A DNA stretch of 64,000 bases from Hymenobacter yonginensis. Lineage in GTDB: Bacteria; Bacteroidota; Bacteroidia; Cytophagales; Hymenobacteraceae. Both the position numbers and the translations under genes were made by a program. Of the stretch, positions 1 through 64,000 are shown piece after piece. The stretch covers positions 434,001-498,000 of the forward strand of contig NZ_CP115396.1 in NCBI RefSeq assembly GCF_027625995.1, written 5' to 3'. The notes under the pieces were generated by a model. It was not told the DNA's origin and ran no database searches. It saw only the letters and a program-made list of their open reading frames with translations. Positions within the stretch are counted from its first letter, which is position 1; every line of letters begins with the position of its first letter.

Positions 1-1110
1 GCCACCTTCCTCGGACCTACCCGCATCAAAGGGCGGCAGGGCACGCTCTACGCCGAAAACGGCACCTACAACACCATCACGCGGGTTTCCAACTTCCAGA
101 AGAACGCCAAAATCGAAACGCCCAACTACCTGCTGGGCGGCGACCGGCTGGTGTACGACGAAACCCGGCAGTACGGCGTGGCCACCGGCCACGTCTCGAT
201 GACCAGCAAGAAAGACAACCTCGTGATTCGGGGCGACGTGGGGCGTTACTGGCGAGGCTTGGGCCGCACCAAGGTGTACGGCGCGCCCGTGATGCGCAAC
301 ATCTCCGGCAAAGACACGCTCTACCTTGCCGCCGATACGCTTATCAGCCAGGAAGGCCGCCCGCCGCTGAACGCTGCCGGCGTGCTCTACGCCTACCCCA
401 AAGCCAAGATCTTCCGCCCCGATCTGCAGGGCCGCGCCGACTCGCTCACCTACGACCGGCAGGATTCCATCATCTACCTCAACAAGAACCCAATTCTCTG
501 GAATGAGAAAAACCAGCTCACCGCCGACAGCATGCAGATCCGGCAGCGCAACGGCAAACTGGACCAGATGCGCCTGTACGCCAACTCGTTTATCATCGGG
601 CAGGACACGCTGCTGAACTACAACCAGGTGAAGGGCCGCAACATGGTGGCCTACTTCCAGGACAACTCTATAAAAAAAGTGGACGTGCTTGGCAACGCCG
701 AGAGCCTCTACTATGCTCTTGAGGGCGACACCGCGGTGAGTGGCATGAACAAAGCCGTGTCCTCGACCATGGCGCTGCGCTTTGGGGAGGGCAAGCTGCA
801 AACCATCAGCTTCCTCACCAACCCCGACGCCAGCTTTATTCCGCCCCATGAACTCAAGCCCGAAGATGAGAAGCTGAAAGACTTCCGCTGGCGCCCCACG
901 GAACGCCCGACCCGCCGCATGGTGTTGGGCAAGCACTTCGCCGTGCCGGTGAAAGCCAAGGCCAAGCCGAAAGCCAAAACGCCCGCTAAAGCCAGCACCA
1001 AACCCAAAGCCACCAAGGCGCCGGTCCGCAAGGCCGCGCCGGCCCGGGCCACTCCCAAAGCGCCGGCCAAGCCTGCCACGCCGGCTAGCCCGGTGCCGGC
1101 CCGGAAGTAG
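1..1110 (+). CDS. OstA/LptA-like outer-membrane LPS transport protein (5' end missing)
   Basis: The frame is open from base 1, so the gene begins before the window; 369 residues are visible. The protein repeats short beta-rich units with phrases such as LYAENGTYN, DRLVYDETRQYGVATG and ADSLTYDRQDSIIYL. These fit the stacked beta-jellyroll of the OstA/LptA family, which carries lipopolysaccharide across the periplasm. The last 60 or so residues are a low-complexity Lys/Ala/Pro tail (KAKAKPKAKTPAKAS). BamD follows 98 bases downstream on the same strand, so both neighbours serve outer-membrane biogenesis. The family call is firm in type; the exact subfamily is inferred from composition and context. 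Confidence 0.8.
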   Translation, partial: ATFLGPTRIKGRQGTLYAENGTYNTITRVSNFQKNAKIETPNYLLGGDRLVYDETRQYGVATGHVSMTSKKDNLVIRGDVGRYWRGLGRTKVYGAPVMRNISGKDTLYLAADTLISQEGRPPLNAAGVLYAYPKAKIFRPDLQGRADSLTYDRQDSIIYLNKNPILWNEKNQLTADSMQIRQRNGKLDQMRLYANSFIIGQDTLLNYNQVKGRNMVAYFQDNSIKKVDVLGNAESLYYALEGDTAVSGMNKAVSSTMALRFGEGKLQTISFLTNPDASFIPPHELKPEDEKLKDFRWRPTERPTRRMVLGKHFAVPVKAKAKPKAKTPAKASTKPKATKAPVRKAAPARATPKAPAKPATPASPVPARK

Positions 1111-1192
1111 CCCGCCAGCGCCGTACGCGGCCATGGCGGCGGTCGCGGCCACCTCAAACCACAAACCCTTCAGCCATTCAGGCAGAATCCGT

Positions 1193-1200
1193 TACCTTTG
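1193..1200 (+). promoter_or_regulatory. Bacteroidota -7 box before bamD
   Basis: TACCTTTG matches the TAnnTTTG -7 consensus of the Bacteroidota housekeeping sigma factor. It ends 8 bases before the bamD ATG, so the transcript would have almost no leader. No clear -33 TTG is visible. Confidence 0.5.
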
Positions 1201-1208
1201 CGCCCCTT

Positions 1209-2036
1209 ATGCACTATTTCCGCCCGACCCTTTTTGTTCTGCTGCTAAGCACCCTGCTGCTTGGCGCGTGCACCGGCTACCAGAAGCTGCTCAAGAGCAG
1301 CGACGTGAACAAGAAGTACGAAGCGGCCATCCAGTATTACGAGAAGGGCGACTACTTCAAGGCCGGCACCCTGCTCGAAGACCTGCTACCGCTGCTGAAA
1401 GGCCGCCCCGAGGCCGAGAAAGCGCAGTTCTACTTCGCCAACACCAACTTCCGGCAGCGCAACTACACGCTCGGCGCCTACTACTTCAAGAGCTTCGCCG
1501 ACACCTACCCCAACTCGCAGTACGCCGAGGAAGCCAACTTCCTGCAGGCCAAGTCGCTGTTCCGCGACTCGCCGGAGTGGGAGCTGGACCAGACCAACAC
1601 CTACTCGGCGCTGGAGTCCATTCAGGAGTTTATCAACCGCTACCCCACTAGCACGTTCCGCCCCGAGGCCGAGAGCATGTCGCAGGAGCTGCAGAAAAAG
1701 CTGGAGCTGAAGGCCTATCAGGGCGCTAAGCTCTACTACAACCTGCGCTACTACCAGTCGGCCGTGGTGGCGCTGGGCGGCTTCCAGCAGCAGTTTCCGG
1801 CTTCGGCCTTCAACGAGGAAGCCGAGTTTCTGAAAGTAAGCGCGCAGTACGACCTCGCCCGCGAAAGCGTGGAAGAGAAGCAGCGCGAACGATACCTGGA
1901 GGTGCAGGCGTTCTACCAGCACTTCATCGACACGTATCCGCAAAGCCGCCGCCTCAAGGAGGCCGAGAAGATGTTCATCGACGCCCAGGCCCAGGCCGCC
2001 AAGCTCAAGCCCGCCGACCCGACGGCAGCTAAATAA
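1209..2036 (+). CDS. bamD: Outer membrane assembly lipoprotein BamD
   Basis: This 275-residue protein starts with a lipoprotein signal (hydrophobic run, then LLLGAC, with the lipidated Cys at 21). Tetratricopeptide-type helical pairs follow: AIQYYEKGDYFKAG, AQFYFANTNFRQRNYTLGAYYFKSF, and FYQHFIDTYPQSRRLKEAE. That architecture and length match BamD, the periplasmic lipoprotein that works with BamA to insert beta-barrel proteins. The C-terminus is Ala/Lys/Pro rich. The ATG is preceded by a TAnnTTTG box. The omega subunit gene follows after a short repeat-like spacer, the order common in Bacteroidota. Confidence 0.92.
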   Translation: MHYFRPTLFVLLLSTLLLGACTGYQKLLKSSDVNKKYEAAIQYYEKGDYFKAGTLLEDLLPLLKGRPEAEKAQFYFANTNFRQRNYTLGAYYFKSFADTYPNSQYAEEANFLQAKSLFRDSPEWELDQTNTYSALESIQEFINRYPTSTFRPEAESMSQELQKKLELKAYQGAKLYYNLRYYQSAVVALGGFQQQFPASAFNEEAEFLKVSAQYDLARESVEEKQRERYLEVQAFYQHFIDTYPQSRRLKEAEKMFIDAQAQAAKLKPADPTAAK

Positions 2037-2139
2037 ATGGCTGAATTGTTGAATTGTTGAATTGCTGGTTTCTTACACCCGTAACGGCCGACGTTCAACG
2101 ACAACAATTAAGCAATGCAACAATTTAACCGTTCAACCC
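2036..2139. repeat. TTGAATTG-type intergenic repeat
   Basis: The spacer between bamD and the omega gene holds tandem TTGAATTG units at its left and CAATTTAACCGTTCAACC-like sequence at its right, an imperfect inverted arrangement. A similar arrangement lies at 53266-53359, also directly before an ATG. Confidence 0.45.
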
Positions 2140-2490
2140 ATGAAAGCACCTAACAACGTTTCTTCGTCCATCGTGACCCGCAACATGTCGGAATTCGCCA
2201 ACGAAACCGGCAACGTGTACGAGTCGATTGCCATCATCTCGAAGCGCGCCAACCAGATTTCGGTGAAGCTGAAAGAGGAACTGAACGGCAAGCTGGCCGA
2301 GTTTGCTACCACGGTTGACAACCTGGAAGAAGTGTTCGAAAACCGCGAGCAGATTGAAATCAGCAAGCACTACGAGCGTCTGCCCAAGCCCACCAACCTG
2401 GCCATCGAAGAGTTCCTGGAAGGCAAAGTGCACTACCGCACGCCGTCGGAATTCGACGAGAACGGCAACCTGCGCGCCATCGAAGGCTAA
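2140..2490 (+). CDS. rpoZ: DNA-directed RNA polymerase omega subunit (Rpb6-like)
   Basis: The 116-residue protein contains SSIVTRNMSEFANETGNVYESIAIISKRANQI, the helix pattern of the omega/Rpb6 family, in which the A-I-I-S-K-R-A-NQI stretch clasps the beta-prime subunit. The C-terminal half (YERLPKPTNLAIEEFLEGKV) is typical of the Bacteroidota version. The frame continues upstream to 2062, but that extension is repeat sequence, and MKAPNN at 2140 is the natural start. Its place between bamD and coaC is conserved in the phylum, which supports the call. Confidence 0.85.
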   Translation: MKAPNNVSSSIVTRNMSEFANETGNVYESIAIISKRANQISVKLKEELNGKLAEFATTVDNLEEVFENREQIEISKHYERLPKPTNLAIEEFLEGKVHYRTPSEFDENGNLRAIEG

Positions 2491-2518
2491 TCAGCTTCTC
2501 AGGCCCTACCGTAAAGCA

Positions 2519-2602
2519 CGTCATGCAGAGCGAAGCGAAGCATCTCGCCAGCGTAGTAATTTTACTGCCCTGGCCGGATGCTTCGCTTCGCTCTGCATGA
2601 CG
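2519..2602. repeat. Family A palindrome (perfect 26-bp arms)
   Basis: Arms at 2519-2544 and 2577-2602 are exact reverse complements, beginning CGTCATGCAGAGCGAAGC. The 32-base loop is not conserved with other copies. The same CGTCATnCnGAGC end recurs at 3215, 6917, 10369 and 53849. Confidence 0.85.
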
Positions 2603-2625
2603 CGTTTTAGCAGGGCTGCAATTAC

Positions 2626-2660
2626 CATCCGGGAAATCCGACAAATCCGCTAAATCCGTG
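2626..2660 (+). repeat. Half element of the AAATCCG family before coaC
   Basis: A run of AAATCCG units ends in AAATCCGTGATT. The GTG inside this end is the coaC start codon. Full elements of this family lie at 4892-5090 and 39528-39666. Confidence 0.55.
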
Positions 2661-3206
2661 ATTCAGGGACGCAAGATCTTACTGGGCGTGTGCGGCAGCA
2701 TTGCCGCCTACAAAGCCGCGCCGCTGGTGCGGCTGCTGGTGAAGGCCGGCGCCGAGGTGCAGGTGATTCTGACGCCCGCGGCCGCCGCTTTCGTGACGCC
2801 GCTCACGCTGGGTACGCTCTCCAAAAAACCGGTGCTACAGAGCTTCCTGAAAGACGAGCAAGCCGGCGAGTGGCACAACCACGTGCACCTGGGTTTGTGG
2901 GCCGATGCGCTGCTGGTGGCGCCGGCCTCGGCCAACACGCTGGCCCACTTCGCCCACGGCCTCTGCGACTCGCTGCTGGATGCCGTGTACCTGTCGGCGC
3001 GCTGCCCCGTGCTGCTGGCCCCCGCCATGGACCTCGACATGTACGCCCACCCCGCCACCACCGCCAACCTGGCCACCCTGCGCCGCTACGGCAACCTCGT
3101 GCTCGACTCGCCGGCCGGCGAGCTGGCCAGCGGCCTCTCCGGCCCCGGCCGCATGCTGGAGCCCGAAGACATTGTGGCGGAGCTGGAGCGGTTTTTTAAT
3201 CGTTAA
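2658..3206 (+). CDS. coaC: Phosphopantothenoylcysteine decarboxylase, stand-alone CoaC domain
   Basis: This 182-residue HFCD-family flavoprotein decarboxylates 4'-phosphopantothenoylcysteine in coenzyme A synthesis. Visible motifs are the flavin-binding GVCGSIAAYKA (10-20), His75 in NHVHLGL, PASANT (89-94), PAMDLDM (122-128) and GELASGLSGPGRM (154-166). The positions numbered Asn125 and Cys158 in E. coli CoaBC are Asp125 and Ser158 here; from memory this is usual in Bacteroidota. The start is GTG, since an in-frame stop lies just upstream. In most bacteria this domain is fused to CoaB; here it ends in a stop and a 96-bp palindrome separates it from coaB. Confidence 0.9.
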   Translation: MIQGRKILLGVCGSIAAYKAAPLVRLLVKAGAEVQVILTPAAAAFVTPLTLGTLSKKPVLQSFLKDEQAGEWHNHVHLGLWADALLVAPASANTLAHFAHGLCDSLLDAVYLSARCPVLLAPAMDLDMYAHPATTANLATLRRYGNLVLDSPAGELASGLSGPGRMLEPEDIVAELERFFNR

Positions 3207-3214
3207 ACCCTTCT

Positions 3215-3310
3215 GTCATCCTGAGCTTGCGAAGGACCTTATCACATTTGAGTCACTCCAGGACAATCTCCGTCCAAGCGTGATAAGATCCTTCGCAGGC
3301 TCAGGATGAC
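3215..3310. repeat. Family A palindrome separating coaC and coaB
   Basis: Arms of 31 bases (3215-3245 and 3280-3310) begin GTCATCCTGAGC and differ at two positions. The element lies exactly where the linker of fused CoaBC would be. Confidence 0.85.
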
Positions 3311-3326
3311 GTCACTTAACACTAGT

Positions 3327-3977
3327 ATGCGTGTTCTCCTCACCGCCGGGCCTACCTACGAGCCGCTGGACCCCGTGCGCTTCATCGGCAACCACAGCAC
3401 CGGCAAGATGGGCTACGCGCTGGCCGAGGCCTTCGCTGCCATCGGCGCCGACGTCACGCTGATCAGCGGCCCCACCAACCTGCCCGACCCCGCGCACCCA
3501 CGCATCCGCACGCAGCGCGTGGAAACCGCCGACCAGATGTACGCCGCCGCCGCCGCCCTGGCACCTACCGCTGATGTGTGGGTGTTTGCGGCCGCTGTGG
3601 CTGACTACAAGCCGGCGCACGTAGCGGCCGAGAAGATCAAAAAGGCCGGCGATACGCTCACGCTGGAGCTGGTAAAGAACGTAGATATTGCGGCCACGCT
3701 GGGGAAAACCAAGCGGCCCGAACAATTTTCGGTGGGTTTTGCGTTGGAGACCAACAACGAGGAAGCCCACGCCCAGGACAAGCTGCGCCGCAAAAACTTC
3801 GACCTCGTGGTGCTGAACTCCCTGCGCGACGCCGGGGCCGGTTTTCGCCACGATACCAACAAAGTGACGCTGCTCGACGCGCAGGGCGAATCCCGTATAT
3901 TTGAAGTAAAGCCCAAGGCCGAAGTGGCCCGGGATATTGTCGACGCCGTTCTTGCCCGCCTGCCCCGTGAAGTATAA
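3327..3977 (+). CDS. coaB: Phosphopantothenate-cysteine ligase, stand-alone CoaB domain
   Basis: The 216-residue protein carries the CoaB fold: LLTAGPTYEPLDPVRFIGNHSTGKMG at the N-terminus, then VFAAAVADYKP, the KI-K motif, and VLNSLRDAGAGF near the C-terminus. It joins cysteine to 4'-phosphopantothenate using CTP in bacteria. I prefer the ATG at 3327 (MRVLLTAGPT), where the fold begins. An in-frame ATG at 3306 lies inside the palindrome and would only add MTSLNTS. Together with coaC the total is about 400 residues, the length of a normal fused CoaBC, so both halves look complete. Confidence 0.9.
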   Translation: MRVLLTAGPTYEPLDPVRFIGNHSTGKMGYALAEAFAAIGADVTLISGPTNLPDPAHPRIRTQRVETADQMYAAAAALAPTADVWVFAAAVADYKPAHVAAEKIKKAGDTLTLELVKNVDIAATLGKTKRPEQFSVGFALETNNEEAHAQDKLRRKNFDLVVLNSLRDAGAGFRHDTNKVTLLDAQGESRIFEVKPKAEVARDIVDAVLARLPREV

Positions 3978-4890
3978 TCTGCCGCTGTCTGCTCTGCTGC
4001 TTGCCTTCGTTTCGCTGCTGGCCCGCCCCACTAAGGCTCAGGAAATCCAGGCCGAAGTGCGCGTGACCACCGAAAACGTGACCATCGCCGACCGCCAGCT
4101 GGTGCAGCAGATGCAGAACGACATGCAGTCGTTTCTGAACACCCGCTCCTTCACCAGCCAGACCTACCGGCCCGAGGAGCGGATCCGGATGCGCATTTTT
4201 GTAGGCATCACCGAAATTCCGCAGAACGGCCAGTACAAGGCCACGGCCCGCATCGTGTCGTCGCGGCCGGTGTATGGCACTGGCTTTGAAACGAATTTGC
4301 TCAGCTTCGCCGACCGCAACTTCGTCTTCAACTACTCGCCCCAGAACCCGATTGACTTCTCGGAAAACAACTTCGTGGGCAACCTGTCGGCGCTGCTGAC
4401 CTTCTACGCCTACCTCACCATCGGCATCGACCAGGACAGCTTCGCGCGCCTGAGCGGCTCGCCGTACTACGACCGGGCCCGCATTGTGGTGCAGAACGCC
4501 TCGTCGCAGACCATCACCAACGAGCAGGACGACGCTTGGAAGGACGGGCAGTCGCGCAACCGCTACTGGCTGCTCAACAACCTGCAGGACCCGCAGCTGG
4601 AAGCCATCCGCACGGGCATCTACGCCTACTACCGGCAGGGGCTCGACGTGTTCATTGAGAAGCCCGAGGAAGCCCGCACCAGCATCTACGGGGCCCTGGA
4701 GGGCGTGCACAACGCCGCCATCCGCCGTCCCGGCACGCTGCTGGCCCGCGCCTTCTTCGACACCAAGGCCGACGAAATTGCCAACATCTTCCGCAGCTCG
4801 CCCGACGCCCAGCAGAAGCAGCGCCTCACCACCCTGCTCACGGAAGTAGACCCCACCAACTCGGCCAAGTACCAAGCCATGCTGCGCTAA
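3967..4890 (+). CDS. DUF4835 family exported protein
   Basis: This protein of about 307 residues follows coaB in most Bacteroidota and belongs to DUF4835, whose function is unknown. The probable start is the GTG at 3967, which overlaps the last 11 bases of coaB and gives a signal peptide (hydrophobic LPLSALLLAFVSLLA, then TKAQ). An ATG at 3937 lies inside coaB and would put ten extra residues in front. The mature part opens with QAEVRVTTENV and has PVYGTGFETNLLSFAD in the middle. Tight coupling to coaB suggests co-transcription, but not a shared function. Confidence 0.8.
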   Translation: MKYNLPLSALLLAFVSLLARPTKAQEIQAEVRVTTENVTIADRQLVQQMQNDMQSFLNTRSFTSQTYRPEERIRMRIFVGITEIPQNGQYKATARIVSSRPVYGTGFETNLLSFADRNFVFNYSPQNPIDFSENNFVGNLSALLTFYAYLTIGIDQDSFARLSGSPYYDRARIVVQNASSQTITNEQDDAWKDGQSRNRYWLLNNLQDPQLEAIRTGIYAYYRQGLDVFIEKPEEARTSIYGALEGVHNAAIRRPGTLLARAFFDTKADEIANIFRSSPDAQQKQRLTTLLTEVDPTNSAKYQAMLR

Positions 4891-4891
4891 T

Positions 4892-5090
4892 CACGGATTT
4901 TTCGGATTAGGCGGATTGGTCGGATTTTGTGGACGAAATTCTGCCGCCTGCTGCACAAGCGACTTTTAAAGTTTACCGGCTGATTTGCTTTTCAAGCAGT
5001 GCAAATTTCCCAAATCCGGCCCAGGAATGGTTTCAAGCCGAATCATCCACAAAATCCGATGAATTCGTCCTTATCCGAAAAAATCCGTGA
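4892..5090. repeat. AAATCCG-family inverted element, copy 1
   Basis: The left part (4892-4933) reads CACGGATTTTTCGG and onward; the right part (5046-5090) is its near reverse complement, ending AAATCCGTGA. The middle (about 110 bases) shows no gene. With the next element it fills the 334-base gap before recN. Confidence 0.7.
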
Positions 5091-5111
5091 GCAAATTTTA
5101 TTGGCAATTGA

Positions 5112-5221
5112 CTAAGTGAACTAGTAGCTTTGCTAAAGCTACTAGCCCCGGCTGGCTTGTGCCGGTCCGTAGCGCGTGTGTTTTGGCAGCTACGGCCGGG
5201 AGTCCGGCCTTCACTTGGTAG
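5112..5221. repeat. Compound hairpin element before recN
   Basis: Nested palindromes: outer CTAAGTGAA / TTCACTTGG, an exact inner hairpin at 5121-5145 (CTAGTAGCTTT, loop, AAAGCTACTAG), and CCGTAGC / GCTACGG further right. It ends four bases before the recN ATG, so it would sit in the leader or promoter. Confidence 0.55.
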
Positions 5222-5224
5222 ATT

Positions 5225-6898
5225 ATGCTCATTGACCTCCGCATCCGCAACTACGCCCTGATTGAGCAGCTGCAGCTGCAACCCTCGGCACTGCTTAACA
5301 TCATCACCGGCGAAACCGGGGCCGGCAAGTCCATTATGCTGGGCGCCATCGGCCTGCTGCTCGGCAACCGCGCCGACTCGCGCATGCTCTTCGACACCGA
5401 CAAGAAGTGCGTGATTGAGGGCCAGTTTGATATCAGCAGCTACCAGTTGCAGGATATTTTCGAGGCCGAGGACCTCGATTACGACGCGCAGTGCATTCTG
5501 CGGCGTGAAATCAGCCCCGCCGGCAAGAGCCGGGCCTTCGTGAACGACACGCCCGTGACGCTGGAAACCCTGCGCCACATCGGGGCCAACCTCATGGACA
5601 TTCACTCGCAGCACGACACGCTGCTGCTCGGGGATGCCGTGTTTCAGCTGAACCTGCTGGACCTGTACGCCGGGCTGGTGCCCACGCGGGGCCAGTACAG
5701 CAATGCCTACCGCCAGTACCGCAAGCTGGAAGCCGACCTGAAAACCCTGCAGGACCAGGTAGCGCAGGCCAACAAGGAGCTGGACTACCACAGCTTCCTG
5801 CTGACCGAGCTGGAAGACGCCCGCCTCGACAACGAGCGCCAGGACGAGCTGGAGCAGGAAGTGAAAGAGCTGGAGCACGCCGAGGAAATCAAATTCAAGC
5901 TCACTCATGCTCTGCAGTGCCTCACCGAAAACGAGTACTGCGCCACCGGCAGCATGAAGGAAGCCGCCACGCTGCTGGGCCAGATTGCCAACTACTCGGA
6001 GCAAGCCCGCGAGCTGAAACTGCGCCTCGACAGCTGCCTGATTGAGCTGCACGATATTGCCGACGAAATAGAAGCCGCCGAGCGCCGCACCGAAGGCGAC
6101 CCGGCCCGCATTGATGAACTCCAGGGCCGCCTGAACGTGCTCTACAGTCTGCAGCGCAAGCACCAGGTGCGCGATGTGGTGGCCCTGCTGGCCGTGCGCT
6201 CCGACCTGCGCGACAAGGTCAGCTCCGTGCTCAACCTCGACCGCCAGATTACGCGCCTGCGCCGCGACGCCGACGCCGCCCTGGCCACCGTGCAGAAGCA
6301 GGCCACGCGCCTCTCAGAAGCCCGCCGCAAGGTGTTCCCGAAGTTTGAGAAGGAGCTGGCCTCCCTGTTGGCCGATCTGGGCATGCCCAACTCGCGCATT
6401 GTGGTGCAGCATCAGGAAGGCCCGCCCGCTACCAGCGGCATTGATGTGGTGAGTATCCTGTTCACGGCCAACAAAGGCGCCCAGCCCCAGACGCTGAGCA
6501 AGGCGGCCTCGGGCGGCGAGTTCTCGCGCCTGATGCTGTGCATCAAATACATGCTGGCCGATAAGACGGCGTTGCCGACCATCGTATTCGATGAAATTGA
6601 CACTGGCATCAGCGGCGAAATTGCGGTGAAAGTGGGCCGCATGATGCATCAGATGGCCAAAAAGCACCAGCTTATTGCCATCAGCCACCTGCCCCAGATG
6701 GCCGCCGCCGGCGACACGCACTACTTCGTGTATAAGGAAGACCGCGCCGACCGCACCGTGAGCTGCATCCGGCCGCTGAACCTGGAGGAGCGCATTCAGG
6801 AAATTGCCCAGATGATTTCCGGGGCCAAGCCCAGCCTGCACGCCACCCAAAGTGCCCGCGAGCTGCTGGCGTTGCGCGGCGTAGAAATGGCAGGGTAG
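5225..6898 (+). CDS. recN: DNA repair ATPase RecN
   Basis: The 557-residue SMC-like protein has Walker A GETGAGKS (29-36), a long central coiled coil rich in Glu/Leu/Arg, the ABC signature region AASGGEFSRLML, and Walker B IVFDEIDTGISG, with the switch histidine in ISHLPQMA. RecN acts in double-strand break repair with RecA. Length and motif order are normal. It is the last gene of the coaBC-DUF4835-recN order typical for the phylum, but two repeat elements separate it from its upstream neighbour, so it may have its own promoter. Confidence 0.95.
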   Translation: MLIDLRIRNYALIEQLQLQPSALLNIITGETGAGKSIMLGAIGLLLGNRADSRMLFDTDKKCVIEGQFDISSYQLQDIFEAEDLDYDAQCILRREISPAGKSRAFVNDTPVTLETLRHIGANLMDIHSQHDTLLLGDAVFQLNLLDLYAGLVPTRGQYSNAYRQYRKLEADLKTLQDQVAQANKELDYHSFLLTELEDARLDNERQDELEQEVKELEHAEEIKFKLTHALQCLTENEYCATGSMKEAATLLGQIANYSEQARELKLRLDSCLIELHDIADEIEAAERRTEGDPARIDELQGRLNVLYSLQRKHQVRDVVALLAVRSDLRDKVSSVLNLDRQITRLRRDADAALATVQKQATRLSEARRKVFPKFEKELASLLADLGMPNSRIVVQHQEGPPATSGIDVVSILFTANKGAQPQTLSKAASGGEFSRLMLCIKYMLADKTALPTIVFDEIDTGISGEIAVKVGRMMHQMAKKHQLIAISHLPQMAAAGDTHYFVYKEDRADRTVSCIRPLNLEERIQEIAQMISGAKPSLHATQSARELLALRGVEMAG

Positions 6899-6916
6899 AA
6901 GCAGAGAAGGAGTATC

Positions 6917-7024
6917 AGAACGTCATTCCGAGCAAAGCGGAGCGTAGTCGAGGAATCTTGTTAGTGTGGTAATTGATTATGCCACACTAGCGAGATTCCT
7001 CGGCTGCGCTCGGAATGACGTTCT
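6917..7024. repeat. Family A palindrome downstream of recN
   Basis: Outer arms AGAACGTCATTCCGAGC and its complement at the right end; the arms diverge inward, and the loop has its own hairpin (GTGTGGTAATTGATTATGCCACAC region). It may also end recN transcripts. Confidence 0.75.
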
Positions 7025-7094
7025 GCTTTGCGTGACGTTCTGTATTTTTTTGCCTCTTTTGTAGTTCCAACCACTACACCTCTGAACTCTCTAT

Positions 7095-7916
7095 ATGGCT
7101 AGTAACCTGCTCGCGGGCAAAGTCGGTATCATTTCCGGCGCGCTGAACGAAGAATCCATTGCCTGGAAAGTAGCCCTGAAGGCCCACGCCGAAGGCGCCC
7201 GCTTTGTGCTCACCAACGCCCCGCTGGCCATGCGCATGGGCGAAATCAACAAGCTCTCGGAGCTGTGCAACGCGCCAATCATTCCGGCCGATGCCACCTC
7301 CATGGAGGACCTGGAGAAGCTGTTCTCGGGCGCGCAGGAGCACCTCGGCGGCAAGCTCGACTTCGTGCTGCACAGCATTGGCATGAGCGCCAACATCCGT
7401 AAGGGCAAGCACTACGGCGAGTTGAACTACGAGTGGTACCAGAAAACCCTCGACGTATCGGCCCTGTCGTTCCACAAGATGCTGGCCGTAGCGGAAAAGC
7501 AGGACGCCTTCAACGAGTGGGGTTCGGCCGTGGCTTTGAGCTACATTGCCGCCCAGCGCGCCTTCCTCGATTATACCGATATGTCGCAGGCCAAGGCCAT
7601 GCTCGAAAGCATTGCCCGCAGCTATGGCCAGCGCCTCGGCAAGCTCAAGAAAGTGCGCGTGAACACCATCTCGCAGTCGCCCACCAAAACCACCGCCGGC
7701 ACCGGCATCAGCGGTTTCGATGCGTTCTACGAGTACGCCGACCGTCTCTCGCCCCTGGGCAACGCCCCAGCCGAAGCCTGCGCCGACTACTGCATCAGCC
7801 TGTTCTCGGACCTGACCCGTTATGTGACCATGCAGAACCTCATGCACGACGGTGGCTTCAGCACCACCGGCATTTCGGAGGAAATCGTGGAGCTGATGTC
7901 GAAGGCCAACTCGTAG
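7095..7916 (+). CDS. fabI: Enoyl-[acyl-carrier-protein] reductase FabI
   Basis: This 273-residue short-chain dehydrogenase catalyses the last reduction of fatty-acid elongation with NADH. It has the FabI-type nucleotide loop GIISGALNEESIAWKVA (11-27), LHSIG (92-96), and the active-site pair Tyr160 and Lys167 in DYTDMSQAKAML. The SQSPTKTTAGTGI loop follows the active site, as in FabI. Length is close to E. coli FabI with a slightly longer C-terminus. It stands as a single gene between a palindrome and a hairpin. Confidence 0.95.
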   Translation: MASNLLAGKVGIISGALNEESIAWKVALKAHAEGARFVLTNAPLAMRMGEINKLSELCNAPIIPADATSMEDLEKLFSGAQEHLGGKLDFVLHSIGMSANIRKGKHYGELNYEWYQKTLDVSALSFHKMLAVAEKQDAFNEWGSAVALSYIAAQRAFLDYTDMSQAKAMLESIARSYGQRLGKLKKVRVNTISQSPTKTTAGTGISGFDAFYEYADRLSPLGNAPAEACADYCISLFSDLTRYVTMQNLMHDGGFSTTGISEEIVELMSKANS

Positions 7917-7940
7917 GCTTTTCTGCCTTCTCAATAAACG

Positions 7941-7975
7941 ACAACGCCCGGCCGGTTTGGCTGGGCGTTGTTGCA
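7941..7975 (+). terminator. Hairpin after fabI
   Basis: ACAACGCCC pairs with GGGCGTTGT around a GGCCGGTTTGGCT loop; only a weak T tract follows. A hairpin with the same TTGC-type ending lies after the M28 peptidase gene. Confidence 0.5.
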
Positions 7976-8054
7976 TTAAGGGGCACTGTAGTCTCATCGT
8001 TGCCGATATTGCTCTACTGCAACGCGAAGCAAAGGCTTCGCGCTACAAGTTTCC

Positions 8055-9263
8055 TCAGAAATTCAGCTGGGCCTGCAGGCGCAGCAGGCCGCCGCGCTGG
8101 CGGTTGTCGGGCTTCTGGAAATCCTCGAAGCGGCGGTTGGAGAGGGTGTACATCGTCACCAGCTCGAAGCTGGGGAACGGCTGCCACTCCACGCCCAGCT
8201 CGGCCTCGCGCACCTGGTAGCTGCGGGCGTCCCGCTCGTGCTTCTTGCCGCCATCGTAGTACTGGGCGCGCAGGAAGGGGTAGAACTGTTGCCCTTTGTA
8301 TTGCAGGCGGTAGTTGAGCAGCAGGTAGCCGCCGTGCAGGCGCTGCGTCTCGATGCTGTCGGTGCTGGGGTTGAACTTGGGGCCGCGGCCCACGTTGTAC
8401 TCGGCCTGCAGGCCGAAAGGCTGGGGATACAGCACGAACGTGGCCGCCACGCGCTGGTCGGGGTAGCGCAGGTCGGGGCGGTGCTTCACGCCGCTGGACA
8501 GCTGGTCGCGGTTCACCACGTACTCGCCGGTGTAGGCCTGCAGCGCCGGCTCGATGAGCTGGCCCCCAATCTCAAGCGGATATGTGACACGGGCCACCAC
8601 GTGGCGCTGGTTGTTGAGCTCGGGGCGGTTGGCGGTCTGGCCGTTGAAGACGCCCAGGCCCACCACGCCGTAGTCGCCGGAGCCTTTCAGGCCGTCTTTC
8701 ACGAGGCGGCTGAAGCGCTGGCGCACGGCCGTCGGGGCCCAGTACAGGAAGGCGCCCAGGTCGCGTTCGTTGGAAAAGGAACTGTTGATGCCGTCGCTGC
8801 GGTCCAGGGCCAGGCGGTTCTGGCTGGATTGCATGTTCTCAAACCCAAACGGAATCTTGCTCTGCCCCAGCCGCACCCGAAACTGGCTGGCCTTGTCGAG
8901 GCCCACATCGAAGTAGGCGTCGCGCAGGAGCGTGGCGTTCAGCGAGGAGCTGCCGCTGATGGTGCTGGCAAAGTCGGGCTGGATGTAGAAGTACACCCGC
9001 TCGTGCAGCTGCCCGAAGAAGATGATACGAATCCGGCGTAGCGAAAACCCGCCATTGCGGCCCCACGACCGGTCGCACTGCTCGCAGGTGAGGTCGGGGT
9101 TGGTTTCCAGCAGCCGGTTGTAGCGGGCCTGCACGTAGCCCCGGATAGCTACCGTCTGGTACCACTTTTTACCCGGGGCCGGCTCCGAGGAAACCGAGTC
9201 GGCGGCCTGGCCGTGGACCCGACCCGCAGCCAGGAGCAACAGGATGGTTAACAGCTTCTTCAT
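8055..9263 (-). CDS. Phosphate-selective porin O/P-like outer-membrane protein
   Basis: About 402 residues with signal peptide MKKLLTILLLLAAGRVHGQA, then alternating beta-strands ending in a C-terminal Phe (RLQAQLNF), the signature of a Bam-inserted barrel. RGYVQARYNRLLETN, FSLRRIRIIFFGQLHERVYFYIQPDF and RLGQSKIPFGFENMQSSQNRLALDRS match the porin O/P family seen in many Bacteroidota. The start at 9263 is chosen because the signal peptide begins there; seven upstream in-frame residues (MCQHYHF) are not part of it. Substrate cannot be read from the sequence. No pst or pho genes lie nearby. Confidence 0.8.
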   Translation of the reverse strand: MKKLLTILLLLAAGRVHGQAADSVSSEPAPGKKWYQTVAIRGYVQARYNRLLETNPDLTCEQCDRSWGRNGGFSLRRIRIIFFGQLHERVYFYIQPDFASTISGSSSLNATLLRDAYFDVGLDKASQFRVRLGQSKIPFGFENMQSSQNRLALDRSDGINSSFSNERDLGAFLYWAPTAVRQRFSRLVKDGLKGSGDYGVVGLGVFNGQTANRPELNNQRHVVARVTYPLEIGGQLIEPALQAYTGEYVVNRDQLSSGVKHRPDLRYPDQRVAATFVLYPQPFGLQAEYNVGRGPKFNPSTDSIETQRLHGGYLLLNYRLQYKGQQFYPFLRAQYYDGGKKHERDARSYQVREAELGVEWQPFPSFELVTMYTLSNRRFEDFQKPDNRQRGGLLRLQAQLNF

Positions 9264-9356
9264 GAAATGATAATGCTGGCACAAAGTGCGGCATTAGATG
9301 TTACTTCAAGATGACCGGCGTATTACGGCAGTGTTACCAATGCTCCTTAACAGGTC

Positions 9357-9386
9357 GGCCCCTGACAGCGTGAGCTGTCAGGGGCC
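9357..9386. other. Perfect 13-bp hairpin
   Basis: GGCCCCTGACAGC and its exact complement flank a four-base loop. No T tract follows on either strand, so it is a poor intrinsic terminator; it lies between two minus-strand genes. Confidence 0.5.
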
Positions 9387-9413
9387 GGATATAATTGGAG
9401 GCAGGGATGGTCA

Positions 9414-9500
9414 TACAGTAGCGCAAACTGTGTAGTTCGCACCCCCACGCCGTTGGGACGGGTTTATGCTGAGACGCGAACTATACGGCTTGCGCTACTA
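9414..9500. repeat. Diverged copy of the RAYT-associated palindrome (family B)
   Basis: TAGCGCAAACTGTGTAGTTCGCAC on the left and GACGCGAACTATACGGCTTGCGCTACT on the right resemble the two elements at 13086 and 13803 but carry several changes per arm and a different loop. Confidence 0.65.
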
Positions 9501-9506
9501 GGCGCG

Positions 9507-10205
9507 CTACTCTGCTTCTTCGGATACTGCGTCAGCCTGGGTGGTGGCTTCGTAGGTGTCGGCGTACTTGAAATCGTCGAGCCAGTAGGCGGAGCTAACC
9601 ACGTCGAAAACCACCGACTTGTCGGTTTTCTTCGAGGGCGTGAGCTGCCAGATGATGCTGGGAGATTCGGGGAAGCTGGTGCCATCTAGCTGCTCATGGA
9701 AAAGGCGCTTGAGCAGGGTGTTGTCGGGCATGCCTTGGGCTAGCAGGCGCAGCAGCGGGGCCTCGGGCTGCTGGTCGAATATGCTCAGGGCCTCGGCGTC
9801 TTCGGCTGTAAGCTGCACCTGAAACTGTACGGCTTCAGCGCGCGGGAACTTGCCGTTGTAGGCAGTATAGAGCAGCTGGGTAGCTTTGAAAAAGCCTTCG
9901 TGCTGCTCCAGCTCGGGGTTTTCTTCCCAGAGCTTTTCGGTGAGCATCTGGTGAGCCAGGTTTTCGATCTGGCCGGTGGTGAGCTGATCCTCGAACAGAT
10001 ACTCCAACACCAACTGGGCCGCCTCGGTGGGCTCCAGGTCGGTGAGGGCCATGTGGGTCATGTCGGTCAGCTCGTTGGCGGCTATTTCGTCGGGGTTGTC
10101 GTAGCCGGTTTTAGTGAGCAGGGCCTTGTAATCGGCCGGCTCCCAGGAGTTGGGCAGCTTGGTGAGGGTATCGAAGGTGAGGCGTTCTATGGTGAACTTC
10201 TGCAT
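9507..10205 (-). CDS. Hypothetical acidic protein
   Basis: I do not recognise this 232-residue protein. It is strongly acidic, has no signal peptide or membrane segment, and reads as mostly helical, with a basic patch at TPSKKTDKS near the C-terminus. Phrases such as DMTHMALTDLEPTEAAQLVLEYLFEDQLTTGQIENLAHQM look like a compact helical domain. Codon use matches neighbouring genes and the frame is clean, so it is probably real. It is isolated: palindromes or hairpins lie on both sides. Confidence 0.65.
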   Translation of the reverse strand: MQKFTIERLTFDTLTKLPNSWEPADYKALLTKTGYDNPDEIAANELTDMTHMALTDLEPTEAAQLVLEYLFEDQLTTGQIENLAHQMLTEKLWEENPELEQHEGFFKATQLLYTAYNGKFPRAEAVQFQVQLTAEDAEALSIFDQQPEAPLLRLLAQGMPDNTLLKRLFHEQLDGTSFPESPSIIWQLTPSKKTDKSVVFDVVSSAYWLDDFKYADTYEATTQADAVSEEAE

Positions 10206-10294
10206 ACGGAAAGGCTGAATGGACTACGCGGCGCAGGCGCGCCGCTGTTCTGCTTGTATACGTTAGCCGTCGGTAAAGGCTGGGATAAAAACCA

Positions 10295-10340
10295 CAAACC
10301 GGCCCCAACGGCGCCTGGGGGCGTAGTTGGGGCCGGTTTG
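10295..10340. other. 15-bp perfect hairpin
   Basis: CAAACCGGCCCCAAC pairs exactly with GTTGGGGCCGGTTTG. It lies upstream of the acidic hypothetical gene and downstream of the reductase gene on the minus strand, so it could end the reductase transcript, though no long T run follows. Confidence 0.5.
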
Positions 10341-10368
10341 GCAGGCTGGGTAGAATTGTGTAAAACCT

Positions 10369-10476
10369 AAAAGAACGTCATGCTGAGCTTGCCGAAGCAT
10401 CTCGCGTGCTGATTCTGATTAGCAATCCAACATCAGCACGCGAGATGCTTCGGCAAGCTCAGCATGACGTTCTTTT
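10369..10476. repeat. Family A palindrome with perfect 45-bp arms
   Basis: 10369-10413 and 10432-10476 are exact reverse complements over 45 bases, with an 18-base loop. The arms contain AGAACGTCATGCTGAGC. No mismatch means either a recent copy or active correction. Confidence 0.9.
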
Positions 10477-10496
10477 ACTTTCTTCAACTCCGGAAA

Positions 10497-11567
10497 CTAC
10501 GGAATCAACCTGTCGGTGCGGAGCTGCTCGAAGAGGTCGAAGAAGGAATCTTCGGTGGACTGGTAGGCCAGGAAGCCGCGCTTGCGGCTGTTGGTCATGT
10601 CAGTCATCACTTCGATGGGGCGGCCCAGATCGAGGTCGGTGTGCCAGGGGGAAGCGAGGCGGTCGAGAGCCGGCTCTTGCAGCTGGTGCCGCTCGGCAAT
10701 GTCGCGCCACACGGCGGCATCCTGGCTGAGCTCGGCTTCCAGCGGGTGGATGGTGCCGTCGAAGCCCACGGCTTCTACCCCAAACCACGCGGCCAGGCGC
10801 GGCCACAGCCAGCTCCAACGGAAAATGTCACCGTTCACGATGTTGAAGGCCTGGTTTTGGGCGGTTTCGGCGGTGGCGGCCCAGCGCAACTGCTGGGCGA
10901 TGATGCGGGCGTCGGTAACGTCGGAGAGGCCGTTCCACTGGGCCGCGGAGCCGGGCCAGCGGAAGGGGCGGCCGGTTTCCTTGCAGATGCTGGCGTACAC
11001 GGCCAGGGTGGTGCCCAGGTTCATGAGGTTGCCCACGGCCTTGCCGATGATGGTGTGCGGCCGGTGGATGCTCCAGGTGAACCCGTCGCGGGCCGCGGCG
11101 GCGTACACCTCGTCTTCCTGGGCGTAGTAAAAGTTGTCGAGTGGCAAGCGGGCCTGCTCCTCGCGCAGCGGCGTGGGCGGCGGGGTGCCCCCGCTCACGT
11201 AGGCCTCAAACGGCCCCAGATAGTGCTTCAGGCCCGTTACCAGCGCCACGTGCTGCACCGATTTTTTGGGAGCCAGGGCGTCGAGCAGGTTGCGCACCAT
11301 CAGGCTGTTCACCCGGATGTTATCGGCCTCGGTGTCCTGGCGCATCCAGCTGGTGATGAACACGTGGGTGGGGGCGAGGTCCTGCAGGGCGGTCTGCAGA
11401 CTGGCGGGGTCCAGCAAATCGGCCGCCACGGGGTGCAGACCGGGCACATCGTCGGGGCGGGGCGAGCGGGCCAAGCCGTAGGTGAGCCAGTCGTGGGCCA
11501 CCAGCTCGCGGGCCAGGTTGCTGCCGATGATGCCGCTGGCACCTACTACAAGGGCTATATTCTTCAT
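10497..11567 (-). CDS. PRISE-type short-chain reductase (progesterone 5-beta-reductase-like)
   Basis: The 356-residue protein opens with NAD(P)-binding GASGIIGSNLA and later has NFYYAQEDEVYAAA and WSIHRPHTIIG. Those phrases are the hallmark of the PRISE group (plant progesterone 5-beta-reductase and iridoid synthase), extended short-chain reductases that reduce activated C=C bonds of enones. The active Tyr would be in NFYY. The start at 11567 is where the Rossmann fold begins; the frame extends 36 residues further, but as non-homologous sequence. Physiological substrate unknown. It stands alone. Confidence 0.8.
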   Translation of the reverse strand: MKNIALVVGASGIIGSNLARELVAHDWLTYGLARSPRPDDVPGLHPVAADLLDPASLQTALQDLAPTHVFITSWMRQDTEADNIRVNSLMVRNLLDALAPKKSVQHVALVTGLKHYLGPFEAYVSGGTPPPTPLREEQARLPLDNFYYAQEDEVYAAAARDGFTWSIHRPHTIIGKAVGNLMNLGTTLAVYASICKETGRPFRWPGSAAQWNGLSDVTDARIIAQQLRWAATAETAQNQAFNIVNGDIFRWSWLWPRLAAWFGVEAVGFDGTIHPLEAELSQDAAVWRDIAERHQLQEPALDRLASPWHTDLDLGRPIEVMTDMTNSRKRGFLAYQSTEDSFFDLFEQLRTDRLIP

Positions 11568-11734
11568 AAGGAGTGAAATTCGGGGGCGGATGGTTGCCGG
11601 GTGATGTACGGCACAAGGCGTTATAACAGCCAATTCCCGAAAGTGTCCCCGTAGCGGCGCAGATTCCGCGTCCAACCAGTGCTTGGTGGAGGCAATTGTG
11701 GTTAGGATTCGGACGCTTGGTCGTTTAAGCCAGA

Positions 11735-12742
11735 CTATTCCGGTTTGATGTAGAGCAGGGTAGACTGCCCCGACGGCCCGTACTTGTCATTGAGCAGAAA
11801 GTAGCCGCCCCGGTAGGCCGCCAACCCTTCCCAGTTGTAGGTCATGTAGGGGCGCGGTAGCTCCAGCAGCGGCTCCCAGCGCAGCTGGCGGCGGCGGTAG
11901 CGCAGGCGGATGAGCCGGCAGTAGTTTTGGTAGCGGCCCGCGCTATCCAACACCAGCCGGGTGTTGGCGTCGGTGGTAGCGGGGCGGTACACGGTGTCAT
12001 CGGGGCCGTTGAAGAAGTAGTTGATGGCCGTGTAGCGGCCCCGGCCGGTGCGTACCATATCCGTCACCCGAAACGGTAGCGCCACCACCGGCACGGCCCG
12101 TAGCTGCGCCGCCGTGGTGGCCGCGGCGGAGAGCTGCAGCGCTTGGCTGCCGGCCGGAAAGGCGTTGTACTCAAACAGCAGCAGCAGTTGCCGCCGGTAG
12201 CGGGCCATAGCCTCGAAGCCGGCGTTGTACACGTGCGTGCCGTCGGGCAGGGCGGGCCTGGCCAGCGCCACCAGATACTCCGGATCCAGCTGGATGGCCG
12301 TGTGGGCGGCATCGAAGCGGCCTTTAATCAGGTAGCAGTAAGGCGCGGCCGTGGCCGTTTCGACGGTGAAGTATAGCACGCCGTTGAGCACTGTCAGGCT
12401 TTCCAGGCCTTCGTACACCTGGCCCAGGCTGTCGATGCGGGCCCGCAGCTGGTCGAGGCCGCGGATGGGGTACTTGCAGTACGGCAGCTCCCGGGGCTGC
12501 CCGCTGAGCTGGCGGTTGAGGCTGGCCAGGGAAAGGCCATATACTTTGGCCTCGGCCTGGTCCTGCAGGCGGCTTTCGGAGAGCAGCAGCAGCTCGCGGC
12601 CGTGGAGGTACAGGCCGGAAAACTGGTTGTTCTTATCGGCCAGCTCCGGCGGCAGCGCAATGGTCTGGGGCGGGCGGGGAGTGGGTTGGGCGGTGGCAAA
12701 AGCGGCCGGCAGCAACAGCGCAGGTAGCAAACGGTACTTCAT
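11735..12742 (-). CDS. Secreted phytase/esterase-like beta-propeller protein
   Basis: This 335-residue protein has a signal peptide (MKYRLLPALLLPAAFATAQ). The phrases FSGLYLHGRELLLLSESR near the N-terminus, YEGLESLTVLNGVLYFTVE in the middle and NWEGLAAYRGGYFLLNDKYG near the end resemble the repeated blades of the esterase-like phytase family (N-W-E-G-L-A, L-L-N-D). No catalytic residue can be named with confidence. It could equally be a non-enzymatic propeller. A TAnnTTTG box lies 24 bases upstream of the ATG. Confidence 0.6.
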   Translation of the reverse strand: MKYRLLPALLLPAAFATAQPTPRPPQTIALPPELADKNNQFSGLYLHGRELLLLSESRLQDQAEAKVYGLSLASLNRQLSGQPRELPYCKYPIRGLDQLRARIDSLGQVYEGLESLTVLNGVLYFTVETATAAPYCYLIKGRFDAAHTAIQLDPEYLVALARPALPDGTHVYNAGFEAMARYRRQLLLLFEYNAFPAGSQALQLSAAATTAAQLRAVPVVALPFRVTDMVRTGRGRYTAINYFFNGPDDTVYRPATTDANTRLVLDSAGRYQNYCRLIRLRYRRRQLRWEPLLELPRPYMTYNWEGLAAYRGGYFLLNDKYGPSGQSTLLYIKPE

Positions 12743-12765
12743 CAGGCAGGAAGCGGATAAGCCGC

Positions 12766-12773
12766 CAAAGGTA
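12766..12773 (-). promoter_or_regulatory. -7 box for the phytase-like gene
   Basis: On the minus strand the sequence is TACCTTTG, matching TAnnTTTG, 24 bases before the ATG at 12742. No convincing -33 element seen. Confidence 0.5.
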
Positions 12774-12813
12774 CGGTGCCGCCCGTGTCAGCCGGCCGCG
12801 TCGTCAACTCCGT

Positions 12814-13077
12814 TTACCCCAGCACAATCTGTTTGGGATGCATTTCCACGGCATAGTCTTGTATCACCTGCCGCAGAATGTGCATGTCGCGGGGGCAATA
12901 CTCGGCAAATTCCTGCCAGTTCGTGAGCGTCAGCACGGGCGGCATCTCTACAATAGCCACGATAGAATCCCAGAAAGCGTCCCAACTCGGGCCGTACCAC
13001 TCTTCAAAGCCCAACTGCTCCTTGAACAACTGGTGAATGGCGGCTTTGCTGGTAATGCCGGTGAGGTCGAGGGTCAT
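12814..13077 (-). CDS. Barstar family ribonuclease inhibitor
   Basis: The 87-residue protein has the barstar plan: MTLDLTGITSKAAIHQLFKEQLGF, then YGPSWDAFWDSIV, where the conserved Y-G-x-x-W/L-D-A-x-W-D helix fits the barnase active site, and an aromatic LTNWQEF strand-helix turn. Barstar binds and blocks barnase-type RNases. No barnase-like gene (about 110-150 residues with a secretion signal) is visible nearby, so the partner is either elsewhere or foreign. Confidence in the family is high; the role is inferred. Confidence 0.85.
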   Translation of the reverse strand: MTLDLTGITSKAAIHQLFKEQLGFEEWYGPSWDAFWDSIVAIVEMPPVLTLTNWQEFAEYCPRDMHILRQVIQDYAVEMHPKQIVLG

Positions 13078-13085
13078 GGGTTAAA

Positions 13086-13167
13086 TGTAGCGCGAACTTT
13101 GTAGTTCGCGTCCCCGCGCCGTTCGAGTGATTTCGTTCTGGGGCGCGAACTACAAAGTTCGCGCCAC
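13086..13167 (+). repeat. Family B palindrome, downstream flank of the RAYT gene
   Basis: Left arm GTAGCGCGAACTTTGTAG, right arm its complement ending GTTCGCGCCAC; the loop reads GCGCCGTTCGAGTGATTTCG. It lies 12 bases beyond the transposase stop codon. The element at 13803 is the same sequence in the other orientation. Confidence 0.85.
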
Positions 13168-13179
13168 TGCGCTGCTGTG

Positions 13180-13773
13180 TCAGAACTCCTGCCAGTAGGT
13201 ATAGGGCCATTGCTCCCAGCTTTCCACCAAACCGGCTTTTACCGGGTTATTGAGCACGTAGGCAATTACGCGCTGCATCTCGTCGCCGCTGCGCACGATG
13301 TGGTCGTAGGTTTCGCGCTGCCAGAACTGGCCGGTGCGGCACAGGTGCTTGTTGGCCTGCAAAGCCGTATAGCCTTTGATGCGTTGCAGCGTTTCAGCCA
13401 GTGCCGGCGCCCCATCTTCAAGCGAAACAACCAGATGCACATGATTGGGCATGATGCAATAGCAGCGCAGGTAATAGGCTATTCCGTTGAAATGTTGCAA
13501 TGAACCACCCACCAGATTGGCTATTTCCGGGTGGCGGAGCCACGTAGCGCCATGAGCCGCCTCATCCAGCAGCTGATCAAAGCGGCCGAAGTAGCGGCGC
13601 TGCTCGGCATAAGTAGCTTCCGGTAATTGGTTTTCTCCCGTGTGAAACTGAGCCCGCAGGCGCGCAATGGTGGCAGCAGGCAATGAATCGGCTAGTCTGA
13701 ACGTCAGGAAAATATCGGAGCCCGGCGGCAGGCGGTGCGGCAGGTTGCGCTCATAGTACAGCAGATTGCTCAT
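13180..13773 (-). CDS. REP-associated tyrosine transposase (RAYT, Y1_Tnp)
   Basis: The 197-residue protein has the Y1 HUH nuclease core: hydrophobic-flanked histidines in CIMPNHVHLVV (the two metal-binding His) and a candidate nucleophile Tyr in QRETYDHIVRSGDEM, followed by VIAYVLNNPVKAGLV, a motif typical of RAYT proteins. The N-terminal third (YERNLPHRLPPGSDIFLTFRLADSLP) is also characteristic. RAYTs cut and join single-stranded DNA at REP hairpins. The gene is flanked by near-identical inverted palindromes, as expected for such a unit. It looks intact. Confidence 0.9.
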   Translation of the reverse strand: MSNLLYYERNLPHRLPPGSDIFLTFRLADSLPAATIARLRAQFHTGENQLPEATYAEQRRYFGRFDQLLDEAAHGATWLRHPEIANLVGGSLQHFNGIAYYLRCYCIMPNHVHLVVSLEDGAPALAETLQRIKGYTALQANKHLCRTGQFWQRETYDHIVRSGDEMQRVIAYVLNNPVKAGLVESWEQWPYTYWQEF

Positions 13774-13802
13774 TCAATAACAGAGTAAATAGCTGACTGA
13801 AA

Positions 13803-13890
13803 GATAGTAGCGCGAACTTTGTAGCTCGCGCCCCGGAACGAAATCACTCGAACGGCGCGGGGACGCGAACTACAAAGTTCGCGCTACTAT
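13803..13890 (-). repeat. Family B palindrome, upstream flank of the RAYT gene
   Basis: GATAGTAGCGCGAACTTTG on the left and the complement on the right. The loop (GAACGAAATCACTCGAACGG) is the reverse complement of the loop in the 13086 copy, so the two copies face opposite ways. Its right end overlaps the stop codon of the ABC transporter. Confidence 0.85.
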
Positions 13891-15698
13891 CCCGCCGTGT
13901 CGCCCACTTCGTCCTCGTCGTCCACCATTACCCGGGCCAACTTCTCGATGTTGAGGCTGCGGGCGGAGGCGTCGAAGATTTCGCGGTAGGTGCCGCGCAG
14001 GTCGTAGAGGTGCTCGTGGGTGCCGCTTTCCACCATGCGGCCCTGCTTCATCACGTAAATGCAGTCGGAATCGACAATCTGGGCGAGGCTGTGGGAAATG
14101 ATGACTACAGTGCGGCCCTTTTTGATGGCGTCGAGGGAGTTTTTGATTTGCTCGGTGGCAATGGCGTCAAGGGAGGCGGTGGGCTCGTCGAGGAAGATGA
14201 TGGGCGGGTTTTTCAGGAACAGCCGGGCAATGGCAATGCGCTGCTGCTGCCCGCCGGAGAGCTGCTGGGCGTCGGACTGGTAGCCGTTGGGCAGCTCCAT
14301 GATCTGCTCGTGCAGGTAGGCCTGGCGGGCGGCGGCCTTGATCTGGTCGAGGGTGGCATCCATTACGCCGTAGCGGATGTTTTCCTCAATGGTACCCTTG
14401 AAAATGTGGTTTTTCTGCAGCACTAGCCCGATTTGCCGGCGCAGGGCGTGGGTGTCGTAGTCGGCCAGCGGGCGGCCGTCGAGCAGCATCCGGCCGTGGT
14501 CGGGGGCGTAGAACTTGCAGAGCAGGTTGATGATGGTACTCTTGCCGGTCCCGCTCAGCCCCACCAGCGCGGTAGTTTTGCCGGCCTCAATGGTCAGGCA
14601 GACGTCGTGCAGGGCCTGGGTGCCGCTGGGGTAGGTGAAGTCCACGTTGCAGATATCGAAGGTGCCCTGCAGGTGGTCGGGCCGGAGCGGGCCGGTGGGC
14701 TCCACGGCGTCCTCGGCATCCAGAATGTCGAAGAAGCCCTCGGCGTAGGTGAGGGCGTCGTTCATCTCGTCGTAAATGCGGTGCAGCTGCCGGATAGGGG
14801 CCGAGACGTTGTTGAATAGCAGGATGTGGAACATGATGGCCCCGATGCTGATCTGCCGATCCAGCACCAGGTAGGCCGTCAGGATGATGATGAGCACCAC
14901 GCCAATCTGCTCGGTGAAGGTTTTGAGGCCGTCGTAGAGGAAGTTGGTTTTGCGCGTTTCCAGCTGGGCTTCCTGCAGGTTCTGCTGCACTCGGGTCTGC
15001 TTCTGCTCCTCGTAGTCTTCGCGCACGAAGCTCTTGATGACCACGGCCGAGTCGATGAGGTTCACGAGGCCCTGGCTGCGGGCTTCGCGCAGGCCACGCA
15101 ACGCCCGGCGGGTGCCATTGAGCTTATCGGCCTGGCGGTAGCTCAGCCAGAAGTACACCGGCAGCACCGCCACCGCCACCAGCCCCACGTACAGGTTGTT
15201 GGCAAACATCACCACCAGCGCCACAATGGAGTTGGCAAACAGCGGCAGAATGTCAATAAAGAAGTTCTGCACCAGCTTCATCAGACTCTCCACACCTCTA
15301 TCGATGCGGGTCTGGAGCTTGCCGGTCTGGTTGCCGCTGTCGGAGTAGAAGCCGAGCTGGTAGCTGAGCACCTTGTGCACCGCGTCGCGCACCAGCGTGC
15401 TGGATACGTTGATGCGGATTTTCTCGCCGTAGAACTTCTGCCCGAACTGAATGCCGGTATTGATGATTTCCTTGCCCAGCAGCAGCCCGCTCACCAGCAG
15501 CAGCAACTCCGCGCCCTCGGCCAGGCCCTGGTTGCGGTCGAGCAGACCCTGCACCGTATCCACGGTGTAGCGCAGCACAAACGGGTTCACCTGCGCCGCC
15601 AACGAGCCCACCAGCGTGAGCAGCAGCGTGGCAAGTACGAGCCCGCGGTACGGCCGCACGTACGGCAGCAGGCGTTTAATAATTTCCCAAAGACTCAT
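13887..15698 (-). CDS. ABC exporter, fused permease and ATPase
   Basis: The 603-residue protein starts with a six-helix ABC exporter membrane domain (about residues 15-310; LVLATLLLTLVGSLAAQ, IVALVVMFANNLYVGLVAVAVLPVYFW). The ATPase domain follows from about 345 to 580: Walker A VGLSGTGKST, signature QQLSGGQQQR, Walker B IIFLDEPTASLD and switch His in ISHSLAQI. It belongs to the MsbA/multidrug-type homodimer family; the substrate cannot be inferred. The C-terminal tail is short and acidic (DDEDEVGDTAG), and its TAG stop is inside the family B palindrome, so the true ancestral C-terminus may have been different. Confidence 0.9.
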   Translation of the reverse strand: MSLWEIIKRLLPYVRPYRGLVLATLLLTLVGSLAAQVNPFVLRYTVDTVQGLLDRNQGLAEGAELLLLVSGLLLGKEIINTGIQFGQKFYGEKIRINVSSTLVRDAVHKVLSYQLGFYSDSGNQTGKLQTRIDRGVESLMKLVQNFFIDILPLFANSIVALVVMFANNLYVGLVAVAVLPVYFWLSYRQADKLNGTRRALRGLREARSQGLVNLIDSAVVIKSFVREDYEEQKQTRVQQNLQEAQLETRKTNFLYDGLKTFTEQIGVVLIIILTAYLVLDRQISIGAIMFHILLFNNVSAPIRQLHRIYDEMNDALTYAEGFFDILDAEDAVEPTGPLRPDHLQGTFDICNVDFTYPSGTQALHDVCLTIEAGKTTALVGLSGTGKSTIINLLCKFYAPDHGRMLLDGRPLADYDTHALRRQIGLVLQKNHIFKGTIEENIRYGVMDATLDQIKAAARQAYLHEQIMELPNGYQSDAQQLSGGQQQRIAIARLFLKNPPIIFLDEPTASLDAIATEQIKNSLDAIKKGRTVVIISHSLAQIVDSDCIYVMKQGRMVESGTHEHLYDLRGTYREIFDASARSLNIEKLARVMVDDEDEVGDTAG

Positions 15699-15784
15699 GC
15701 AGCAGCGGCTAAGTAAGCAGTAGCCGGTTAGACGAGCGGGGCAGGGTGGGGGTTGTTCGGGGGATAAGGGACGAGCAGTATGGA

Positions 15785-16114
15785 TCAGTGAAACTGGATT
15801 CTAGCCAATAGCGCCTGAACATTATTCTGTAATCCAGCTGCCACGCCGTGCGCTGTATTCTTATTGAAGTGACCGTAGGTCTTGTATTCAGAAAGGCAGA
15901 AATGCTCCTCCATATCGTCGTACCAAATGATGCGTCGGCCGCAGACGGCCACCACCCAAAAGCTGTCCTCTCCGCTGCCGTAGGTATCATATTGCCACTT
16001 TTCCGGAAAGATTTTCACCAGCTCCCACAGCCGCTCTACTTCACCGCGCATCTCGCTTTCTGCTGAAAGTATGTCGTCGTAGAGTTCTTCAAGAGAAATT
16101 GGTTGCCAATCCAT
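15785..16114 (-). CDS. Hypothetical small acidic protein
   Basis: I do not recognise this 109-residue protein. It starts MDWQPISLEELYDDILSAESEM, is rich in Trp, Tyr and acidic residues, and contains FWVVAVCGRRIIWYDDMEEHFCLSEY. That composition recalls small immunity-type proteins such as SUKH members, but no motif decides it. I chose the ATG at 16114; the frame runs to 16174, but that extension overlaps the next gene. Confidence 0.55.
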   Translation of the reverse strand: MDWQPISLEELYDDILSAESEMRGEVERLWELVKIFPEKWQYDTYGSGEDSFWVVAVCGRRIIWYDDMEEHFCLSEYKTYGHFNKNTAHGVAAGLQNNVQALLARIQFH

Positions 16115-16157
16115 GTAGTAGTTGAGGAGGGGATAATTGTAGTTGATTGACGAAGAA

Positions 16158-16448
16158 TCACGCCACCACCGCATAGTGGTTCATCTCCTCAATACTGGCG
16201 TAAAACGGTTTCACCAGCTGAAAAAACGCCCCGAAATCCGCGCTTTTGCGGAAGCCCTGCAGGTGCCGCTCCACCGATGTCCATTCGATGCGCCAGATAA
16301 ACAGCTCCACGTCTTCCTCGCAATGCGCCAACTGGTAGCGGAGGCAGTCGGGGGCGGCGGCCAGCATGTGATTAGCTTGCCGGATGGCTTCGAGGAAGGC
16401 CGGCTGCTGTTCGGCGGCAATGCGGTAGCGGATGTATTCGACGGTCAT
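16158..16448 (-). CDS. ABM-type monooxygenase-fold protein
   Basis: The 96-residue protein has the ferredoxin-like dimeric alpha/beta-barrel pattern of antibiotic-biosynthesis monooxygenases: VEYIRYRIAAEQQPAFLEAIRQA, a central strand CLRYQLAHCEEDVELFIWRIEWTS, and a helix with FRKSADFGAFFQLVKPF. Such proteins oxidise quinols without cofactor or simply bind small aromatic ligands. Length is normal for the family. It lies 28 bases after the proline-iminopeptidase-like gene on the same strand and may share its transcript. Confidence 0.75.
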   Translation of the reverse strand: MTVEYIRYRIAAEQQPAFLEAIRQANHMLAAAPDCLRYQLAHCEEDVELFIWRIEWTSVERHLQGFRKSADFGAFFQLVKPFYASIEEMNHYAVVA

Positions 16449-16476
16449 GGCGGCAGAAGGAAAAGGATAGCAGAAG

Positions 16477-17490
16477 TTACCCTTTCCGCTCCATTTTCCG
16501 CAGGAACTTAATCAGGGCCGGAAAGTAGTGTTCCGGGTCGTCCCACATGGCGTAGTGCGAGCCTTCGGGGCAGACGTAGGCCTGGCAGTTGGGAATGTGC
16601 CTTTGCATGTAAGCAATGTCGGCCGGCGGCACGAAGTCGTGCTTTGCGCCGATAACCAGCGTGGGCGGCTTGATGACGGCCAGCCGTTCGGAGAAGTCCC
16701 AGGCCAGCATGAAGGGCATAAAGGCGCCGGCGTAGGCGCGGGTGATGTGGGCTTGGCTGCGCGTGAACGTCGGGTGCTCCGGCATCCGGCGCATCATATG
16801 TAGGCTACGAAACTCCTTGGTAACGGCTGGCGTGATGTGCGGGGATAGGCTCATCAGCCCCATTGTATCGAGGCCGGCCACGACCTTGCCCTCCTGTGCG
16901 GCCTGCCGCCGGATGATATCCGCATACTGGCTGAACCGGTTCTTGTTGAACACCATGGCCTTGTAGCCGATGTTGGACGTGATGAGTCCTTTGATGTGTT
17001 CGGGGTGCTTGGCGGCGTATTCCAAAGCCAGCATGCCGCCCCAGGAGTGGCCTAGTAGGTAGAACTGCTCCAGGCCCAAGCCCTGGCGTACTTGTTCTAC
17101 TTCCTCCACAAAGCGCGCAATCGTCCAGATGCTCAGGTCGTCGGTTTTATCGGAGTGGTAGGAATTGAGCTGGTCGTAGTAATAGATTTCCACGCCTTCT
17201 TTGGCGAGGTACTGCGGGAAGTTCTCGAAGTATTCGTGCGTGTTGCCGGGTCCGCCATGCAGCACCAATAGCTTGATTTTTCCCTCCCCCACCTTCTGGG
17301 TCCAGACCTGGTACTTGCCATCGACGGTGATCATGCGCACGCCGGGGGCCTGCATTTTGGCGGTGTAGCTGCTGTCTTTGGCCTGGGCGCGCAGCGCGAA
17401 AGGGGCCAGCAGCAGGGCCAGGGCGAGCAGCAGACGGTGATAAATCAAGCGGATAGCAGGAAAAGTAGGTAGACGGATAGGTGGCCGCAA
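16477..17490 (-). CDS. Exported proline iminopeptidase-like alpha/beta hydrolase
   Basis: The 337-residue protein has an N-terminal signal sequence (IYHRLLLALALLLAPFALRAQ) preceded by a 17-residue basic n-region. LLVLHGGPGNTHEYF is the oxyanion motif of the proline iminopeptidase family (S33). The nucleophile Ser is in LGHSWGGML; the acid Asp in VIGAKHDFVPP and the His in EGSHYAMWDDPEH complete the triad. It probably acts in the periplasm on peptides or esters with a free N-terminus. The upstream neighbour is a second alpha/beta hydrolase. Confidence 0.85.
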   Translation of the reverse strand: MRPPIRLPTFPAIRLIYHRLLLALALLLAPFALRAQAKDSSYTAKMQAPGVRMITVDGKYQVWTQKVGEGKIKLLVLHGGPGNTHEYFENFPQYLAKEGVEIYYYDQLNSYHSDKTDDLSIWTIARFVEEVEQVRQGLGLEQFYLLGHSWGGMLALEYAAKHPEHIKGLITSNIGYKAMVFNKNRFSQYADIIRRQAAQEGKVVAGLDTMGLMSLSPHITPAVTKEFRSLHMMRRMPEHPTFTRSQAHITRAYAGAFMPFMLAWDFSERLAVIKPPTLVIGAKHDFVPPADIAYMQRHIPNCQAYVCPEGSHYAMWDDPEHYFPALIKFLRKMERKG

Positions 17491-17541
17491 CCGGCCACAA
17501 AGGCATCAAGATGCGGAAAAATCCGGAGCCACCTAAGTTCC

Positions 17542-18336
17542 TCAGGCTGCCATAAAGGACTGCAGTACCGTCAGGGTTTCCAGCGGCGCACTCACGTGGG
17601 GGCAGTGCCCGCTGATGGGCAGGGTCACGAGGGTGGCCTGCGGAATGGCGGCCAGCAGATAGGCGCCTACTTCCAGCGGCGCTACCAAATCCTGCGCGCA
17701 CTGCACCAGCAGGCAAGGAGTAGTCACCCGTTCCAGATCATGCCGGTTGTCGGAGGTGAAAGTTACGCGCGCAAACTGCTTGGCAATGAGCTGATCATTC
17801 TTGCAGAAGCGGTGCGAGAGTTCCATCACTAGGGAAGGCCGGTCGGGCGTGCCCATGACGAAATGCGCAAACGAATCGGCCCAGCCCACAAAGTCCGTTT
17901 CCATGTACGCCAGCATGGAGTCGATATCGGTTTGCTCGAAGCCGCCGTGGTAGTCGGGGTGGTTGGTGTAGCAGGGTGAGGGGCACAGCAGCAGCAGCTG
18001 CCGAAACAGCCCGGGCTCCTCAATGGCGGCCAGCATACAGATCATGGCCCCCACGGAATGACCAATCAGCGTAACCTGGGTAAGCTTCAGGTGCCGGCAG
18101 ATGTCCAGCAGGTCTTGCGTGTAGCCGGCCAGCGACGCGTACTTATCTGGCTCATAGGCGGCAAAATCAGCGTCGCCGGCGCCCATCTGGTCGAATAGGA
18201 CGACACGAAATTGCTTAGCCAGAGTAGGAGCCACGGAGCCCCAAATGCTCTGGTCGCAGCCGTAGCCATTTACGAGCAACAGCGTACGCGGCCCGTGGCC
18301 GAATACGCGGACGTTGTTGCGTTTGAGAATGTCCAT
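17542..18336 (-). CDS. RsbQ/KAI2-type alpha/beta hydrolase
   Basis: The 264-residue protein matches RsbQ in length and layout: MDILKRNNVRVFG at the N-terminus, LLVNGYGCDQSIW, nucleophile GHSVGAMI, the HRFCKNDQLIAKQFARVTFTSDNRHDL lid segment, Asp in CAQDLVAP, and His in ISGHCPHVSAP. Bacillus RsbQ acts with the phosphatase RsbP in the energy-stress branch of sigma-B control; plant KAI2 and D14 receptors share the fold. No PAS-PP2C partner is visible nearby, so its ligand and role are open. The upstream frame to 18513 is not part of the fold. Confidence 0.85.
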   Translation of the reverse strand: MDILKRNNVRVFGHGPRTLLLVNGYGCDQSIWGSVAPTLAKQFRVVLFDQMGAGDADFAAYEPDKYASLAGYTQDLLDICRHLKLTQVTLIGHSVGAMICMLAAIEEPGLFRQLLLLCPSPCYTNHPDYHGGFEQTDIDSMLAYMETDFVGWADSFAHFVMGTPDRPSLVMELSHRFCKNDQLIAKQFARVTFTSDNRHDLERVTTPCLLVQCAQDLVAPLEVGAYLLAAIPQATLVTLPISGHCPHVSAPLETLTVLQSFMAA

Positions 18337-18737
18337 AACAACCGTGTATAACTCTTGTGTTCTGACTGTTACGTGGATAAACATAGGAAGTAAATAAATC
18401 TCATATAGAAAACAGCATATAGTAAAATCGGGAATTCGTATCCCATATTGCGCCCCGCCAGTAGAGTGGAGGCTGGGGTGGCCGCTGATATTCTCGTAAG
18501 CTGGACAGTGCACCCGCTGAGCCAGGAAATTGCCCCAAACGCTAGGCAGATCATGCCACTGTCTGCTTGCTGCACGGCATAAAAACAGGCGGGTTTTTCA
18601 AATTGGGAGAGGTTTCCGGAGTAGACAAGCTGTCACCTACCTGCTGGCTGTGGAGGTCGGCCGACTAGCAGACGCGCAACGTCAGTGGCTTTCTGGAGAC
18701 TTTGGGGTTCTGATTCTCCATTTTCCATCTCGTTTCT
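18337..18737. other. Intergenic region between divergent genes
   Basis: About 400 bases between the RsbQ-like gene (minus) and the M28 peptidase (plus). The part next to the RsbQ-like gene (18370-18440) is AT-rich and is the likely promoter zone; no TAnnTTTG box was found and no palindrome element is visible. Confidence 0.4.
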
Positions 18738-20309
18738 ATGAAAGTACTTCCACTCATCACCCTGGTGGGTGTCAGCCTGGCGGCAGCCGCTCCGGCGCTG
18801 GCCCAGCAGGGCACCAAAGCCGACCCGGCCGTGCTGGCCAAAATCAAAGACGAGGGCTTGAACCGCTCGAAGGTGATGGAAACGGCCTTCTACCTCACCG
18901 ACGTCTGCGGACCGCGCCTGGCCGGCTCCGAGGGCCTCAGCCGGGCTCATGCCTGGACCAAAAAGCAGCTCACCGACTGGGGCCTCACCAACGCCGAAGT
19001 AGAGCCCTGGGGCACCTTCGGCCGCGGCTGGGACATCGAGAAGTCGTACGTAGCCATGACGGCACCCTACTACCACACGCTCATCGGGGCGCCCAAAGCC
19101 TGGACGCCGGGCACCAACGGCGCCCTCAAAAAGCAGGTGGTGGTGGTGAAGGCCCGAAATGTAGCCGGCCTGGATGAATACAAAGGCCGGCTGAAAGACA
19201 AGATTGTGCTGCTGGAGGTGGCCAACCCGCCCCAGCCCAATTTCGAGCCAGATGCCCGCCGCCACACCGACGAGGCCTTGCAGAAAATGGCCGACTACAA
19301 GCCCGAAGGGCCTCTGACCGCAACCCCACAACAGCAGCAGGCCACCAAGCAACGACAGGAGTTGAGCGCCATGCGCGCCCGTATGGCCGATATGTTTGTC
19401 AGCGAGGGCGCCGCAGCCATCCTGAGCTCCCGCGGCGGCTCCGATGGCACGTTCTTCACCAGCAACGGCGCACCCTACGCCGCCGACGCCAAGCCCGTGC
19501 TGCCCGAGTTGGAAATGGCGCCCGAAGACCAACTCCGCCTGATTCGGTTGGCTGATGCCGGCATTCCGGTGGAAATTGAGCTGGAAACCCGCACCAAGTT
19601 CCAGACGCAGGATCTGAAAGGCTACAATGTGGTGGCCGAAATTCCGGGCACCGACAAAAAGCTGAAAAGCGAAGTGGTAATGCTCGGCGGCCACCTCGAC
19701 TCCTGGCACGCCGCCACCGGCGCCACCGATAACGCCGCCGGCTGCGCCATCATGATGGAGGCCGTGCGCATTCTGAAAGCCAGCGGTGTGCAGCCGCGTC
19801 GCACCATCCGGATTGCGCTGTGGGGCGAGGAGGAGCAGGGTTTGTTCGGCTCGCGCAACTACGTAAAAAACCACTTTGCCGACCCCGCCACCATGAAGCT
19901 GCTGCCCGCCCACGAGAAGCTGGCTGCGTACTTCAACCTCGACAATGGCGCCGGCAAAATCCGCGGCGTCTACGCGCAGGGCAACGAAGGCGTGGTGCCC
20001 ATCTTCCAAGACTGGCTCAAGCCCTTCGCCGACATGGGCGCTACCACCGTGACGCTACGCAACACCGGCGGTACCGACCACCTCTCGTTCGATGCCGTAG
20101 GGCTGCCCGGCTTCCAGTTCATCCAAGACCCGCTCGACTACGGCACCCGCACCCACCACACCAACATGGACACCTACGAGCGCCTGCCCGCCGACGACCT
20201 CAAGCAGGCCTCGGTACTGGTTGCCTCCTTCGTGTACCAAGCCGCCATGCGCGACCAGAAGCTGCCCCGCAAGCCCCTGCCCGCCGCCAAGCCCGAAAAC
20301 AAAAGCTAA
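18738..20309 (+). CDS. M28 family zinc peptidase with PA domain
   Basis: The 523-residue exported protein has a signal peptide (MKVLPLITLVGVSLAAAAPALAQ). A protease-associated insert runs roughly from residue 130 to 260. The M28 zinc site follows: VMLGGHLDSWHAATGATDNAAG (His and bridging Asp), WGEEEQGLFGS (catalytic Glu pair), NTGGTDHLSFD, and the late His in THHTNMDTYE. It is probably an aminopeptidase/carboxypeptidase-like enzyme in the periplasm or outside the cell. It is monocistronic, with a hairpin 26 bases after its stop. Confidence 0.9.
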   Translation: MKVLPLITLVGVSLAAAAPALAQQGTKADPAVLAKIKDEGLNRSKVMETAFYLTDVCGPRLAGSEGLSRAHAWTKKQLTDWGLTNAEVEPWGTFGRGWDIEKSYVAMTAPYYHTLIGAPKAWTPGTNGALKKQVVVVKARNVAGLDEYKGRLKDKIVLLEVANPPQPNFEPDARRHTDEALQKMADYKPEGPLTATPQQQQATKQRQELSAMRARMADMFVSEGAAAILSSRGGSDGTFFTSNGAPYAADAKPVLPELEMAPEDQLRLIRLADAGIPVEIELETRTKFQTQDLKGYNVVAEIPGTDKKLKSEVVMLGGHLDSWHAATGATDNAAGCAIMMEAVRILKASGVQPRRTIRIALWGEEEQGLFGSRNYVKNHFADPATMKLLPAHEKLAAYFNLDNGAGKIRGVYAQGNEGVVPIFQDWLKPFADMGATTVTLRNTGGTDHLSFDAVGLPGFQFIQDPLDYGTRTHHTNMDTYERLPADDLKQASVLVASFVYQAAMRDQKLPRKPLPAAKPENKS

Positions 20310-20335
20310 TCTGCCAATAGCTCAGGCGACAAACG

Positions 20336-20378
20336 ACAGCGCCCCACCGAAACTGGTTTGGTGGGGCGCTGTTGCGTT
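20336..20378 (+). terminator. Hairpin terminator after M28 peptidase
   Basis: ACAGCGCCCCACC pairs with GGTGGGGCGCTGT and is followed by TGCGTTTT. It also serves the convergent hydrolase gene. Confidence 0.6.
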
Positions 20379-20395
20379 TTGGGGTCCGGGTTCGG

Positions 20396-21256
20396 TTAGC
20401 TGAGGGTTTCTTTGAAGAGCTTGAGTGTCCGGTCCCAGGCCAGCTTGGCTGCTTCGGCGTTGTAGCGGGCCGGCGACGAGTCGTTGTTGAACGCGTGGTT
20501 GACGCCCTCATACACGTACTGATCGAACTTGATGCCCGCGGCCGTGAGGGCCGCCGCGTAGGCGTCTTTGCCGGCATTCACCCGCTCATCTAGGCCGGCG
20601 TAGTGCAGCAACAGGCGCGCCTTGATGCTAGGCACATCCGACACGGGCGGCTGGGTGCCGTAGTAGGCCACAGCGGCGTTGAGGGCCGGGTCGGCAATAG
20701 CTAGCTTATTGGCCATGGCGCCGCCCCAGCAGAAGCCCATGCAGCCGGTGCGGCCGTTGCTTTCGGGGTGGCGGCGCAGGTAGGCCAGCCCGGTGAGGTA
20801 GTTCTGCAGGTTCTGCTTCGGGTCGAGCTTGCCGATGAGCGCGCGGCCCTCGTCCTCGTTGGCCGGCGTGCCCCCGAACCCCGACAGCGCATCCACGCCC
20901 AGCGCCAGGTAGCCGGCCGCCGCCACGCGGCGCGTTACGTCTTTGATGTGCGGCGTCAGGCCTCGGTTTTCGTGAATCACCACCACGGCGCCGCGCTTCT
21001 TCTTGGACTTGGGGTGCACCAGGTAGCCTTTCATGGTCACGCCGTCGGCGCCGGGCCAGGTTACGTCTTCCATCAGCAACTCATCGTTCTTCTGAGGTAT
21101 GCTGGCGGCTTGCGCGTAGCCGGGCTCCAGCGCCGCCAGGGCCGCGGCGGCCAGGGCCGTGCCGCCGGTCAGCTTCAGCAGGCGCTCCATAAACTCCTTG
21201 CGGCTGAGCGGCGCGTGCGTGTACTCGTCGAACAGGTTGATAATGCGCTGGTCCAT
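20396..21256 (-). CDS. Dienelactone hydrolase family protein
   Basis: The 286-residue protein shows the dienelactone hydrolase layout: a LVHPKSKKKRGAVVVIHENRGL strand, nucleophile Cys in GCMGFCWGGAMA, Asp in the LLHYAGLDERVNAG strand and His in YEGVNHAFNND. The first 60 residues include a hydrophobic segment (LLKLTGGTALAAAALAALEPGYAQA) behind SRKEF, an exported-protein leader that lacks the twin Arg of Tat signals. The enzyme hydrolyses lactones or esters. A terminator shared with the M28 gene lies just beyond its end. Confidence 0.85.
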   Translation of the reverse strand: MDQRIINLFDEYTHAPLSRKEFMERLLKLTGGTALAAAALAALEPGYAQAASIPQKNDELLMEDVTWPGADGVTMKGYLVHPKSKKKRGAVVVIHENRGLTPHIKDVTRRVAAAGYLALGVDALSGFGGTPANEDEGRALIGKLDPKQNLQNYLTGLAYLRRHPESNGRTGCMGFCWGGAMANKLAIADPALNAAVAYYGTQPPVSDVPSIKARLLLHYAGLDERVNAGKDAYAAALTAAGIKFDQYVYEGVNHAFNNDSSPARYNAEAAKLAWDRTLKLFKETLS

Positions 21257-21314
21257 AGAATAGAGAAGTAAGGGGAAGACAACAGCAAGATAGGCAGGAA
21301 GCCGGAAGTCCGGG

Positions 21315-22199
21315 CTAGGTGGCCGGCTCGTCGCCGGCGTACACGGTTTCGCGGGGCGGAAACAGCCGGTCTACCAGGTGCACCAGGCGCCAGCGGGTGT
21401 TTTTCAGCATCTTCTTCACCGGCACAGCCCGGAAATTGAAGTCGGCCAGAGCGGCCACTTCCTCATCCACGGTGCGCGCCTTCAGGCTCGATTCCAGCAA
21501 AAACAGGCTGATGGCATCGTTCCACTCGTCCTTGTTGCTCCAGTAATGCCCGATGTAGGGCCGCGCCGCCCGCAGCTCAAACTGCTCCTGCAGCGCCACC
21601 GACAGCGCAAACTGCTCAATCAGGCGCGGCGTCACGCCCTGCCGGCTCAGGTCGTCGCAGATGGCCAGGGCCAGCGCAATGGCCGCCGGGCCGCCCACAG
21701 CCGGAATGCCCACCACGCCCGCGTTCCACATGGCGTGGCGCTCGTGCAGCTTCACGCCGCCGAAGGTTTGGCCTCCGGTCTGGCGCCACATCAGCTTCTC
21801 GGTTTTGCTGCCGAGCACCGACAGCGCGCCTTCCGGCTCGTGCATAAACGCCGTGCCGACCGCCAGCGCCTGCTGCAGCGCCGCAAAGGAGCCATGCAAA
21901 AAGGTGTCGGTGTCGAGGTACAGAATGGCCTGCCCGGGGCTGCGCCCGGCCACGTACTCCAGGGCCTTGATCTTGACGCGCCAGAAAAAGTCGAACTCGC
22001 CCTTCCACTCGCGTAGCGTAGCCGCATCAACAGGCAGCACCGTTACATGGTCGGTTAGGTGGCGGTAGAAGTCGGGCGCATCCGTCACCACCGTAATGCC
22101 ACTGAGACCGGCGCGGTGGCGCAGAAACGACAGAATGGAAAACTGGGCCTGAAAATGATTCCGGACCGCGTCGCCAAACACCAGATACAGCAGGTTCAT
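21315..22199 (-). CDS. Hypothetical glycosyltransferase-like protein
   Basis: The 294-residue protein reads MNLLYLVFGDAVRNHFQAQFSILSFL, then GITVVTD, FFWRVKIKALEYV and ILYLDTDTFLHGSF. YLDTDTF fits the metal-binding DxD motif of GT-A glycosyltransferases, and HAMWNAGVVGI resembles the acceptor-side motif of GT8-like enzymes. No signal peptide or membrane segment. I infer a nucleotide-sugar transferase of unknown product. The ATG at 22199 is 8 bases from the end of the cupin gene, so the two are likely one transcript. Confidence 0.7.
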   Translation of the reverse strand: MNLLYLVFGDAVRNHFQAQFSILSFLRHRAGLSGITVVTDAPDFYRHLTDHVTVLPVDAATLREWKGEFDFFWRVKIKALEYVAGRSPGQAILYLDTDTFLHGSFAALQQALAVGTAFMHEPEGALSVLGSKTEKLMWRQTGGQTFGGVKLHERHAMWNAGVVGIPAVGGPAAIALALAICDDLSRQGVTPRLIEQFALSVALQEQFELRAARPYIGHYWSNKDEWNDAISLFLLESSLKARTVDEEVAALADFNFRAVPVKKMLKNTRWRLVHLVDRLFPPRETVYAGDEPAT

Positions 22200-22207
22200 C
22201 GGCGGTA

Positions 22208-22579
22208 CTATTCTTCCTCGCGGTGCACCGTGGCGGGCGAGAAAGCCGGCACGCACACCGACCAGTACTCGCACTCGGCCTCAAATGGGTTGGAGTAGCG
22301 CACCCGCGCCCCGGCCTTAATCAGCAGCGACTCGCCGGCGCCCAACTCCACTACGTCGCCGTCAATCTCAAACCGCTTGCGGCCCCGCACCACTATCGTT
22401 ACCTCGTCGAACTCGGGGCGCTGGTGCGGCTCGCTCCACTGCGGCGGAGCCACCATGTGCGCCACGCTGTACTGGCTAGTGCCGGTGCTGGCCTGCCCGA
22501 TGTGCTCCTCAATGAGCTTGCCATCGGTAGTGGGCACGATGAAGGGGTTTTGCTGACGGAAATAGCGTTTCTCAGACAT
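22208..22579 (-). CDS. Cupin-domain protein
   Basis: The 123-residue single-domain protein has cupin motifs: SEPHQRPEFDEVTIVVRGRKRFEI (motif 1 with one His and a Glu) and GESLLIKAGARVRYSNPF (motif 2, where the usual His is absent). The missing motif-2 His suggests weak or altered metal binding. Upstream phrases (RQQNPFIVPTTDGKLIEEHIG) look like those of small sugar- or mannose-isomerase-like cupins. It sits 8 bases from both neighbours, between a Kazal lipoprotein and a glycosyltransferase. Confidence 0.75.
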   Translation of the reverse strand: MSEKRYFRQQNPFIVPTTDGKLIEEHIGQASTGTSQYSVAHMVAPPQWSEPHQRPEFDEVTIVVRGRKRFEIDGDVVELGAGESLLIKAGARVRYSNPFEAECEYWSVCVPAFSPATVHREEE

Positions 22580-22587
22580 GGTGAAAA

Positions 22588-22836
22588 CTAGCGGGGAGTA
22601 GGGGTGGAGGGAGTAGCAGCACAGGGACCGGGCGTGAAGCTCGTGACGCCCGCGTTGGTGGCCGTGCAGGCGTTGGCGTAAGTCTGGCCGTCGCAGCCGC
22701 ACACGGGGTCGTATTGCATGGTGCACATGGCATCTTTCCGGATCTTGGCCGGGTCGATGCAGGCGTTGGCAGCCGGTGGGGTGGCCCGCTGGCAGGCGCC
22801 AGCCAGCAGCAGCAGCAGCGGAAGAAGCGTTTTCAT
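22588..22836 (-). CDS. Kazal-domain lipoprotein
   Basis: The 82-residue protein has a lipoprotein signal ([12 protein letters not shown], Cys at about 16) and one Kazal-type domain: [18 protein letters not shown], then [21 protein letters not shown] and a final Cys. The order C-x-C-x-PVCGCDGxTYxNxC is diagnostic. Kazal domains inhibit serine proteases; bacterial copies may protect the cell surface. It starts a three-gene run with the cupin and glycosyltransferase. The start at 22836 is the ATG of the signal peptide. Confidence 0.85.
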
Positions 22837-23103
22837 ACGAACAGCAGTTGGAGACGAATGACCAGACGAAAGTAGAGGTTCGGGGGCACATACGGGCTGC
22901 CGGGCCCGGCAGGCCACTATTCAGCGGAGGGCATATAGCGGGTTACCCATCTTTTTTAGGGGCGAGTTATAACCCCGGCTGCCACACGCCGTATTAGGCA
23001 TCAGAATGGCACAAACCCGGGCCTCAGCCAGGGTTTTGGCGGAAATCATCCCGGCCACGCCACCCAACCGAAACTCATTCATCACCATTCTCTCCCCACT
23101 ACC

Positions 23104-23535
23104 ATGTCGTATCACGAAGAAGACAACTCCGGCAAAATTCTCCTCGCTGCTCTGGCCGGTGCCGGTGCTGGCATTATTGCAGGCCTGCTGATGGCCCCCG
23201 ATAAAGGCAAAGCTACCCGCGAAAAAATCGGCAGCGCTGCCACCAAGTACAGCGGCCAGTTCGGCGAGCAGCTGTCGAAGTACGGCGAAGAGCTGGACGC
23301 CAAGTTCAAAGGCTACGTTGAGAAGCTGGAAGACCTGACCGGCTCGACCGGCTCGAGCCTGAAGCTGAAAGGCGACTGGAACACCGCCAAAGGCAAGCTG
23401 AAGCAGCAGTACGCGCAGCTGACCGACGAAGACCTCGACTATGCCGATGGCAAAGGTGATGAGCTGGTGGGCCGTCTGCAGAACAAGCTCGGCAAAGCCA
23501 AAAATGAAGTAGTGAAAATGCTGAACGACCTGTAG
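23104..23535 (+). CDS. YtxH-CsbD fusion stress protein
   Basis: The 143-residue protein joins two small stress families. Residues 8-55 are a YtxH segment with a glycine-rich membrane helix (ILLAALAGAGAGIIAGLLMAP) and a charged amphipathic stretch. Residues 85-140 are CsbD-like: LKGDWNTAKGKLKQQYAQLTDEDLDYADGKGDEL and a repeat GRLQNKLGKAKNEV. Both families are linked to general stress in other phyla, but functions are unknown. A strong terminator follows at 23557. Confidence 0.85.
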   Translation: MSYHEEDNSGKILLAALAGAGAGIIAGLLMAPDKGKATREKIGSAATKYSGQFGEQLSKYGEELDAKFKGYVEKLEDLTGSTGSSLKLKGDWNTAKGKLKQQYAQLTDEDLDYADGKGDELVGRLQNKLGKAKNEVVKMLNDL

Positions 23536-23556
23536 GTCATCAGGCAGCACTATGCT

Positions 23557-23597
23557 GAAAGCCCCCCGGTTTCTTTGGAAGCCGGGGGGCTTTTTTT
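23557..23597 (+). terminator. Rho-independent terminator
   Basis: AAAGCCCCCCGG pairs with CCGGGGGGCTTT and is followed by a run of seven T. Confidence 0.9.
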
Positions 23598-23685
23598 AGT
23601 TAACCAACTCGGCATTCTGCGCGTTATACCGTCCTACGCCAGCAGGCAGCTGGCGGCTCGTTTCATCCTAAACTCTGTGCGCGGT

Positions 23686-24060
23686 ATGCAAGACACGAAA
23701 GGCAAAGTAATCTTCTCGCTGCTGGCTGGCGCCACGGCTGGCATCGTGACGGGCCTGCTGCTGGCACCCGAAACCGGCGACGAAACCCGCAGCGGCCTCA
23801 AAAAGTCCGCCTCTAAGCTTGGCGAGGATCTGAGCAAGCTGTTCAAAGATGGCCTGAGCCACTTCGGCGCCGCCGGCACGCCCGCTGCCCGCAACCCGCA
23901 GCACCAGGCCGACCGCTCCGCCGCCGACCAGCTGCTGAACTCGCTCAGCAGCGCCACCAAGGCCCCCGCCACTCCCGACCCGGTAGAGGACAACGACTCC
24001 GATTACGACGGCATCGGCAGCGACACGCGCCATTCGGCGGGCTACGGCCGCCCGAAATAA
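23686..24060 (+). CDS. YtxH-domain protein
   Basis: The 124-residue protein repeats the YtxH part of its neighbour (VIFSLLAGATAGIVTGLLLAPETGDETRSGLKKSASK) but continues with a disordered Ala/Pro/Asp tail and has no CsbD half. I chose MQDTK at 23686; upstream frame to 23575 is terminator and spacer sequence. The pair may be a duplication. Terminator between the two genes argues for separate transcripts. Confidence 0.75.
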   Translation: MQDTKGKVIFSLLAGATAGIVTGLLLAPETGDETRSGLKKSASKLGEDLSKLFKDGLSHFGAAGTPAARNPQHQADRSAADQLLNSLSSATKAPATPDPVEDNDSDYDGIGSDTRHSAGYGRPK

Positions 24061-24275
24061 TTCTTAAAAAAAATGCGTCAGGTGTAACCTGTCACGTATC
24101 TAGCCGTTAGAGAAGATATAACCGACTTGAAAGAAGATCGGAGAAGTTATTGAAGTAAAATTGCCGGCAGCCGAGCTTCTATTGAGAGAGTATTTCTCGG
24201 TAGTAAAATCTGGTTCGCCCATCGCAAGCTTCTTCAGTAGACCCCGATTGGAAGGGTAAGTCAGTTATATATAAA
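24061..24275. other. Gene-free spacer
   Basis: No ORF, palindrome or promoter box is evident here. The sequence is AT-richer than the genes. Two terminators follow to the right. Confidence 0.4.
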
Positions 24276-24277
24276 GG

Positions 24278-24313
24278 AAAGCCTCCCACGAATAATGCGT
24301 GGGAGGCTTTCTG
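24278..24313 (+). terminator. Rho-independent terminator
   Basis: AAAGCCTCCCACG pairs with CGTGGGAGGCTTT. It may end transcription of the YtxH gene more than 200 bases upstream. Confidence 0.75.
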
Positions 24314-24404
24314 ATTTTAAACGCAGATTTTGCAGATCAAGACGAATTGCACAGATGCTGGCCTTGATAACCTAGCCGGCGCTGCATGAAATCCCCGGAC
24401 TGAT

Positions 24405-24452
24405 AAAAACCCCAACGGGGCTGACCAGATGGCCAGCCCCGTTGGGGTTTTT
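24405..24452 (-). terminator. Bidirectional terminator beyond lysS
   Basis: AAAAACCCCAACGGGGCTG pairs with its complement over about 20 bases, with T/A runs on both sides; it ends lysS transcripts on the minus strand. Confidence 0.85.
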
Positions 24453-24475
24453 GCTGCTTTGTAGCGGCTGATGGG

Positions 24476-26026
24476 CTACGCGTGCGGGGCGTTTTCCGAC
24501 TTCGTGTTTTCCGGCTTCATCTGCGGGAAGAACAGCACGTCCTGGATGGAGTTGGAGTTGGTCATGATCATGCTCAGGCGGTCGATACCAATGCCCAAGC
24601 CGGCCGTAGGCGGCATGCCGTACTCCAGGGCGCGCAGGAAGTCCTCGTCGAGCACCATGGCCTCGGTGTCGCCGCGCTTGCCCAGTTCCAGCTGCTCCTC
24701 GAAGCGGGCGCGCTGGTCGATGGGGTCGTTGAGCTCGGAGAAGGCATTGCAGATTTCTTTGCCGTTGCAGATGGCCTCAAACCGCTCCACCAGCCCCGGC
24801 TTACTGCGGTGCTTCTTGGCCAGCGGCGACATCTCCACCGGATAGTCGGTGATGAACGTGGGCTGGATCAGCTTGGGCTCCACATGCTCGCCGAAGATTT
24901 CGTCGATGATTTTGGCTTTGCCCATGCTCGGGTCGAGGCCTACTTTCAGCTCCTTGGCGGCTGCGCGCAGCTCGTCCTCGCTCTTGCCATCAATGTTGAA
25001 GCCCGTGAAGTGCTCAATGGACTCGGCCATGGTGAAGCGTTTCCAGGGACGCTGGAAGTTGATGAGGTTTTCGCCCACCTGCACTTCGGTTTTGCCGTGC
25101 AGCGCCAGCGCCACCTGCTCCACCATTTCCTCCACCAGGTCCATCATCCAGTAGTAGTCCTTGTACGCTACGTACAGCTCCATCTGGGTGAACTCGGGGT
25201 TGTGGAAGCGCGACATGCCCTCGTTGCGGAAGTCCTTGCTGAACTCATACACCCCATCGAAGCCGCCCACGATGAGGCGCTTCAGGTACAGCTCGTTGGC
25301 AATGCGCAGATACAGCGTCATGTCCAGCGTGTTGTGGTGCGTTTTGAACGGGCGGGCGGCCGCACCGCCGTACAGCGGCTGCAGGATGGGGGTTTCCACC
25401 TCTAGGTAGCCTTTGTCGTTGAGGTAGTTGCGCATGGCCTGCACCAGCTGGGTACGCTTGATGAAGGCTTCGCGCACGTGCGGGTTCACCACCAAATCCA
25501 CGTACCGCTGGCGGTAGCGCTGCTCGGGGTCGGTGAAGGCATCGTAGGTTACTTTCTCGCCAGTGGCCTCGTCGGTGCGCTCCTTCACCACGGGCAGCGG
25601 GCGCAGGCTCTTGCTGAGCACCGTCAGGCCCGTCACGTGGATGGAGGTTTCGCCCACCATCGTCTTGAACACATGGCCCTTTACGCCCACGAAGTCGCCC
25701 AGATCCAGCAGCTTCTTGAACACGGTGTTGTAGAGCTCCTTGTCTTCGCCGGGGCAAATCTCGTCGCGGTTGATGTAGAGCTGGATGCGGCCTGAAGCGT
25801 CCTGTAGCTCCGCGAAGGAGGCCTTGCCCTTCACCCGAATCGACATCAGCCGGCCTGCCAAGCTTACATCCTGGAAGTTGTTGAGCTCAGGGTGGTAGTT
25901 GTCGTGGATTTCCTGTGCGTAGAAATTCACGTCAAACAGCTCGGACGGATACGGCTCAATGCCCAGCTTCTGAAGTTCTTCGAGCTTCTGGCGGCGTATG
26001 ATTTCCTGTTCGCTGAGGTGCTGCAT
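24476..26026 (-). CDS. lysS: Lysyl-tRNA synthetase, class II
   Basis: The 516-residue enzyme loads lysine onto tRNA-Lys. An N-terminal OB-fold anticodon domain spans roughly residues 55-165 ([31 protein letters not shown]). Class II motif 1 follows (VRQAMRN... [21 protein letters not shown] region), then motif 2 [16 protein letters not shown] and motif 3 [12 protein letters not shown] close to the end. The start at 26026 ([15 protein letters not shown]) is preceded by a -7 box; the frame runs further but into non-coding sequence. Length is normal. Confidence 0.95.
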
Positions 26027-26075
26027 GGGGGAGGGCGTAAAAACAGGGCCCCGCAGGGCCGGAAAAGTCAAGCTG

Positions 26076-26083
26076 CAAAAGTA
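26076..26083 (-). promoter_or_regulatory. -7 box for lysS
   Basis: On the minus strand TACTTTTG, matching TAnnTTTG, about 50 bases before the lysS ATG. Confidence 0.5.
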
Positions 26084-26143
26084 AGGCGGCCTGTCCGGCT
26101 AACCTAACAGCTAGGGGCCCCCGTTCGGTTTTCAGCCCCAAGC

Positions 26144-26173
26144 AAAAAGCGCCGCCCCAAAGGAGCGGCGCTT
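26144..26173 (-). terminator. Rho-independent terminator
   Basis: AAGCGCCGC(T)CC hairpin with GGGGCGGCGCTTTTT on the minus strand, ending the unknown gene at 26217. Confidence 0.8.
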
Positions 26174-26216
26174 ACGTGTATATGGAGTGAGGTGTACTTG
26201 GTAGCGGTTGCGGGCA

Positions 26217-27260
26217 CTAGGCGGCAATGCCCATCTGCGGCAGCGGCGCCTCGCCCGTGAGGGTAGGCTGCACGCGGGTGCGCAGCCGGTCCTCCACGAA
26301 GCTGTGCTGCAGGTGCTTGGGCAGCTCGGCCACCAGTTGTTGGTAGCGCTCCAGGCCCATGGCCTTGGCCACGTAGGTTTCGTGGATGCCGTTGAGGTAG
26401 CTCACGATGTTGAGCAGCGACTGGTGGAACAGTTTGAAGTCAATCTCGGCCTCAATGAACCGCTCAATCTCGCGGCTGGTCTGCGAGATGCGCAAGCGGC
26501 CCAGTAGATCGAAGATGGTGGTGTAGCCGAGGCGCCAGGTGATCTGCTGCCAGTGCGAGGCCGTCCACTTGTCGAGCACCTTGCCGGTTTTCTGGCTGCG
26601 GATGGCCGTGTTGGGGTTGGCCTGAATCTGCTGGCGGGTGGCCGTAGCCTTGAGCTTGCGGGTGGTGCGCAGAAACTGCCCGATCTGGGCCTGCGCGTCA
26701 ATCTCCTTGCCGGCAATGTGCAGGCCGGCCTTGTAGCCCGCCAGCGGCAGCCGATGGATGCTGAAGTCACCGTAGGCCCCGGCGGCGTAGAACGACACCG
26801 GCCGCGGGTAGGCATTGCGCACCACCAGCCGGCCCACCTCCCGCCGCACCAGCGACGGATTGTTGCCGCGCACGCCGGCCGTGTGCAGAAAGGCCTGCAG
26901 CCCGGCCATGATGGTGTGGTAGGCCTGCGGGAACGTCCAGTGCAGGGCGTTGCGCAGGTAGTCCTCGTCGCCTAGCTCGGCCGTGGAGCGCAGCGCGTAC
27001 TCGGTGCTCCAGCAGGCGTGCAGCAGCTTGGTCACGGCGGTCAGGTCGGCGTCGGTCAGCTCGGCCTGGTGCGCCCGGAAGAAGGGGAGGTGCTGCAGGC
27101 CACCGCTGGCGTCGTCGCCTTCCTGAATGTGGTAGTTGATAGCGAAGAAGTAATTGAGAAACACCTGGGCCGGAATCGACTTGCGCCAGGTTTCATCAGC
27201 CAGCTTCTGCTGCTCGTCCGTAACGAGCGGAATGATCGGAGTTTCCATGTTCGTCGTCAT
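26217..27260 (-). CDS. Hypothetical 347-residue protein
   Basis: I do not recognise this protein. It is helical throughout, with no signal peptide. Notable phrases are VFLNYFFAINYHIQEGDD, HWTFPQAYHTIMAGLQAFLHTAG, FYAAGAYGDFSIHRLPLAGYKAG and IERFIEAEIDFKLFHQSLLNIVSYLNGIHETYVAKAMG. Several His and Tyr are spaced as in helical enzymes, but no catalytic motif is certain. It has its own promoter zone (AT-rich, TATATTTG) and terminator, so it is a stand-alone transcript. Codon use matches the chromosome although the upstream DNA does not. Confidence 0.65.
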   Translation of the reverse strand: MTTNMETPIIPLVTDEQQKLADETWRKSIPAQVFLNYFFAINYHIQEGDDASGGLQHLPFFRAHQAELTDADLTAVTKLLHACWSTEYALRSTAELGDEDYLRNALHWTFPQAYHTIMAGLQAFLHTAGVRGNNPSLVRREVGRLVVRNAYPRPVSFYAAGAYGDFSIHRLPLAGYKAGLHIAGKEIDAQAQIGQFLRTTRKLKATATRQQIQANPNTAIRSQKTGKVLDKWTASHWQQITWRLGYTTIFDLLGRLRISQTSREIERFIEAEIDFKLFHQSLLNIVSYLNGIHETYVAKAMGLERYQQLVAELPKHLQHSFVEDRLRTRVQPTLTGEAPLPQMGIAA

Positions 27261-27298
27261 ATCTGTTCAACAGGATGATACTATAGTTAGTTCGCTGT

Positions 27299-27360
27299 TT
27301 GCTAAAAATATTGGGCAAATATATGGCTGTAATTATTTTTGATTATCAATTGTTTAGCAA
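27299..27360. promoter_or_regulatory. AT-rich region with inverted TTGCTAAA sites
   Basis: TTGCTAAA (27299-27306) and TTTAGCAA (27353-27360) are exact inverted repeats bracketing the predicted -7 box. The region 27261-27440 is AT-rich in a GC-rich window. It could be a dyad operator. Confidence 0.45.
27316..27323 (-). promoter_or_regulatory. -7 box for the unknown 347-residue gene
   Basis: Minus strand TATATTTG, a full TAnnTTTG match, 55 bases before the ATG. A TTG lies 23 bases upstream (27347-27349), slightly longer than the usual 19-21. Confidence 0.55.
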
Positions 27361-27444
27361 TGATAATGGTGATGCTATTGAAAATAAGTATTAGTGTCGA
27401 TTTACTAACGATACTGCCGGCGTATAACTGACTGCCGCAGACGC

Positions 27445-27481
27445 AAAAAAAAGCCTCCGCAACGAGCGTTGCGGAGGCTTT
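27445..27481 (-). terminator. Rho-independent terminator after prc
   Basis: AAAGCCTCCGCAACG pairs with CGTTGCGGAGGCTTT; on the minus strand a run of eight T follows. Confidence 0.9.
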
Positions 27482-27503
27482 CTGCAGCCGATGATCGGCT
27501 AGC

Positions 27504-29651
27504 TTACATCTGGTCTTTCACCACCGATACGGCCTCACGGAGCGTGATGTCCTTGTTGAGGGTTTTGGTGAAGCGCGAAGCGCGGTTCACTTCCACGGTG
27601 TCGGTGCCCAGCGCTTTCAAGTCGATGGACAGCGGGGCAATGGCCAGCGGCTGCGCCGACTTCTGCACGGCCTCGTATTTGTCCGACTCAGCCTTGTTCT
27701 GCTCCTGCTCGGCGCGGTAGGCGGTCAGCTTCAGCGACACCTTGGTTTCGTCTTTACGCTTGCGCATCCGCTGCGACAGCTCGTTTACGAGGCGGAAGCT
27801 GGGGCTGGCGGCTACGCGGGCCTGGCTGGCCGTACGCAGCTTGTCGAAGGCCGGCGCCTGCGGCCACGAGCGGTAGCGGGCCGGGCTGATTTCGTCCCAC
27901 TTCAGGGCGTACTCCTGCTCTTTCTCGCCCTGGTCGAGGTAGCTGTACGCGTCGGGCAGGATGATGTCGGGAACCACGCCTTTGAACTGAGTGGAACCGC
28001 CGTTGATGCGGTAGAACTTCTGGGTGGTGAGCTTCAGCGAGCCGAACGGCTTGATGCTGTTGAACTCCGCCGGCAGGGCGTCGTCGAGGTCGAAGATGCG
28101 CTGCACGGTGCCTTTGCCATAGGTGCTGGCAGCACCCATCACCACACCACGCTTGTAGTCCTGGATGGCGGCAGCCAGAATCTCGGAGGCCGAGGCGCTG
28201 TACTTGTTCACGAGTACCACCAGCGGGCCGCTGTACTGCACGCGGGGGTCACGGTCGTTGAGGACGCTGGCGGCACCCTGGCTGCCCTTCACCTGCACTA
28301 CTGGGCCGCTGTCGATGAACAGGCCGGCCATTTCCACGGCGTCCTGCAGAGAGCCACCGCCGTTGAAGCGCAGGTCAAGCACCATCCCTTCCACTTTCTC
28401 CTGCTTGAGCTTTTCCAGCTCCTTCTTCACGTCTTCGGCCGAGCTACGGCCGCCGTTGTCGTTGAAGTCAGCGTAGAAAGTCGGCAGCTTGATGTAGCCA
28501 ATCTTCTTACCGCCCTCGTTGATGGTGGCCGACTGGGCGTAAGTTTCCTTGATCACCACCACGTCGCGGATGATGGAGATGATGCGGGTGTTGTTGTCGG
28601 GCTTGCGCACCGTCAGGCGCACTTCGCTGCCTTTTTTGCCTTTGATGAGCGACACGGCCTTATCGAGGCGCATGCCTTCCACCGATACCGGCTCCTCGGC
28701 ACCCTGTGCCACGCGCAAAATGATGTCGCCGGCCTTCAGGTCGCCCTGGCGGTAGGAAGCGCTGCCGGGGATGATGTCCGTGATTTTGATCTGGCCATCT
28801 TTTTCCTGCAGCGAGGCACCGATGCCCTCAAAGCGGCCGGTCATGGCCACATCGAAGCTCTCCTTGTCACGCGGCGCGAAATACTCGGTGTGCGGGTCGT
28901 AGGTGTTGGCAATGGTGTTGGCGTACATGGCCAGCCGGTCGTTGGCATCGTTCTGCAACAGATCCTTGAACTGGTCTTCGAAGTACTTCAGCACCCGCTT
29001 GCGGGCTTCCACTTCCATTTCGGCGGGCGTGCGGGTCGGCTCGGTGGTGGTGGCCGCCGAAGGCGTAGCAGAGGTAGAAGCCAGCGGCTTGTCCTTCTTT
29101 TTGGCCTGCGTGTCCATCATTTCCGAAATGCGCACCAACGTCTGATACTTCAGAAACTTGCGCCACTCCTCACGCTGGGCCGCTTTGTCGGCGGCGTACG
29201 TCATCTTGTCGGGCTCGGTCTCGAAGGCCTCGTCGGTGGTGAAGTCGAACGGCTTGGACAGAATGTCACGGTACAACACCTGCACATCCTTCACCCGCTG
29301 ATCGAGCACAAGGTTGGTCTGGTCCATGAACTCGTGGGTGCCACGCTTCACTTCGTCGTCAACGGTGTTCTGGTATTTGCGCAGCTGGGCCACATCGGAG
29401 GCCAGCAGGAATTTCTTGTTGGAGTCGACGCGCTTCAGATACAGGTCGAATACCCGCTTGGAAAAGGCATCGTCGAGTTTCTCGGGCTGGTAGTGCTGGT
29501 AGGTAAGTCCCTGCAGCATAGCCTGCACCAATATGGCGTCTTTCTGAGGCGTACGCGCATCACCGCGGTTGTACAGCTTGTAGGAGGCCAGCACGAATAC
29601 TGCCAGCACCACCGCGGCGTACAAGCCTATCTTGATTCGGGGAGAAGACAT
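27504..29651 (-). CDS. prc: Tail-specific C-terminal processing protease (Prc, S41A)
   Basis: The 715-residue protease has one N-terminal membrane anchor (IGLYAAVVLAVFVLASYKLY), a helical N-terminal domain, a PDZ domain near residues 240-320 (GIGASLQEKDGQIKITDIIPGSASYRQG), and the S41 core. The nucleophile is in KYSASASEILAAAIQ and the base Lys in ASTYGKGTVQRIFD. The C-terminal DUF3340-like region is Lys/Glu rich. It degrades or trims periplasmic proteins by their C-termini. The start at 29651 (MSSPRIK) directly precedes the anchor. Confidence 0.93.
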   Translation of the reverse strand: MSSPRIKIGLYAAVVLAVFVLASYKLYNRGDARTPQKDAILVQAMLQGLTYQHYQPEKLDDAFSKRVFDLYLKRVDSNKKFLLASDVAQLRKYQNTVDDEVKRGTHEFMDQTNLVLDQRVKDVQVLYRDILSKPFDFTTDEAFETEPDKMTYAADKAAQREEWRKFLKYQTLVRISEMMDTQAKKKDKPLASTSATPSAATTTEPTRTPAEMEVEARKRVLKYFEDQFKDLLQNDANDRLAMYANTIANTYDPHTEYFAPRDKESFDVAMTGRFEGIGASLQEKDGQIKITDIIPGSASYRQGDLKAGDIILRVAQGAEEPVSVEGMRLDKAVSLIKGKKGSEVRLTVRKPDNNTRIISIIRDVVVIKETYAQSATINEGGKKIGYIKLPTFYADFNDNGGRSSAEDVKKELEKLKQEKVEGMVLDLRFNGGGSLQDAVEMAGLFIDSGPVVQVKGSQGAASVLNDRDPRVQYSGPLVVLVNKYSASASEILAAAIQDYKRGVVMGAASTYGKGTVQRIFDLDDALPAEFNSIKPFGSLKLTTQKFYRINGGSTQFKGVVPDIILPDAYSYLDQGEKEQEYALKWDEISPARYRSWPQAPAFDKLRTASQARVAASPSFRLVNELSQRMRKRKDETKVSLKLTAYRAEQEQNKAESDKYEAVQKSAQPLAIAPLSIDLKALGTDTVEVNRASRFTKTLNKDITLREAVSVVKDQM

Positions 29652-29678
29652 GAAGAATCGGGTGAAATGGAGGAAAAT

Positions 29679-29686
29679 CAAATGTA
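29679..29686 (-). promoter_or_regulatory. -7 box for prc
   Basis: Minus strand TACATTTG, a TAnnTTTG match, 28 bases before the ATG. The rest of the 307-base gap to the left of the next gene holds only this, a terminator, and two short GTGCCGGTT direct repeats. Confidence 0.5.
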
Positions 29687-29903
29687 CACAAAAGCCGTCC
29701 TGAGAGGTACGGCGCAGCCAAGGTGCCGGTTCTAAAAGAAAAACCCAACTAGTGCCGGTTAAGTGCCCGTTGGCACCGTGGCCTGCAACTGTAGAGGCAC
29801 CAAACTGACAAAAGAGGTTGCACTCTGCAGCCAGATATAGCTACTTAAAAATCGGGCCACATTGCCAGATGCTCCTGTGAAAAGCCGTTGGTCTGTTACA
29901 AAC

Positions 29904-29941
29904 AAAAAAAGGACTCTTCCCGGGTGGGAAGAGTCCTTTTT
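29904..29941 (-). terminator. Rho-independent terminator
   Basis: AAAGGACTCTTCCC pairs with GGGAAGAGTCCTTT; T runs on both strands. It ends the glycine-zipper stress gene on the minus strand. Confidence 0.9.
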
Positions 29942-29958
29942 CGCAAAGCTGCCGGTAC

Positions 29959-30789
29959 TTAGTAGCGGCGTACTTTGTCGCCGTTGTTGCGGCGGAATTC
30001 TTCTTCGAAATACTGGGCATCTTCTGCGTTACGGGGTTTCACGCCCATTACGATACCACCGTTTTTCACGTCGTTTTCGTACTCTACAGCATGCTCCTCG
30101 GGAATGCCCGAGCCCACCAGGGCGCCTACCAGGCCACCCGTAAGGCCACCGGCACCGGCACCAGCCAGAGCAGCGGCAATCGGGCCGGCAATGATGAGGC
30201 CCAAGCCGGGCAGGGCTACCGAAGTACCAATGGCCGCAATAGCGCCAATTACGGCCCCCGCCGTGCCACCGATGGCCGAACCAACGCCGGCACCTTCCAT
30301 GGCCTTATCACCAAGCTCAGTTTCTACGGTGTTGTCGCCGAAGTGCGTTTTGCGCGTTTCGTCCGACATCAGCAGATTCACGTCGTCCTTGGTGTAGCCA
30401 CGCGACGAGAGAGAAGAGTACGCACGCTCAGCGCTGTCACGGTCACGGAACATGCCCGTGGTGTAGCTGTTGCCGGAGCCGTAGGTGGTGTCGTTGCCGG
30501 TTACGGCGCGGGCAGCATCACCGGCGGCGTTCTGTACGGCATCAATGCCCGAACCTACTACTGCACCAGCAGTACCGGCTACAGCTGCACCTTTCTGGGT
30601 GGCGCTGTGGTCATGATGCGGGTTGTTGTCGTTGCTGTCGAGGCTAGGATTGCCGGTGGAGGCGTTGCCCATGTTGCCGCTCGAGGTCGTATTAGCGCCA
30701 GTGCCGTAGCCAGTGCCAGCGTTGCCAGTACCGTAGTTTGCGCCTGAACCAGTTCCTGAATTAGTCGGGTTATTCGAAGCAGTGCTCAT
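29959..30789 (-). CDS. Glycine-zipper general stress protein
   Basis: The 276-residue protein has three parts. The first 60 residues are low complexity (Gly/Asn/Thr/Ser). A segment around 110-150 (MFRDRDSAERAYSSLSSRGYTKDDVNLLMSDE) matches the YflT/general stress 17M fold. The centre is a long Gly/Ala helix pair (IGGTAGAVIGAIAAIG, AALAGAGAGGLTGGLVGALVG) of the glycine-zipper kind, and the C-terminus repeats a YflT-like strand (VKNGGIVMGVKPRNAEDA). Probably a membrane-associated stress protein; function unknown. Confidence 0.8.
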   Translation of the reverse strand: MSTASNNPTNSGTGSGANYGTGNAGTGYGTGANTTSSGNMGNASTGNPSLDSNDNNPHHDHSATQKGAAVAGTAGAVVGSGIDAVQNAAGDAARAVTGNDTTYGSGNSYTTGMFRDRDSAERAYSSLSSRGYTKDDVNLLMSDETRKTHFGDNTVETELGDKAMEGAGVGSAIGGTAGAVIGAIAAIGTSVALPGLGLIIAGPIAAALAGAGAGGLTGGLVGALVGSGIPEEHAVEYENDVKNGGIVMGVKPRNAEDAQYFEEEFRRNNGDKVRRY

Positions 30790-30954
30790 GAGGTGGGAGA
30801 GTTAAATGGAAAAGAATAGAGAAAATATTCGCTGCCGGGTGGATGGTAATGAGCAGCGAATCTGTGGTACTAAACGCGGCCTATTCTGTGAGGGTTGTGC
30901 ACAAAATTCGGGCTTTTGAGTATCTTATTTTCTCTATTCTATTGTCATTCAACG

Positions 30955-31323
30955 CTATCCGTATTTCTCGAAGTTCTGCTGGTCTTGCCAGAACGCCCGG
31001 CATTCATGGCGCAGATTTTTCAGAAAGTCCTCCTGCTGCTTGAGGGTGCGCCATTCGCCCATGCCCAGCCGCTCGCAGAGCTTGTAAAAATTGTCGCCTT
31101 GACCTTTAGAGCCCTGTACTTTCACCAGGCAGCTCAGGATTGGCCGCCCGGCGGCGTGTTCCTGTTCAGAGATTTCCGCCAGCAGTTCATTAAGGCGGCT
31201 TTTTTCGTGAGAGATATCCAGATTAAGTCCCAGCTCGGCTTCCTGAACCAGATTCAGGTAGCTGATGGTGCCCACCTGGTGGCGGGCAAAGCGTATTAAG
31301 TGGTTTCGAATTCGGCCGAACAT
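30955..31323 (-). CDS. Hypothetical protein
   Basis: I do not recognise this 122-residue protein. It is basic, opens MFGRIRNHLIRFARHQVGTISYLNLVQEAE and later has LSCLVKVQGSKGQGDNFYKLCERLGMGEW. The pattern resembles small DNA- or RNA-binding proteins, but nothing decides it. The upstream frame to 31380 extends without homology; the ATG at 31323 is the more likely start. Confidence 0.55.
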   Translation of the reverse strand: MFGRIRNHLIRFARHQVGTISYLNLVQEAELGLNLDISHEKSRLNELLAEISEQEHAAGRPILSCLVKVQGSKGQGDNFYKLCERLGMGEWRTLKQQEDFLKNLRHECRAFWQDQQNFEKYG

Positions 31324-31447
31324 GGCGTAGGGAGGAGAGTGATGGGAAGCGGAAAATAGGGAAAAAAAACGCGGCTTCACAATATGCGAAGCCGCGAATA
31401 TAATAGGCTGTTATTCCGAAAACCTTGCCGGACAGGCAAAGAGCAAT

Positions 31448-32638
31448 CTAGCGGCCCTGGCGGCGGCGCAGCTCTTTCTGGATTAGCAGAAATTCGCGGC
31501 TGCTCTGGCCCGCAATGGCGGTGTTTTCGTCGGCGCGGCGCAGCAGGTAGGGCATTACGGCATCCACGGGGCCGTAGGGTACATATTTGGCCGTGTTGTA
31601 GCCGGCGTGCGCCAAGTTATAGCTCAGGTTGTCGCTCATGCCGTAGAGTTGCGCGAACCAGATCCGGGGGTCTTGGGGCGCGAGGTCGTGCTGCTGCATG
31701 AGTTCCGTGAGCAGGCGCGAGCTGGCTTCGTTGTGGGTGCCGGCGCAGATGCTGATGCGCTCCACGTGCTCCACGCAGTAGCGCAGGGCGTCGTCGTAGA
31801 GCTGGTCGGTGGCGGCTTTGGTGGGGTTGATGGGATTGGCGTAGCCGCGCTGCGAGGCCACGCGGGCTTCCTTTTCCATGTAGGCGCCGCGCACCAGCTT
31901 GCCACCCAGATAGTAGCCTTCCTGCCGGGCCTCGTCGTGGGCCTGCTTGATTGCCTCCAGGCGGTCCTGGCGGTAGAGCTGGTAGGTGTTCCAGACGATG
32001 GCCGACTCGCGGTTGTACTTGCGCATCATTTCGTACGCCAGCTTGTCGATGGTGGCCTGAAACCAGCTTTCCTCGGCATCCACGAACACGCGCACGCCAT
32101 ACTGGTGGGCCCGGTGGCAGATGGCATCTACGCGGGCGTGGGCCCGGTCGTAGCTGGCCTGCTCGGCGGCCGTGAGGGCCGTGCCAGCCTGTACTTTCTC
32201 CAGCAAAGCGCTGTCGGCCAGGCCCGTGACCTTGAACACCGAAAACGGAATGTGCGTGGACCGGTGCGCCATGTCCAGCGTGGCCAGAATCTCGTCGCGG
32301 GTGTGGTCGAAGCTCTTGTCGCTGCCTTCGCCTTCCACCGAGTAGTCGAGGATGGTGCCGATATGGTAGCGGCCCAGTTCGGCAATCACCGGCACGCACT
32401 CCTGGATGGTTTCGCCGCCGCAGAACTGGCTGAAGATGGAGTTCTTGATCAGGAACTTGGTGCCGGGCAAACTCCATTTCAGCGCGGCCTTCATCAGGCC
32501 GCCGCCGGTTTTCACCAGCGTGTTGTTGTTCATGGCCGCAAACAGCGCATACATCTTGCGCAGCTCGACATCGGACTTGGAGGCGAAGGCTACGGCCGTA
32601 TCGTCGAAGGAGATGGGCGGAGCTTGGGTTGTGGGCAT
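31448..32638 (-). CDS. Proline dehydrogenase
   Basis: The 396-residue flavoenzyme oxidises proline to pyrroline-5-carboxylate. It has the TIM-barrel signatures of PRODH: ILDYSVEGEG near residue 95, VFVDAEESWFQ, YQLYRQDR, GGKLVRGAYMEKEA and the C-terminal PYGPVDAVMPYLLRRADEN. It is the monofunctional type, with no fused P5C dehydrogenase; the dehydrogenase gene is not in the window. A -7 box lies 35 bases upstream. Confidence 0.93.
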   Translation of the reverse strand: MPTTQAPPISFDDTAVAFASKSDVELRKMYALFAAMNNNTLVKTGGGLMKAALKWSLPGTKFLIKNSIFSQFCGGETIQECVPVIAELGRYHIGTILDYSVEGEGSDKSFDHTRDEILATLDMAHRSTHIPFSVFKVTGLADSALLEKVQAGTALTAAEQASYDRAHARVDAICHRAHQYGVRVFVDAEESWFQATIDKLAYEMMRKYNRESAIVWNTYQLYRQDRLEAIKQAHDEARQEGYYLGGKLVRGAYMEKEARVASQRGYANPINPTKAATDQLYDDALRYCVEHVERISICAGTHNEASSRLLTELMQQHDLAPQDPRIWFAQLYGMSDNLSYNLAHAGYNTAKYVPYGPVDAVMPYLLRRADENTAIAGQSSREFLLIQKELRRRQGR

Positions 32639-32672
32639 CGGGTGGTAGCTTTGGGCAGGTGGATGGGTGACG

Positions 32673-32680
32673 CAAATATA
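32673..32680 (-). promoter_or_regulatory. -7 box for proline dehydrogenase
   Basis: Minus strand TATATTTG, a TAnnTTTG match. Confidence 0.55.
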
Positions 32681-32797
32681 GCCGTTAAACCCAGGCTAAG
32701 CCGGTTGGGTTATGCCAGCAACAGATGCCTGACCAACAGCAGTTGGCGGGCTTTCATTCCGGGCATCTCCCTGCCTGCTTTTATATAGCTGCTTTTT

Positions 32798-33892
32798 ATG
32801 AACACACTTCCCGCTGCTACCTTTTTTTCGCGCCTTCTCACCACCAAAGGGCAGCCCCTGCTGATTGCCGGGCCCTGCTCCGCCGAAACCGAGGAGCAGG
32901 TGCTGACCACCGCCCGTGGCCTGCAGGCGCTGGGCAACATCGACCTGTTTCGGGCGGGCATCTGGAAGCCCCGCACCCGGCCGGGCTCCTTCGAGGGCAT
33001 GGGCCGCGAGGCGCTGCCGTGGCTGCAGCGCGTGAAAGCCGAAACCGGCCTGCCCACCGCCATTGAGGTAGCCACGCCGCGCCACGTGGAAGAAGCCCTG
33101 GCCCACGGCATCGACGTGCTCTGGATCGGGGCCCGTACTACCGTCAACCCATTTGCGGTGCAGGAGCTGGCCGATGCCCTGGCCGGTACCGGCGTGCCGG
33201 TGATGGTGAAAAACCCGGTGAACCCTGACGTGGCACTGTGGGCCGGGGCGCTGGAGCGCATGGAGCGGGCCGGCATTACCGATTTGGCCGCCATCCATCG
33301 TGGCTTCAGCACGTTTGCGCCTTCGCGCTACCGTAATGCGCCCACCTGGATGCTGCCCATCGAGCTGAAAACCCGCTTTCCGCACATTCCGCTCATCTGC
33401 GACCCCAGCCACATCGGCGGCCGCCGCGACCTGCTGCTGCCCATCGCCCAGAAGGCCCTCGACCTCGACTACGACGGCCTGATGATTGAAACCCACCCCG
33501 ACCCCGACCACGCCCTCTCGGACGCCGAGCAGCAGGTGACGCCGCAGCGCCTGGGCGAGATTCTGGCCGAGCTGAAGTACCGCTACCGCTCGTCGGACAA
33601 TGCCGACTACCTCAACAAAGCCGAGGAGCTGCGCCAGAAAATGGACGTGGCCGACCGGGAAATTGTGGAGGCCCTGGCCCGGCGCATGGCGCTGGTAGGC
33701 GAGCTGGCCGAGTACAAAAAGGAAAACAACGTAAAGATTCTGCAGCTCGACCGGTGGCAGGAAATCTTCAGCTCGCGGCCGGAATGGGCGAAAAAAGCCG
33801 GAGTGAACGAGAAATTCGTGGCCGAGCTCTACAAGCTCATTCACATAGAAAGCATCCGGCGCCAGACCGAGATTCTGCAGCGCCCGGAGTAG
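32798..33892 (+). CDS. Bifunctional DAHP synthase / chorismate mutase (type II)
   Basis: The 364-residue protein joins two steps of aromatic amino-acid synthesis. The DAHP synthase barrel runs to about residue 265 (LLIAGPCSAETEEQV at the N-terminus, WIGARTTVNPFAVQEL, MVKNPVNPDV, ICDPSHIGGRRDL with its metal and phosphate contacts). The last 95 residues are a chorismate mutase helix bundle: LRQKMDVADREIVEALARRMALVGELAEYKK, with the Lys/Arg pair and the late RRQTEIL. Fusion of these allows feedback control by the mutase product in the phylum. The aroB and aroA genes follow 1.8-4 kb downstream. Confidence 0.95.
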   Translation: MNTLPAATFFSRLLTTKGQPLLIAGPCSAETEEQVLTTARGLQALGNIDLFRAGIWKPRTRPGSFEGMGREALPWLQRVKAETGLPTAIEVATPRHVEEALAHGIDVLWIGARTTVNPFAVQELADALAGTGVPVMVKNPVNPDVALWAGALERMERAGITDLAAIHRGFSTFAPSRYRNAPTWMLPIELKTRFPHIPLICDPSHIGGRRDLLLPIAQKALDLDYDGLMIETHPDPDHALSDAEQQVTPQRLGEILAELKYRYRSSDNADYLNKAEELRQKMDVADREIVEALARRMALVGELAEYKKENNVKILQLDRWQEIFSSRPEWAKKAGVNEKFVAELYKLIHIESIRRQTEILQRPE

Positions 33893-33906
33893 CTGTAAAC
33901 GCCCCA

Positions 33907-33956
33907 CGAAAACAGCCCGCCCTTTCCCTGCAACGGGAAAAGGCGGGCTGTTTTCG
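33907..33956. terminator. Bidirectional terminator between the mutase and the lipoprotein genes
   Basis: CGAAAACAGCCCGCC pairs with GGCGGGCTGTTTTCG; A/T runs flank both sides. It serves both convergent transcripts. Confidence 0.85.
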
Positions 33957-33981
33957 TAGGGCAATATTACCCGGTAGGCGC

Positions 33982-34458
33982 TTATTCGGCTTTCCAGAGG
34001 TAGGTTTCGGTGTAGCCGCCATCCACGCAGGCATCTTCGCCAGAGAGCATGAGGTGGGTGCCAGTGGCGTCGGTGCTGAGGCTGTAGGCTTTGCGGTCGT
34101 TGTTGGCCAGCTCGGCCTTGAAGGTTACCAGCGGCACGGGTTGCTGGGGAGCACCGCAACGCGGCAGCGTACCCGTGGAAACCTGATAGGGCACTTCCGA
34201 AAACGGCTGGCTGTTGTGGCGGATGCTCAGCTGCCCGTTGGTGCCAAATACCAGCTGGCGCGTGTAGCCCACCGTGGCCGGCGACACTAACGGGCCTTCC
34301 GTGGCGCTGCTTTGCCATTCCCAATAGCCCTGCTGCTGGGCCAGCGTGTCGAAATTGGCAGGTGGCAGGTCGGTTTCTTCGCGGCAGCAAAGGGCGGCCA
34401 TATTGGTGGTGCACACCACCAGGGCAAGCGTGAGCAGTGACAACGGGCGTTTGTACAT
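33982..34458 (-). CDS. Paralogous secreted lipocalin-like protein 1
   Basis: The 158-residue protein has an N-terminal signal (SLLTLALVVCTTNMAALC, Cys-rich end) and a small beta-rich domain: GYWEWQSSATEGPLVSPATVGYTRQLVFGTNGQLSIR. The final part, CVDGGYTETYLW, matches the end of its neighbour (CSETYASANL). The lipobox is not clean because of the two adjacent Cys. Function unknown. It is the third member of a tandem of paralogues on the minus strand. Confidence 0.7.
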   Translation of the reverse strand: MYKRPLSLLTLALVVCTTNMAALCCREETDLPPANFDTLAQQQGYWEWQSSATEGPLVSPATVGYTRQLVFGTNGQLSIRHNSQPFSEVPYQVSTGTLPRCGAPQQPVPLVTFKAELANNDRKAYSLSTDATGTHLMLSGEDACVDGGYTETYLWKAE

Positions 34459-34477
34459 GAGGCGGGGCCGCTATGTG

Positions 34478-34891
34478 TTAGAGGTTGGCAGAGGCGTACG
34501 TTTCGCTGCAGCCGTCGTAGGCATCGTCGGCCAGGCTTAGCGTGCGGGTCTGGAGGTTTAGCTCCACCATGTACTCCCGTTGCTGCGCCGTGAAGGTGAT
34601 GAAGTCGGCTTCCTGGTTTTTGAGCCGCGAAGTATGGCGGCTGAGCACATAGGGCGTCGTGTAGCGCAGCACGCCGTTTTCCAATATTTTCGCTTGGCCG
34701 TCGGCCCCGATAAGTAGCTGCCGGCTGGTGCCGGTGGTGGCCGGAGAGCTGGCGCCGCCCCAGCCGCAGAAGCTGCTTTGCCACTGCCAGGAGCCCACCA
34801 CGGAAGCCTGTTCCGGGGCAACGTCCTGCTTGGCACAGGCGGAGAAGAGGGTAGCGGCCAGCACCAAGCTGGCGTAGGATAGCGCTTTCAT
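34478..34891 (-). CDS. Paralogous lipoprotein 2
   Basis: The 137-residue lipoprotein (SACAKQD lipobox, Cys about 19) shares with its neighbours the phrases GSWQWQSS, SSPATTGTSRQLLIGADGQAKILENG and an aromatic beta region after LKNQEADF. The C-terminal DAYDGCSETY pairs with the CVDGGYTETY of copy 1. The upstream extension to 34957 is not part of the gene. Probably a small beta-barrel lipocalin-like fold at the outer membrane. Confidence 0.7.
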   Translation of the reverse strand: MKALSYASLVLAATLFSACAKQDVAPEQASVVGSWQWQSSFCGWGGASSPATTGTSRQLLIGADGQAKILENGVLRYTTPYVLSRHTSRLKNQEADFITFTAQQREYMVELNLQTRTLSLADDAYDGCSETYASANL

Positions 34892-35091
34892 CGGATAAGG
34901 GAAATAGTGGAACGATACTGCTAAGTAGTGCGACTTAAGCGCTGCGTATTCAGACAACCGTTAAAAGCATATCAGTGATATGCTTGAACAGAATCTGCCT
35001 ACTGCTTACATACATCGGCCTACTTGAACGGAAGAGCCAGCTACGCCCCCGAACGGTTGCAACCTCTCCCGAAAAATACCTGACCGTACCC

Positions 35092-35532
35092 CTACAGAGC
35101 CGAGGAGCTGGCCGTGGCCGTAGAGTGAACGGCTGGCAGCCGCACGTAGCTGTGGCGGGTGGTCTGGCCTTTCATTTCCTGCAGATACAGCACATTGCCC
35201 GATACCGTGTAGTACTGGCTGCCGGCATAGCCGCGGTACTGAATAATGTGCCGGCCGGGCCGCTGCTGCCGCACCGAAAACGCCGCCGCACTCTGCAGTG
35301 CCCCGTCCTGATAAAACATGGCGCGGCCCCGGCGGTCGAATTCCACCACTACTTCGTGGCCGGTGGTGGCCGGAGTGAGCACGTCGGCCGAACCGGTAGA
35401 GGATTGCTGCCACTCCCAGCGGCCTACCAACTGCTGCTCCATAGGAGGCATTGAGTCGCGGCTGCAGGCGGCAGATAACAGGCTAACAGCCAATAGCGGG
35501 GCCAGGTACTGGGGCCGGGTAAAGAAATACAT
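35092..35532 (-). CDS. Paralogous lipoprotein 3
   Basis: The 146-residue lipoprotein (LLSAACSRD lipobox, Cys about 23) resembles the other two: GRWEWQQSSTGSADVLTPATTGHEVVVEFDRRGRAMFYQDG, then HIIQYRGYAGSQYYTVSGNVLYLQEM. It lacks the Cys pair near the end. A clear gap of 200 bases without coding separates it from copy 2. Function unknown; the set lies inside the shikimate region. Confidence 0.7.
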   Translation of the reverse strand: MYFFTRPQYLAPLLAVSLLSAACSRDSMPPMEQQLVGRWEWQQSSTGSADVLTPATTGHEVVVEFDRRGRAMFYQDGALQSAAAFSVRQQRPGRHIIQYRGYAGSQYYTVSGNVLYLQEMKGQTTRHSYVRLPAVHSTATASSSAL

Positions 35533-35658
35533 ACCTGAATAGTTAGTAAGTTTCGAGTATATGATCAGAATAAGGTTGAGAACGTTGCACTATGCTAATC
35601 ATTTTCTGCATTTTATGCAACGAATCTGACTGTTAAGTTTTCTTAAAGCCAGTTTAAA

Positions 35659-36699
35659 TTGAACGAAATCCTGCAAATCGGAGCAAATGCCCTGCCAGAA
35701 TTGGCCTCTTTTCTGCTTCGGCCGGCAATAAGCCAGGTATTTGTGCTCACCGACGCCAACACCCACCGCCTGTGCTACCCACTGCTGGCGCCCTATCTGC
35801 CTGAGCAGCATACAGTACTGGAGCTGCCGGCTGGCGAGGAAGCCAAAACGCTGGCCTCCTGCGAAACCGTGTGGAGCGCGCTGACCGAGCACCGTGCCGA
35901 CCGGTTTGCGGTGCTAGTGAACCTGGGCGGCGGCGTCATTACGGATCTGGGCGGCTTCTGCGCGGCGCTCTACAAGCGCGGAATCCGGTTTGTGCAGGTG
36001 CCCACCACGCTACTGGCGCAGGTAGATGCCAGCGTGGGCGGCAAAACCGGCGTCGACTTTCTGGGCTTCAAAAACCAGCTGGGCGTGTTTCAGGAGCCGG
36101 CCGGCGTGTTCATCGAGCCCCGCTTCCTGCAAACCCTCGACCCGCGGCAGCTGAAATCGGGCTACGCTGAAATCGTGAAGCACAGCCTGATTGCCGATGC
36201 CGCCGCCTTCGAGGAGCAGCGCCGCACCGGCATGTTCGTCGACGACTGGACAGCTACCATCGAGGCGTCGGTGGCGCTGAAGCAGGGCATTGTGGCCCAG
36301 GACCCGCTGGAGGCTGGCCCGCGCAAGCTGCTCAACTTCGGGCATACCGTGGGGCACGCCCTGGAAAGCTACCTGCTCACGCAGCCCGGCCGCGAAATCC
36401 TGCACGGCGAGGCTGTGGCGGCCGGCATTATTTGCGAAGCCTGGCTGAGCGTCCAGCGCGGCCTGCTGAGCGCCGCCGAGCTGGACCAGGTGGAAACCTT
36501 CCTGTTTTCGGTGTTTGAGAAGGTGCATTTCGTGAGCCTCGAAACCGACGCCATTGCCGAATACGCGCTGCAGGACAAGAAAAACTCGGGCGCTACCATC
36601 AACTGCACGTTGCTGGAAGGCATTGGCCGGGGCGTGTACGACCAGCCGGTTACGCTGCACGACGTGGCCGAGTCGTTGCGCTACTACCACCGGCTGTAG
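35659..36699 (+). CDS. aroB: 3-dehydroquinate synthase
   Basis: The 346-residue protein has AroB motifs: VNLGGGVITDLGGFCAALYKRGI (NAD and metal site), VPTTLLAQVDASVGGKTGVDF, and the metal-binding Glu and His in SGYAEIVKHS, FGHTVGHALE and LHGEAVAAGI. It makes 3-dehydroquinate from DAHP, the next step after the upstream synthase-mutase. The start is TTG at 35659: an in-frame stop lies at 35644 and no ATG or GTG exists between them. Length matches other AroB proteins, which supports this start. Confidence 0.92.
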   Translation: MNEILQIGANALPELASFLLRPAISQVFVLTDANTHRLCYPLLAPYLPEQHTVLELPAGEEAKTLASCETVWSALTEHRADRFAVLVNLGGGVITDLGGFCAALYKRGIRFVQVPTTLLAQVDASVGGKTGVDFLGFKNQLGVFQEPAGVFIEPRFLQTLDPRQLKSGYAEIVKHSLIADAAAFEEQRRTGMFVDDWTATIEASVALKQGIVAQDPLEAGPRKLLNFGHTVGHALESYLLTQPGREILHGEAVAAGIICEAWLSVQRGLLSAAELDQVETFLFSVFEKVHFVSLETDAIAEYALQDKKNSGATINCTLLEGIGRGVYDQPVTLHDVAESLRYYHRL

Positions 36700-36847
36700 G
36701 TGGCCCGGTGGCGTCGGCCTGGCCCATAGTTCAGGGTTGAGGGCTATTTTTGCCGCGGGCCGGCCGCTGCGTGGCCCCCGGCGGCGGCGGCCGCTGTTTT
36801 TTCTATCACGCCCCGGGCGCCTGCCTGGCGGCTTAGCTCTCTTTGCC

Positions 36848-38095
36848 ATCAACTCTTCCCTCACGCTCACCTGGCCGGCGCAGCCGTTGCGGGGCACGGC
36901 CCAGCTGCCGGCTTCCAAAAGTGAAAGCAACCGGGCCCTGATACTGCAGGCCCTGGCCGGCGGCGGCCAGCTCGACAACCTATCCGACGCCAACGACACC
37001 CAACTCATGCAGCGCCTGCTGCTGAACCCGGACGCGCCCCGCTTCGATGCCGAAGATGCCGGCACCGTGATGCGCTTTTTGACCGGCTACTTAGCCGCCA
37101 CGGGCCGCCATACGCACCTCACCGGCACGGCCCGCATGCTGGAGCGCCCCATTGCGGTGCTTGTGGACGCCCTGCGCCAGCTCGGCGCGTCCATCAGCTA
37201 CGAAGGCCAGGAAGGCTACCCGCCGCTGCAGCTCAACGGCTGGAACCCCACCGCTGCCGCCACCGAGGCCGGCGAGCTGACGGAGCTGCCGGTGCGCGGC
37301 GACATCAGCAGCCAGTACATTTCGGCGCTGCTGATGGTGGGGCCCACGCTGCCGCACGGCCTGCGCCTGCGCCTCACTGGCAAGGTGGGCTCGCGCCCTT
37401 ACATCCGCATGACGCTGGCGTTGATGCAGCACTTCGGGGCCGACTGCCGCGACCTGGGCACGGTGGTGGAGGCTCGTCCCGGCCGCTACCAGCCCACCGA
37501 CTACACCATCGAGTCGGACTGGTCGGCGGCGAGCTACTGGTACGCCATGGTGGCGCTGGCCCCGGCCGGCTCCTGGCTGACGCTGCCCGGCCTGCGCCGA
37601 TACTCCTGGCAGGGCGACCAAGCCATTGTGGCCATCATGGCCCAACTGGGCGTGGCCACCGAGTACGTGCAGGACGGCGTACGCCTCACCCAGACCGGCA
37701 CCCGCACGCCCTTCACCCAGGATTTCACCGACTGCCCCGACCTGGCCCAAACCGTGGCGGTGGTGGCAGCAGCCCTGGGCGTGCCCGTGCTGATGAGCGG
37801 CCTCGAAAGCCTGCGCATCAAGGAAACCGACCGGATTTTTGCGCTCCAGACCGAACTGGCCAATTTCGGGGCCTACCTCACTGAGGAAACCGAAGGCCAC
37901 TTCCGCGTCAGCACCGACGGGTTCCGGGTGAGCGACCAGACCGTGGCCACCTATCACGACCACCGCATGGCCATGGCGTTTGCGCCGCTGGCCCTGCTCG
38001 GGCCACTCACCATCGAGGCTCCGCAAGTAGTGCGCAAATCGTATCCGCAGTTCTGGAGCGAGCTGGAAAAGGCCGGTTTTGCAGTAACTGGCTGA
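36848..38095 (+). CDS. aroA: 5-enolpyruvylshikimate-3-phosphate synthase
   Basis: About 415 residues with EPSP synthase signatures: LPASKSESNRALIL, EDAGTVMRFLTGYLA, PVRGDISSQYISALLM, ESDWSAASYWYAM, LRIKETDRIFALQTEL and YHDHRMAMAFAPL. The start is unusual: no ATG or GTG lies in a suitable place. The fold begins at about 36854 (SLTLTWPAQPLRG), so an ATC at 36848 fits best; a TTG at 36737 would add 37 Arg-rich residues, and a TTG at 36887 would cut off the first strand. The sequence before the ATC (TTAGCTCTTTGCC) resembles the box placed just before the ATG at 48187. Confidence 0.88.
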   Translation: MNSSLTLTWPAQPLRGTAQLPASKSESNRALILQALAGGGQLDNLSDANDTQLMQRLLLNPDAPRFDAEDAGTVMRFLTGYLAATGRHTHLTGTARMLERPIAVLVDALRQLGASISYEGQEGYPPLQLNGWNPTAAATEAGELTELPVRGDISSQYISALLMVGPTLPHGLRLRLTGKVGSRPYIRMTLALMQHFGADCRDLGTVVEARPGRYQPTDYTIESDWSAASYWYAMVALAPAGSWLTLPGLRRYSWQGDQAIVAIMAQLGVATEYVQDGVRLTQTGTRTPFTQDFTDCPDLAQTVAVVAAALGVPVLMSGLESLRIKETDRIFALQTELANFGAYLTEETEGHFRVSTDGFRVSDQTVATYHDHRMAMAFAPLALLGPLTIEAPQVVRKSYPQFWSELEKAGFAVTG

Positions 38096-38119
38096 TTTTT
38101 AGTTTTAGCAGTCAGTAGC

Positions 38120-38307
38120 TGTCATTGCGAGGAGGTACGACGAAGCAATCCTTCCTCTCATTTGATGCAAACTTTCCTCACAGATAAGCCCTCAGGCAGT
38201 AGAGAATTCCTCTAAGGTCGAAGGGCTTGTCTGTTATGGCTGCTTAGCGCACAGAAAGGAAGGATTGCTTCGGCACTGGCTTGATGCGCCACCTGCTCGC
38301 AATGACA
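38120..38307. repeat. Family F composite palindrome, copy 1
   Basis: Outer arms GTCATTGCGAGGAGG... and ...CTGCTCGCAATGAC; second arms CGAAGCAATCCTTCCT / AGGAAGGATTGCTTCG; an inner hairpin ACAGATAAGCCCT / AGGGCTTGTCTGT. Copy 2 is at 49071. Confidence 0.7.
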
Positions 38308-38324
38308 ACTGCCTTCGGCAAAAA

Positions 38325-39128
38325 CTACTGCTCCTGCAGGCTCCGCAGATAAGCCGCCGATTCCAGCAACCGGCTGCCGTACCAACTGAACAGCTCCCCA
38401 TCCACGACGCGGATGGCGGCCTGCGGGCAGAGTGTCTGAAACTCGGCCAGATGCTTTTCCTGGAAAGGGTAGGGCTCCGAGGATAGCAAAATCTGCTGGG
38501 GAGCGGCCGCCTGTAGCTGCTCGGGTGTGATTTCGGGGTAGCGGGCCAGGTGGCCGAACACGTTGCGGAAGCCGGCCCGTGCCAGCAAGTCGTCGATGAA
38601 GGTGCCCGTAGCGGCCACCATGTAGGGCTTGCGCCAGATGAAATAAGCGGCCGGCACCAGCTCCGCCGGCAGAGGGAGCTGCTGAAACGACACGGCAATC
38701 TGCGCGGTCATCTGTTCGGCGGCTTCCTTGCGGCCCCCGATGAACCCAACGCGCCGGATCATGTCCAACGCTTCATCGAGGTGGCTGATGTCGCTTAGCC
38801 AGACCGGAAATTGCGCGGCCAGCTGCTCGATACCCTCTTGGTAGTTTTCTTCTTTGTTGCCGATTATCAGATCGGGCCGGAGTTCGGCAATCTTTTCAAA
38901 GTCGAAATTCTTGGTGCCTCCGATAACCGTGGCCGTTTGCCGGGCCTCGGGCGGGTGAATGCAGAACTTTGTGACGCCCACCACCCGCTCGCCGAGGCCC
39001 AGTGCAAACAGCAGCTCCGTCTGTGAGGGCACCAGCGACACAATGCGGTGTGGCGGGAACGGCACCGCCACCCGGCGGCCCATCTGGTCCGTGACGGTGA
39101 GCGGCGGGAAAAGGGGAGGAAGTTGCAT
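38325..39128 (-). CDS. BtuF-like substrate-binding protein (helical backbone metal receptor)
   Basis: The 267-residue protein has the BtuF-type pattern: VPFPPHRIVSLVPSQTELLFALGLGERVVGVT, GGTKNFDFEKIAELRPDLIIGN, then LDEALDMIRRVG. Such proteins bind B12 or iron complexes for ABC import. There is no signal peptide at the N-terminus (MQLPPLFPPLTVTDQMG), unusual for a periplasmic receptor, so it may be cytoplasmic or have an unseen start. No BtuCD genes are adjacent. The substrate is inferred only from the family. Confidence 0.8.
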   Translation of the reverse strand: MQLPPLFPPLTVTDQMGRRVAVPFPPHRIVSLVPSQTELLFALGLGERVVGVTKFCIHPPEARQTATVIGGTKNFDFEKIAELRPDLIIGNKEENYQEGIEQLAAQFPVWLSDISHLDEALDMIRRVGFIGGRKEAAEQMTAQIAVSFQQLPLPAELVPAAYFIWRKPYMVAATGTFIDDLLARAGFRNVFGHLARYPEITPEQLQAAAPQQILLSSEPYPFQEKHLAEFQTLCPQAAIRVVDGELFSWYGSRLLESAAYLRSLQEQ

Positions 39129-39233
39129 GTCGTAACGAAGGAAGCGTAAACGTACCGCGAAGTTCCACTTCGCGACCAGCGCGTATATGGCGCCAAACTG
39201 CTCACCAAGGCAAGCGTCTCGCGAAAAGGCAAT

Positions 39234-39530
39234 TCAAGGCAGACGCGGCCAAGCGGCCGGTGCGGCTACAGCAAGTGGAAGTTGCAGGTTTTTCACCCAG
39301 CTGTAGTGGTACACGGACGCGTTGGCCGGCTTCATCCGCAATTTGTCACCGTTGGCGCGCCGGAAACTCTGCGCGTCCTTGTAGGAGCGGATATCGGCGG
39401 CGTTGCGGACGAAGCGCAACTCGCGGGCGTACCAGCGGCGGCTGTTGCTTATGCTCACCACCATTTCATCCACTACCGGATAGCCATTGACAAAGGCGTT
39501 GCGGATAGTGGTTAAACCGGAGATGAACAC
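39234..39530 (-). pseudogene. Decayed family 2 glycosyltransferase (internal deletion)
   Basis: The 98-residue frame joins two distant parts of a glycosyltransferase. ISGLTTIRNAFVNGYPVVDEMVVSISNS is the start of the GT2-like family (I-S-G-x-T-x-I-R-N-A then Y-P-V-V). RRWYARELRFVRN, IRSYKDAQSFRRANGDKLR and ASVYHYSWVKN are normally about 200 residues further on. The middle, with the DxD and catalytic Asp, is missing, and the C-terminal part after WVKN is replaced by junk. The start codon is a GTG supplied by the adjacent repeat. Confident as to the family; the deletion borders are inferred. Confidence 0.6.
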
Positions 39531-39666
39531 GGATTTTCTCGGATCAGACGGACTGGTCGGATTTTGCAGACCGTACGGCCGGTCAACAATTGTAGCGCGA
39601 CGCCGAGGCGCCGCGCTACAATTGTCTACGAAATCCGACCAATCCGTCTGATCCGAAAAATCCGTG
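39528..39666. repeat. AAATCCG-family inverted element, copy 2
   Basis: Left CACGGATTTTCTCGG, right ...CGAAAAATCCGTG, enclosing a small hairpin at 39587-39624 with family B-like ends (CAATTGTAGCGCG / CGCGCTACAATTG). It overlaps the first codon of the pseudogene and ends just before the M42 stop codon. Confidence 0.75.
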
Positions 39667-39667
39667 A

Positions 39668-40738
39668 TTAGTTGAAATAGCGGAAATCGTGGCCGTCCTC
39701 GATGCGCAGCAGCGTTTCGTAGATGAGCTGCGTTACGCTCTGCACGTCGTCCTGATGCACGGTCTCGACGGTGGTGTGCATGTATTTGAGGGGCAGCGAA
39801 ATCAGGGCCGAGGCCACGCCGGCACCGGAATAGGCAAAAGCATCGGTGTCGGTGCCGGTGGCGCGGGTGGCGGCGGCGCGCTGGAACGGAATGCCCGTTT
39901 CCTGAGCCGTCCGGATGATCAGGTCGCGCAGGTTGTTTTGCACGGCCGGACCGTAGGTAATCACCGGCCCTTTGCCGCAGAAAATGTCGCCGCTGGTCTT
40001 CTTCTCATACATCGGCGACTGAGTGTCGTGGGTCACGTCGGTGATGATGGCCACGTTGGGCTGAATGCGGTGGGCCACCATTTCGGCCCCGCGCAGCCCG
40101 ATTTCCTCCTGCACCGCATTTACGATGTAGAGGCCGTAGGGCAGCGTTTTCTTGTTCTCCTTGAGCATGCGGGCCACTTCCGCAATCATGAAGCCGCCTA
40201 CGCGGTTGTCGAGCGCGCGGCCTACATAAAACTTGTCGTTGAGCACCATGAACTCGTCCTCGAACGTGACGACGGAGCCGACGTGGATGCCCATTTCCTC
40301 AACTTCTTCCTTGGAAGAAGCGCCGCAGTCCAGGAACACGGTTTCGATGGTAGGTGCCTTGTCCTGCTCCACCTTGCGCACGTGGATGGCCGGCCAGCCG
40401 AACACGGCTTTCACAATGCCCTTGTCGGTGTGGATGTTCACGCGCTTGCTGGGCGCCACCAGCGGGTCGGAGCCGCCGTTGCGACGCAGGTACAGGAAGC
40501 CCGACTCGGTGATGAAGTTGACGAAGTAGCTGATTTCGTCGGCGTGGGCCTCAATCACCACTTTGTACTTGGCCTCAGGGTTAATAACGCCCACCACCGT
40601 GCCGTAGGTATCCACGAAGTACTCGTCGATGTAAGGCCGGATGTAGTCCAGCCAGATTTTCTGGCCTTCCTTCTCGAAACCGGTAGGAGAGGGGTTGTTG
40701 AGATATTTCTGGAGGAAATCGAAGCTTTCTGAGCGCAT
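39668..40738 (-). CDS. M42 family aminopeptidase
   Basis: The 356-residue cobalt/zinc aminopeptidase has VVIEAHADEISYFVNFI (metal His and Asp), YVGRALDNRVGG (bridging Asp), VNAVQEEIGLRGAE (catalytic Glu pair), TDVTHDTQSP and a late His in LKYMHTTVETVHQDD. The M42 family cuts N-terminal residues from peptides and forms large rings. The start at 40738 (MRSESFDFL) is the first in-frame ATG of the fold; the extension to 40846 runs into the next gene. The gene is intact. Confidence 0.92.
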   Translation of the reverse strand: MRSESFDFLQKYLNNPSPTGFEKEGQKIWLDYIRPYIDEYFVDTYGTVVGVINPEAKYKVVIEAHADEISYFVNFITESGFLYLRRNGGSDPLVAPSKRVNIHTDKGIVKAVFGWPAIHVRKVEQDKAPTIETVFLDCGASSKEEVEEMGIHVGSVVTFEDEFMVLNDKFYVGRALDNRVGGFMIAEVARMLKENKKTLPYGLYIVNAVQEEIGLRGAEMVAHRIQPNVAIITDVTHDTQSPMYEKKTSGDIFCGKGPVITYGPAVQNNLRDLIIRTAQETGIPFQRAAATRATGTDTDAFAYSGAGVASALISLPLKYMHTTVETVHQDDVQSVTQLIYETLLRIEDGHDFRYFN

Positions 40739-40784
40739 GGGATGAAGAATCAAAAGATAAAATACAAACGCAGGACCTGATGGT

Positions 40785-41306
40785 TTAGTCGCCCACCGAT
40801 AACTGCGGCGCGTGCCAGGCCATCGGAATGTCAGCTTCCAGACCATGCGCGCCGGCTACGCGGCCCTCAAAACGGCCTTCCTGGCGGAAGCCCAGCTTTT
40901 CGTACAGCGCAATGGCGCGGGTGTTGCTCTCGCGCACCAGCAGCTCCACGCGGCTTACCTGCGGAAATCGGGCCTGCGCTTGGGTCAGCAGCTCGGTGAA
41001 CAGCCGCCGCCCCAAGCCCTGGCCCTGCGCGGCGGGCGCAATGGCCACCGTCAGGTCGCCGAGCACGTGGGCGAAAATCTGCAGGCCCGCCTGGTAGGCG
41101 TGAATCTCCGCTACCAATTCGCCCGCCTGTTCCGCCACCAGCCCGATGCCCTGGCTCACGCTTCGCGCCAGAAAATGCTGCACGTAGTCCTCGGTTATTT
41201 CCTCGGGCCGCCGGGCCAGCCCGCCGCTTTCCGCCGACACGCGCTGGTACAGCCGCCGAATGGCGGGCGCGTCCTGAAGCGTAGAGGGGCGGATGGTGAT
41301 GGACAT
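40785..41306 (-). CDS. GNAT acetyltransferase
   Basis: The 173-residue protein has the GNAT fold with acetyl-CoA loop AAQGQGLGRRLFTELL (motif A, Q-G-x-G-x-G/R pattern) and the LLVRESNTRAIALYEKLGFRQEGRF end typical of the RimI/YhhY group. The acceptor is not known. It starts MSITIRPSTLQD with normal spacing to its neighbours. Confidence 0.88.
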   Translation of the reverse strand: MSITIRPSTLQDAPAIRRLYQRVSAESGGLARRPEEITEDYVQHFLARSVSQGIGLVAEQAGELVAEIHAYQAGLQIFAHVLGDLTVAIAPAAQGQGLGRRLFTELLTQAQARFPQVSRVELLVRESNTRAIALYEKLGFRQEGRFEGRVAGAHGLEADIPMAWHAPQLSVGD

Positions 41307-41349
41307 GGAAACTGGTAAACCGGAAAATCTACTTGCGAAGTATTAAGTG

Positions 41350-41580
41350 CTAGCCAGCCAGCCGCCAGCGGGTGATTTCAACTTCCGCCCCTTTGGCCAG
41401 CGCCTCGTTAGCGGTGCTGAGTACCTGGGCGGCCACAGATGCCTCCAACTGGTAGTTGCCGCAGTTTTCACATACCCGGGCCGGCACTTCCTTCAGCACC
41501 ATCACGGCCCCGTCACGCTCCAGTGTGACGGTAGTAACACCAGGCAACAGCTGGCCGGTTTTGCAAAGCGTACAGGTCAT
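41350..41580 (-). CDS. YgiT/MqsA-type zinc finger protein
   Basis: The 76-residue protein has paired CxxC motifs: CTLCKTGQL and CENCGNYQ, separated by a beta segment GVTTVTLERDGAVMVLKEVPARV. It matches the zinc-binding N-terminal half of MqsA antitoxins; the DNA-binding half is missing. It starts two bases after the end of the DUF4258 gene, which suits a small toxin-antitoxin-like pair. No known toxin fold was confirmed in the partner. Confidence 0.75.
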   Translation of the reverse strand: MTCTLCKTGQLLPGVTTVTLERDGAVMVLKEVPARVCENCGNYQLEASVAAQVLSTANEALAKGAEVEITRWRLAG

Positions 41581-41582
41581 GG

Positions 41583-41864
41583 CTACAGTTTACGGGTGAA
41601 GGTTTCGTCCCACAACAACGGGTCCGGCACGTACGCAGTAATCAGCACGCAGATACCCGTTGCCGGATTCTGAGCTACCACTACGTGCAACGGCTGTCCA
41701 GCTTCCATGTATAGCAACAAAACGCTGGGATAGGGCGTGTCATCTTCGTAGCGGCGAATCAGCAGTCCGTTCTGCACGGCCTTTTCCACCAGCTGCATAT
41801 CCAACCGACGGCTGAACATACGCTGTACAACGTGGCTGGTTAGTTCCAGGGCCGTGCAGTTCAT
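41583..41864 (-). CDS. DUF4258 protein
   Basis: The 93-residue protein (MNCTALELTSHVVQRMFSRRLD, ..LLLYMEAGQPLHVVVAQNPATG.., ITAYVPDPLLWDETF) matches DUF4258, small proteins often paired with YgiT-like zinc fingers. H-V-V-Q-R-M-F-S-R-R and ITAYVPDP are the usual conserved pieces. From the pairing it could be a toxin of the RelE-like kind, but this is an inference. It starts 12 bases after the carboxylase stop codon, so the three genes may share a transcript. Confidence 0.75.
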   Translation of the reverse strand: MNCTALELTSHVVQRMFSRRLDMQLVEKAVQNGLLIRRYEDDTPYPSVLLLYMEAGQPLHVVVAQNPATGICVLITAYVPDPLLWDETFTRKL

Positions 41865-41876
41865 GGGCCAAGCAGC

Positions 41877-43445
41877 CTACAGCGGAATGTTGCCGTGCTT
41901 TTTGCGGGGCAGCGTGTCCACTTTGTTTTCCAGCATCTTGAAGGCGCGGATCAGCTTCTGGCGCGTCTGGGAGGGCAGAATTACCTCGTCCACGAAGCCG
42001 CGGTGGGCGGCGCGGTAAGGTGTGGCGAACTTCTGCTGGTACTCGTCTACCTTCTCCTGCAGCTTGGCCTCTGGGTCTTCGGCGGCGGCAATTTCGCGCT
42101 TGAAGATGATTTCGGCGGCCCCCTTCGCGCCCATTACCGCAATTTCAGCGGTAGGCCAAGCGTAGTTCATGTCGGCCCCAATGTGCTTGCTGTTCATCAC
42201 GTCGTAGGCCCCGCCGTAGGCTTTGCGGGTGATGACGGTGATGCGCGGCACGGTGGCTTCGCAGAAGGCGTAGAGCAGCTTGGCCCCGTTGGTGATGATG
42301 CCGCGCCACTCCTGGTCGGTGCCGGGCAGGAAGCCGGGCACGTCTTCCAGCACTAGCAGCGGAATGTTGAACGAGTCGCAGAACCGCACGAAGCGGGCGG
42401 CCTTGGTGCTGGCGTTGATGTCGAGCACGCCGGCCAGCACGGCCGGCTGGTTGCCCACGATACCGATGCTGCGGCCTCCCAGGCGGGCAAAGCCCACCAC
42501 GATGTTCTCGGCGAAGTTCTGGTGCACCTCCAGGAAGGAGCCGGCGTCGATGATGCCGTCAATTACCTCCCGGATGTCGTAGGGCTGGTTGGGGTTGTCG
42601 GGGATGATGGTGTCGAGAGCGGGGCGGCTTTCGTCCTGGCCAGCCTCATAGGGCACCATGGGGGCGGTTTCCTCGCAGTTCTGAGGCATGTAGCTCAGCA
42701 ACTGCTTGAGGTGGGTGATGCAGGCCACCTCGTTGGCGCACGAGAAGTGCGTCACACCGCTTTTGGCCGAGTGGGTGCTGGCCCCGCCCAACTCCTCGCT
42801 GGTCACGTTTTCGTGGGTTACGGTTTTTACCACGTTGGGTCCGGTCACAAACATGTAGCTCGTGTCCTCCACCATCAGGATGAAGTCAGTGATGGCCGGC
42901 GAGTATACCGCGCCGCCCGCGCACGGCCCCATAATGGCCGACAGCTGCGGCACCACGCCCGAGGCCAAAGTGTTCTTGTAGAAGATATCGGCGTAACCGC
43001 CCAGGCTCACCACGCCTTCCTGAATCCGGGCCCCGCCCGAGTCGTTGAGGCCGATAACAGGGGCCCCATTCTTCATGGCTAGGTCCATGATCTTCACGAT
43101 TTTCTCGGCGTGGGTTTCGCTCAGCGAGCCGCCAAACACCGTGAAATCCTGCGAAAACGCGTACACCAGTCGGCCGTTCACGGTGCCGTAACCGGTCACC
43201 ACACCGTCGCCGAGGTAATACTCTTTGTCCAGACCGAAGTCTTTGGAGCGGTGCATCACAAACTTGCCGATTTCCTCGAACGAGCCCTCGTCGAACAGCA
43301 GGTCGATCCGCTCGCGGGCGGTGAGCTTGCCTTTTTTGTGCTGGGCATCGATGCGGGCCTGGCCGCCGCCGAGCAGGGCCTCTTCGTTTTTACGGGCTAG
43401 AATTTCGGTTTTGCTCAGTTGGGCTTCAGCGTGCGGATCGGACAT
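41877..43445 (-). CDS. Acyl-CoA carboxylase, carboxyltransferase beta subunit
   Basis: The 522-residue enzyme has the two crotonase-like carboxyltransferase halves: [24 protein letters not shown] and [14 protein letters not shown] with [24 protein letters not shown] in the N-terminal half, and [26 protein letters not shown] and [11 protein letters not shown] in the C-terminal half. Length and motifs match the beta subunit of propionyl- or methylmalonyl-CoA carboxylase. The biotin carboxylase partner is not in the window. A -7 box lies 44 bases upstream. Confidence 0.9.
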
Positions 43446-43488
43446 GCGGGGTGGGAAAGTCTGGGTTTGCTACGTAAGGACAGTGTGC

Positions 43489-43496
43489 CAAAGGTA
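43489..43496 (-). promoter_or_regulatory. -7 box for the carboxylase operon
   Basis: Minus strand TACCTTTG, a TAnnTTTG match 44 bases before the ATG. Confidence 0.5.
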
Positions 43497-43568
43497 ACGC
43501 ACAAGGCAGGAAAAGCCGCACCAGAATTTGGCGGCGTTCGGCAGCTAGATTAGGAGCGTGCATCACGT

Positions 43569-43603
43569 AAAAACGGCCGGCTCCTTTGCAGGAACCGGCC
43601 GTT
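43569..43603 (-). terminator. Hairpin terminator
   Basis: AAACGGCCGGCTCC pairs with GGAACCGGCCGTTT. It ends clpC transcripts on the minus strand. Confidence 0.75.
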
Positions 43604-43622
43604 TCTTACTTTCTATTAACGA

Positions 43623-46244
43623 TTACTCGCCTTTCTTCTTGTTGTCCGTCGGCTCGTCGTCCGATGGCTCGGGCGCTTCCTCCGGCCGCTCGTCGCTGGC
43701 CAGATTCATCGATTCGCCGCTTTTGCTTACCGCAAACACCAGCTCCTCGGCGCCGGCCGTGTAGTCGGCCGTGATGACGTCGCCCTGGGCAATTTCGGCC
43801 TTCAGGATTTCCTCCGCAATCGGGTCTTCGATATACTTCTGGATGGCCCGGTTGAGCGGCCGTGCGCCGTATTTGGGGTCGTAGCCTTTCTCGGCCACGA
43901 AATCCTTGGCGGCTTCGGTCAGCTCCACTTTGTAGCCCAGCGTCTGGATTCGGCTCAGCAGCTTGCTGAGGCTGATATCGATGATTTTATGGATGTCTTT
44001 CTTCTCCAGCGAGTTGAAGACAATCACATCGTCCAAACGGTTGAGGAACTCAGGCGAGAAGGTTTTGCGCAAGGCGTTGGTGATGGTGCCCTTCGTCAAC
44101 TCGTCCATGTTCTCGTTGCGAGCCTTGGTGCCGAAGCCGATGCCAGCGCCGAAGTCCTGCAGATCACGCGCCCCGATGTTCGAGGTCATGATGATGATGG
44201 TGTTGCGGAAGTCCACCTTGCGACCGAGGCCGTCGGTCAGGATGCCGTCGTCCAGCACCTGCAGAAGCAGGTTGTACACGTCGGGGTGAGCCTTCTCGAT
44301 TTCGTCGAGCAGAATCACCGAGTACGGCTTGCGGCGGATTTTCTCCGTCAGCTGACCGCCCTCTTCGTAGCCTACGTAGCCGGGAGGCGCGCCAACCAGG
44401 CGCGATACGCTGAATTTCTCCATGTACTCCGACATGTCGATCCGCACCAGCGAATCTTCCTTGTCGAAGAGGTAGGTAGCTAGCACTTTGGCCAGCTCGG
44501 TCTTACCTACGCCGGTTGGGCCCAGGAACACGAACGAGCCGATGGGCTTCTTGGGATCTTTCAGACCAACGCGGGTGCGCTGGATAGCTTTCACCAGCTG
44601 CTTGATGGCCTTGTCCTGCCCGATTACCTTGCCCTGCAGCTCTTCGCCCATTTTCAGGAGCTTGGAGCTTTCGTTCTGCGCCACGCGCGAAACGGGGATG
44701 CCGGTCATCATGGCAATTACTTCGGCCACGTTTTCCTCTTTCACGGTGTAGCGCTTCTTCTTGGTCTCCTCTTCCCAGTCCTTTTTGGCCTGGTCGAGCT
44801 GATCAATCAGTTTCTTCTCCGTGTCGCGCAGCTTGGCAGCCTCTTCGTACTTCTGGCTTTTCACCACGCGGTTTTTCTCCACCTTGATGTTCTCAATCTG
44901 CTCTTCGAGCTTGAGAATATCTTCGGGCACCACGATGTTGTTGATGTGCACGCGGGCACCGGCCTCGTCGAGAATGTCGATGGCCTTGTCGGGCAGGAAC
45001 CGGTCGGACATGTAGCGGTCCGACAGCTTCACGCAAGCCTCAATGGCCTTGTCGGTATACACTACGTGGTGGTGGTCCTGGTACTTATCCTTAATGTTGT
45101 GCAGGATTTCAATTGTCTCCTCGGGCGTGGTCGGATCGACCATTACCATCTGGAAACGACGGGCCAGGGCACCATCCTTCTCAATGTACTGGCGGTACTC
45201 GTCGAGCGTAGTCGCGCCAATGCATTGGATTTCGCCGCGGGCCAGAGCCGGCTTGAACATGTTGGAGGCGTCCAGCGAGCCGGAGGCACCGCCAGCGCCC
45301 ACAATCGTGTGCAGCTCGTCAATGAACAGAATCACGTCGGGCGACTTTTCCAGCTCGTTCATCACAGCTTTCATACGCTCCTCGAACTGGCCGCGGTACT
45401 TGGTGCCCGCCACCAGCGACGCCAGATCCAGCGTAACCACGCGCTTGCCAAACAGCACGCGCGACACCTTCTTCTGGATGATGCGCAGGGCGAGGCCTTC
45501 GGCAATAGCCGTTTTACCAACGCCAGGCTCACCAATCAGAATCGGGTTGTTCTTTTTGCGGCGGCTCAGGATCTGAGCTACGCGCTCAATCTCTTTTTCG
45601 CGGCCCACAATGGGGTCGAGCTTGTCGTCCTCGGCCAGTTTGGTCAGGTCGCGCCCGAAGTTGTCGAGCACGGGCGTACGCGACTTCTCGGTGCCTTTCT
45701 TGGGCGTGGCGCCAGCCCCGGCACCGCCGCGGCCTGCCCCGCCGCCAAAGAGGCGGTCGTTGTCGTCGTCATCGGCCTCGGGGCCGTTGGTGGGGTTGTT
45801 CGCCGTGTTACCGTGGTAATCCAGCGAATCGCGGACAGATTCGTAGTTCACGTTGAATTTGCTGAGGATTTGGGACGAAATGTTGTCTTCATCGCGCAGA
45901 ATCGACAGCAGCAGATGCTCCGTACCGATAATCTCGCTCTTGAAGATTTTGGCTTCGAGGTAGGTGATCTTGAGGACTTTCTCGGTCTGTTTCGTCAGCG
46001 GGATGGAGCCGGTGATGCTCGTGCCCTGGGTGGCCGTGTTGCGGGTGGCTTGCTCAAGGGCATATTTCAGCTCGTCTACCGACACGCCCAATTTCTTGAG
46101 CAGTCCGATAGCCGTGCCTTCCCCTTCGCGAATCATTCCCAGCAACAGGTGTTCGGTGCCGATATAGTCGTGCCCGAGCCGGATGGCCTCTTCCCGGCTC
46201 AGGGAGATGACCTCCTTGACTCGATTTGAGAATTTAGCTTCCAT
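43623..46244 (-). CDS. clpC: ATP-dependent Clp protease ATPase ClpC
   Basis: The 873-residue AAA+ unfoldase has two N-terminal Clp repeats ([21 protein letters not shown] and [20 protein letters not shown]), first Walker [14 protein letters not shown], a UVR/coiled region ([19 protein letters not shown]), then second Walker [13 protein letters not shown] and the sensor [11 protein letters not shown]. This order is ClpC rather than ClpA or ClpB; ClpP is not in the window. The C-terminus is a charged tail ([20 protein letters not shown]). The start at 46244 (MEAKFSNRV) is the usual one; an in-frame ATG at 46280 only adds 12 residues. Confidence 0.95.
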
Positions 46245-46365
46245 GCAGATAAGGTAGTGAAGAAAAATGGTACCCTGCAACCGGGCGTTGGGCCTCAGTA
46301 CAGGTTGGGCCGATATAATCTGAAACAGATTGACTCGGGCGAAGGTTCGGGGGCGGCAGTAGGCA

Positions 46366-47004
46366 CTACGCGAGAAAACTGCCGGCGGCCGGGCCCTGCA
46401 TAAACAGCAGGTCTAAGATGCTGAGCCCCGGTACAAAATCTTTACCAAACGTCTGGGGGTAGGGCCGGCCCGACGTCCTGTCAGGTTCGGGGCTGGTCTG
46501 GGCCTTTGGTGTCAGGTGGTCGCGGCAGTCGAGCAGGTCGGGTGGGAGGAGCGAGGGGTCAGCGGCAGCAGGCAGGTAGGTGGTGGTGAGGTGCAGCGGC
46601 ACGCGCAGGCGCAGGCAGCGGAGGTAGAAACGCAGAAACTGCAGGTTCAGATCAAACAAAAGCGCGGGCTTTTGCTGGTAGATGTCGTGCAGGTAGTCGG
46701 CGTAATATTCGAAGTACGGCGAGCCCCCGTACGCGGTTTGCAGCGTGCGCCAGTGCCGGTGAATCCAGTTCTGCCGATAATCGATTTCCAGCGCGGAAAT
46801 GGCTACTTTCTCGCTGCGGTTTCCGTCTACGACGGGCACGGTGAGGGGTTGCTGGCCCTGCGCCGTCAGGATCAGGCAGCGGTTGCGGTAGGTTTGCTTG
46901 CGGTAGTGCTCGTGGGCTTCCAGCCACAGGGCATCGGCCCCCAGCAGCTGGCTGAAAAAGGCAATTGGCGGGTGGTAGGGCAGTTCGGATAAGACGGCAG
47001 GCAT
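46366..47004 (-). CDS. WbqC family protein
   Basis: The 212-residue protein has the WbqC pattern: LPYHPPIAFFSQLLGADALWLEAHEHYRKQTYRNR near the N-terminus and QNWIHRHWRTLQTAYGGSPYFEYYADYLHDIYQQ in the middle. WbqC-type proteins are linked to surface polysaccharide modification, with unknown chemistry. The start at 47004 is the first ATG of the conserved part. It is divergent to the next gene. Confidence 0.85.
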   Translation of the reverse strand: MPAVLSELPYHPPIAFFSQLLGADALWLEAHEHYRKQTYRNRCLILTAQGQQPLTVPVVDGNRSEKVAISALEIDYRQNWIHRHWRTLQTAYGGSPYFEYYADYLHDIYQQKPALLFDLNLQFLRFYLRCLRLRVPLHLTTTYLPAAADPSLLPPDLLDCRDHLTPKAQTSPEPDRTSGRPYPQTFGKDFVPGLSILDLLFMQGPAAGSFLA

Positions 47005-47301
47005 GAGCGGCGACGGGAAGCGGAAAGAAACAATAAGCCCCCAACATAGCACGCCGGCCGCGGATAATGCGGCCCGCCGCTGAAGAAATACCGAAATTAT
47101 ACCGGCAAAAAGGCAGTAAGAAGGCAGTCGAAGGCCAGCCGCCGCGGCCAGTATCCGGACGGCGCGTCCAGAAAAGGGACGGTGCCGCGTCGAAATGGGT
47201 CTGAATACAGCCTGATTTCGGCTGGTTGGAGGAAACCGGCAGTGGCACCGGGTTTGTTGCGTTGTACCCTGGTTTCCTGTTTACAGTTTTGTCAATCTGG
47301 C

Positions 47302-48177
47302 ATGATGCGCTATTTCTCCCTGCTACTTCTCCTGCTGACTTCCTTATTCGCCGAGGCGGCAACTCCACCCATGCTGCAGCTGGATGTGGCGCGTTTTCGC
47401 AACGAAGATGTAGCCCTGAAGGGAGCGGTAGTGGAAATATATGCCACCGTTTCGGGCAAAAGCCTGCGCTACATGCGCCGGGCGCCGAAAATGTATCAGG
47501 CGGCGGCCGCCCTCACGCTGGAAGTAATCCGGCCCGATGGGCAGGCAGTGTACCAGGAAACTGTAGTGCTCAAGCCGCCGGTACTCAGCGATACTACGGC
47601 CGTTATCAAAAACCCGCTGAGCTTTCAGAAGCGCCTGCTGCTGCCCGAAGGCACCTACACCTTGCGGGCGCTGGTGCGCGACCAATACCAGGCCGGCAAG
47701 CAAAGCCTAGTGGAGCAGCCGCTGGTGCTGGCTGCCATCGGCCCGAAGCCGCAGCTCAGCGACCTGGTGCTGCTGGCCCGCGCCCCCGCCCGCGGAGCCG
47801 AGGCCAGCAATTTCAGCCGCAGTGGCTACACCCTCACGCGGGCCCCGGGCGGCTTTTATGCCCGCGGAGCTGAGCGGCTCTGGCTGTATGCCGAGCTCTA
47901 CAACGTAGCGGCCGACCAGCCGCTGGTGCTGCGCTACCGGCTGCGGGCCGCCGCTGCCAAAACTGATGCGCTGGCCATCACCGGCGCGGTACGCGGCCAG
48001 GCCGGCCGGCCAGCGCCGGTGCTGGGCGAGCTGGACCTGAGCAAGCTGCCCAGTGGCGACTACACGCTGACCGTGGAAGTTCGCACGGCTAAAAACCAGC
48101 TGCTTACCGCCCAATCGGTGGCCGTGCACCGCGACGCGGCCGACTACGCGCCGGCCGGAGCCGGTCCGGGCCATTAA
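47302..48177 (+). CDS. Secreted Ig-like beta-sandwich protein
   Basis: The 291-residue protein has a signal peptide (FSLLLLLLTSLFAEAA) and two beta-rich halves. VEIYATVSGKSLRYMRRAPKMYQAAAALTLEVIRPDG resembles the N-terminal domain of GWxTD proteins, but the GWxTD part itself is missing. The second half (LWLYAELYNVAADQPLVLRYRLRA) is another Ig-type strand set. ATGs at 47302 and 47305 are adjacent; the first is used. The acyltransferase gene begins 9 bases beyond its end. Confidence 0.65.
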   Translation: MMRYFSLLLLLLTSLFAEAATPPMLQLDVARFRNEDVALKGAVVEIYATVSGKSLRYMRRAPKMYQAAAALTLEVIRPDGQAVYQETVVLKPPVLSDTTAVIKNPLSFQKRLLLPEGTYTLRALVRDQYQAGKQSLVEQPLVLAAIGPKPQLSDLVLLARAPARGAEASNFSRSGYTLTRAPGGFYARGAERLWLYAELYNVAADQPLVLRYRLRAAAAKTDALAITGAVRGQAGRPAPVLGELDLSKLPSGDYTLTVEVRTAKNQLLTAQSVAVHRDAADYAPAGAGPGH

Positions 48178-48182
48178 CTTTG
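48175..48182 (+). promoter_or_regulatory. -7 box directly before the acyltransferase ATG
   Basis: TAACTTTG, a TAnnTTTG match, ends four bases before the ATG at 48187. It overlaps the previous stop codon. Transcription from it would give a leaderless message. Confidence 0.45.
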
Positions 48183-48186
48183 GGGC

Positions 48187-49071
48187 ATGCCCAAGCCCTA
48201 TCCCTGGTATTACCGCCCGCTGAACTGGCTGTTGCGCGGCCTTGCTTTTCTGCCGCTGCCGGTTCTTTACGTGCTGGCCGACGGCATCTATCTGCTGCTG
48301 ACCTATGTGGTGCGCTACCGGCGCAACGTGGTTCTGACCAACCTACGCAACTCTTTTCCGGAAAAGCCGGAAGCGGAAATCCAGCGCATCGCTAAAGAGT
48401 TTTACCGGCACTTTGCGGAAGTGATGGTGGAAACGTTGAAGCTGGCGGTGATGCCCGCCGCGGAATTAAAGAAGCGGGTGTGGTTCAGCAACCCCGAGGT
48501 GCTGGAGCGCCACTTCGCGCAGGGCCGCACCGTGCTGGGGCTGTCGTCGCACGCGGGCAATTGGGAGTGGGTGCTGACTTCAGGTGCCTTATGGCTGTCG
48601 GCGCACGCCGATGGGGTGTACAAGCCGCTGAGCAATCCGTTTTTTGAGAGTTTCCTGCACCAGCTGCGCACCCGCACCGGGGCCGGCCTGATTCCGATGC
48701 GCGACACGCTGCGCGACATGGTGCAGCGCCGCGGCGAAACCCGCGTGGTGAGCCTGCTCTCCGACCAGGCCGCCGGCCCCGAAGACCGGCCCTACTGGAC
48801 CGAGTTCATGCACCAGGATTCTGGCTTCTACACCAGCGCCGACCGGCTGGCGGCCCGCTTCCATTGCCCGGTGGTGTACGTGAGCATCCGGCGCCTGCGC
48901 CGCGGTTACTACCAGATCATCCTCACGGAGCTATACGACGGCGACGCGCCGCTGCCCGCCAACGACTTCCCCATCACCGAAGCCTTCGTGCGGCAGCTGG
49001 AGCGGGATATTCAGGATTTTCCCGCTGACTACCTTTGGACGCACCGCCGCTGGAAGCATAAGCGCCCTTAG
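48187..49071 (+). CDS. Lysophospholipid/lipid A acyltransferase (LpxL/HtrB family)
   Basis: The 294-residue membrane enzyme starts with an N-terminal hydrophobic region (LNWLLRGLAFLPLPVLYVLADGIYLLLTYVV) and has the catalytic H-x4-E/D type motif in LSSHAGNWEWVL, then LSDQAAGPEDRPYWTEFMH. That fits the LpxL/HtrB family of lipid acyltransferases. The substrate could be lipid A or a Bacteroidota lipid such as the ornithine or glycine lipids. It starts right after the Ig-like gene. Confidence 0.88.
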   Translation: MPKPYPWYYRPLNWLLRGLAFLPLPVLYVLADGIYLLLTYVVRYRRNVVLTNLRNSFPEKPEAEIQRIAKEFYRHFAEVMVETLKLAVMPAAELKKRVWFSNPEVLERHFAQGRTVLGLSSHAGNWEWVLTSGALWLSAHADGVYKPLSNPFFESFLHQLRTRTGAGLIPMRDTLRDMVQRRGETRVVSLLSDQAAGPEDRPYWTEFMHQDSGFYTSADRLAARFHCPVVYVSIRRLRRGYYQIILTELYDGDAPLPANDFPITEAFVRQLERDIQDFPADYLWTHRRWKHKRP

Positions 49072-49240
49072 CTGTCATTGCGAGCAGCGCGAAGCAATCC
49101 TTCCTCTCGAAGACGAAAACCTCGATTTACAGACAAGCCCTCCGGCAGTAGGCTAGTAACCTAATGCCGGAGGGCTTTCTGCTTTAGGATCGTGCCTGCC
49201 ACAAGAAGAAGGATTGCTTCGCGCTGCTCGCAATGACAGC
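49071..49240. repeat. Family F composite palindrome, copy 2
   Basis: Outer arms GCTGTCATTGCGAGCAGCG and its complement; second arms AAGCAATCCTTCCT; inner hairpin CCCTCCGGCA / TGCCGGAGGG. It overlaps the last base of the acyltransferase stop codon and ends close to the Sua5 stop. Confidence 0.75.
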
Positions 49241-49246
49241 CAGCTA

Positions 49247-49879
49247 TTACAGATACTGCTCGATGTCGCCGGCACCCTGGCGGACCAGTTCGAAGTCGTC
49301 GTTGGTGCAGTCGATGATGGTGCTGGGGACGTTGTTGCCGAAGCCGCCGTCGATGACGAGGTCTACCAGGGAGCGGTATTTCTCGAAGATCAGGTCGGGG
49401 TCGGTTACGTACTCGTCAAGCGTGTTTTCGTCTTCGCGCACCGAGGTGCTCATGATGGGGTTGCCCAGCTCGCGCACCAGCTGAATGATGATCTGGTTGT
49501 CGGGCACGCGGATGCCGACGGTTTTGCGCTGCTTGCCGCCCTGGCGCGGCACCTTAGAGCTAGCCTCAAAGATGAATGTGAACGGCCCGGGCAGGGCGCG
49601 CTTGATCACCTTATAAATGGGCGTGGTGATGCCGTGGGCGTAGTCGCTGATGTGCGACAGGTCGGCGCAGATAAAGCTCAGCATGGCCTTCTCCGGGTTC
49701 AGGCCCTTGATGCGGCACAGCTTGTCAACGGCCTTCGCATTATGAATATCGCACCCAATGCCATACACCGTGTCCGTCGGATAAATAATAATACCCCCAC
49801 GGCGTAGTACATCTACTACCTGCTGGATACGGTTCTGGGGCGGATTTTCGGGATGAATGCGGAGCAGCGTAGCGGCCAT
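49247..49879 (-). CDS. L-threonylcarbamoyladenylate synthase (YrdC/Sua5 family)
   Basis: The 210-residue protein makes threonylcarbamoyl-AMP for the t6A modification of tRNAs reading ANN codons. It has the YrdC fold: GGIIIYPTDTVYGIGCD, KLCRIKGLNPEKAMLSFIC, RALPGPFTFIFEAS and TVGIRVPDN. The KxR/SxN nucleotide site is in KR-K-G and STSVREDE. It is the single-domain YrdC/YciO type, without the Sua5 C-terminal extension. The start at 49879 (MAATLLRI) is preceded by non-homologous frame. Confidence 0.9.
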   Translation of the reverse strand: MAATLLRIHPENPPQNRIQQVVDVLRRGGIIIYPTDTVYGIGCDIHNAKAVDKLCRIKGLNPEKAMLSFICADLSHISDYAHGITTPIYKVIKRALPGPFTFIFEASSKVPRQGGKQRKTVGIRVPDNQIIIQLVRELGNPIMSTSVREDENTLDEYVTDPDLIFEKYRSLVDLVIDGGFGNNVPSTIIDCTNDDFELVRQGAGDIEQYL

Positions 49880-50078
49880 AGCAGGACAAGAAATGAAGTG
49901 AGAAGACGGCCGACACAACCGAAGTGGCGTCGAAGCGGGCAAGGTAGCCCTTGTAACAGAGAACTGCCAGCCTGTTCGTGGTTTTTGCACCGCGGGTTAC
50001 ACGTGGGACAGTATTAAACTGCCCCGCCCCGCCGGCAAAGCCCGGCAAATGGCTTAGCTCCGGCGCTATAGCCGGTAC

Positions 50079-50112
50079 AAAAAAAGGCTCCGGCAGTATG
50101 CCGGAGCCTTTT
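50079..50112 (-). terminator. Rho-independent terminator
   Basis: AAAAGGCTCCGGCA pairs with TGCCGGAGCCTTTT; a seven-T run follows on the minus strand. It ends the Calx-beta secreted protein gene. Confidence 0.9.
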
Positions 50113-50140
50113 CTGCGGGTGGCGCTGGGGCCACTGCCGC

Positions 50141-51964
50141 TTATTGCTTCACGAAGCGGCGGGTAGCCGAGCCTTCCGAAGTGGTGAGGCGCACGCCGTA
50201 TACGCCGGCGGGCAGCGCTGCCACGTTCAGCGGCGTCAGGTCGGTGGCGGCCGTGGTGCGGCTTACTACCTGGCCGAGCGAGTTCAGGATTTCCACCTGT
50301 GCGCCACGGGCGCCGGCTACACGCAGCGTGAGCTGGCTGGTAGCAGGGTTAGGGTACAAAGCCAGGCTCTTGGCGAAGGCAGGCTCAGCAACACCCTGCA
50401 CGAACACCAGGTCGGCGTAGCGGCGGGGTACGATCTGGTAGCCAGCATCGAAAGGCGAGGTGTTGTCGAACTGCCCACCGATGCCGGTGAGGCGGAACGG
50501 ACCCGTAGGCGCGGGCTTGCCGGCGAAGTCGGAGTTGGCGGGGATGCGCATCTGGTACATCAGGCCGCCGGCCGTCATCACGTCTACGTTGTAGGCCGTG
50601 GCGGCGCCGGTCCACTGGGCGGGCGTCATCAGGGTTACGGCCGTGGCAAGGGTAATCAGCTCCGACTCCTCGTTTTCGGTGAGGGCGGCGGCTACCGAGC
50701 GGGGAGCATACGTGCGGCGGGCGCGGCCCAGCGGCGTAATGCCGGTCATGGTAATCTGGCTCAGGCCGTTGAACTGGCCCAGCGTGCCGGTCACCTGCAC
50801 CGAGTCGCCTTCGGCCAGCACGTTGGTGCCGATGGCGGCCGAGGCGAACAGGCCGATACCGCCCGTGTTATCAATCAGGGTGAACTGGTAGCCAGCCGTG
50901 CGCTGGTTTACGCCATACACCGTGCCGCGAGCCGAAACCGTCTGCGTGGCCTGGGTAGGCACACCGTTGGCGTCATTCACGGTCAGGGCCGCTACCGTCG
51001 AAACAATAGGGCCAGTAGGCGTGTCGTTGTCCGTGATGGTGATGGTGTAGCTGTCAGCCGACACCGTAGCCGAGCCGGCGGGTAGCGCGTTTTGCAGCTT
51101 CAGAATGATGGTTTCGCTGGATTCAGCCACGGCATCGTCCACGATGGTGAGCGTAGCGTTCTGGGCCGCTGTGCTGTTTGCCGGGAACGTGAGGGTTTGG
51201 GTGGTATAGGTATAGTCGGAGGGGGAAGTGGCCGTGCCAGCAGGGGTAGCCAGTACGACATCCACCGTAATGGCCTGCGTGCTGGCGGCGCTCAGGCGCA
51301 CCGGTATCTGCACGGTACCGGCGTTTTCAACCACAGTGGCAGTAGCTGCGCCAAACACCACGGTTGGGGTAGCAGTGCCGCCAGTGGCGCTGACCAGACC
51401 GTAAGTGCGCACGTTATCTACACGCCACGAGCCGGCAATGGCTTCCGAGTTGTAGCCATAAATCCGGAACTCCACGGCCCCCGTGCGGGCGGCGAAGGCG
51501 GCGGGCAGCACAATCTTCTTGTTGGTGCGCGTGTTGCTGTCGTCGGGCACGTTCACCGTAATCAGGTCAGTCGCGAAATTGTCGACGCTGGAGCGTACCG
51601 ACCAGTCGCGAATGCCGGTGCCGGAGCGGCGCTCATCCAGCACCAGGCTGTCGAGGCGCACCTGAAAGCCGGAGGCAGGCTGTACCGTGAAAGCAAAGTA
51701 ATCGGTGGCATCCAGGGCAGCTACCGACCAGCCGGTGGCCGAAAACGAACCAGCGCCTGGGGAAGGCGTGAGACCTGCCCCGCGGCTCATGGGGCTAAAC
51801 GAAGCATTGCTCGGCTGGGTATCGGCCGGAAGCGTAGCTTCGTCGCCGGCAGCGTTGTTGAAGCTATAGGTAGCCAGCTGTGCCTGGGCAGCCGTAGTGC
51901 CGAACAGGCCCAGCGCGGCCAGAAGGGCCAGCCGCTGCCACCGCGAAGAGTAGGAGTGTTGCAT
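50141..51964 (-). CDS. Calx-beta domain protein with type IX sorting tail
   Basis: The 607-residue secreted protein has a signal peptide (LALLAALGLFGTTAAQAQ), a jellyroll-like N-terminal part (DYFAFTVQPASGFQVRLDSLVLDERRS), one Calx-beta domain (VVENAGTVQIPVRLSAASTQAITVDVV... VAESSETIILKL, about residues 205-310), an OB-like middle (TVYGVNQRTAGYQFTLIDNTGGIGL), and a C-terminal tail (LALYPNPATSQLTLRV, GVYGVRLTTSEGSATRRFVKQ) that marks it for T9SS export. Cell-surface or released; ligand unknown. Confidence 0.85.
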   Translation of the reverse strand: MQHSYSSRWQRLALLAALGLFGTTAAQAQLATYSFNNAAGDEATLPADTQPSNASFSPMSRGAGLTPSPGAGSFSATGWSVAALDATDYFAFTVQPASGFQVRLDSLVLDERRSGTGIRDWSVRSSVDNFATDLITVNVPDDSNTRTNKKIVLPAAFAARTGAVEFRIYGYNSEAIAGSWRVDNVRTYGLVSATGGTATPTVVFGAATATVVENAGTVQIPVRLSAASTQAITVDVVLATPAGTATSPSDYTYTTQTLTFPANSTAAQNATLTIVDDAVAESSETIILKLQNALPAGSATVSADSYTITITDNDTPTGPIVSTVAALTVNDANGVPTQATQTVSARGTVYGVNQRTAGYQFTLIDNTGGIGLFASAAIGTNVLAEGDSVQVTGTLGQFNGLSQITMTGITPLGRARRTYAPRSVAAALTENEESELITLATAVTLMTPAQWTGAATAYNVDVMTAGGLMYQMRIPANSDFAGKPAPTGPFRLTGIGGQFDNTSPFDAGYQIVPRRYADLVFVQGVAEPAFAKSLALYPNPATSQLTLRVAGARGAQVEILNSLGQVVSRTTAATDLTPLNVAALPAGVYGVRLTTSEGSATRRFVKQ

Positions 51965-52092
51965 AATGAACTAAGAGGGTGAAGGAGGACTGGTTGAAAG
52001 CGTAAGCGGAAGATAAGGACACAAACCCGAACCACGCGTGGATTCCGATTCTGCCCAAACCCGCAGAAGCTCCGGCACTGCCGGATTCCGCG

Positions 52093-52100
52093 TACTTTTG
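52093..52100 (+). promoter_or_regulatory. -7 box before mltG
   Basis: TACTTTTG, a TAnnTTTG match 86 bases before the mltG ATG, in the divergent spacer. Confidence 0.5.
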
Positions 52101-52185
52101 AACCGTAAAGCTACTCCAAACGGTTTCTTCCGCCAATCTGCCGGCCGGAAGTTCACAATCCGGTAATCTGACCACCTTCCTTCCG

Positions 52186-53256
52186 ATGGCCAAACCCCGC
52201 ATCGACTACAAAGCCAAGGCCCTGAAACGCCGCAACCGGTTCGCCTACATCACCGGTATTTCGGGCCTGATTCTGATTACGTTTTCCTACTATTTCTACC
52301 AGGTTTTCTTTACCCCGAACGTAGAAACCAAAACGCCCACCTACGTGCTGGTGCGCCGCGGCGAAACGGCCAAAGCGGTGCTGGACTCCATCGAGGCCAC
52401 CGGCGTTATCGTGGATAAGCTCAGCCTGCGCTTCGTGGCCAAGGTGATGAAATACGAAAAGCTGGTGAAGCCCGGCCGCTACGAGCTCAAAGATGGCTAC
52501 ACCAACCGCGAGCTGATCAACGCGCTGCGCACCGGCCGCCAGTCGCCGCTCAAGCTCACGTTCCAGAACATCCGCCTGCGCCAGGATCTGGCCCAGAAGC
52601 TCAATACTGCCATTGATGCCCGCCCCGGCCAGTTCGACAGCCTGCTCAGCAGCCCCGGCTACACCAAAAGCCTGGGTTTCGACACCACGAGCATCATGAC
52701 CATGTTCATCCCGAACACCTACGAGCTGTACTGGAACTCCACGCCTGACAACCTCATGCAGCGCATGAAAAAGGAGTACGAGAAGTTCTGGACTCCTGCC
52801 CGCGACGCCAAGCGCAAAAAGCTCAACCTAAGCCGCGCCGAAGTCAGCACCCTGGCCAGCATCGTGGAGGCCGAGCAGCAGCAGCACGCCGATGAGCGGC
52901 CGCGCGTGGCCGGCGTGTACCTCAATCGCTTGCGCCGTGGCATGAAGCTCCAGGCCGACCCCACGGTGGTGTACGCCAACCAGGATTTCACCATCAAGCG
53001 GGTGCTCAACGTGCACCTCACCAAAGATTCGCCCTACAACACATACAAGTACGCCGGCCTGCCGCCCGGCCCCATCAACCTGCCCAGCATTGCCAGCATT
53101 GATGCCGTGCTGAACCCCGAAAGCCACGACTACCTGTACTTCTGCGCCAAGGAAGACTTCAGCGGCTACCACGCCTTTGCTCGCAATGAGCAGGAGCACC
53201 TCGTAAACGCCCGCCGCTACCAAGCTGCCCTCACGCGGAGCGGAATTATGAAGTAG
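52186..53256 (+). CDS. mltG: Endolytic murein transglycosylase MltG
   Basis: The 356-residue protein has an N-terminal anchor (FAYITGISGLILITFSYYFYQVFF), a LysM-like region (YVLVRRGETAKAVLDSI), and the YceG/MltG core with the catalytic Glu in LASIVEAEQQQHADERPRVAGVYLNRL and LQADPTVVYA. The closing NTYKYAGLPPGPINLPSIASIDAVLNPE is highly characteristic. It cuts nascent glycan strands in the inner membrane. The thioesterase gene follows after a repeat-like spacer. Confidence 0.95.
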   Translation: MAKPRIDYKAKALKRRNRFAYITGISGLILITFSYYFYQVFFTPNVETKTPTYVLVRRGETAKAVLDSIEATGVIVDKLSLRFVAKVMKYEKLVKPGRYELKDGYTNRELINALRTGRQSPLKLTFQNIRLRQDLAQKLNTAIDARPGQFDSLLSSPGYTKSLGFDTTSIMTMFIPNTYELYWNSTPDNLMQRMKKEYEKFWTPARDAKRKKLNLSRAEVSTLASIVEAEQQQHADERPRVAGVYLNRLRRGMKLQADPTVVYANQDFTIKRVLNVHLTKDSPYNTYKYAGLPPGPINLPSIASIDAVLNPESHDYLYFCAKEDFSGYHAFARNEQEHLVNARRYQAALTRSGIMK

Positions 53257-53265
53257 CGCTTCCAT

Positions 53266-53359
53266 GGTTAGATGGCTGCATTGTTGAATTGTTGGTCGTG
53301 CTGACGGATCGTTTAACAGTCATCCATTTAACACTGCAGCCATTTAATCATTCAACCCA
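53266..53359. repeat. TTGAATTG-type intergenic repeat, copy 2
   Basis: GATGGCTGCATTGTTGAATTGTTGG on the left and CTGCAGCCATTTAATCATTCAACCC on the right, ending one base before the thioesterase ATG. Imperfectly inverted; see 2036-2139. Confidence 0.45.
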
Positions 53360-53848
53360 ATGTATTCTTCCGACACCCAGATCCGCGTGCGGTACGCCGA
53401 AACCGACCAGATGGGCTACGTGTACCACGGCAACTACGCGGCCTACTTCGAGGTGTGCCGCACCGAAGCCTTCCGGCAGCTGGGCATCAGCTACAAAGAC
53501 CTGGAAGCTGAAGGCGTGGGCATGCCGGTAGGCGAAATCCGCACCCGATTCCGCCGCCCCGCTCGCTACGACGACTTGCTCACAGTCCGCCTGCTGCTCA
53601 AGCAGCCCGCCGAAGGCTCGCGGGTGCTGTTCGAATACGAAATCTACAATGAGGCCCGGGAGCTTCTTACCGAAGGCCACACCCTGATGGTGTTCGTGAA
53701 CATGAGCACCGGCCGCCCCGTGCCCATCCCGCCGCACATCCAGCAGAAGCTGTCCGGATACTTTACCGACGACGAAGCCGGCAGCCCGCTCACGCCGCCC
53801 AAAGCCCCCAGCGACGCGCCGGCCCCGGCCGCGTTTCTGAAGAAGTAG
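53360..53848 (+). CDS. Acyl-CoA thioesterase, hotdog fold
   Basis: The 162-residue protein has the 4-hydroxybenzoyl-CoA thioesterase pattern: IRVRYAETDQMGYVYHGNYAAYFEVCRTEAFRQLG (with the conserved Asp in ETDQMG), then the hotdog strands VRLLLKQPAEGSRVLFEYEIYN. The tail is Pro/Ala rich and does not belong to the fold. It hydrolyses acyl-CoA or acyl-ACP thioesters; YbgC-like members work at the envelope. Confidence 0.88.
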   Translation: MYSSDTQIRVRYAETDQMGYVYHGNYAAYFEVCRTEAFRQLGISYKDLEAEGVGMPVGEIRTRFRRPARYDDLLTVRLLLKQPAEGSRVLFEYEIYNEARELLTEGHTLMVFVNMSTGRPVPIPPHIQQKLSGYFTDDEAGSPLTPPKAPSDAPAPAAFLKK

Positions 53849-53949
53849 GCACGTCATTCCGAGCCGCGCGAGGAATCTCGCGTGCTGATGTTGTAGTGGT
53901 ATTGATTGCTACACTGGCGAGATTCCTCGCGCGGCTCGGAATGACGTGC
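53849..53949. repeat. Family A palindrome with perfect 32-bp arms
   Basis: Arms 53849-53880 and 53918-53949 are exact complements, starting GCACGTCATTCCGAGC. It follows the thioesterase stop codon directly. Confidence 0.9.
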
Positions 53950-53986
53950 TTAGGCATGACGTTCTGTTATTCCTCATTCACTGCAC

Positions 53987-54979
53987 ATGCGCCTGCCCAC
54001 CCGCCGCTACCATTTGCCCGATGTACGCCGCCGCCGGTCGTACCGCAAGGCTATTGTGTTTCTGAAGCGGCTGCGCTTTGCTGGCGGCCGGGCCTCGGTG
54101 TATGATGTGGTGGACCGGCTGATGCAGGAAATCCGGCTGGATGGCATTGCCAAGCGCGCCTCTTACATGGCGTTCAACTTCACCATTGCCATCTTTCCCA
54201 CCATCATCTTCCTGTTCACGCTCATTCCGTACATCCGCATCCCGAACCTGAACCTGTACATTCTGGAGTTTCTGGCCGACCTGATTCCGGGCGAGATGTA
54301 TCGGGCTATTTCGGGCACCATCGAGGACATCGTGAACATTCCGCACGGTGGCTTGCTGTCGTTTGGTTTTGCCACGGCACTGGTGCTCAGCTCCAACGGC
54401 ATCATGGCCCTGCTCGACGCCTTCGAGAAGAAGTATCCCTCGTTCAAGAAGCGCACCTACGTGCGCAAGCGGGTCATTGCCACGCTGCTGACGGTGGTGC
54501 TGTCGTCGGTGCTGCTGGTGTCGGTGGTGGGTATCTTCTTCGGTACCTATATCATTGATGCGCTGGTGTTTCACGAAATCGTGCCCGAGCAGTACACCGC
54601 TGAGCTGATTACGGTCATCAAGTACGGCTCGGTAGTGGGGCTGTTCCTGCTCACCACCTGCCTCGTGTACTACTACGTGCCGCCCGTGCACGACAAGTGG
54701 CCGTTTCTGTCGGCCGGGGCCATTGTGGCCACGCTGCTCATCTTCCTGGTGTCGTTTCTGTTCATCCTCTACGTGAAGATTTTCGACAGCTACAACCACT
54801 TCTACGGCTCGGTGGGCACGCTCGTGGGCTTCATGGTGTGGCTGGATTTCGTGTGCATGACCCTGATTCTGGGTTTCGAAATCAACGTCAGCATCGACGC
54901 CGTGACCGGGCGGCTGCGCAACAACGCCGCCGGCCTGCGCCTGATGAACCGTTTGCGCAATCAGGAGGCGAAAATTTAA
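53987..54979 (+). CDS. YihY/BrkB-family membrane protein
   Basis: The 330-residue inner-membrane protein has about six helices. Characteristic phrases are RASYMAFNFTIAIFPTIIFLFTLIPY near the N-terminus, SSNGIMALLDAFEKKY, and YNHFYGSVGTLVGFMVWLDFVCMTLILGFEIN near the end. The family was once called ribonuclease BN in error; its function is still unclear, though homologues act in envelope lipid or transport traits. tRNA-Ser genes follow. Confidence 0.92.
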   Translation: MRLPTRRYHLPDVRRRRSYRKAIVFLKRLRFAGGRASVYDVVDRLMQEIRLDGIAKRASYMAFNFTIAIFPTIIFLFTLIPYIRIPNLNLYILEFLADLIPGEMYRAISGTIEDIVNIPHGGLLSFGFATALVLSSNGIMALLDAFEKKYPSFKKRTYVRKRVIATLLTVVLSSVLLVSVVGIFFGTYIIDALVFHEIVPEQYTAELITVIKYGSVVGLFLLTTCLVYYYVPPVHDKWPFLSAGAIVATLLIFLVSFLFILYVKIFDSYNHFYGSVGTLVGFMVWLDFVCMTLILGFEINVSIDAVTGRLRNNAAGLRLMNRLRNQEAKI

Positions 54980-55053
54980 TCCCTGATTATCAGCTACAAG
55001 CCCTCAGGCGGAGAGCGGCGGCGGATTTTTTAGAAAAAATAAGTGGCCAAAAG

Positions 55054-55084
55054 TTGTGATGGGCAGGATGCGCTGCTACTTTTG
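55054..55084 (+). promoter_or_regulatory. Complete promoter for tRNA-Ser genes
   Basis: TTG (55054-55056), a 20-base gap, then TACTTTTG (55077-55084) gives a full Bacteroidota promoter. The tRNA begins 29 bases downstream. This is the best promoter match noted in the window. Confidence 0.8.
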
Positions 55085-55112
55085 TCGTCCCAAACCACTC
55101 AGTTTGGACCCT

Positions 55113-55199
55113 AGAGAGGTGGCAGAGTGGTCGAATGCGACGGATTCGAAATCCGTTATACCTGCAAGGGTATCGGGGGTTCGAATCCCCCCCTCTCTA
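55113..55199 (+). tRNA. tRNA-Ser (anticodon CGA)
   Basis: All arms pair: acceptor AGAGAGG / CCTCTCT, D-arm with GGCAGAGTGG, anticodon arm ACGGA-TTCGAAA-TCCGT giving CGA, a long variable arm, and the TTCGAAT T-loop. The long variable arm confirms serine. The discriminator base at 55199 is A, whereas the neighbouring tRNA-Ser has the usual G. No CCA is encoded. Confidence 0.95.
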
Positions 55200-55276
55200 C
55201 AAGAGTACCTGAGTACGCTAAGCAATTGAGCAGGTCACCGGCCTGCTCAATTATTTAACTACCAATTTTTTTTTTT

Positions 55277-55361
55277 AGAGGAGTGGCAGAGTGGTCGATT
55301 GCGGCGGTCTTGAAAACCGTTGAGGGTTAAACCTCCGGGGGTTCGAATCCCTCCTCCTCTG
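55277..55361 (+). tRNA. tRNA-Ser (anticodon TGA)
   Basis: Acceptor AGAGGAG pairs with CTCCTCT, anticodon loop in GGTCTTGAAAACC gives TGA, long variable arm, T-loop TTCGAAT, discriminator G. No CCA is encoded. It follows the CGA tRNA by 77 bases and probably shares its transcript. Confidence 0.95.
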
Positions 55362-55374
55362 CGTAGTAAACAGC

Positions 55375-55408
55375 AAAATCCCTCTGGCAGCCGCCAGGGG
55401 GATTTTTG
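55375..55408 (+). terminator. Rho-independent terminator after the tRNA genes
   Basis: AATCCCTCTGGC pairs with GCCAGGGGGATT (one G-T pair), followed by five T. Confidence 0.85.
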
Positions 55409-55497
55409 TTTTCAGGCGTTTCCAAGCCGGTGAGCCGGCTTGCAACAGGCCACCGCTACATAACCGCTAGCTGCCGCACCAGTGGCGGAATAGCCGC

Positions 55498-55653
55498 TTA
55501 CCAGCCGTAGCGCCACGCGTGGTAGAGCACAAAGCCGACCAGCAACGCCAGCAGGGCAGAGGCCAGTAGGGTTTCCCGGCGGATTCTGGGCCGCGAAGAA
55601 CGCCGGCTGGTTCGTTGGCGGCGGGAGTGTCTGATAACGGCATCCTTTTCCAT
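55498..55653 (-). CDS. Small hypothetical membrane protein
   Basis: A 51-residue frame. MEKDAVIRHSRRQRTSRRSS is a basic cytoplasmic start, then LLASALLALLVGFVLYH is one membrane helix, ending WRYGW. Basic start followed by a helix is a sensible type-II-like topology. The ATG has no Shine-Dalgarno motif, but that is normal here. No homologue recognised, so the call rests on topology alone. Confidence 0.55.
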   Translation of the reverse strand: MEKDAVIRHSRRQRTSRRSSRPRIRRETLLASALLALLVGFVLYHAWRYGW

Positions 55654-56074
55654 AGCAGGTGGCTAGCAAGTTGAACATCAGGGCTAAACCAGATACGTAG
55701 CAAGTGCCTCCCGCAGATTTAGGGTCGCCAGCCGTTGCCCGGGAAAATGGAGGCAGCGGTGGCAGCGAATAGCAGGGCCAAGCGTGGAAAGAAGGGGTGA
55801 CGTAACCGGATAAGAGGTGCTGACTAGAGGGGTAGTGGCTCTGGACAGGCCTGTATGAGGAGCGGGGGAGAGGCGGGAAAATGCGTCAGCGGCCATATGA
55901 CTGGCAATCAGAGCGGCAGCCAGTGGCGGCAATTGTAGGAAAATGAGAGTATTGATTTGGATTGCTGCCATCTGACCTTATCTTACCTCCGCTTTATGTG
56001 CTGCAATTGCCACGCAAACAGCACTATGAGTTCAATCCGGCTTATCGTTTCTCTTTCACTTTTCAGGTTACTCC
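55654..56074. other. Intergenic region before the fibronectin-type protein
   Basis: About 420 bases. A 95-codon frame on the minus strand (55684-55971) has no features of a real protein. No palindrome element or clear promoter box is visible; the part just before the ATG is AT-richer. Confidence 0.4.
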
Positions 56075-59000
56075 ATGCAAAAACCTCTACCCATTATTCG
56101 CCGTGCACGCCGTAGCTGGCGCCAGCTTGTAGTAGCGGCCGGGAGTCTGGCGTTGTTGGCGCTGAGCCCGGGGCAGGCCCGCGCCCAGGCCGATGCCTAC
56201 CAGTTTGCGGCCACTACGGGCACATATGCGCCGTTGCCGGGCACGGCCCCCTCCGCTACGGCCGTGCAGGCCGACGATGCTATTTCCGATGCCCTGCCTA
56301 TCGGATTCTCGTTTTCCTTCGATGGTATTCCGTATAGCAGTGTCTATGCCAGCTCCAACGGCTTTCTGTCGTTTAACAGCAGCGCCACCAGCAGCCTGAC
56401 CAACAACCTGACCACCGGCAGCGGCGCCACTCAGCTGCCGCTGCTGGCGCCGCTCTGGGACGACCTGGGCGGTGAGCTGCCCAACAGCGCAGCCCGCTAC
56501 CAGACCAGCGGCTCGGCCCCCAACCGGGTATTCACGTTTGAGTGGCAGAACTGGTCGTGGAACTACAACGCTACGGCGGCCGTGGTATCGTTTCAGGTGA
56601 AGCTCTACGAGACATCCAACCGCGTTGAGTTTGTGTACCGGCCGGAAGGCGGCGCAGTAAACTCACCTTCGGCGTCTATTGGCATTGCGGGCACGGGTAC
56701 GCCCGTGCCGTTTTTGTCGCTGAGCAGCACGGCGGCCTCGCCCACAGTCAGCTCGAGCACCGAAACCAACTCGCTCAGCACACTACCCGCGGCCGGCCAG
56801 ATTTACGCGTTTACGCCGCCGCCAGCTACGGGCTGCCCCACGCCCCGCAACCTGGCCGTAACTAGCACCACCGCTACTTCGGCGCTGGTTACCTGGAGTG
56901 TAATCGGGGGCGGCGGCACGTTTTCCATCAACTACGGCCCCACCGGCTTCACGCCGGGCACCGGTGGCCAGACCATCACCAGTACCGGCACTTCGGTAAC
57001 CATTCCGGGCTTGTCGCCCAGCACGAACTATCAGTTCTACGTTACGCAGCTCTGCTCCGGCAGTACGTCCACCCGCTCCAACGTAGGCACATTCCGCACC
57101 GAGTGCGTGACGCCGAACTATGCTGTCCTTCCCTTCAATGAAACGTTTGAAGGCACGTGGCTGGACCGTTGCGCCACGCGCGACGTACCCGGCAACAACT
57201 GGCGCAACACGCCGCTAACGGGCAACAACTCCTGGCGGCGCGAAGACGACGGCGTGGCCGCCAACTGGGGCTCGCCCACCAGCTACGCCTACACGCCCAC
57301 CGGCAGCCAAAGCAGCGCCCACTCGGCCCGTTTCCACAGCGGCAGCGCCAGCGTTGGCCTGATCGGGACGATGGACCTGTTTGCGAATCTGAGCGGCGCC
57401 GGCAGCAAACGCCTGAGCTTCGACTACATCAACACCACGGGCTCCGACTCGCTGACGGTGCAGATTTCCACGGATGGTGGCCTCACCTTTGGGCCGCAGC
57501 TGCTGCGCCTGGGCAGCGCCGCCGGTGGTTTCCGCAGCCAGAACCTGACGCTCACCAGCACGTCGGCCACCACGGTTATCCGCTTCCGCGCCCGCGCCGA
57601 TTTCGGCTCCACTGATATCGGCCTCGATAACGTGCGGCTGGAATCGTTCAGCAACTGCCTGAGCCCGCTCGGGCTGGCCGTTACCTCTGTCACGGCCACC
57701 ACGGCTACGGTGTCGTGGGCCAGCGCCGGCACGGGCACCTACACCGTTTTCTACGGACCTACGGGCTTCACGCCGGGTGGTGCCGGCAGCCAAACCCTCA
57801 GCGGTATTACGGGCACTTCGGCCACCATCCCGGGCCTCACGGCCAGCACCGAGTACCAGTTCTACGTGCGGCAGGATTGCGGGGGCTCTACCTCGGCCAA
57901 TGGCGGTCCGGTGGCTTTCCGCACTGACTGCGTGACGCCGAACTACGCCACGCTGCCGTTCAGCGAGACATTTGAAGGCACGTGGCTGGACCGTTGCGCC
58001 ACGCGCGACGTGCCCAGCAACAACTGGCGCAACACGCCGCTAACGGGCAACAACTCCTGGCGGCGCGAAGACGACGGCGTGGCCGCCAACTGGGGCTCGC
58101 CCACCAGCTACGCCTACACGCCTACCGGCAGCCAAAGCAGCGCCCATTCGGCCCGTTTCCACAGCGGCAGCGCCAGCTCGGGCCTGATAGGTACCATGGA
58201 TCTGTACGTGAACCTAAGCGGTGCCGGCAGCCGGGAGCTGGCGTTCGACTACATCAACACCACGGGCTCCGACTCACTGACGGTGCAGATTTCCACGGAT
58301 GGCGGCGCCACGTTTGGGCCGCAGCTACTGCGCCTGGGCAGCGCCACGGGCGGCTTCCGGGGCCAGACGCTGGCCCTCACCAGCACGTCGGCCACCACGG
58401 TTATCCGCTTCCGCGCCCGCGCCGACTTTGGTACCACCGACATCGGCCTCGATAACGTCACCATTTCGTCGTGCCCCCGGGTAAGCAACGTGGCCGTGAG
58501 CAACATCACGGGCACCACGGCCACGGTTACCTTCACGCCCGTAGCGGGCTCCGGCGGCTACACGGTGGTAGCCACGCCAACCACCGGCCCGGCCGTGACG
58601 GTATCGGGCAGCAACTCGCCCATCCAGCTGACGGGCCTGCAGGGCCTGATGCAGTACACGGTAGGCGTGGTGAGCAGCTGCGGTACCGGCCAGTCGTCGG
58701 CTCCCGTAACGGCCACCTTCACGACGCTGCTGCCACCGGTATCCAACGACGAGCCCTGCACCGCCACGGTATTGCCCGCCAACGGCACGGCCCTGACGAC
58801 GTCCAACCTGGGGGCTACGGCCTCTGCGGCCAACGGCTATTCTAACCCCGGCTGCGCCCCCGCCGCCAACCCTAAGGATGTGTGGTTCTCGTTTGTGGCT
58901 CCCGGCAACGGGCCACGTTCTTTGGTTGTGACGGGCGCACCGGCCGGGCAGGTACGCCTGTTCTCGGCAACGTCCTGCAACGGGCCGTTTACGCAGTTGG

Positions 59001-59434
59001 CCTGCCGGGCCAGCACGGGTTCCGGCACGGCCGCCGGTTCGCTGGCGCTGCCTGCTCTCACGCCGGGTACCACGTACTACGTGTCGGTTTCGGGTTACGG
59101 CTCCAGCGATGCGCAGGGCGCCTTCACCATTGCGCTGGCTTCTACCCTGAGCACGGGCATGGGCCAGCTGCCGAGCGGTGAGGTGAGCGTGTTCCCGACG
59201 CCCCACCAGGGCGGCCCGCTGACGCTGCGCCTGCGCGGCGTAGAAGCCGGCGTGTCGGCGGTGCGGGTGGAACTGCTGAACGCCCTCGGCCAGCAGGTGA
59301 TGAACCAGGAACTGGCCGTTCGGGGCGGGGCCCTGGAGCAGGCACTGCCGGTGCAGAACTTGGCCAAAGGCTTCTACACGATGCGGGTACAGGTTGGCAA
59401 GCACACCGTAACCCGGAAAGTAGTGCTGGAATAG
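56075..59434 (+). CDS. Large surface protein with fibronectin type III repeats and T9SS tail
   Basis: The 1119-residue secreted protein has a signal peptide (SLALLALSPGQARAQA), an N-terminal jellyroll with SFSFDGIPYSSVYASSNGFLSFN and WDDLGGELPNSAARYQ, then fibronectin III domains starting CPTPRNLAVTSTTATSALVTW, CLSPLGLAVTSVTATTATVSW and CPRVSNVAVSNITGTTATVTF. Between these are two near-identical MAM-like blocks (residues 344-530 and 619-805). A PPC-like part and the T9SS tail VFPTPHQGGPLTLRLRG...GFYTMRVQVGKHTVTRKVVLE close it. Likely an adhesin or scaffold. Confidence 0.88.
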   Translation: MQKPLPIIRRARRSWRQLVVAAGSLALLALSPGQARAQADAYQFAATTGTYAPLPGTAPSATAVQADDAISDALPIGFSFSFDGIPYSSVYASSNGFLSFNSSATSSLTNNLTTGSGATQLPLLAPLWDDLGGELPNSAARYQTSGSAPNRVFTFEWQNWSWNYNATAAVVSFQVKLYETSNRVEFVYRPEGGAVNSPSASIGIAGTGTPVPFLSLSSTAASPTVSSSTETNSLSTLPAAGQIYAFTPPPATGCPTPRNLAVTSTTATSALVTWSVIGGGGTFSINYGPTGFTPGTGGQTITSTGTSVTIPGLSPSTNYQFYVTQLCSGSTSTRSNVGTFRTECVTPNYAVLPFNETFEGTWLDRCATRDVPGNNWRNTPLTGNNSWRREDDGVAANWGSPTSYAYTPTGSQSSAHSARFHSGSASVGLIGTMDLFANLSGAGSKRLSFDYINTTGSDSLTVQISTDGGLTFGPQLLRLGSAAGGFRSQNLTLTSTSATTVIRFRARADFGSTDIGLDNVRLESFSNCLSPLGLAVTSVTATTATVSWASAGTGTYTVFYGPTGFTPGGAGSQTLSGITGTSATIPGLTASTEYQFYVRQDCGGSTSANGGPVAFRTDCVTPNYATLPFSETFEGTWLDRCATRDVPSNNWRNTPLTGNNSWRREDDGVAANWGSPTSYAYTPTGSQSSAHSARFHSGSASSGLIGTMDLYVNLSGAGSRELAFDYINTTGSDSLTVQISTDGGATFGPQLLRLGSATGGFRGQTLALTSTSATTVIRFRARADFGTTDIGLDNVTISSCPRVSNVAVSNITGTTATVTFTPVAGSGGYTVVATPTTGPAVTVSGSNSPIQLTGLQGLMQYTVGVVSSCGTGQSSAPVTATFTTLLPPVSNDEPCTATVLPANGTALTTSNLGATASAANGYSNPGCAPAANPKDVWFSFVAPGNGPRSLVVTGAPAGQVRLFSATSCNGPFTQLACRASTGSGTAAGSLALPALTPGTTYYVSVSGYGSSDAQGAFTIALASTLSTGMGQLPSGEVSVFPTPHQGGPLTLRLRGVEAGVSAVRVELLNALGQQVMNQELAVRGGALEQALPVQNLAKGFYTMRVQVGKHTVTRKVVLE
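57104..58465 (+). repeat. Internal tandem repeat, 825-bp unit
   Basis: The block starting TGCGTGACGCCGAACTA at 57104 recurs at 57929, an offset of exactly 825 bases (275 codons). Over the first 540 bases the two copies are nearly identical at DNA level, including silent positions; the remaining part (the fibronectin domain) is more diverged. Confidence 0.85.
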
Positions 59435-59470
59435 TGCGTGCACCAGCAGGGCTGTAACGACGCCCACGCT

Positions 59471-59514
59471 GCAAAAAAAGAAGGCCAGGCACATGCATGG
59501 CCTTCTTTTTTTGC
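59471..59514 (+). terminator. Rho-independent terminator
   Basis: AAAAAAAGAAGGCCA pairs with TGGCCTTCTTTTTTT, with T run following. It ends the large surface protein gene. Confidence 0.9.
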
Positions 59515-59652
59515 CTGTGAAACCATACCGCCGCGCTAGGGAGCTGCGGTGGGCAAGCGCCACAGTACAACCCCGGCCCGCACGGCGCGTAGATGCAATG
59601 CTTTCCGATCCAGGGTGCTGTGCCCGGCCTTGGTTTAGCATCTGTGTTTCCT

Positions 59653-60921
59653 ATGCTAAAATGGCTACTTGGGATGCTGGCTTTGCTGCTGCTGTCTCCC
59701 TCTTCCGCATCTGCCTACTCGGTGCTTACCCACCAGGCCAACATCGACTCTTCCTGGACCCGCTGTCTGATGCCTATGCTGCAGAAGCGCTACCCGGGCG
59801 CCACCGAGGAGCAGCTTATCGAGGCCAAAGGCTACGCCTACGGTGGCTCCATCATCCAGGATATGGGCTTTTACCCGTTCGGCTCCGAGCTATTCACCAA
59901 CATGACGCACTATGTGCGCAGCGGTGATTTTGTGCGCAACCTCCTAGACGAAGCCCACGGGCGCAACGAATACGCGTTTGCCCTGGGGGCGCTGGCGCAC
60001 TACTCAGCCGATGTGATAGGCCACCCCGAAGGCACCAACAAGGCCATGGCGTCGGTGTATCCGGACTTGCGACAGAAATTTGGGACCGAAATCACCTACG
60101 AGGAAGCTCCGGTGCAGCACACGCAGCTGGAGTTTGCCTTCGATGTGGTGCAGCTGGCCGCCGGCCGCTACCGCACCGCCGACTACCAGCGCTACATCGG
60201 GTTTCAGGTGAGCAAGCCGGTGCTGGAGCGGGCGTTCCGCAAAACCTACGGGCTGGAGCTGGGCAAGGTGATTTTCAACGTCGATCTGGCCATCAGCTCG
60301 TTCCGGTTTGCGGTGCGCAGCCTGATTCCGATTGCCAGCCGGGCGGCGTGGCAGTCGCAGAAAAAGGAAATCCGACGCCTCAGCCCGCGGGCCCGTCGGC
60401 GCGAGTACGTGTACGACCAGAGTGAGCACGCCTACCGCCAGCAATATGGCACCGACTACCAGAAGCCTGGCACCGGGGCTCGGGTGCTGTCGTATTTCGT
60501 GCGGGTGCTGCCCAAAATCGGCCCCTTGAAGCCTTTTGCGTTCAAGCTGCCGACACCGGAAGCGCAGGAACTGTTCAAGGCCAGCTTCCGGCAGGTGATG
60601 ACCAGCTACTGCCGCCACGTGGAAGCCGAGCCGTACGACACAGTTACGGTTTCGCGGCAAGTGCTGCCCAACACCGACTTCGACACCGGCCGCCCGACGG
60701 CGGTGGGCGAATACGAGCTGACCGATGAAGCCTATGGCGAGTGGGTACGCAAGCTGGCCGATAACAAGTTCGACGGCCTGACGGCGCCGGTGCAGCAAAA
60801 CATCCTCACCTTCTTTGGCCCCAACCCCAAGGAGCCTATCGACGAAGACGAAAAAGAGGCCGGCACCCGCGCTAAAACCATGGAAGCCCTAGCGCAGCTG
60901 AAAGCGCAGGACGTAAAGTAG
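59653..60921 (+). CDS. Zinc-dependent phospholipase C-like protein
   Basis: The 422-residue exported protein has a signal peptide (LLGMLALLLLSPSSASA) and the helical zinc-site pattern of the phospholipase C / S1-P1 superfamily: AYSVLTHQANID (first His after processing), GFYPFGSELFTNMTHYVRSGDFV and ALGALAHYSADVIGHPEGTN. The C-terminal half is Lys/Arg rich and unrelated to the enzyme core. The start at 59653 is the ATG of the signal peptide; upstream frame is not coding. Substrate unknown. Confidence 0.8.
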   Translation: MLKWLLGMLALLLLSPSSASAYSVLTHQANIDSSWTRCLMPMLQKRYPGATEEQLIEAKGYAYGGSIIQDMGFYPFGSELFTNMTHYVRSGDFVRNLLDEAHGRNEYAFALGALAHYSADVIGHPEGTNKAMASVYPDLRQKFGTEITYEEAPVQHTQLEFAFDVVQLAAGRYRTADYQRYIGFQVSKPVLERAFRKTYGLELGKVIFNVDLAISSFRFAVRSLIPIASRAAWQSQKKEIRRLSPRARRREYVYDQSEHAYRQQYGTDYQKPGTGARVLSYFVRVLPKIGPLKPFAFKLPTPEAQELFKASFRQVMTSYCRHVEAEPYDTVTVSRQVLPNTDFDTGRPTAVGEYELTDEAYGEWVRKLADNKFDGLTAPVQQNILTFFGPNPKEPIDEDEKEAGTRAKTMEALAQLKAQDVK

Positions 60922-60952
60922 TACCCGCCGAAACCAGCCAAGCTTATACTAG

Positions 60953-60999
60953 AGCGGGGCGGGCTCCGGACCTATGTGGTCCGGGGCTCGCCCCGCTTT
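60953..60999 (+). terminator. Hairpin terminator
   Basis: AGCGGGGCGGGCTCCGGACC pairs with its complement over nearly 20 bases, followed by a short T stretch (GCTTTG). Confidence 0.75.
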
Positions 61000-61125
61000 G
61001 TGTTGCGTTAGGTGTGGTTTAGTACTGATGCAGAGGCAGTGAGTGGTTGAGTTTTATTCAACTATCTGGCTGATTTGCCTGCTTCTAGCGATTATTCAAC
61101 CACTCAGTGGCTACAGTCTCACCGC

Positions 61126-61314
61126 TTAGGAATACTGGCGGTATGCTTTGTAGGTGCGGTATACCGGGCGGTGGATTTTGCCGGATTTCTGCTTGACGGT
61201 AGTGCGCAGAATGGGCAGCCGGAAAAAAGGCTGGGCTGCTGCCGTGAAGGCCGAGCATACGCTCATCGAGACGAAAACCAGGATCAGGGACAGGCGGCAA
61301 ATAACGGTGAACAT
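61126..61314 (-). CDS. Small secreted basic peptide (possible)
   Basis: The 62-residue frame has a signal peptide (MFTVICRLSLILVFVSMSVCSAFTAAA) and a mature part of about 34 residues that is basic and Tyr/Arg rich (TVKQKSGKIHRPVYRTYKAYRQ). Secreted, basic peptides of this size are common in the genus, but no motif is decisive. The plus-strand frame over it (61075-61653) is judged to be a shadow. Confidence 0.45.
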   Translation of the reverse strand: MFTVICRLSLILVFVSMSVCSAFTAAAQPFFRLPILRTTVKQKSGKIHRPVYRTYKAYRQYS

Positions 61315-61500
61315 AGTGCAATAGGTGTGTGGGAGCGAGCTTCCGGCCAGGCCACCACTGCGGCAGCTCCAGCGAGGAAGTACACAAAACTACCGGCTGC
61401 ACCCGCCCTAAAACGCCTATTTCGCTCGGCTATGCCGGCTGCCCCGCCAAACCGGGTTTTTCCCCGACGAATCCCAGGCTGTTCGTCGAACTATGCTGCA

Positions 61501-62919
61501 CTATTGGCCTCCTTCCTGCACCAATCCGCTGCTGAGGCGGCGCAGCACAATCTCGGCCTGCTTGGCCTGGTAGCGAATGTCAAGCAGGCGCACTTCGGCG
61601 TCGAGCTGGGTGCGCTGGGCTTCGCGCAGGGCCAGCGGCACCAGCAAACCTAGGCGGTAGCGCTCTAGCGCAATAGCCACGTTTTCGCGGGCCAGCAAAA
61701 TGTTGGCTTCTTCCAGCTCCAGCAGTTGCAGCCGGTTCTGGTACTGGGCAAAGGCCTGCTCGGCTTCTGTTTCCAGCTGTAGCTGCGTCTGGCCAAGCAG
61801 CAGGTTGCTCTGTTCCTCCCCGATGCGGGCATTCTGCTCCAAACGGTTGCGATTGAAGCCGTCGAAGATGGGAATAGTTGCCACTACACCGTAGTTGAGC
61901 CCATACGTGCGGCCCGTGTTGGTCACGAGCTGATTGCCGAAGAACGCCGCCCCGTTGATGTTGCGGTTGTAGCCGTAGCCAGTGGTCAGGCCAATTTGAG
62001 GGAAGCGGGAGGCGCGCACCAACTTCCGGTCGTAGGTAGCAATTTCGGTGTTGAGGCGGGCCTGTTGCAGGCGAGGGTTGTTCTGCTGCACGGCCTGCGC
62101 CACGCTTTCCCGGCTGAGGTCGGTAGCTACTACAATAGAGTCGGCGGGGCGGAAGTTGAGGCGCGGGGTGCGGCCCAGCAGGTTATTGAGGTTGATTTTG
62201 GCCGTCTGCAACGCTTCTTGCTGCTGGATCAGCAGCGAGCGGTCGGCATTGTAGTCTACGCGGGCCGTCAGTACTTCCACTTTGGCGCTCACGCCCACAT
62301 CCACGCGGGCCTGCGTGAGGTCGATGCGCGCCTGCCCGATTTTCAGGGCTTCCTCGCTGGCCTTGATCTTGCCGGACTCGCGCACCACCACGTAGTAGGC
62401 ATCGGTGATGGTGGCCACGGTTTCCTCGACGGTGGCGCGGGTGAGTTGGCGCTGGCTTTGCTCCAGCGACTTCAGCCGGTCGTAGGCGATAAACATGCCC
62501 AGCCCGTCGAAAATGGTCCAGGTGGCGGCCACGTTGGCGTTGAGCAGGTTGGACTGCGCGCCGTTCGCAATGCTGGCCTCGGGCCGCGCCGAAGATTCCT
62601 GCCGCACATTATTGCGGTTGAAGTTGCGGGTCAGGTTGCCGTTCACCACCGGCAGCTGCCCGGCGTTGCCGCGCGTCACGTTGTTTTCGGCAATGCGCTC
62701 ATCCTGCCGCGAAACCCTGATGTTATAATTGTTCTCTAGGCCCAGTCGGATGGCCTCGGCCAACGTCAGGGGCGGGGCATCGGCCACGGTTTCCGGCTTT
62801 TCCGTCTGGGGCTTGCTCTGGGGCTTCGAGGCGGGCTCCCGGGTGGGCAATACCGGCTGTTGCGCCAGAATTGGCAGGGGCAAAGCCAGTAGGAGAGTGA
62901 AAAAGAAGGAACGGGGCAT
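61501..62919 (-). CDS. TolC family outer-membrane efflux protein
   Basis: The 472-residue protein has a signal peptide (FFFTLLLALPLPILAQ), a Pro/Lys-rich linker (REPASKPQSKPQTEKPE), and two TolC halves: LTLAEAIRLGLENNYNIRVSRQD, with ITDAYYVVVRES, and AVQQNNPRLQQARLNTEIATYDR, with EAEQAFAQYQNRLQLLELEEANI. The two-fold repeat is the hallmark of TolC. ATGs at 62928 and 62919 are both possible. The RND pump gene ends 47 bases upstream, so pump and channel form one operon. Confidence 0.92.
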   Translation of the reverse strand: MPRSFFFTLLLALPLPILAQQPVLPTREPASKPQSKPQTEKPETVADAPPLTLAEAIRLGLENNYNIRVSRQDERIAENNVTRGNAGQLPVVNGNLTRNFNRNNVRQESSARPEASIANGAQSNLLNANVAATWTIFDGLGMFIAYDRLKSLEQSQRQLTRATVEETVATITDAYYVVVRESGKIKASEEALKIGQARIDLTQARVDVGVSAKVEVLTARVDYNADRSLLIQQQEALQTAKINLNNLLGRTPRLNFRPADSIVVATDLSRESVAQAVQQNNPRLQQARLNTEIATYDRKLVRASRFPQIGLTTGYGYNRNINGAAFFGNQLVTNTGRTYGLNYGVVATIPIFDGFNRNRLEQNARIGEEQSNLLLGQTQLQLETEAEQAFAQYQNRLQLLELEEANILLARENVAIALERYRLGLLVPLALREAQRTQLDAEVRLLDIRYQAKQAEIVLRRLSSGLVQEGGQ

Positions 62920-62966
62920 GAAATACATCAACTGAAAAGAAAATCGGAAGCCGGCACGGGCGGCAA

Positions 62967-64000
62967 CTAGGCCGTTACGGCCTTCTTTTTGGCGGCCTCC
63001 TGCTTCTGGCTGTGTTTTTTGGCCGTGGCGAAGTAGGAGTACATCACCGGCACTACGTACAGCGTGAGGCCGGTGGCGAAGAACAGGCCGCCCACCACGC
63101 CAATGCCCATGGCCCGGCGGCTCAGGGCGCCGGCGCCGGTGGCAATGGCAATCGGCAGAATGCCCAGGATGGCGCACAGGCTGGTCATCAGGATGGGGCG
63201 GAAGCGGGCCGTGGCGCCTTCAATCAGGCCGGTCATGTAGTCTTTGCCGTTTTCCACTTGCTGGTTGGCAAACTCCACGATGAGGATACCATTTTTGGTC
63301 ACGAGGCCCACCAACATGATGATGCCGATCTGCGAGAACAGGTTCAGGGTCTGGTTGAAGTACCACAAGCTGAGCAGCGCGCCCGACAACGCCAGCGGCA
63401 CCGTCACCATGATGATGACCGGGTCGCGGAAGCTCTCAAACTGCGCGGCCAGCACCAGGTAAATCAGCACCAGCGCCAGCCCGAAGGCAAACACGAGGCT
63501 GCTGGAGCTTTCCTGGAAGTCGCGGGAGGCACCCGACAGCTCGGTGGAGAAGGTGTCGTCGAGGTTCTTTTCGGCGATGCCCTGCATGGCCGCAATACCA
63601 TCGCCGAGGGTTTTGCCGGGCGCCAGCGAGGCCGAGAAGGTGGCCGAGTTGTAGCGGTTGAAGCGGTAGAGCTGGGGCGGGGTGCTGCTTTCCGTCAGGC
63701 GAATTACGTTGTCGAGCTGTACGAGCTGGCCGTCGGCGTTCTTCACCGACAGCAGGCGCACGTCCAGCGGCTGATTGCGGTCTTCGCGCGCCACCTGCCC
63801 GATAATCTGGTACTGCTTGCCTTCCCGGATAAAGTAGCCGAAGCGCTGCCCGCTCAAACCCGACTGCAGCGTCTGGCTGATGCTCTGCACCGATACGCCC
63901 AGGCTCTGCGCCTTTTCGCGGTCGATGTTCACGCGCAGCTCGGGCTTGTTGAACTTCAGGTTCACGTCCACGAACTGGAAAGTAGGGTCCTGGCGGGCGG
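62967..64000 (-). CDS. RND efflux pump permease (C-terminal part, cut by window end)
   Basis: The frame is open to base 64000, so the N-terminal part is outside. The visible end has the AcrB-type periplasmic part (LKFNKPELRVNIDREKAQSLGVSV, FNRYNSATFSASLAPG) and the last membrane block (LVFAFGLALVLIYLVLAAQFESFRDPVIIMVTVPLALSGALL, GIIMLVGLVTKNGILIVEFANQ, ATARFRPILMTSLCAILGILPIAIATGAG). GLVTKNGILIVEFAN is typical of the HAE-1 family. The C-terminus is Lys/Ala rich. It is followed by tolC. Confidence 0.95.
   Translation of the reverse strand, partial: ARQDPTFQFVDVNLKFNKPELRVNIDREKAQSLGVSVQSISQTLQSGLSGQRFGYFIREGKQYQIIGQVAREDRNQPLDVRLLSVKNADGQLVQLDNVIRLTESSTPPQLYRFNRYNSATFSASLAPGKTLGDGIAAMQGIAEKNLDDTFSTELSGASRDFQESSSSLVFAFGLALVLIYLVLAAQFESFRDPVIIMVTVPLALSGALLSLWYFNQTLNLFSQIGIIMLVGLVTKNGILIVEFANQQVENGKDYMTGLIEGATARFRPILMTSLCAILGILPIAIATGAGALSRRAMGIGVVGGLFFATGLTLYVVPVMYSYFATAKKHSQKQEAAKKKAVTA

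Follow-up and report, generated by a model that had tools for sequence, protein, structure and literature searches.

A RAYT gene between two mirror-image REPINs behind an ABC transporter gene in Hymenobacter yonginensis

Results

The RAYT gene and its flanking elements

The window analyzed here is a 64-kb (64,000-nucleotide) stretch of DNA from Hymenobacter yonginensis. On its minus strand, a gene of 197 codons (13180-13773) lies between a barstar-like gene (12814-13077, minus strand, 87 aa; PF01337, 59.2 bits) and an ABC transporter gene (13887-15698, minus strand, 603 aa; PF00005 and PF00664), the latter serving below as the marker for orthologous sites. The first-pass annotation had taken the middle gene for a Y1 transposase of the REP-associated (RAYT) kind, an identification borne out by matches to the REP-associated NCBIfam model NF047646.1 (86.3 bits, cut-off 80) and to Pfam PF01797 (Y1_Tnp; 27.3 bits, cut-off 23), and by alignment of the catalytic half of the protein with the TnpArep chain of PDB 4er8 (E 8e-8). 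Motif reading and the alignment to 4er8 place the catalytic His-x-His within NHVH at residues 110-113 and the catalytic Tyr at Y172, where the sequence YVLNNP begins, and locate W151, Q152, D157, H158 and R161 in the WQ...H..R region, to which reading of the GTAG foot is assigned (residue roles according to PMC6006769). Identity as an IS200/IS605 TnpA was considered and rejected (NF033573, only 17.6 bits against a cut-off of 55), and a PHROG search matched phrog_18266, an entry of unknown function. The closest relatives of the protein are from Hymenobacter, that of H. terrestris being 86% identical and that of the nearest genome, G076, 96% identical over residues 1-145. Many genomes of the genus also have a second family of RAYT-like genes, at about 30% identity (for example at loci L100, L101, L103, L113 and L116-L118); the flanks of its fetched loci have no common repeat.

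Each side of the RAYT gene carries a REPIN, defined as two inverted REPs (PMC8049555; PMC3116915), in which the REPs surround a spacer and turn their feet outward. The downstream REPIN (13087-13167) has arms at 13087-13114 and 13140-13167, the upstream REPIN (13807-13887) at 13807-13834 and 13860-13887, and the 25-nt spacer of the one is reverse-complementary to that of the other. An arm consists of a GCGAACT-TTGT-AGTTCGC hairpin and a foot, which is GTAG in three of the four arms and GTGG in one; all four thus bear the 5' GT[AG]G foot of RAYT-flanking REPs, and one deviates from the REP pattern by a single mismatch. In the downstream REPIN, GTAG faces the barstar-like gene and GTGG (CCAC on the plus strand) faces the RAYT gene, while the final base of the upstream REPIN is also the final base of the ABC transporter stop codon. 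Both elements are themselves hairpins around the 25-nt spacer (28-nt arms, 93% complementary; 32-nt arms, 94% complementary), with fold z-scores of -6.6 to -9.2 over both strands and no equally good fold in 200 shuffles.

Together, positions 13087-13168 and 13806-13887 constitute an 82-nt inverted repeat, 96% complementary, whose halves stand 637 nt apart. Reverse-complementing one half leaves 79 of 82 bases identical, against 21 of 82 in direct orientation, and the corresponding figures for the spacers are 24 and 6 of 25. The mirror symmetry that had been described from the two palindromes and their loops is therefore confirmed, and the placement of the RAYT gene inside a pair of its own palindromes that face opposite ways agrees with the known layout of REPtrons. 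It had also been stated that the unit lacks both target duplications and IS-type terminal repeats: no target-site duplication is visible around it, but the REPINs themselves form 82-nt terminal inverted repeats.

Other elements in the window

A search of the whole window for the REP pattern, allowing up to three mismatches, gave six matches, where 3.5 are expected by chance and 14 of 100 shuffles reach six; a weak match to the pattern alone therefore means little. The four arms next to the RAYT gene account for all three exact matches and for one of the two with a single mismatch. The remaining two, at 9423 (one mismatch) and 9476 (three), belong to an element at 9414-9500 that had been proposed as a diverged relative of the flanking palindromes. 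That proposal is supported by its fold (z-scores -4.7 and -3.7) and by a nearly intact REPIN, with one and two mismatches in its arms, at the same site in genome G013; the site holds a decayed copy in G076, a single hairpin in G052 and no copy in G112. We regard 9414-9500 as a decayed REPIN of the same GAACT type, likely older than the window strain, and, because the site is common to other genomes, not as a recent product of the window's RAYT copy.

A further element, at 39587-39624, had been read as a nested version of the same family. It is a double-foot hairpin, GTAGCGCG...CGCGCTAC, that has those feet in common with the RAYT-flanking elements and differs from them in its core, so that its membership is unsupported. 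Long palindromes at 10368-10477 and 53849-53949 have CGTCAT... ends and no GTAG foot, and resemble the CGTC-tagged repeats described in PMC3733652, which apparently have no dedicated transposase according to that source. A long inverted repeat at 49071-49240 (CTGTCATTGCGAGCAGCGCGAAGCAATCC) encloses a terminator-like hairpin. Rfam models at gathering score matched only two tRNAs in the window.

Matched flanks at the RAYT loci of relatives

The comparison covered 73 unique loci (identical genes removed) whose RAYT is at least 41% identical to that of the window, together with nine fetched loci below 41%, a class of which the genus holds more than these nine. By a list of REP cores whose labels were assigned after the flanks had been viewed, and with the foot unscored, the same core stands on both sides of the gene in 70 of the 73 loci, the one-sided cases being L199, L205 and L224; by a count of 11-mers, at least six are common to the upstream and downstream flanks in 69. 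None of the nine distant loci has six 11-mers in common between its flanks; by the core list L103 does score on both sides, though with a core of six bases, and in L102 a REPIN-like pair is present downstream only.

A RAYT tree was built from 62 of the 73 proteins (more than 170 residues, without a stop). On it the REP type, with 15 labels, changes 15 times, against at least 41 changes (mean 46) in 200 shuffles; about 15 REP core types follow the RAYT tree. As gene and flanks are linked, this co-divergence is evidence that the two descend and change together, and is no proof of recognition. The REPIN arrangement also recurs in relatives: pairs of neighboring arms face each other, feet outward, in 11 of 12 cases for G002 and in all 14 for G004, with three and five arms left single, respectively (for G004, among 33 of its 35 arms). 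In G076 (locus L099, around 3500-4500), extra 53-nt REP-spacer units lie on both sides of the frameshifted RAYT gene, a BIME-like expansion.

Abundance of GAACT arms in the genus

GAACT arms were counted in 120 genomes of the genus to which the H. terrestris genome (G001) belongs, the window strain's own genome standing outside the counts. Because the GAACT and GGACT-TTGT types are two positions apart, a count at up to two mismatches merges them; it was discarded in favor of one at up to one mismatch. A reversed control pattern gave one match in the 120 genomes. Arms range from 0 to 139 per genome, and a flanked RAYT was found in 54 genomes. The median is 35 arms in the 13 genomes with a GAACT-flanked RAYT, 5 in the 41 whose flanked RAYTs are all of other types and 1 in the 66 that yielded no flanked RAYT (cognate genomes against all others, one-sided Mann-Whitney p 1.9e-5, kinship ignored); at least 10 arms are present in 10, 14 and 15 genomes of these groups, respectively. 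A RAYT of at least 65% identity occurs once per genome in all 13 GAACT-type genomes. The same relation to their own RAYTs is seen for two further REP types (n=7 and n=3), and the cognate type is the commonest of the three in 21 of 23 genomes (flank arms counted; 1, 2 and 1 mismatches allowed), the exceptions being G040, whose flank loops deviate from the pattern, and G091.

The association has departures in both directions. G066 and G086 have large populations (139 and 90 arms) although neither yielded a flanked RAYT, and G001, G037 and G054 possess the gene with only 4-5 arms, about the number that stand beside it. In the nearest genome, G076, there are 96 arms despite a one-base deletion, relative to the window copy, in its RAYT, which matches in two pieces; the deletion may be real or may be a sequencing error. 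Some apparent absences of RAYT may be assembly gaps, many of the assemblies being fragmented. A test on kinship pairs (63 genomes, about 330 nt of one gene) yielded three supported pairs, too few for significance. The expectation of the first-pass annotation that the element would have further copies in genomes, and that these would not be equally common where RAYT is missing, is nonetheless in accord with the counts in relatives, though orphan populations exist.

Turnover of REPIN sites

Individual sites differ among relatives. By their flanks, four of 13 fetched non-RAYT sites of G002 match one of 16 in G004. A full REPIN at L244 (G002) corresponds to a single hairpin with a foot at both ends at L263 (G004), and another at L239 (G002) to a double-footed single hairpin at L268 (G089); at one site where G002 has a full REPIN and G089 a single hairpin, G004 carries a different palindrome. 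Double-foot REPs could arise through central deletion of an inverted pair (PMC6006769), and these site pairs fit such an origin, with a direction of change, from pair to hairpin, that we infer. No clean empty site was found for seven G002 elements sought in two relatives, of which five were aligned and three read base by base.

Chromosomal address and orientation of the gene

The ABC transporter gene has a match at E up to 1e-150 in 98 genomes, and the DNA behind it was viewed in 65 of these and in the window, with known RAYT carriers included on purpose and the others taken mainly by identity rank; in G077 and G078 a second ABC copy (about 75% identical) was read instead, and in G055 and G066 contig ends lie nearby. 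A RAYT gene with REPINs stands directly behind the ABC gene in 11 of these 66 loci (the window and ten relatives), always with the first REP arm no more than 26 nt from the last ABC codon. Elsewhere the place is taken by 32 nt, including the stop codon, without a repeat (G113), a single double-foot REP (G086), a lone REPIN (G082) or various other sequence. The gap between the ABC and barstar genes ranges among relatives from about 30 to more than 2000 nt and differs in content, a pattern like that of an insertion hot spot. In G044 and G040 the close RAYT is located outside the ABC locus, in G040 on another contig; apart from these exceptions, the whole unit mostly stays at its address.

At this one address the gene occurs in two orientations. 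It is co-directional with the ABC gene in six loci (the window, G076, G001, G037, G038 and G017) and opposite to it in five (G054, G004, G089, G002 and G080), and the window and G054 are equal letter for letter at the outer, barstar junction while their RAYT genes point in opposite directions. The ABC tree requires three changes of orientation and rejects a single clade of opposite-facing genomes (p-AU 4e-62); the RAYT tree manages with two and tolerates such a clade (p-AU 0.15). A grouping of the window, G076 and G001 is likewise rejected on the ABC gene (p-AU 6e-13) and is recovered by the RAYT tree (support 86/90). Since the RAYT tree asks for only two changes and tolerates the clade, one switch combined with exchange of units between lineages fits as well as repeated flips. 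Repeated flipping in place was accordingly rejected as a required reading, and from the trees the two orientations may reflect either inversion in place or exchange of units.

Discussion

These findings strongly favor the view that the unit is a REPtron, in which a RAYT, a domesticated single-strand transposase of the HUH/Y1 nuclease kind, lies between an ABC transporter and a barstar gene and is bracketed by two REPINs of its own specificity. REPtrons are an already known kind of system, of which this unit is another member, well supported by comparison. A mode of action can be drawn by analogy. TnpAREP binds single-stranded REPs in their folded form, cleaves at dinucleotides close by and rejoins ends (PMC8266576); as with the enzymes of E. 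coli and Stenotrophomonas, each REP in Hymenobacter would fold on single-stranded DNA, and the RAYT would read its GTAG foot and hairpin, cut alongside by means of its tyrosine, and rejoin the ends. REPINs would now and then be copied or moved to other intergenic sites in this way, while the gene itself would mostly stay put. Most likely, then, the RAYT acts on its own REPs and spreads REPINs at a low rate, although cutting, strand transfer and copying are here ascribed to it from its characterized relatives.

The REPINs could instead serve as the terminal inverted repeats of an ordinary transposon whose gene and both ends travel together, an explanation that we consider improbable. It would account for the 82-nt inverted ends, for the close RAYTs of G044 and G040 off the ABC locus, and for the conflict between RAYT and ABC trees over G001, by which units may have been exchanged between lineages. 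Against it stand the recurrence of the gene right behind the same ABC gene in the window and ten relatives, its single copy per genome (at least 65% identity) in 13 genomes, 10 of which have arms far outnumbering the gene, the missing target duplication, and the poor score with the IS200/IS605 model. Slighter still is the chance that the neighboring genes use the hairpins as bidirectional terminators or mRNA-end structures, with an incidental link to RAYT, as might be suggested by the one-base overlap with the ABC stop codon and by the predominance of REPs downstream of coding regions in other bacteria (PMC3733652): the hairpin sequence shifts with RAYT lineage on both sides of the gene, nine fetched distant RAYT-like genes are without such a flanking repeat by 11-mers, and genomes that possess the matching RAYT are enriched in copies. 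A terminator role could be secondary to the RAYT link.

Within the REPtron reading, a more speculative notion concerns the mirror layout itself. With REPINs in mirror image, the RAYT gene might behave as an invertible cassette whose chromosomal address is fixed, flipped in place more than once through recombination between REPINs or strand transfer by RAYT, the repeats thus governing orientation as well as serving as substrate. We offer this tentatively and think it unlikely on present comparisons, yet the mirror layout and the two orientations at one address raise cassette inversion as a testable question. No paper on REPtron inversion was found in a search outside of which preprints and most subscription journals lay. 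How a RAYT singles out its own REPs has been examined for a few enzymes (PMC8266576). The 73 unique loci of a single genus, with about 15 hairpin types that follow the protein tree, place each protein adjacent to its likely target, and such matched RAYT-REP pairs are a ready panel for recognition swap experiments. Neither the panel nor the orientation question changes the kind of system; what makes the unit useful is how many matched pairs a single genus provides, together with the occurrence of both orientations at the same address.

Searches of the same scope, without preprints and most subscription journals, gave no paper for Hymenobacter with 'repetitive extragenic palindromic' and, judged by titles and the starts of abstracts, nothing relevant on RAYT in Hymenobacter; the genus is also unnamed in the main text of PMC6006769. 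By the TnpAY1 classification in that source, subclass 2.4 (RAYT group 4) and subclass 2.7 are the candidates for this protein: NHVH, WQ and YVLNNP fit both, apart from V in place of I. Subclass 2.4 is described there as having canonical and double-foot REPs and as abundant in Bacteroidetes, subclass 2.7 as having long GT[AG]G REPs; D157, at the place of E100 in E. coli, fits 2.7 rather than 2.4. The REP stems here are free of the bulge that is described for group 2.

The unit resembles the REPtrons of E. coli and Stenotrophomonas (PMC8266576, PMC6006769) in its HUH/Y1 protein, its GTAG-footed hairpins in inverted pairs around the gene, and the multiple genomic copies of the matching REP, here counted in relatives. 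It differs from them in subclass, in flanking REPINs that are near-perfect mirror images, and in an activity that is here predicted. High REP copy number depends on the cognate RAYT in Pseudomonas and Stenotrophomonas, where exceptions are attributed to RAYT loss or to mutated flanking REPs (PMC3686654), and E. coli REPINs are commoner in genomes with RAYT, yet present without it (PMC8049555). Whereas at least 69 REPINs are reported per E. coli genome (PMC8049555), GAACT arms here number 0-139 per genome, and only 54 of 120 genomes have a flanked RAYT. The Hymenobacter counts parallel what is described for Pseudomonas and Stenotrophomonas (PMC3686654) and for E. coli (PMC8049555), persistence of REPs beyond their RAYT included; unlike the systems of PMC3686654, those described here belong to a different phylum, have other REP sequences, and comprise about 15 REP types in one genus.
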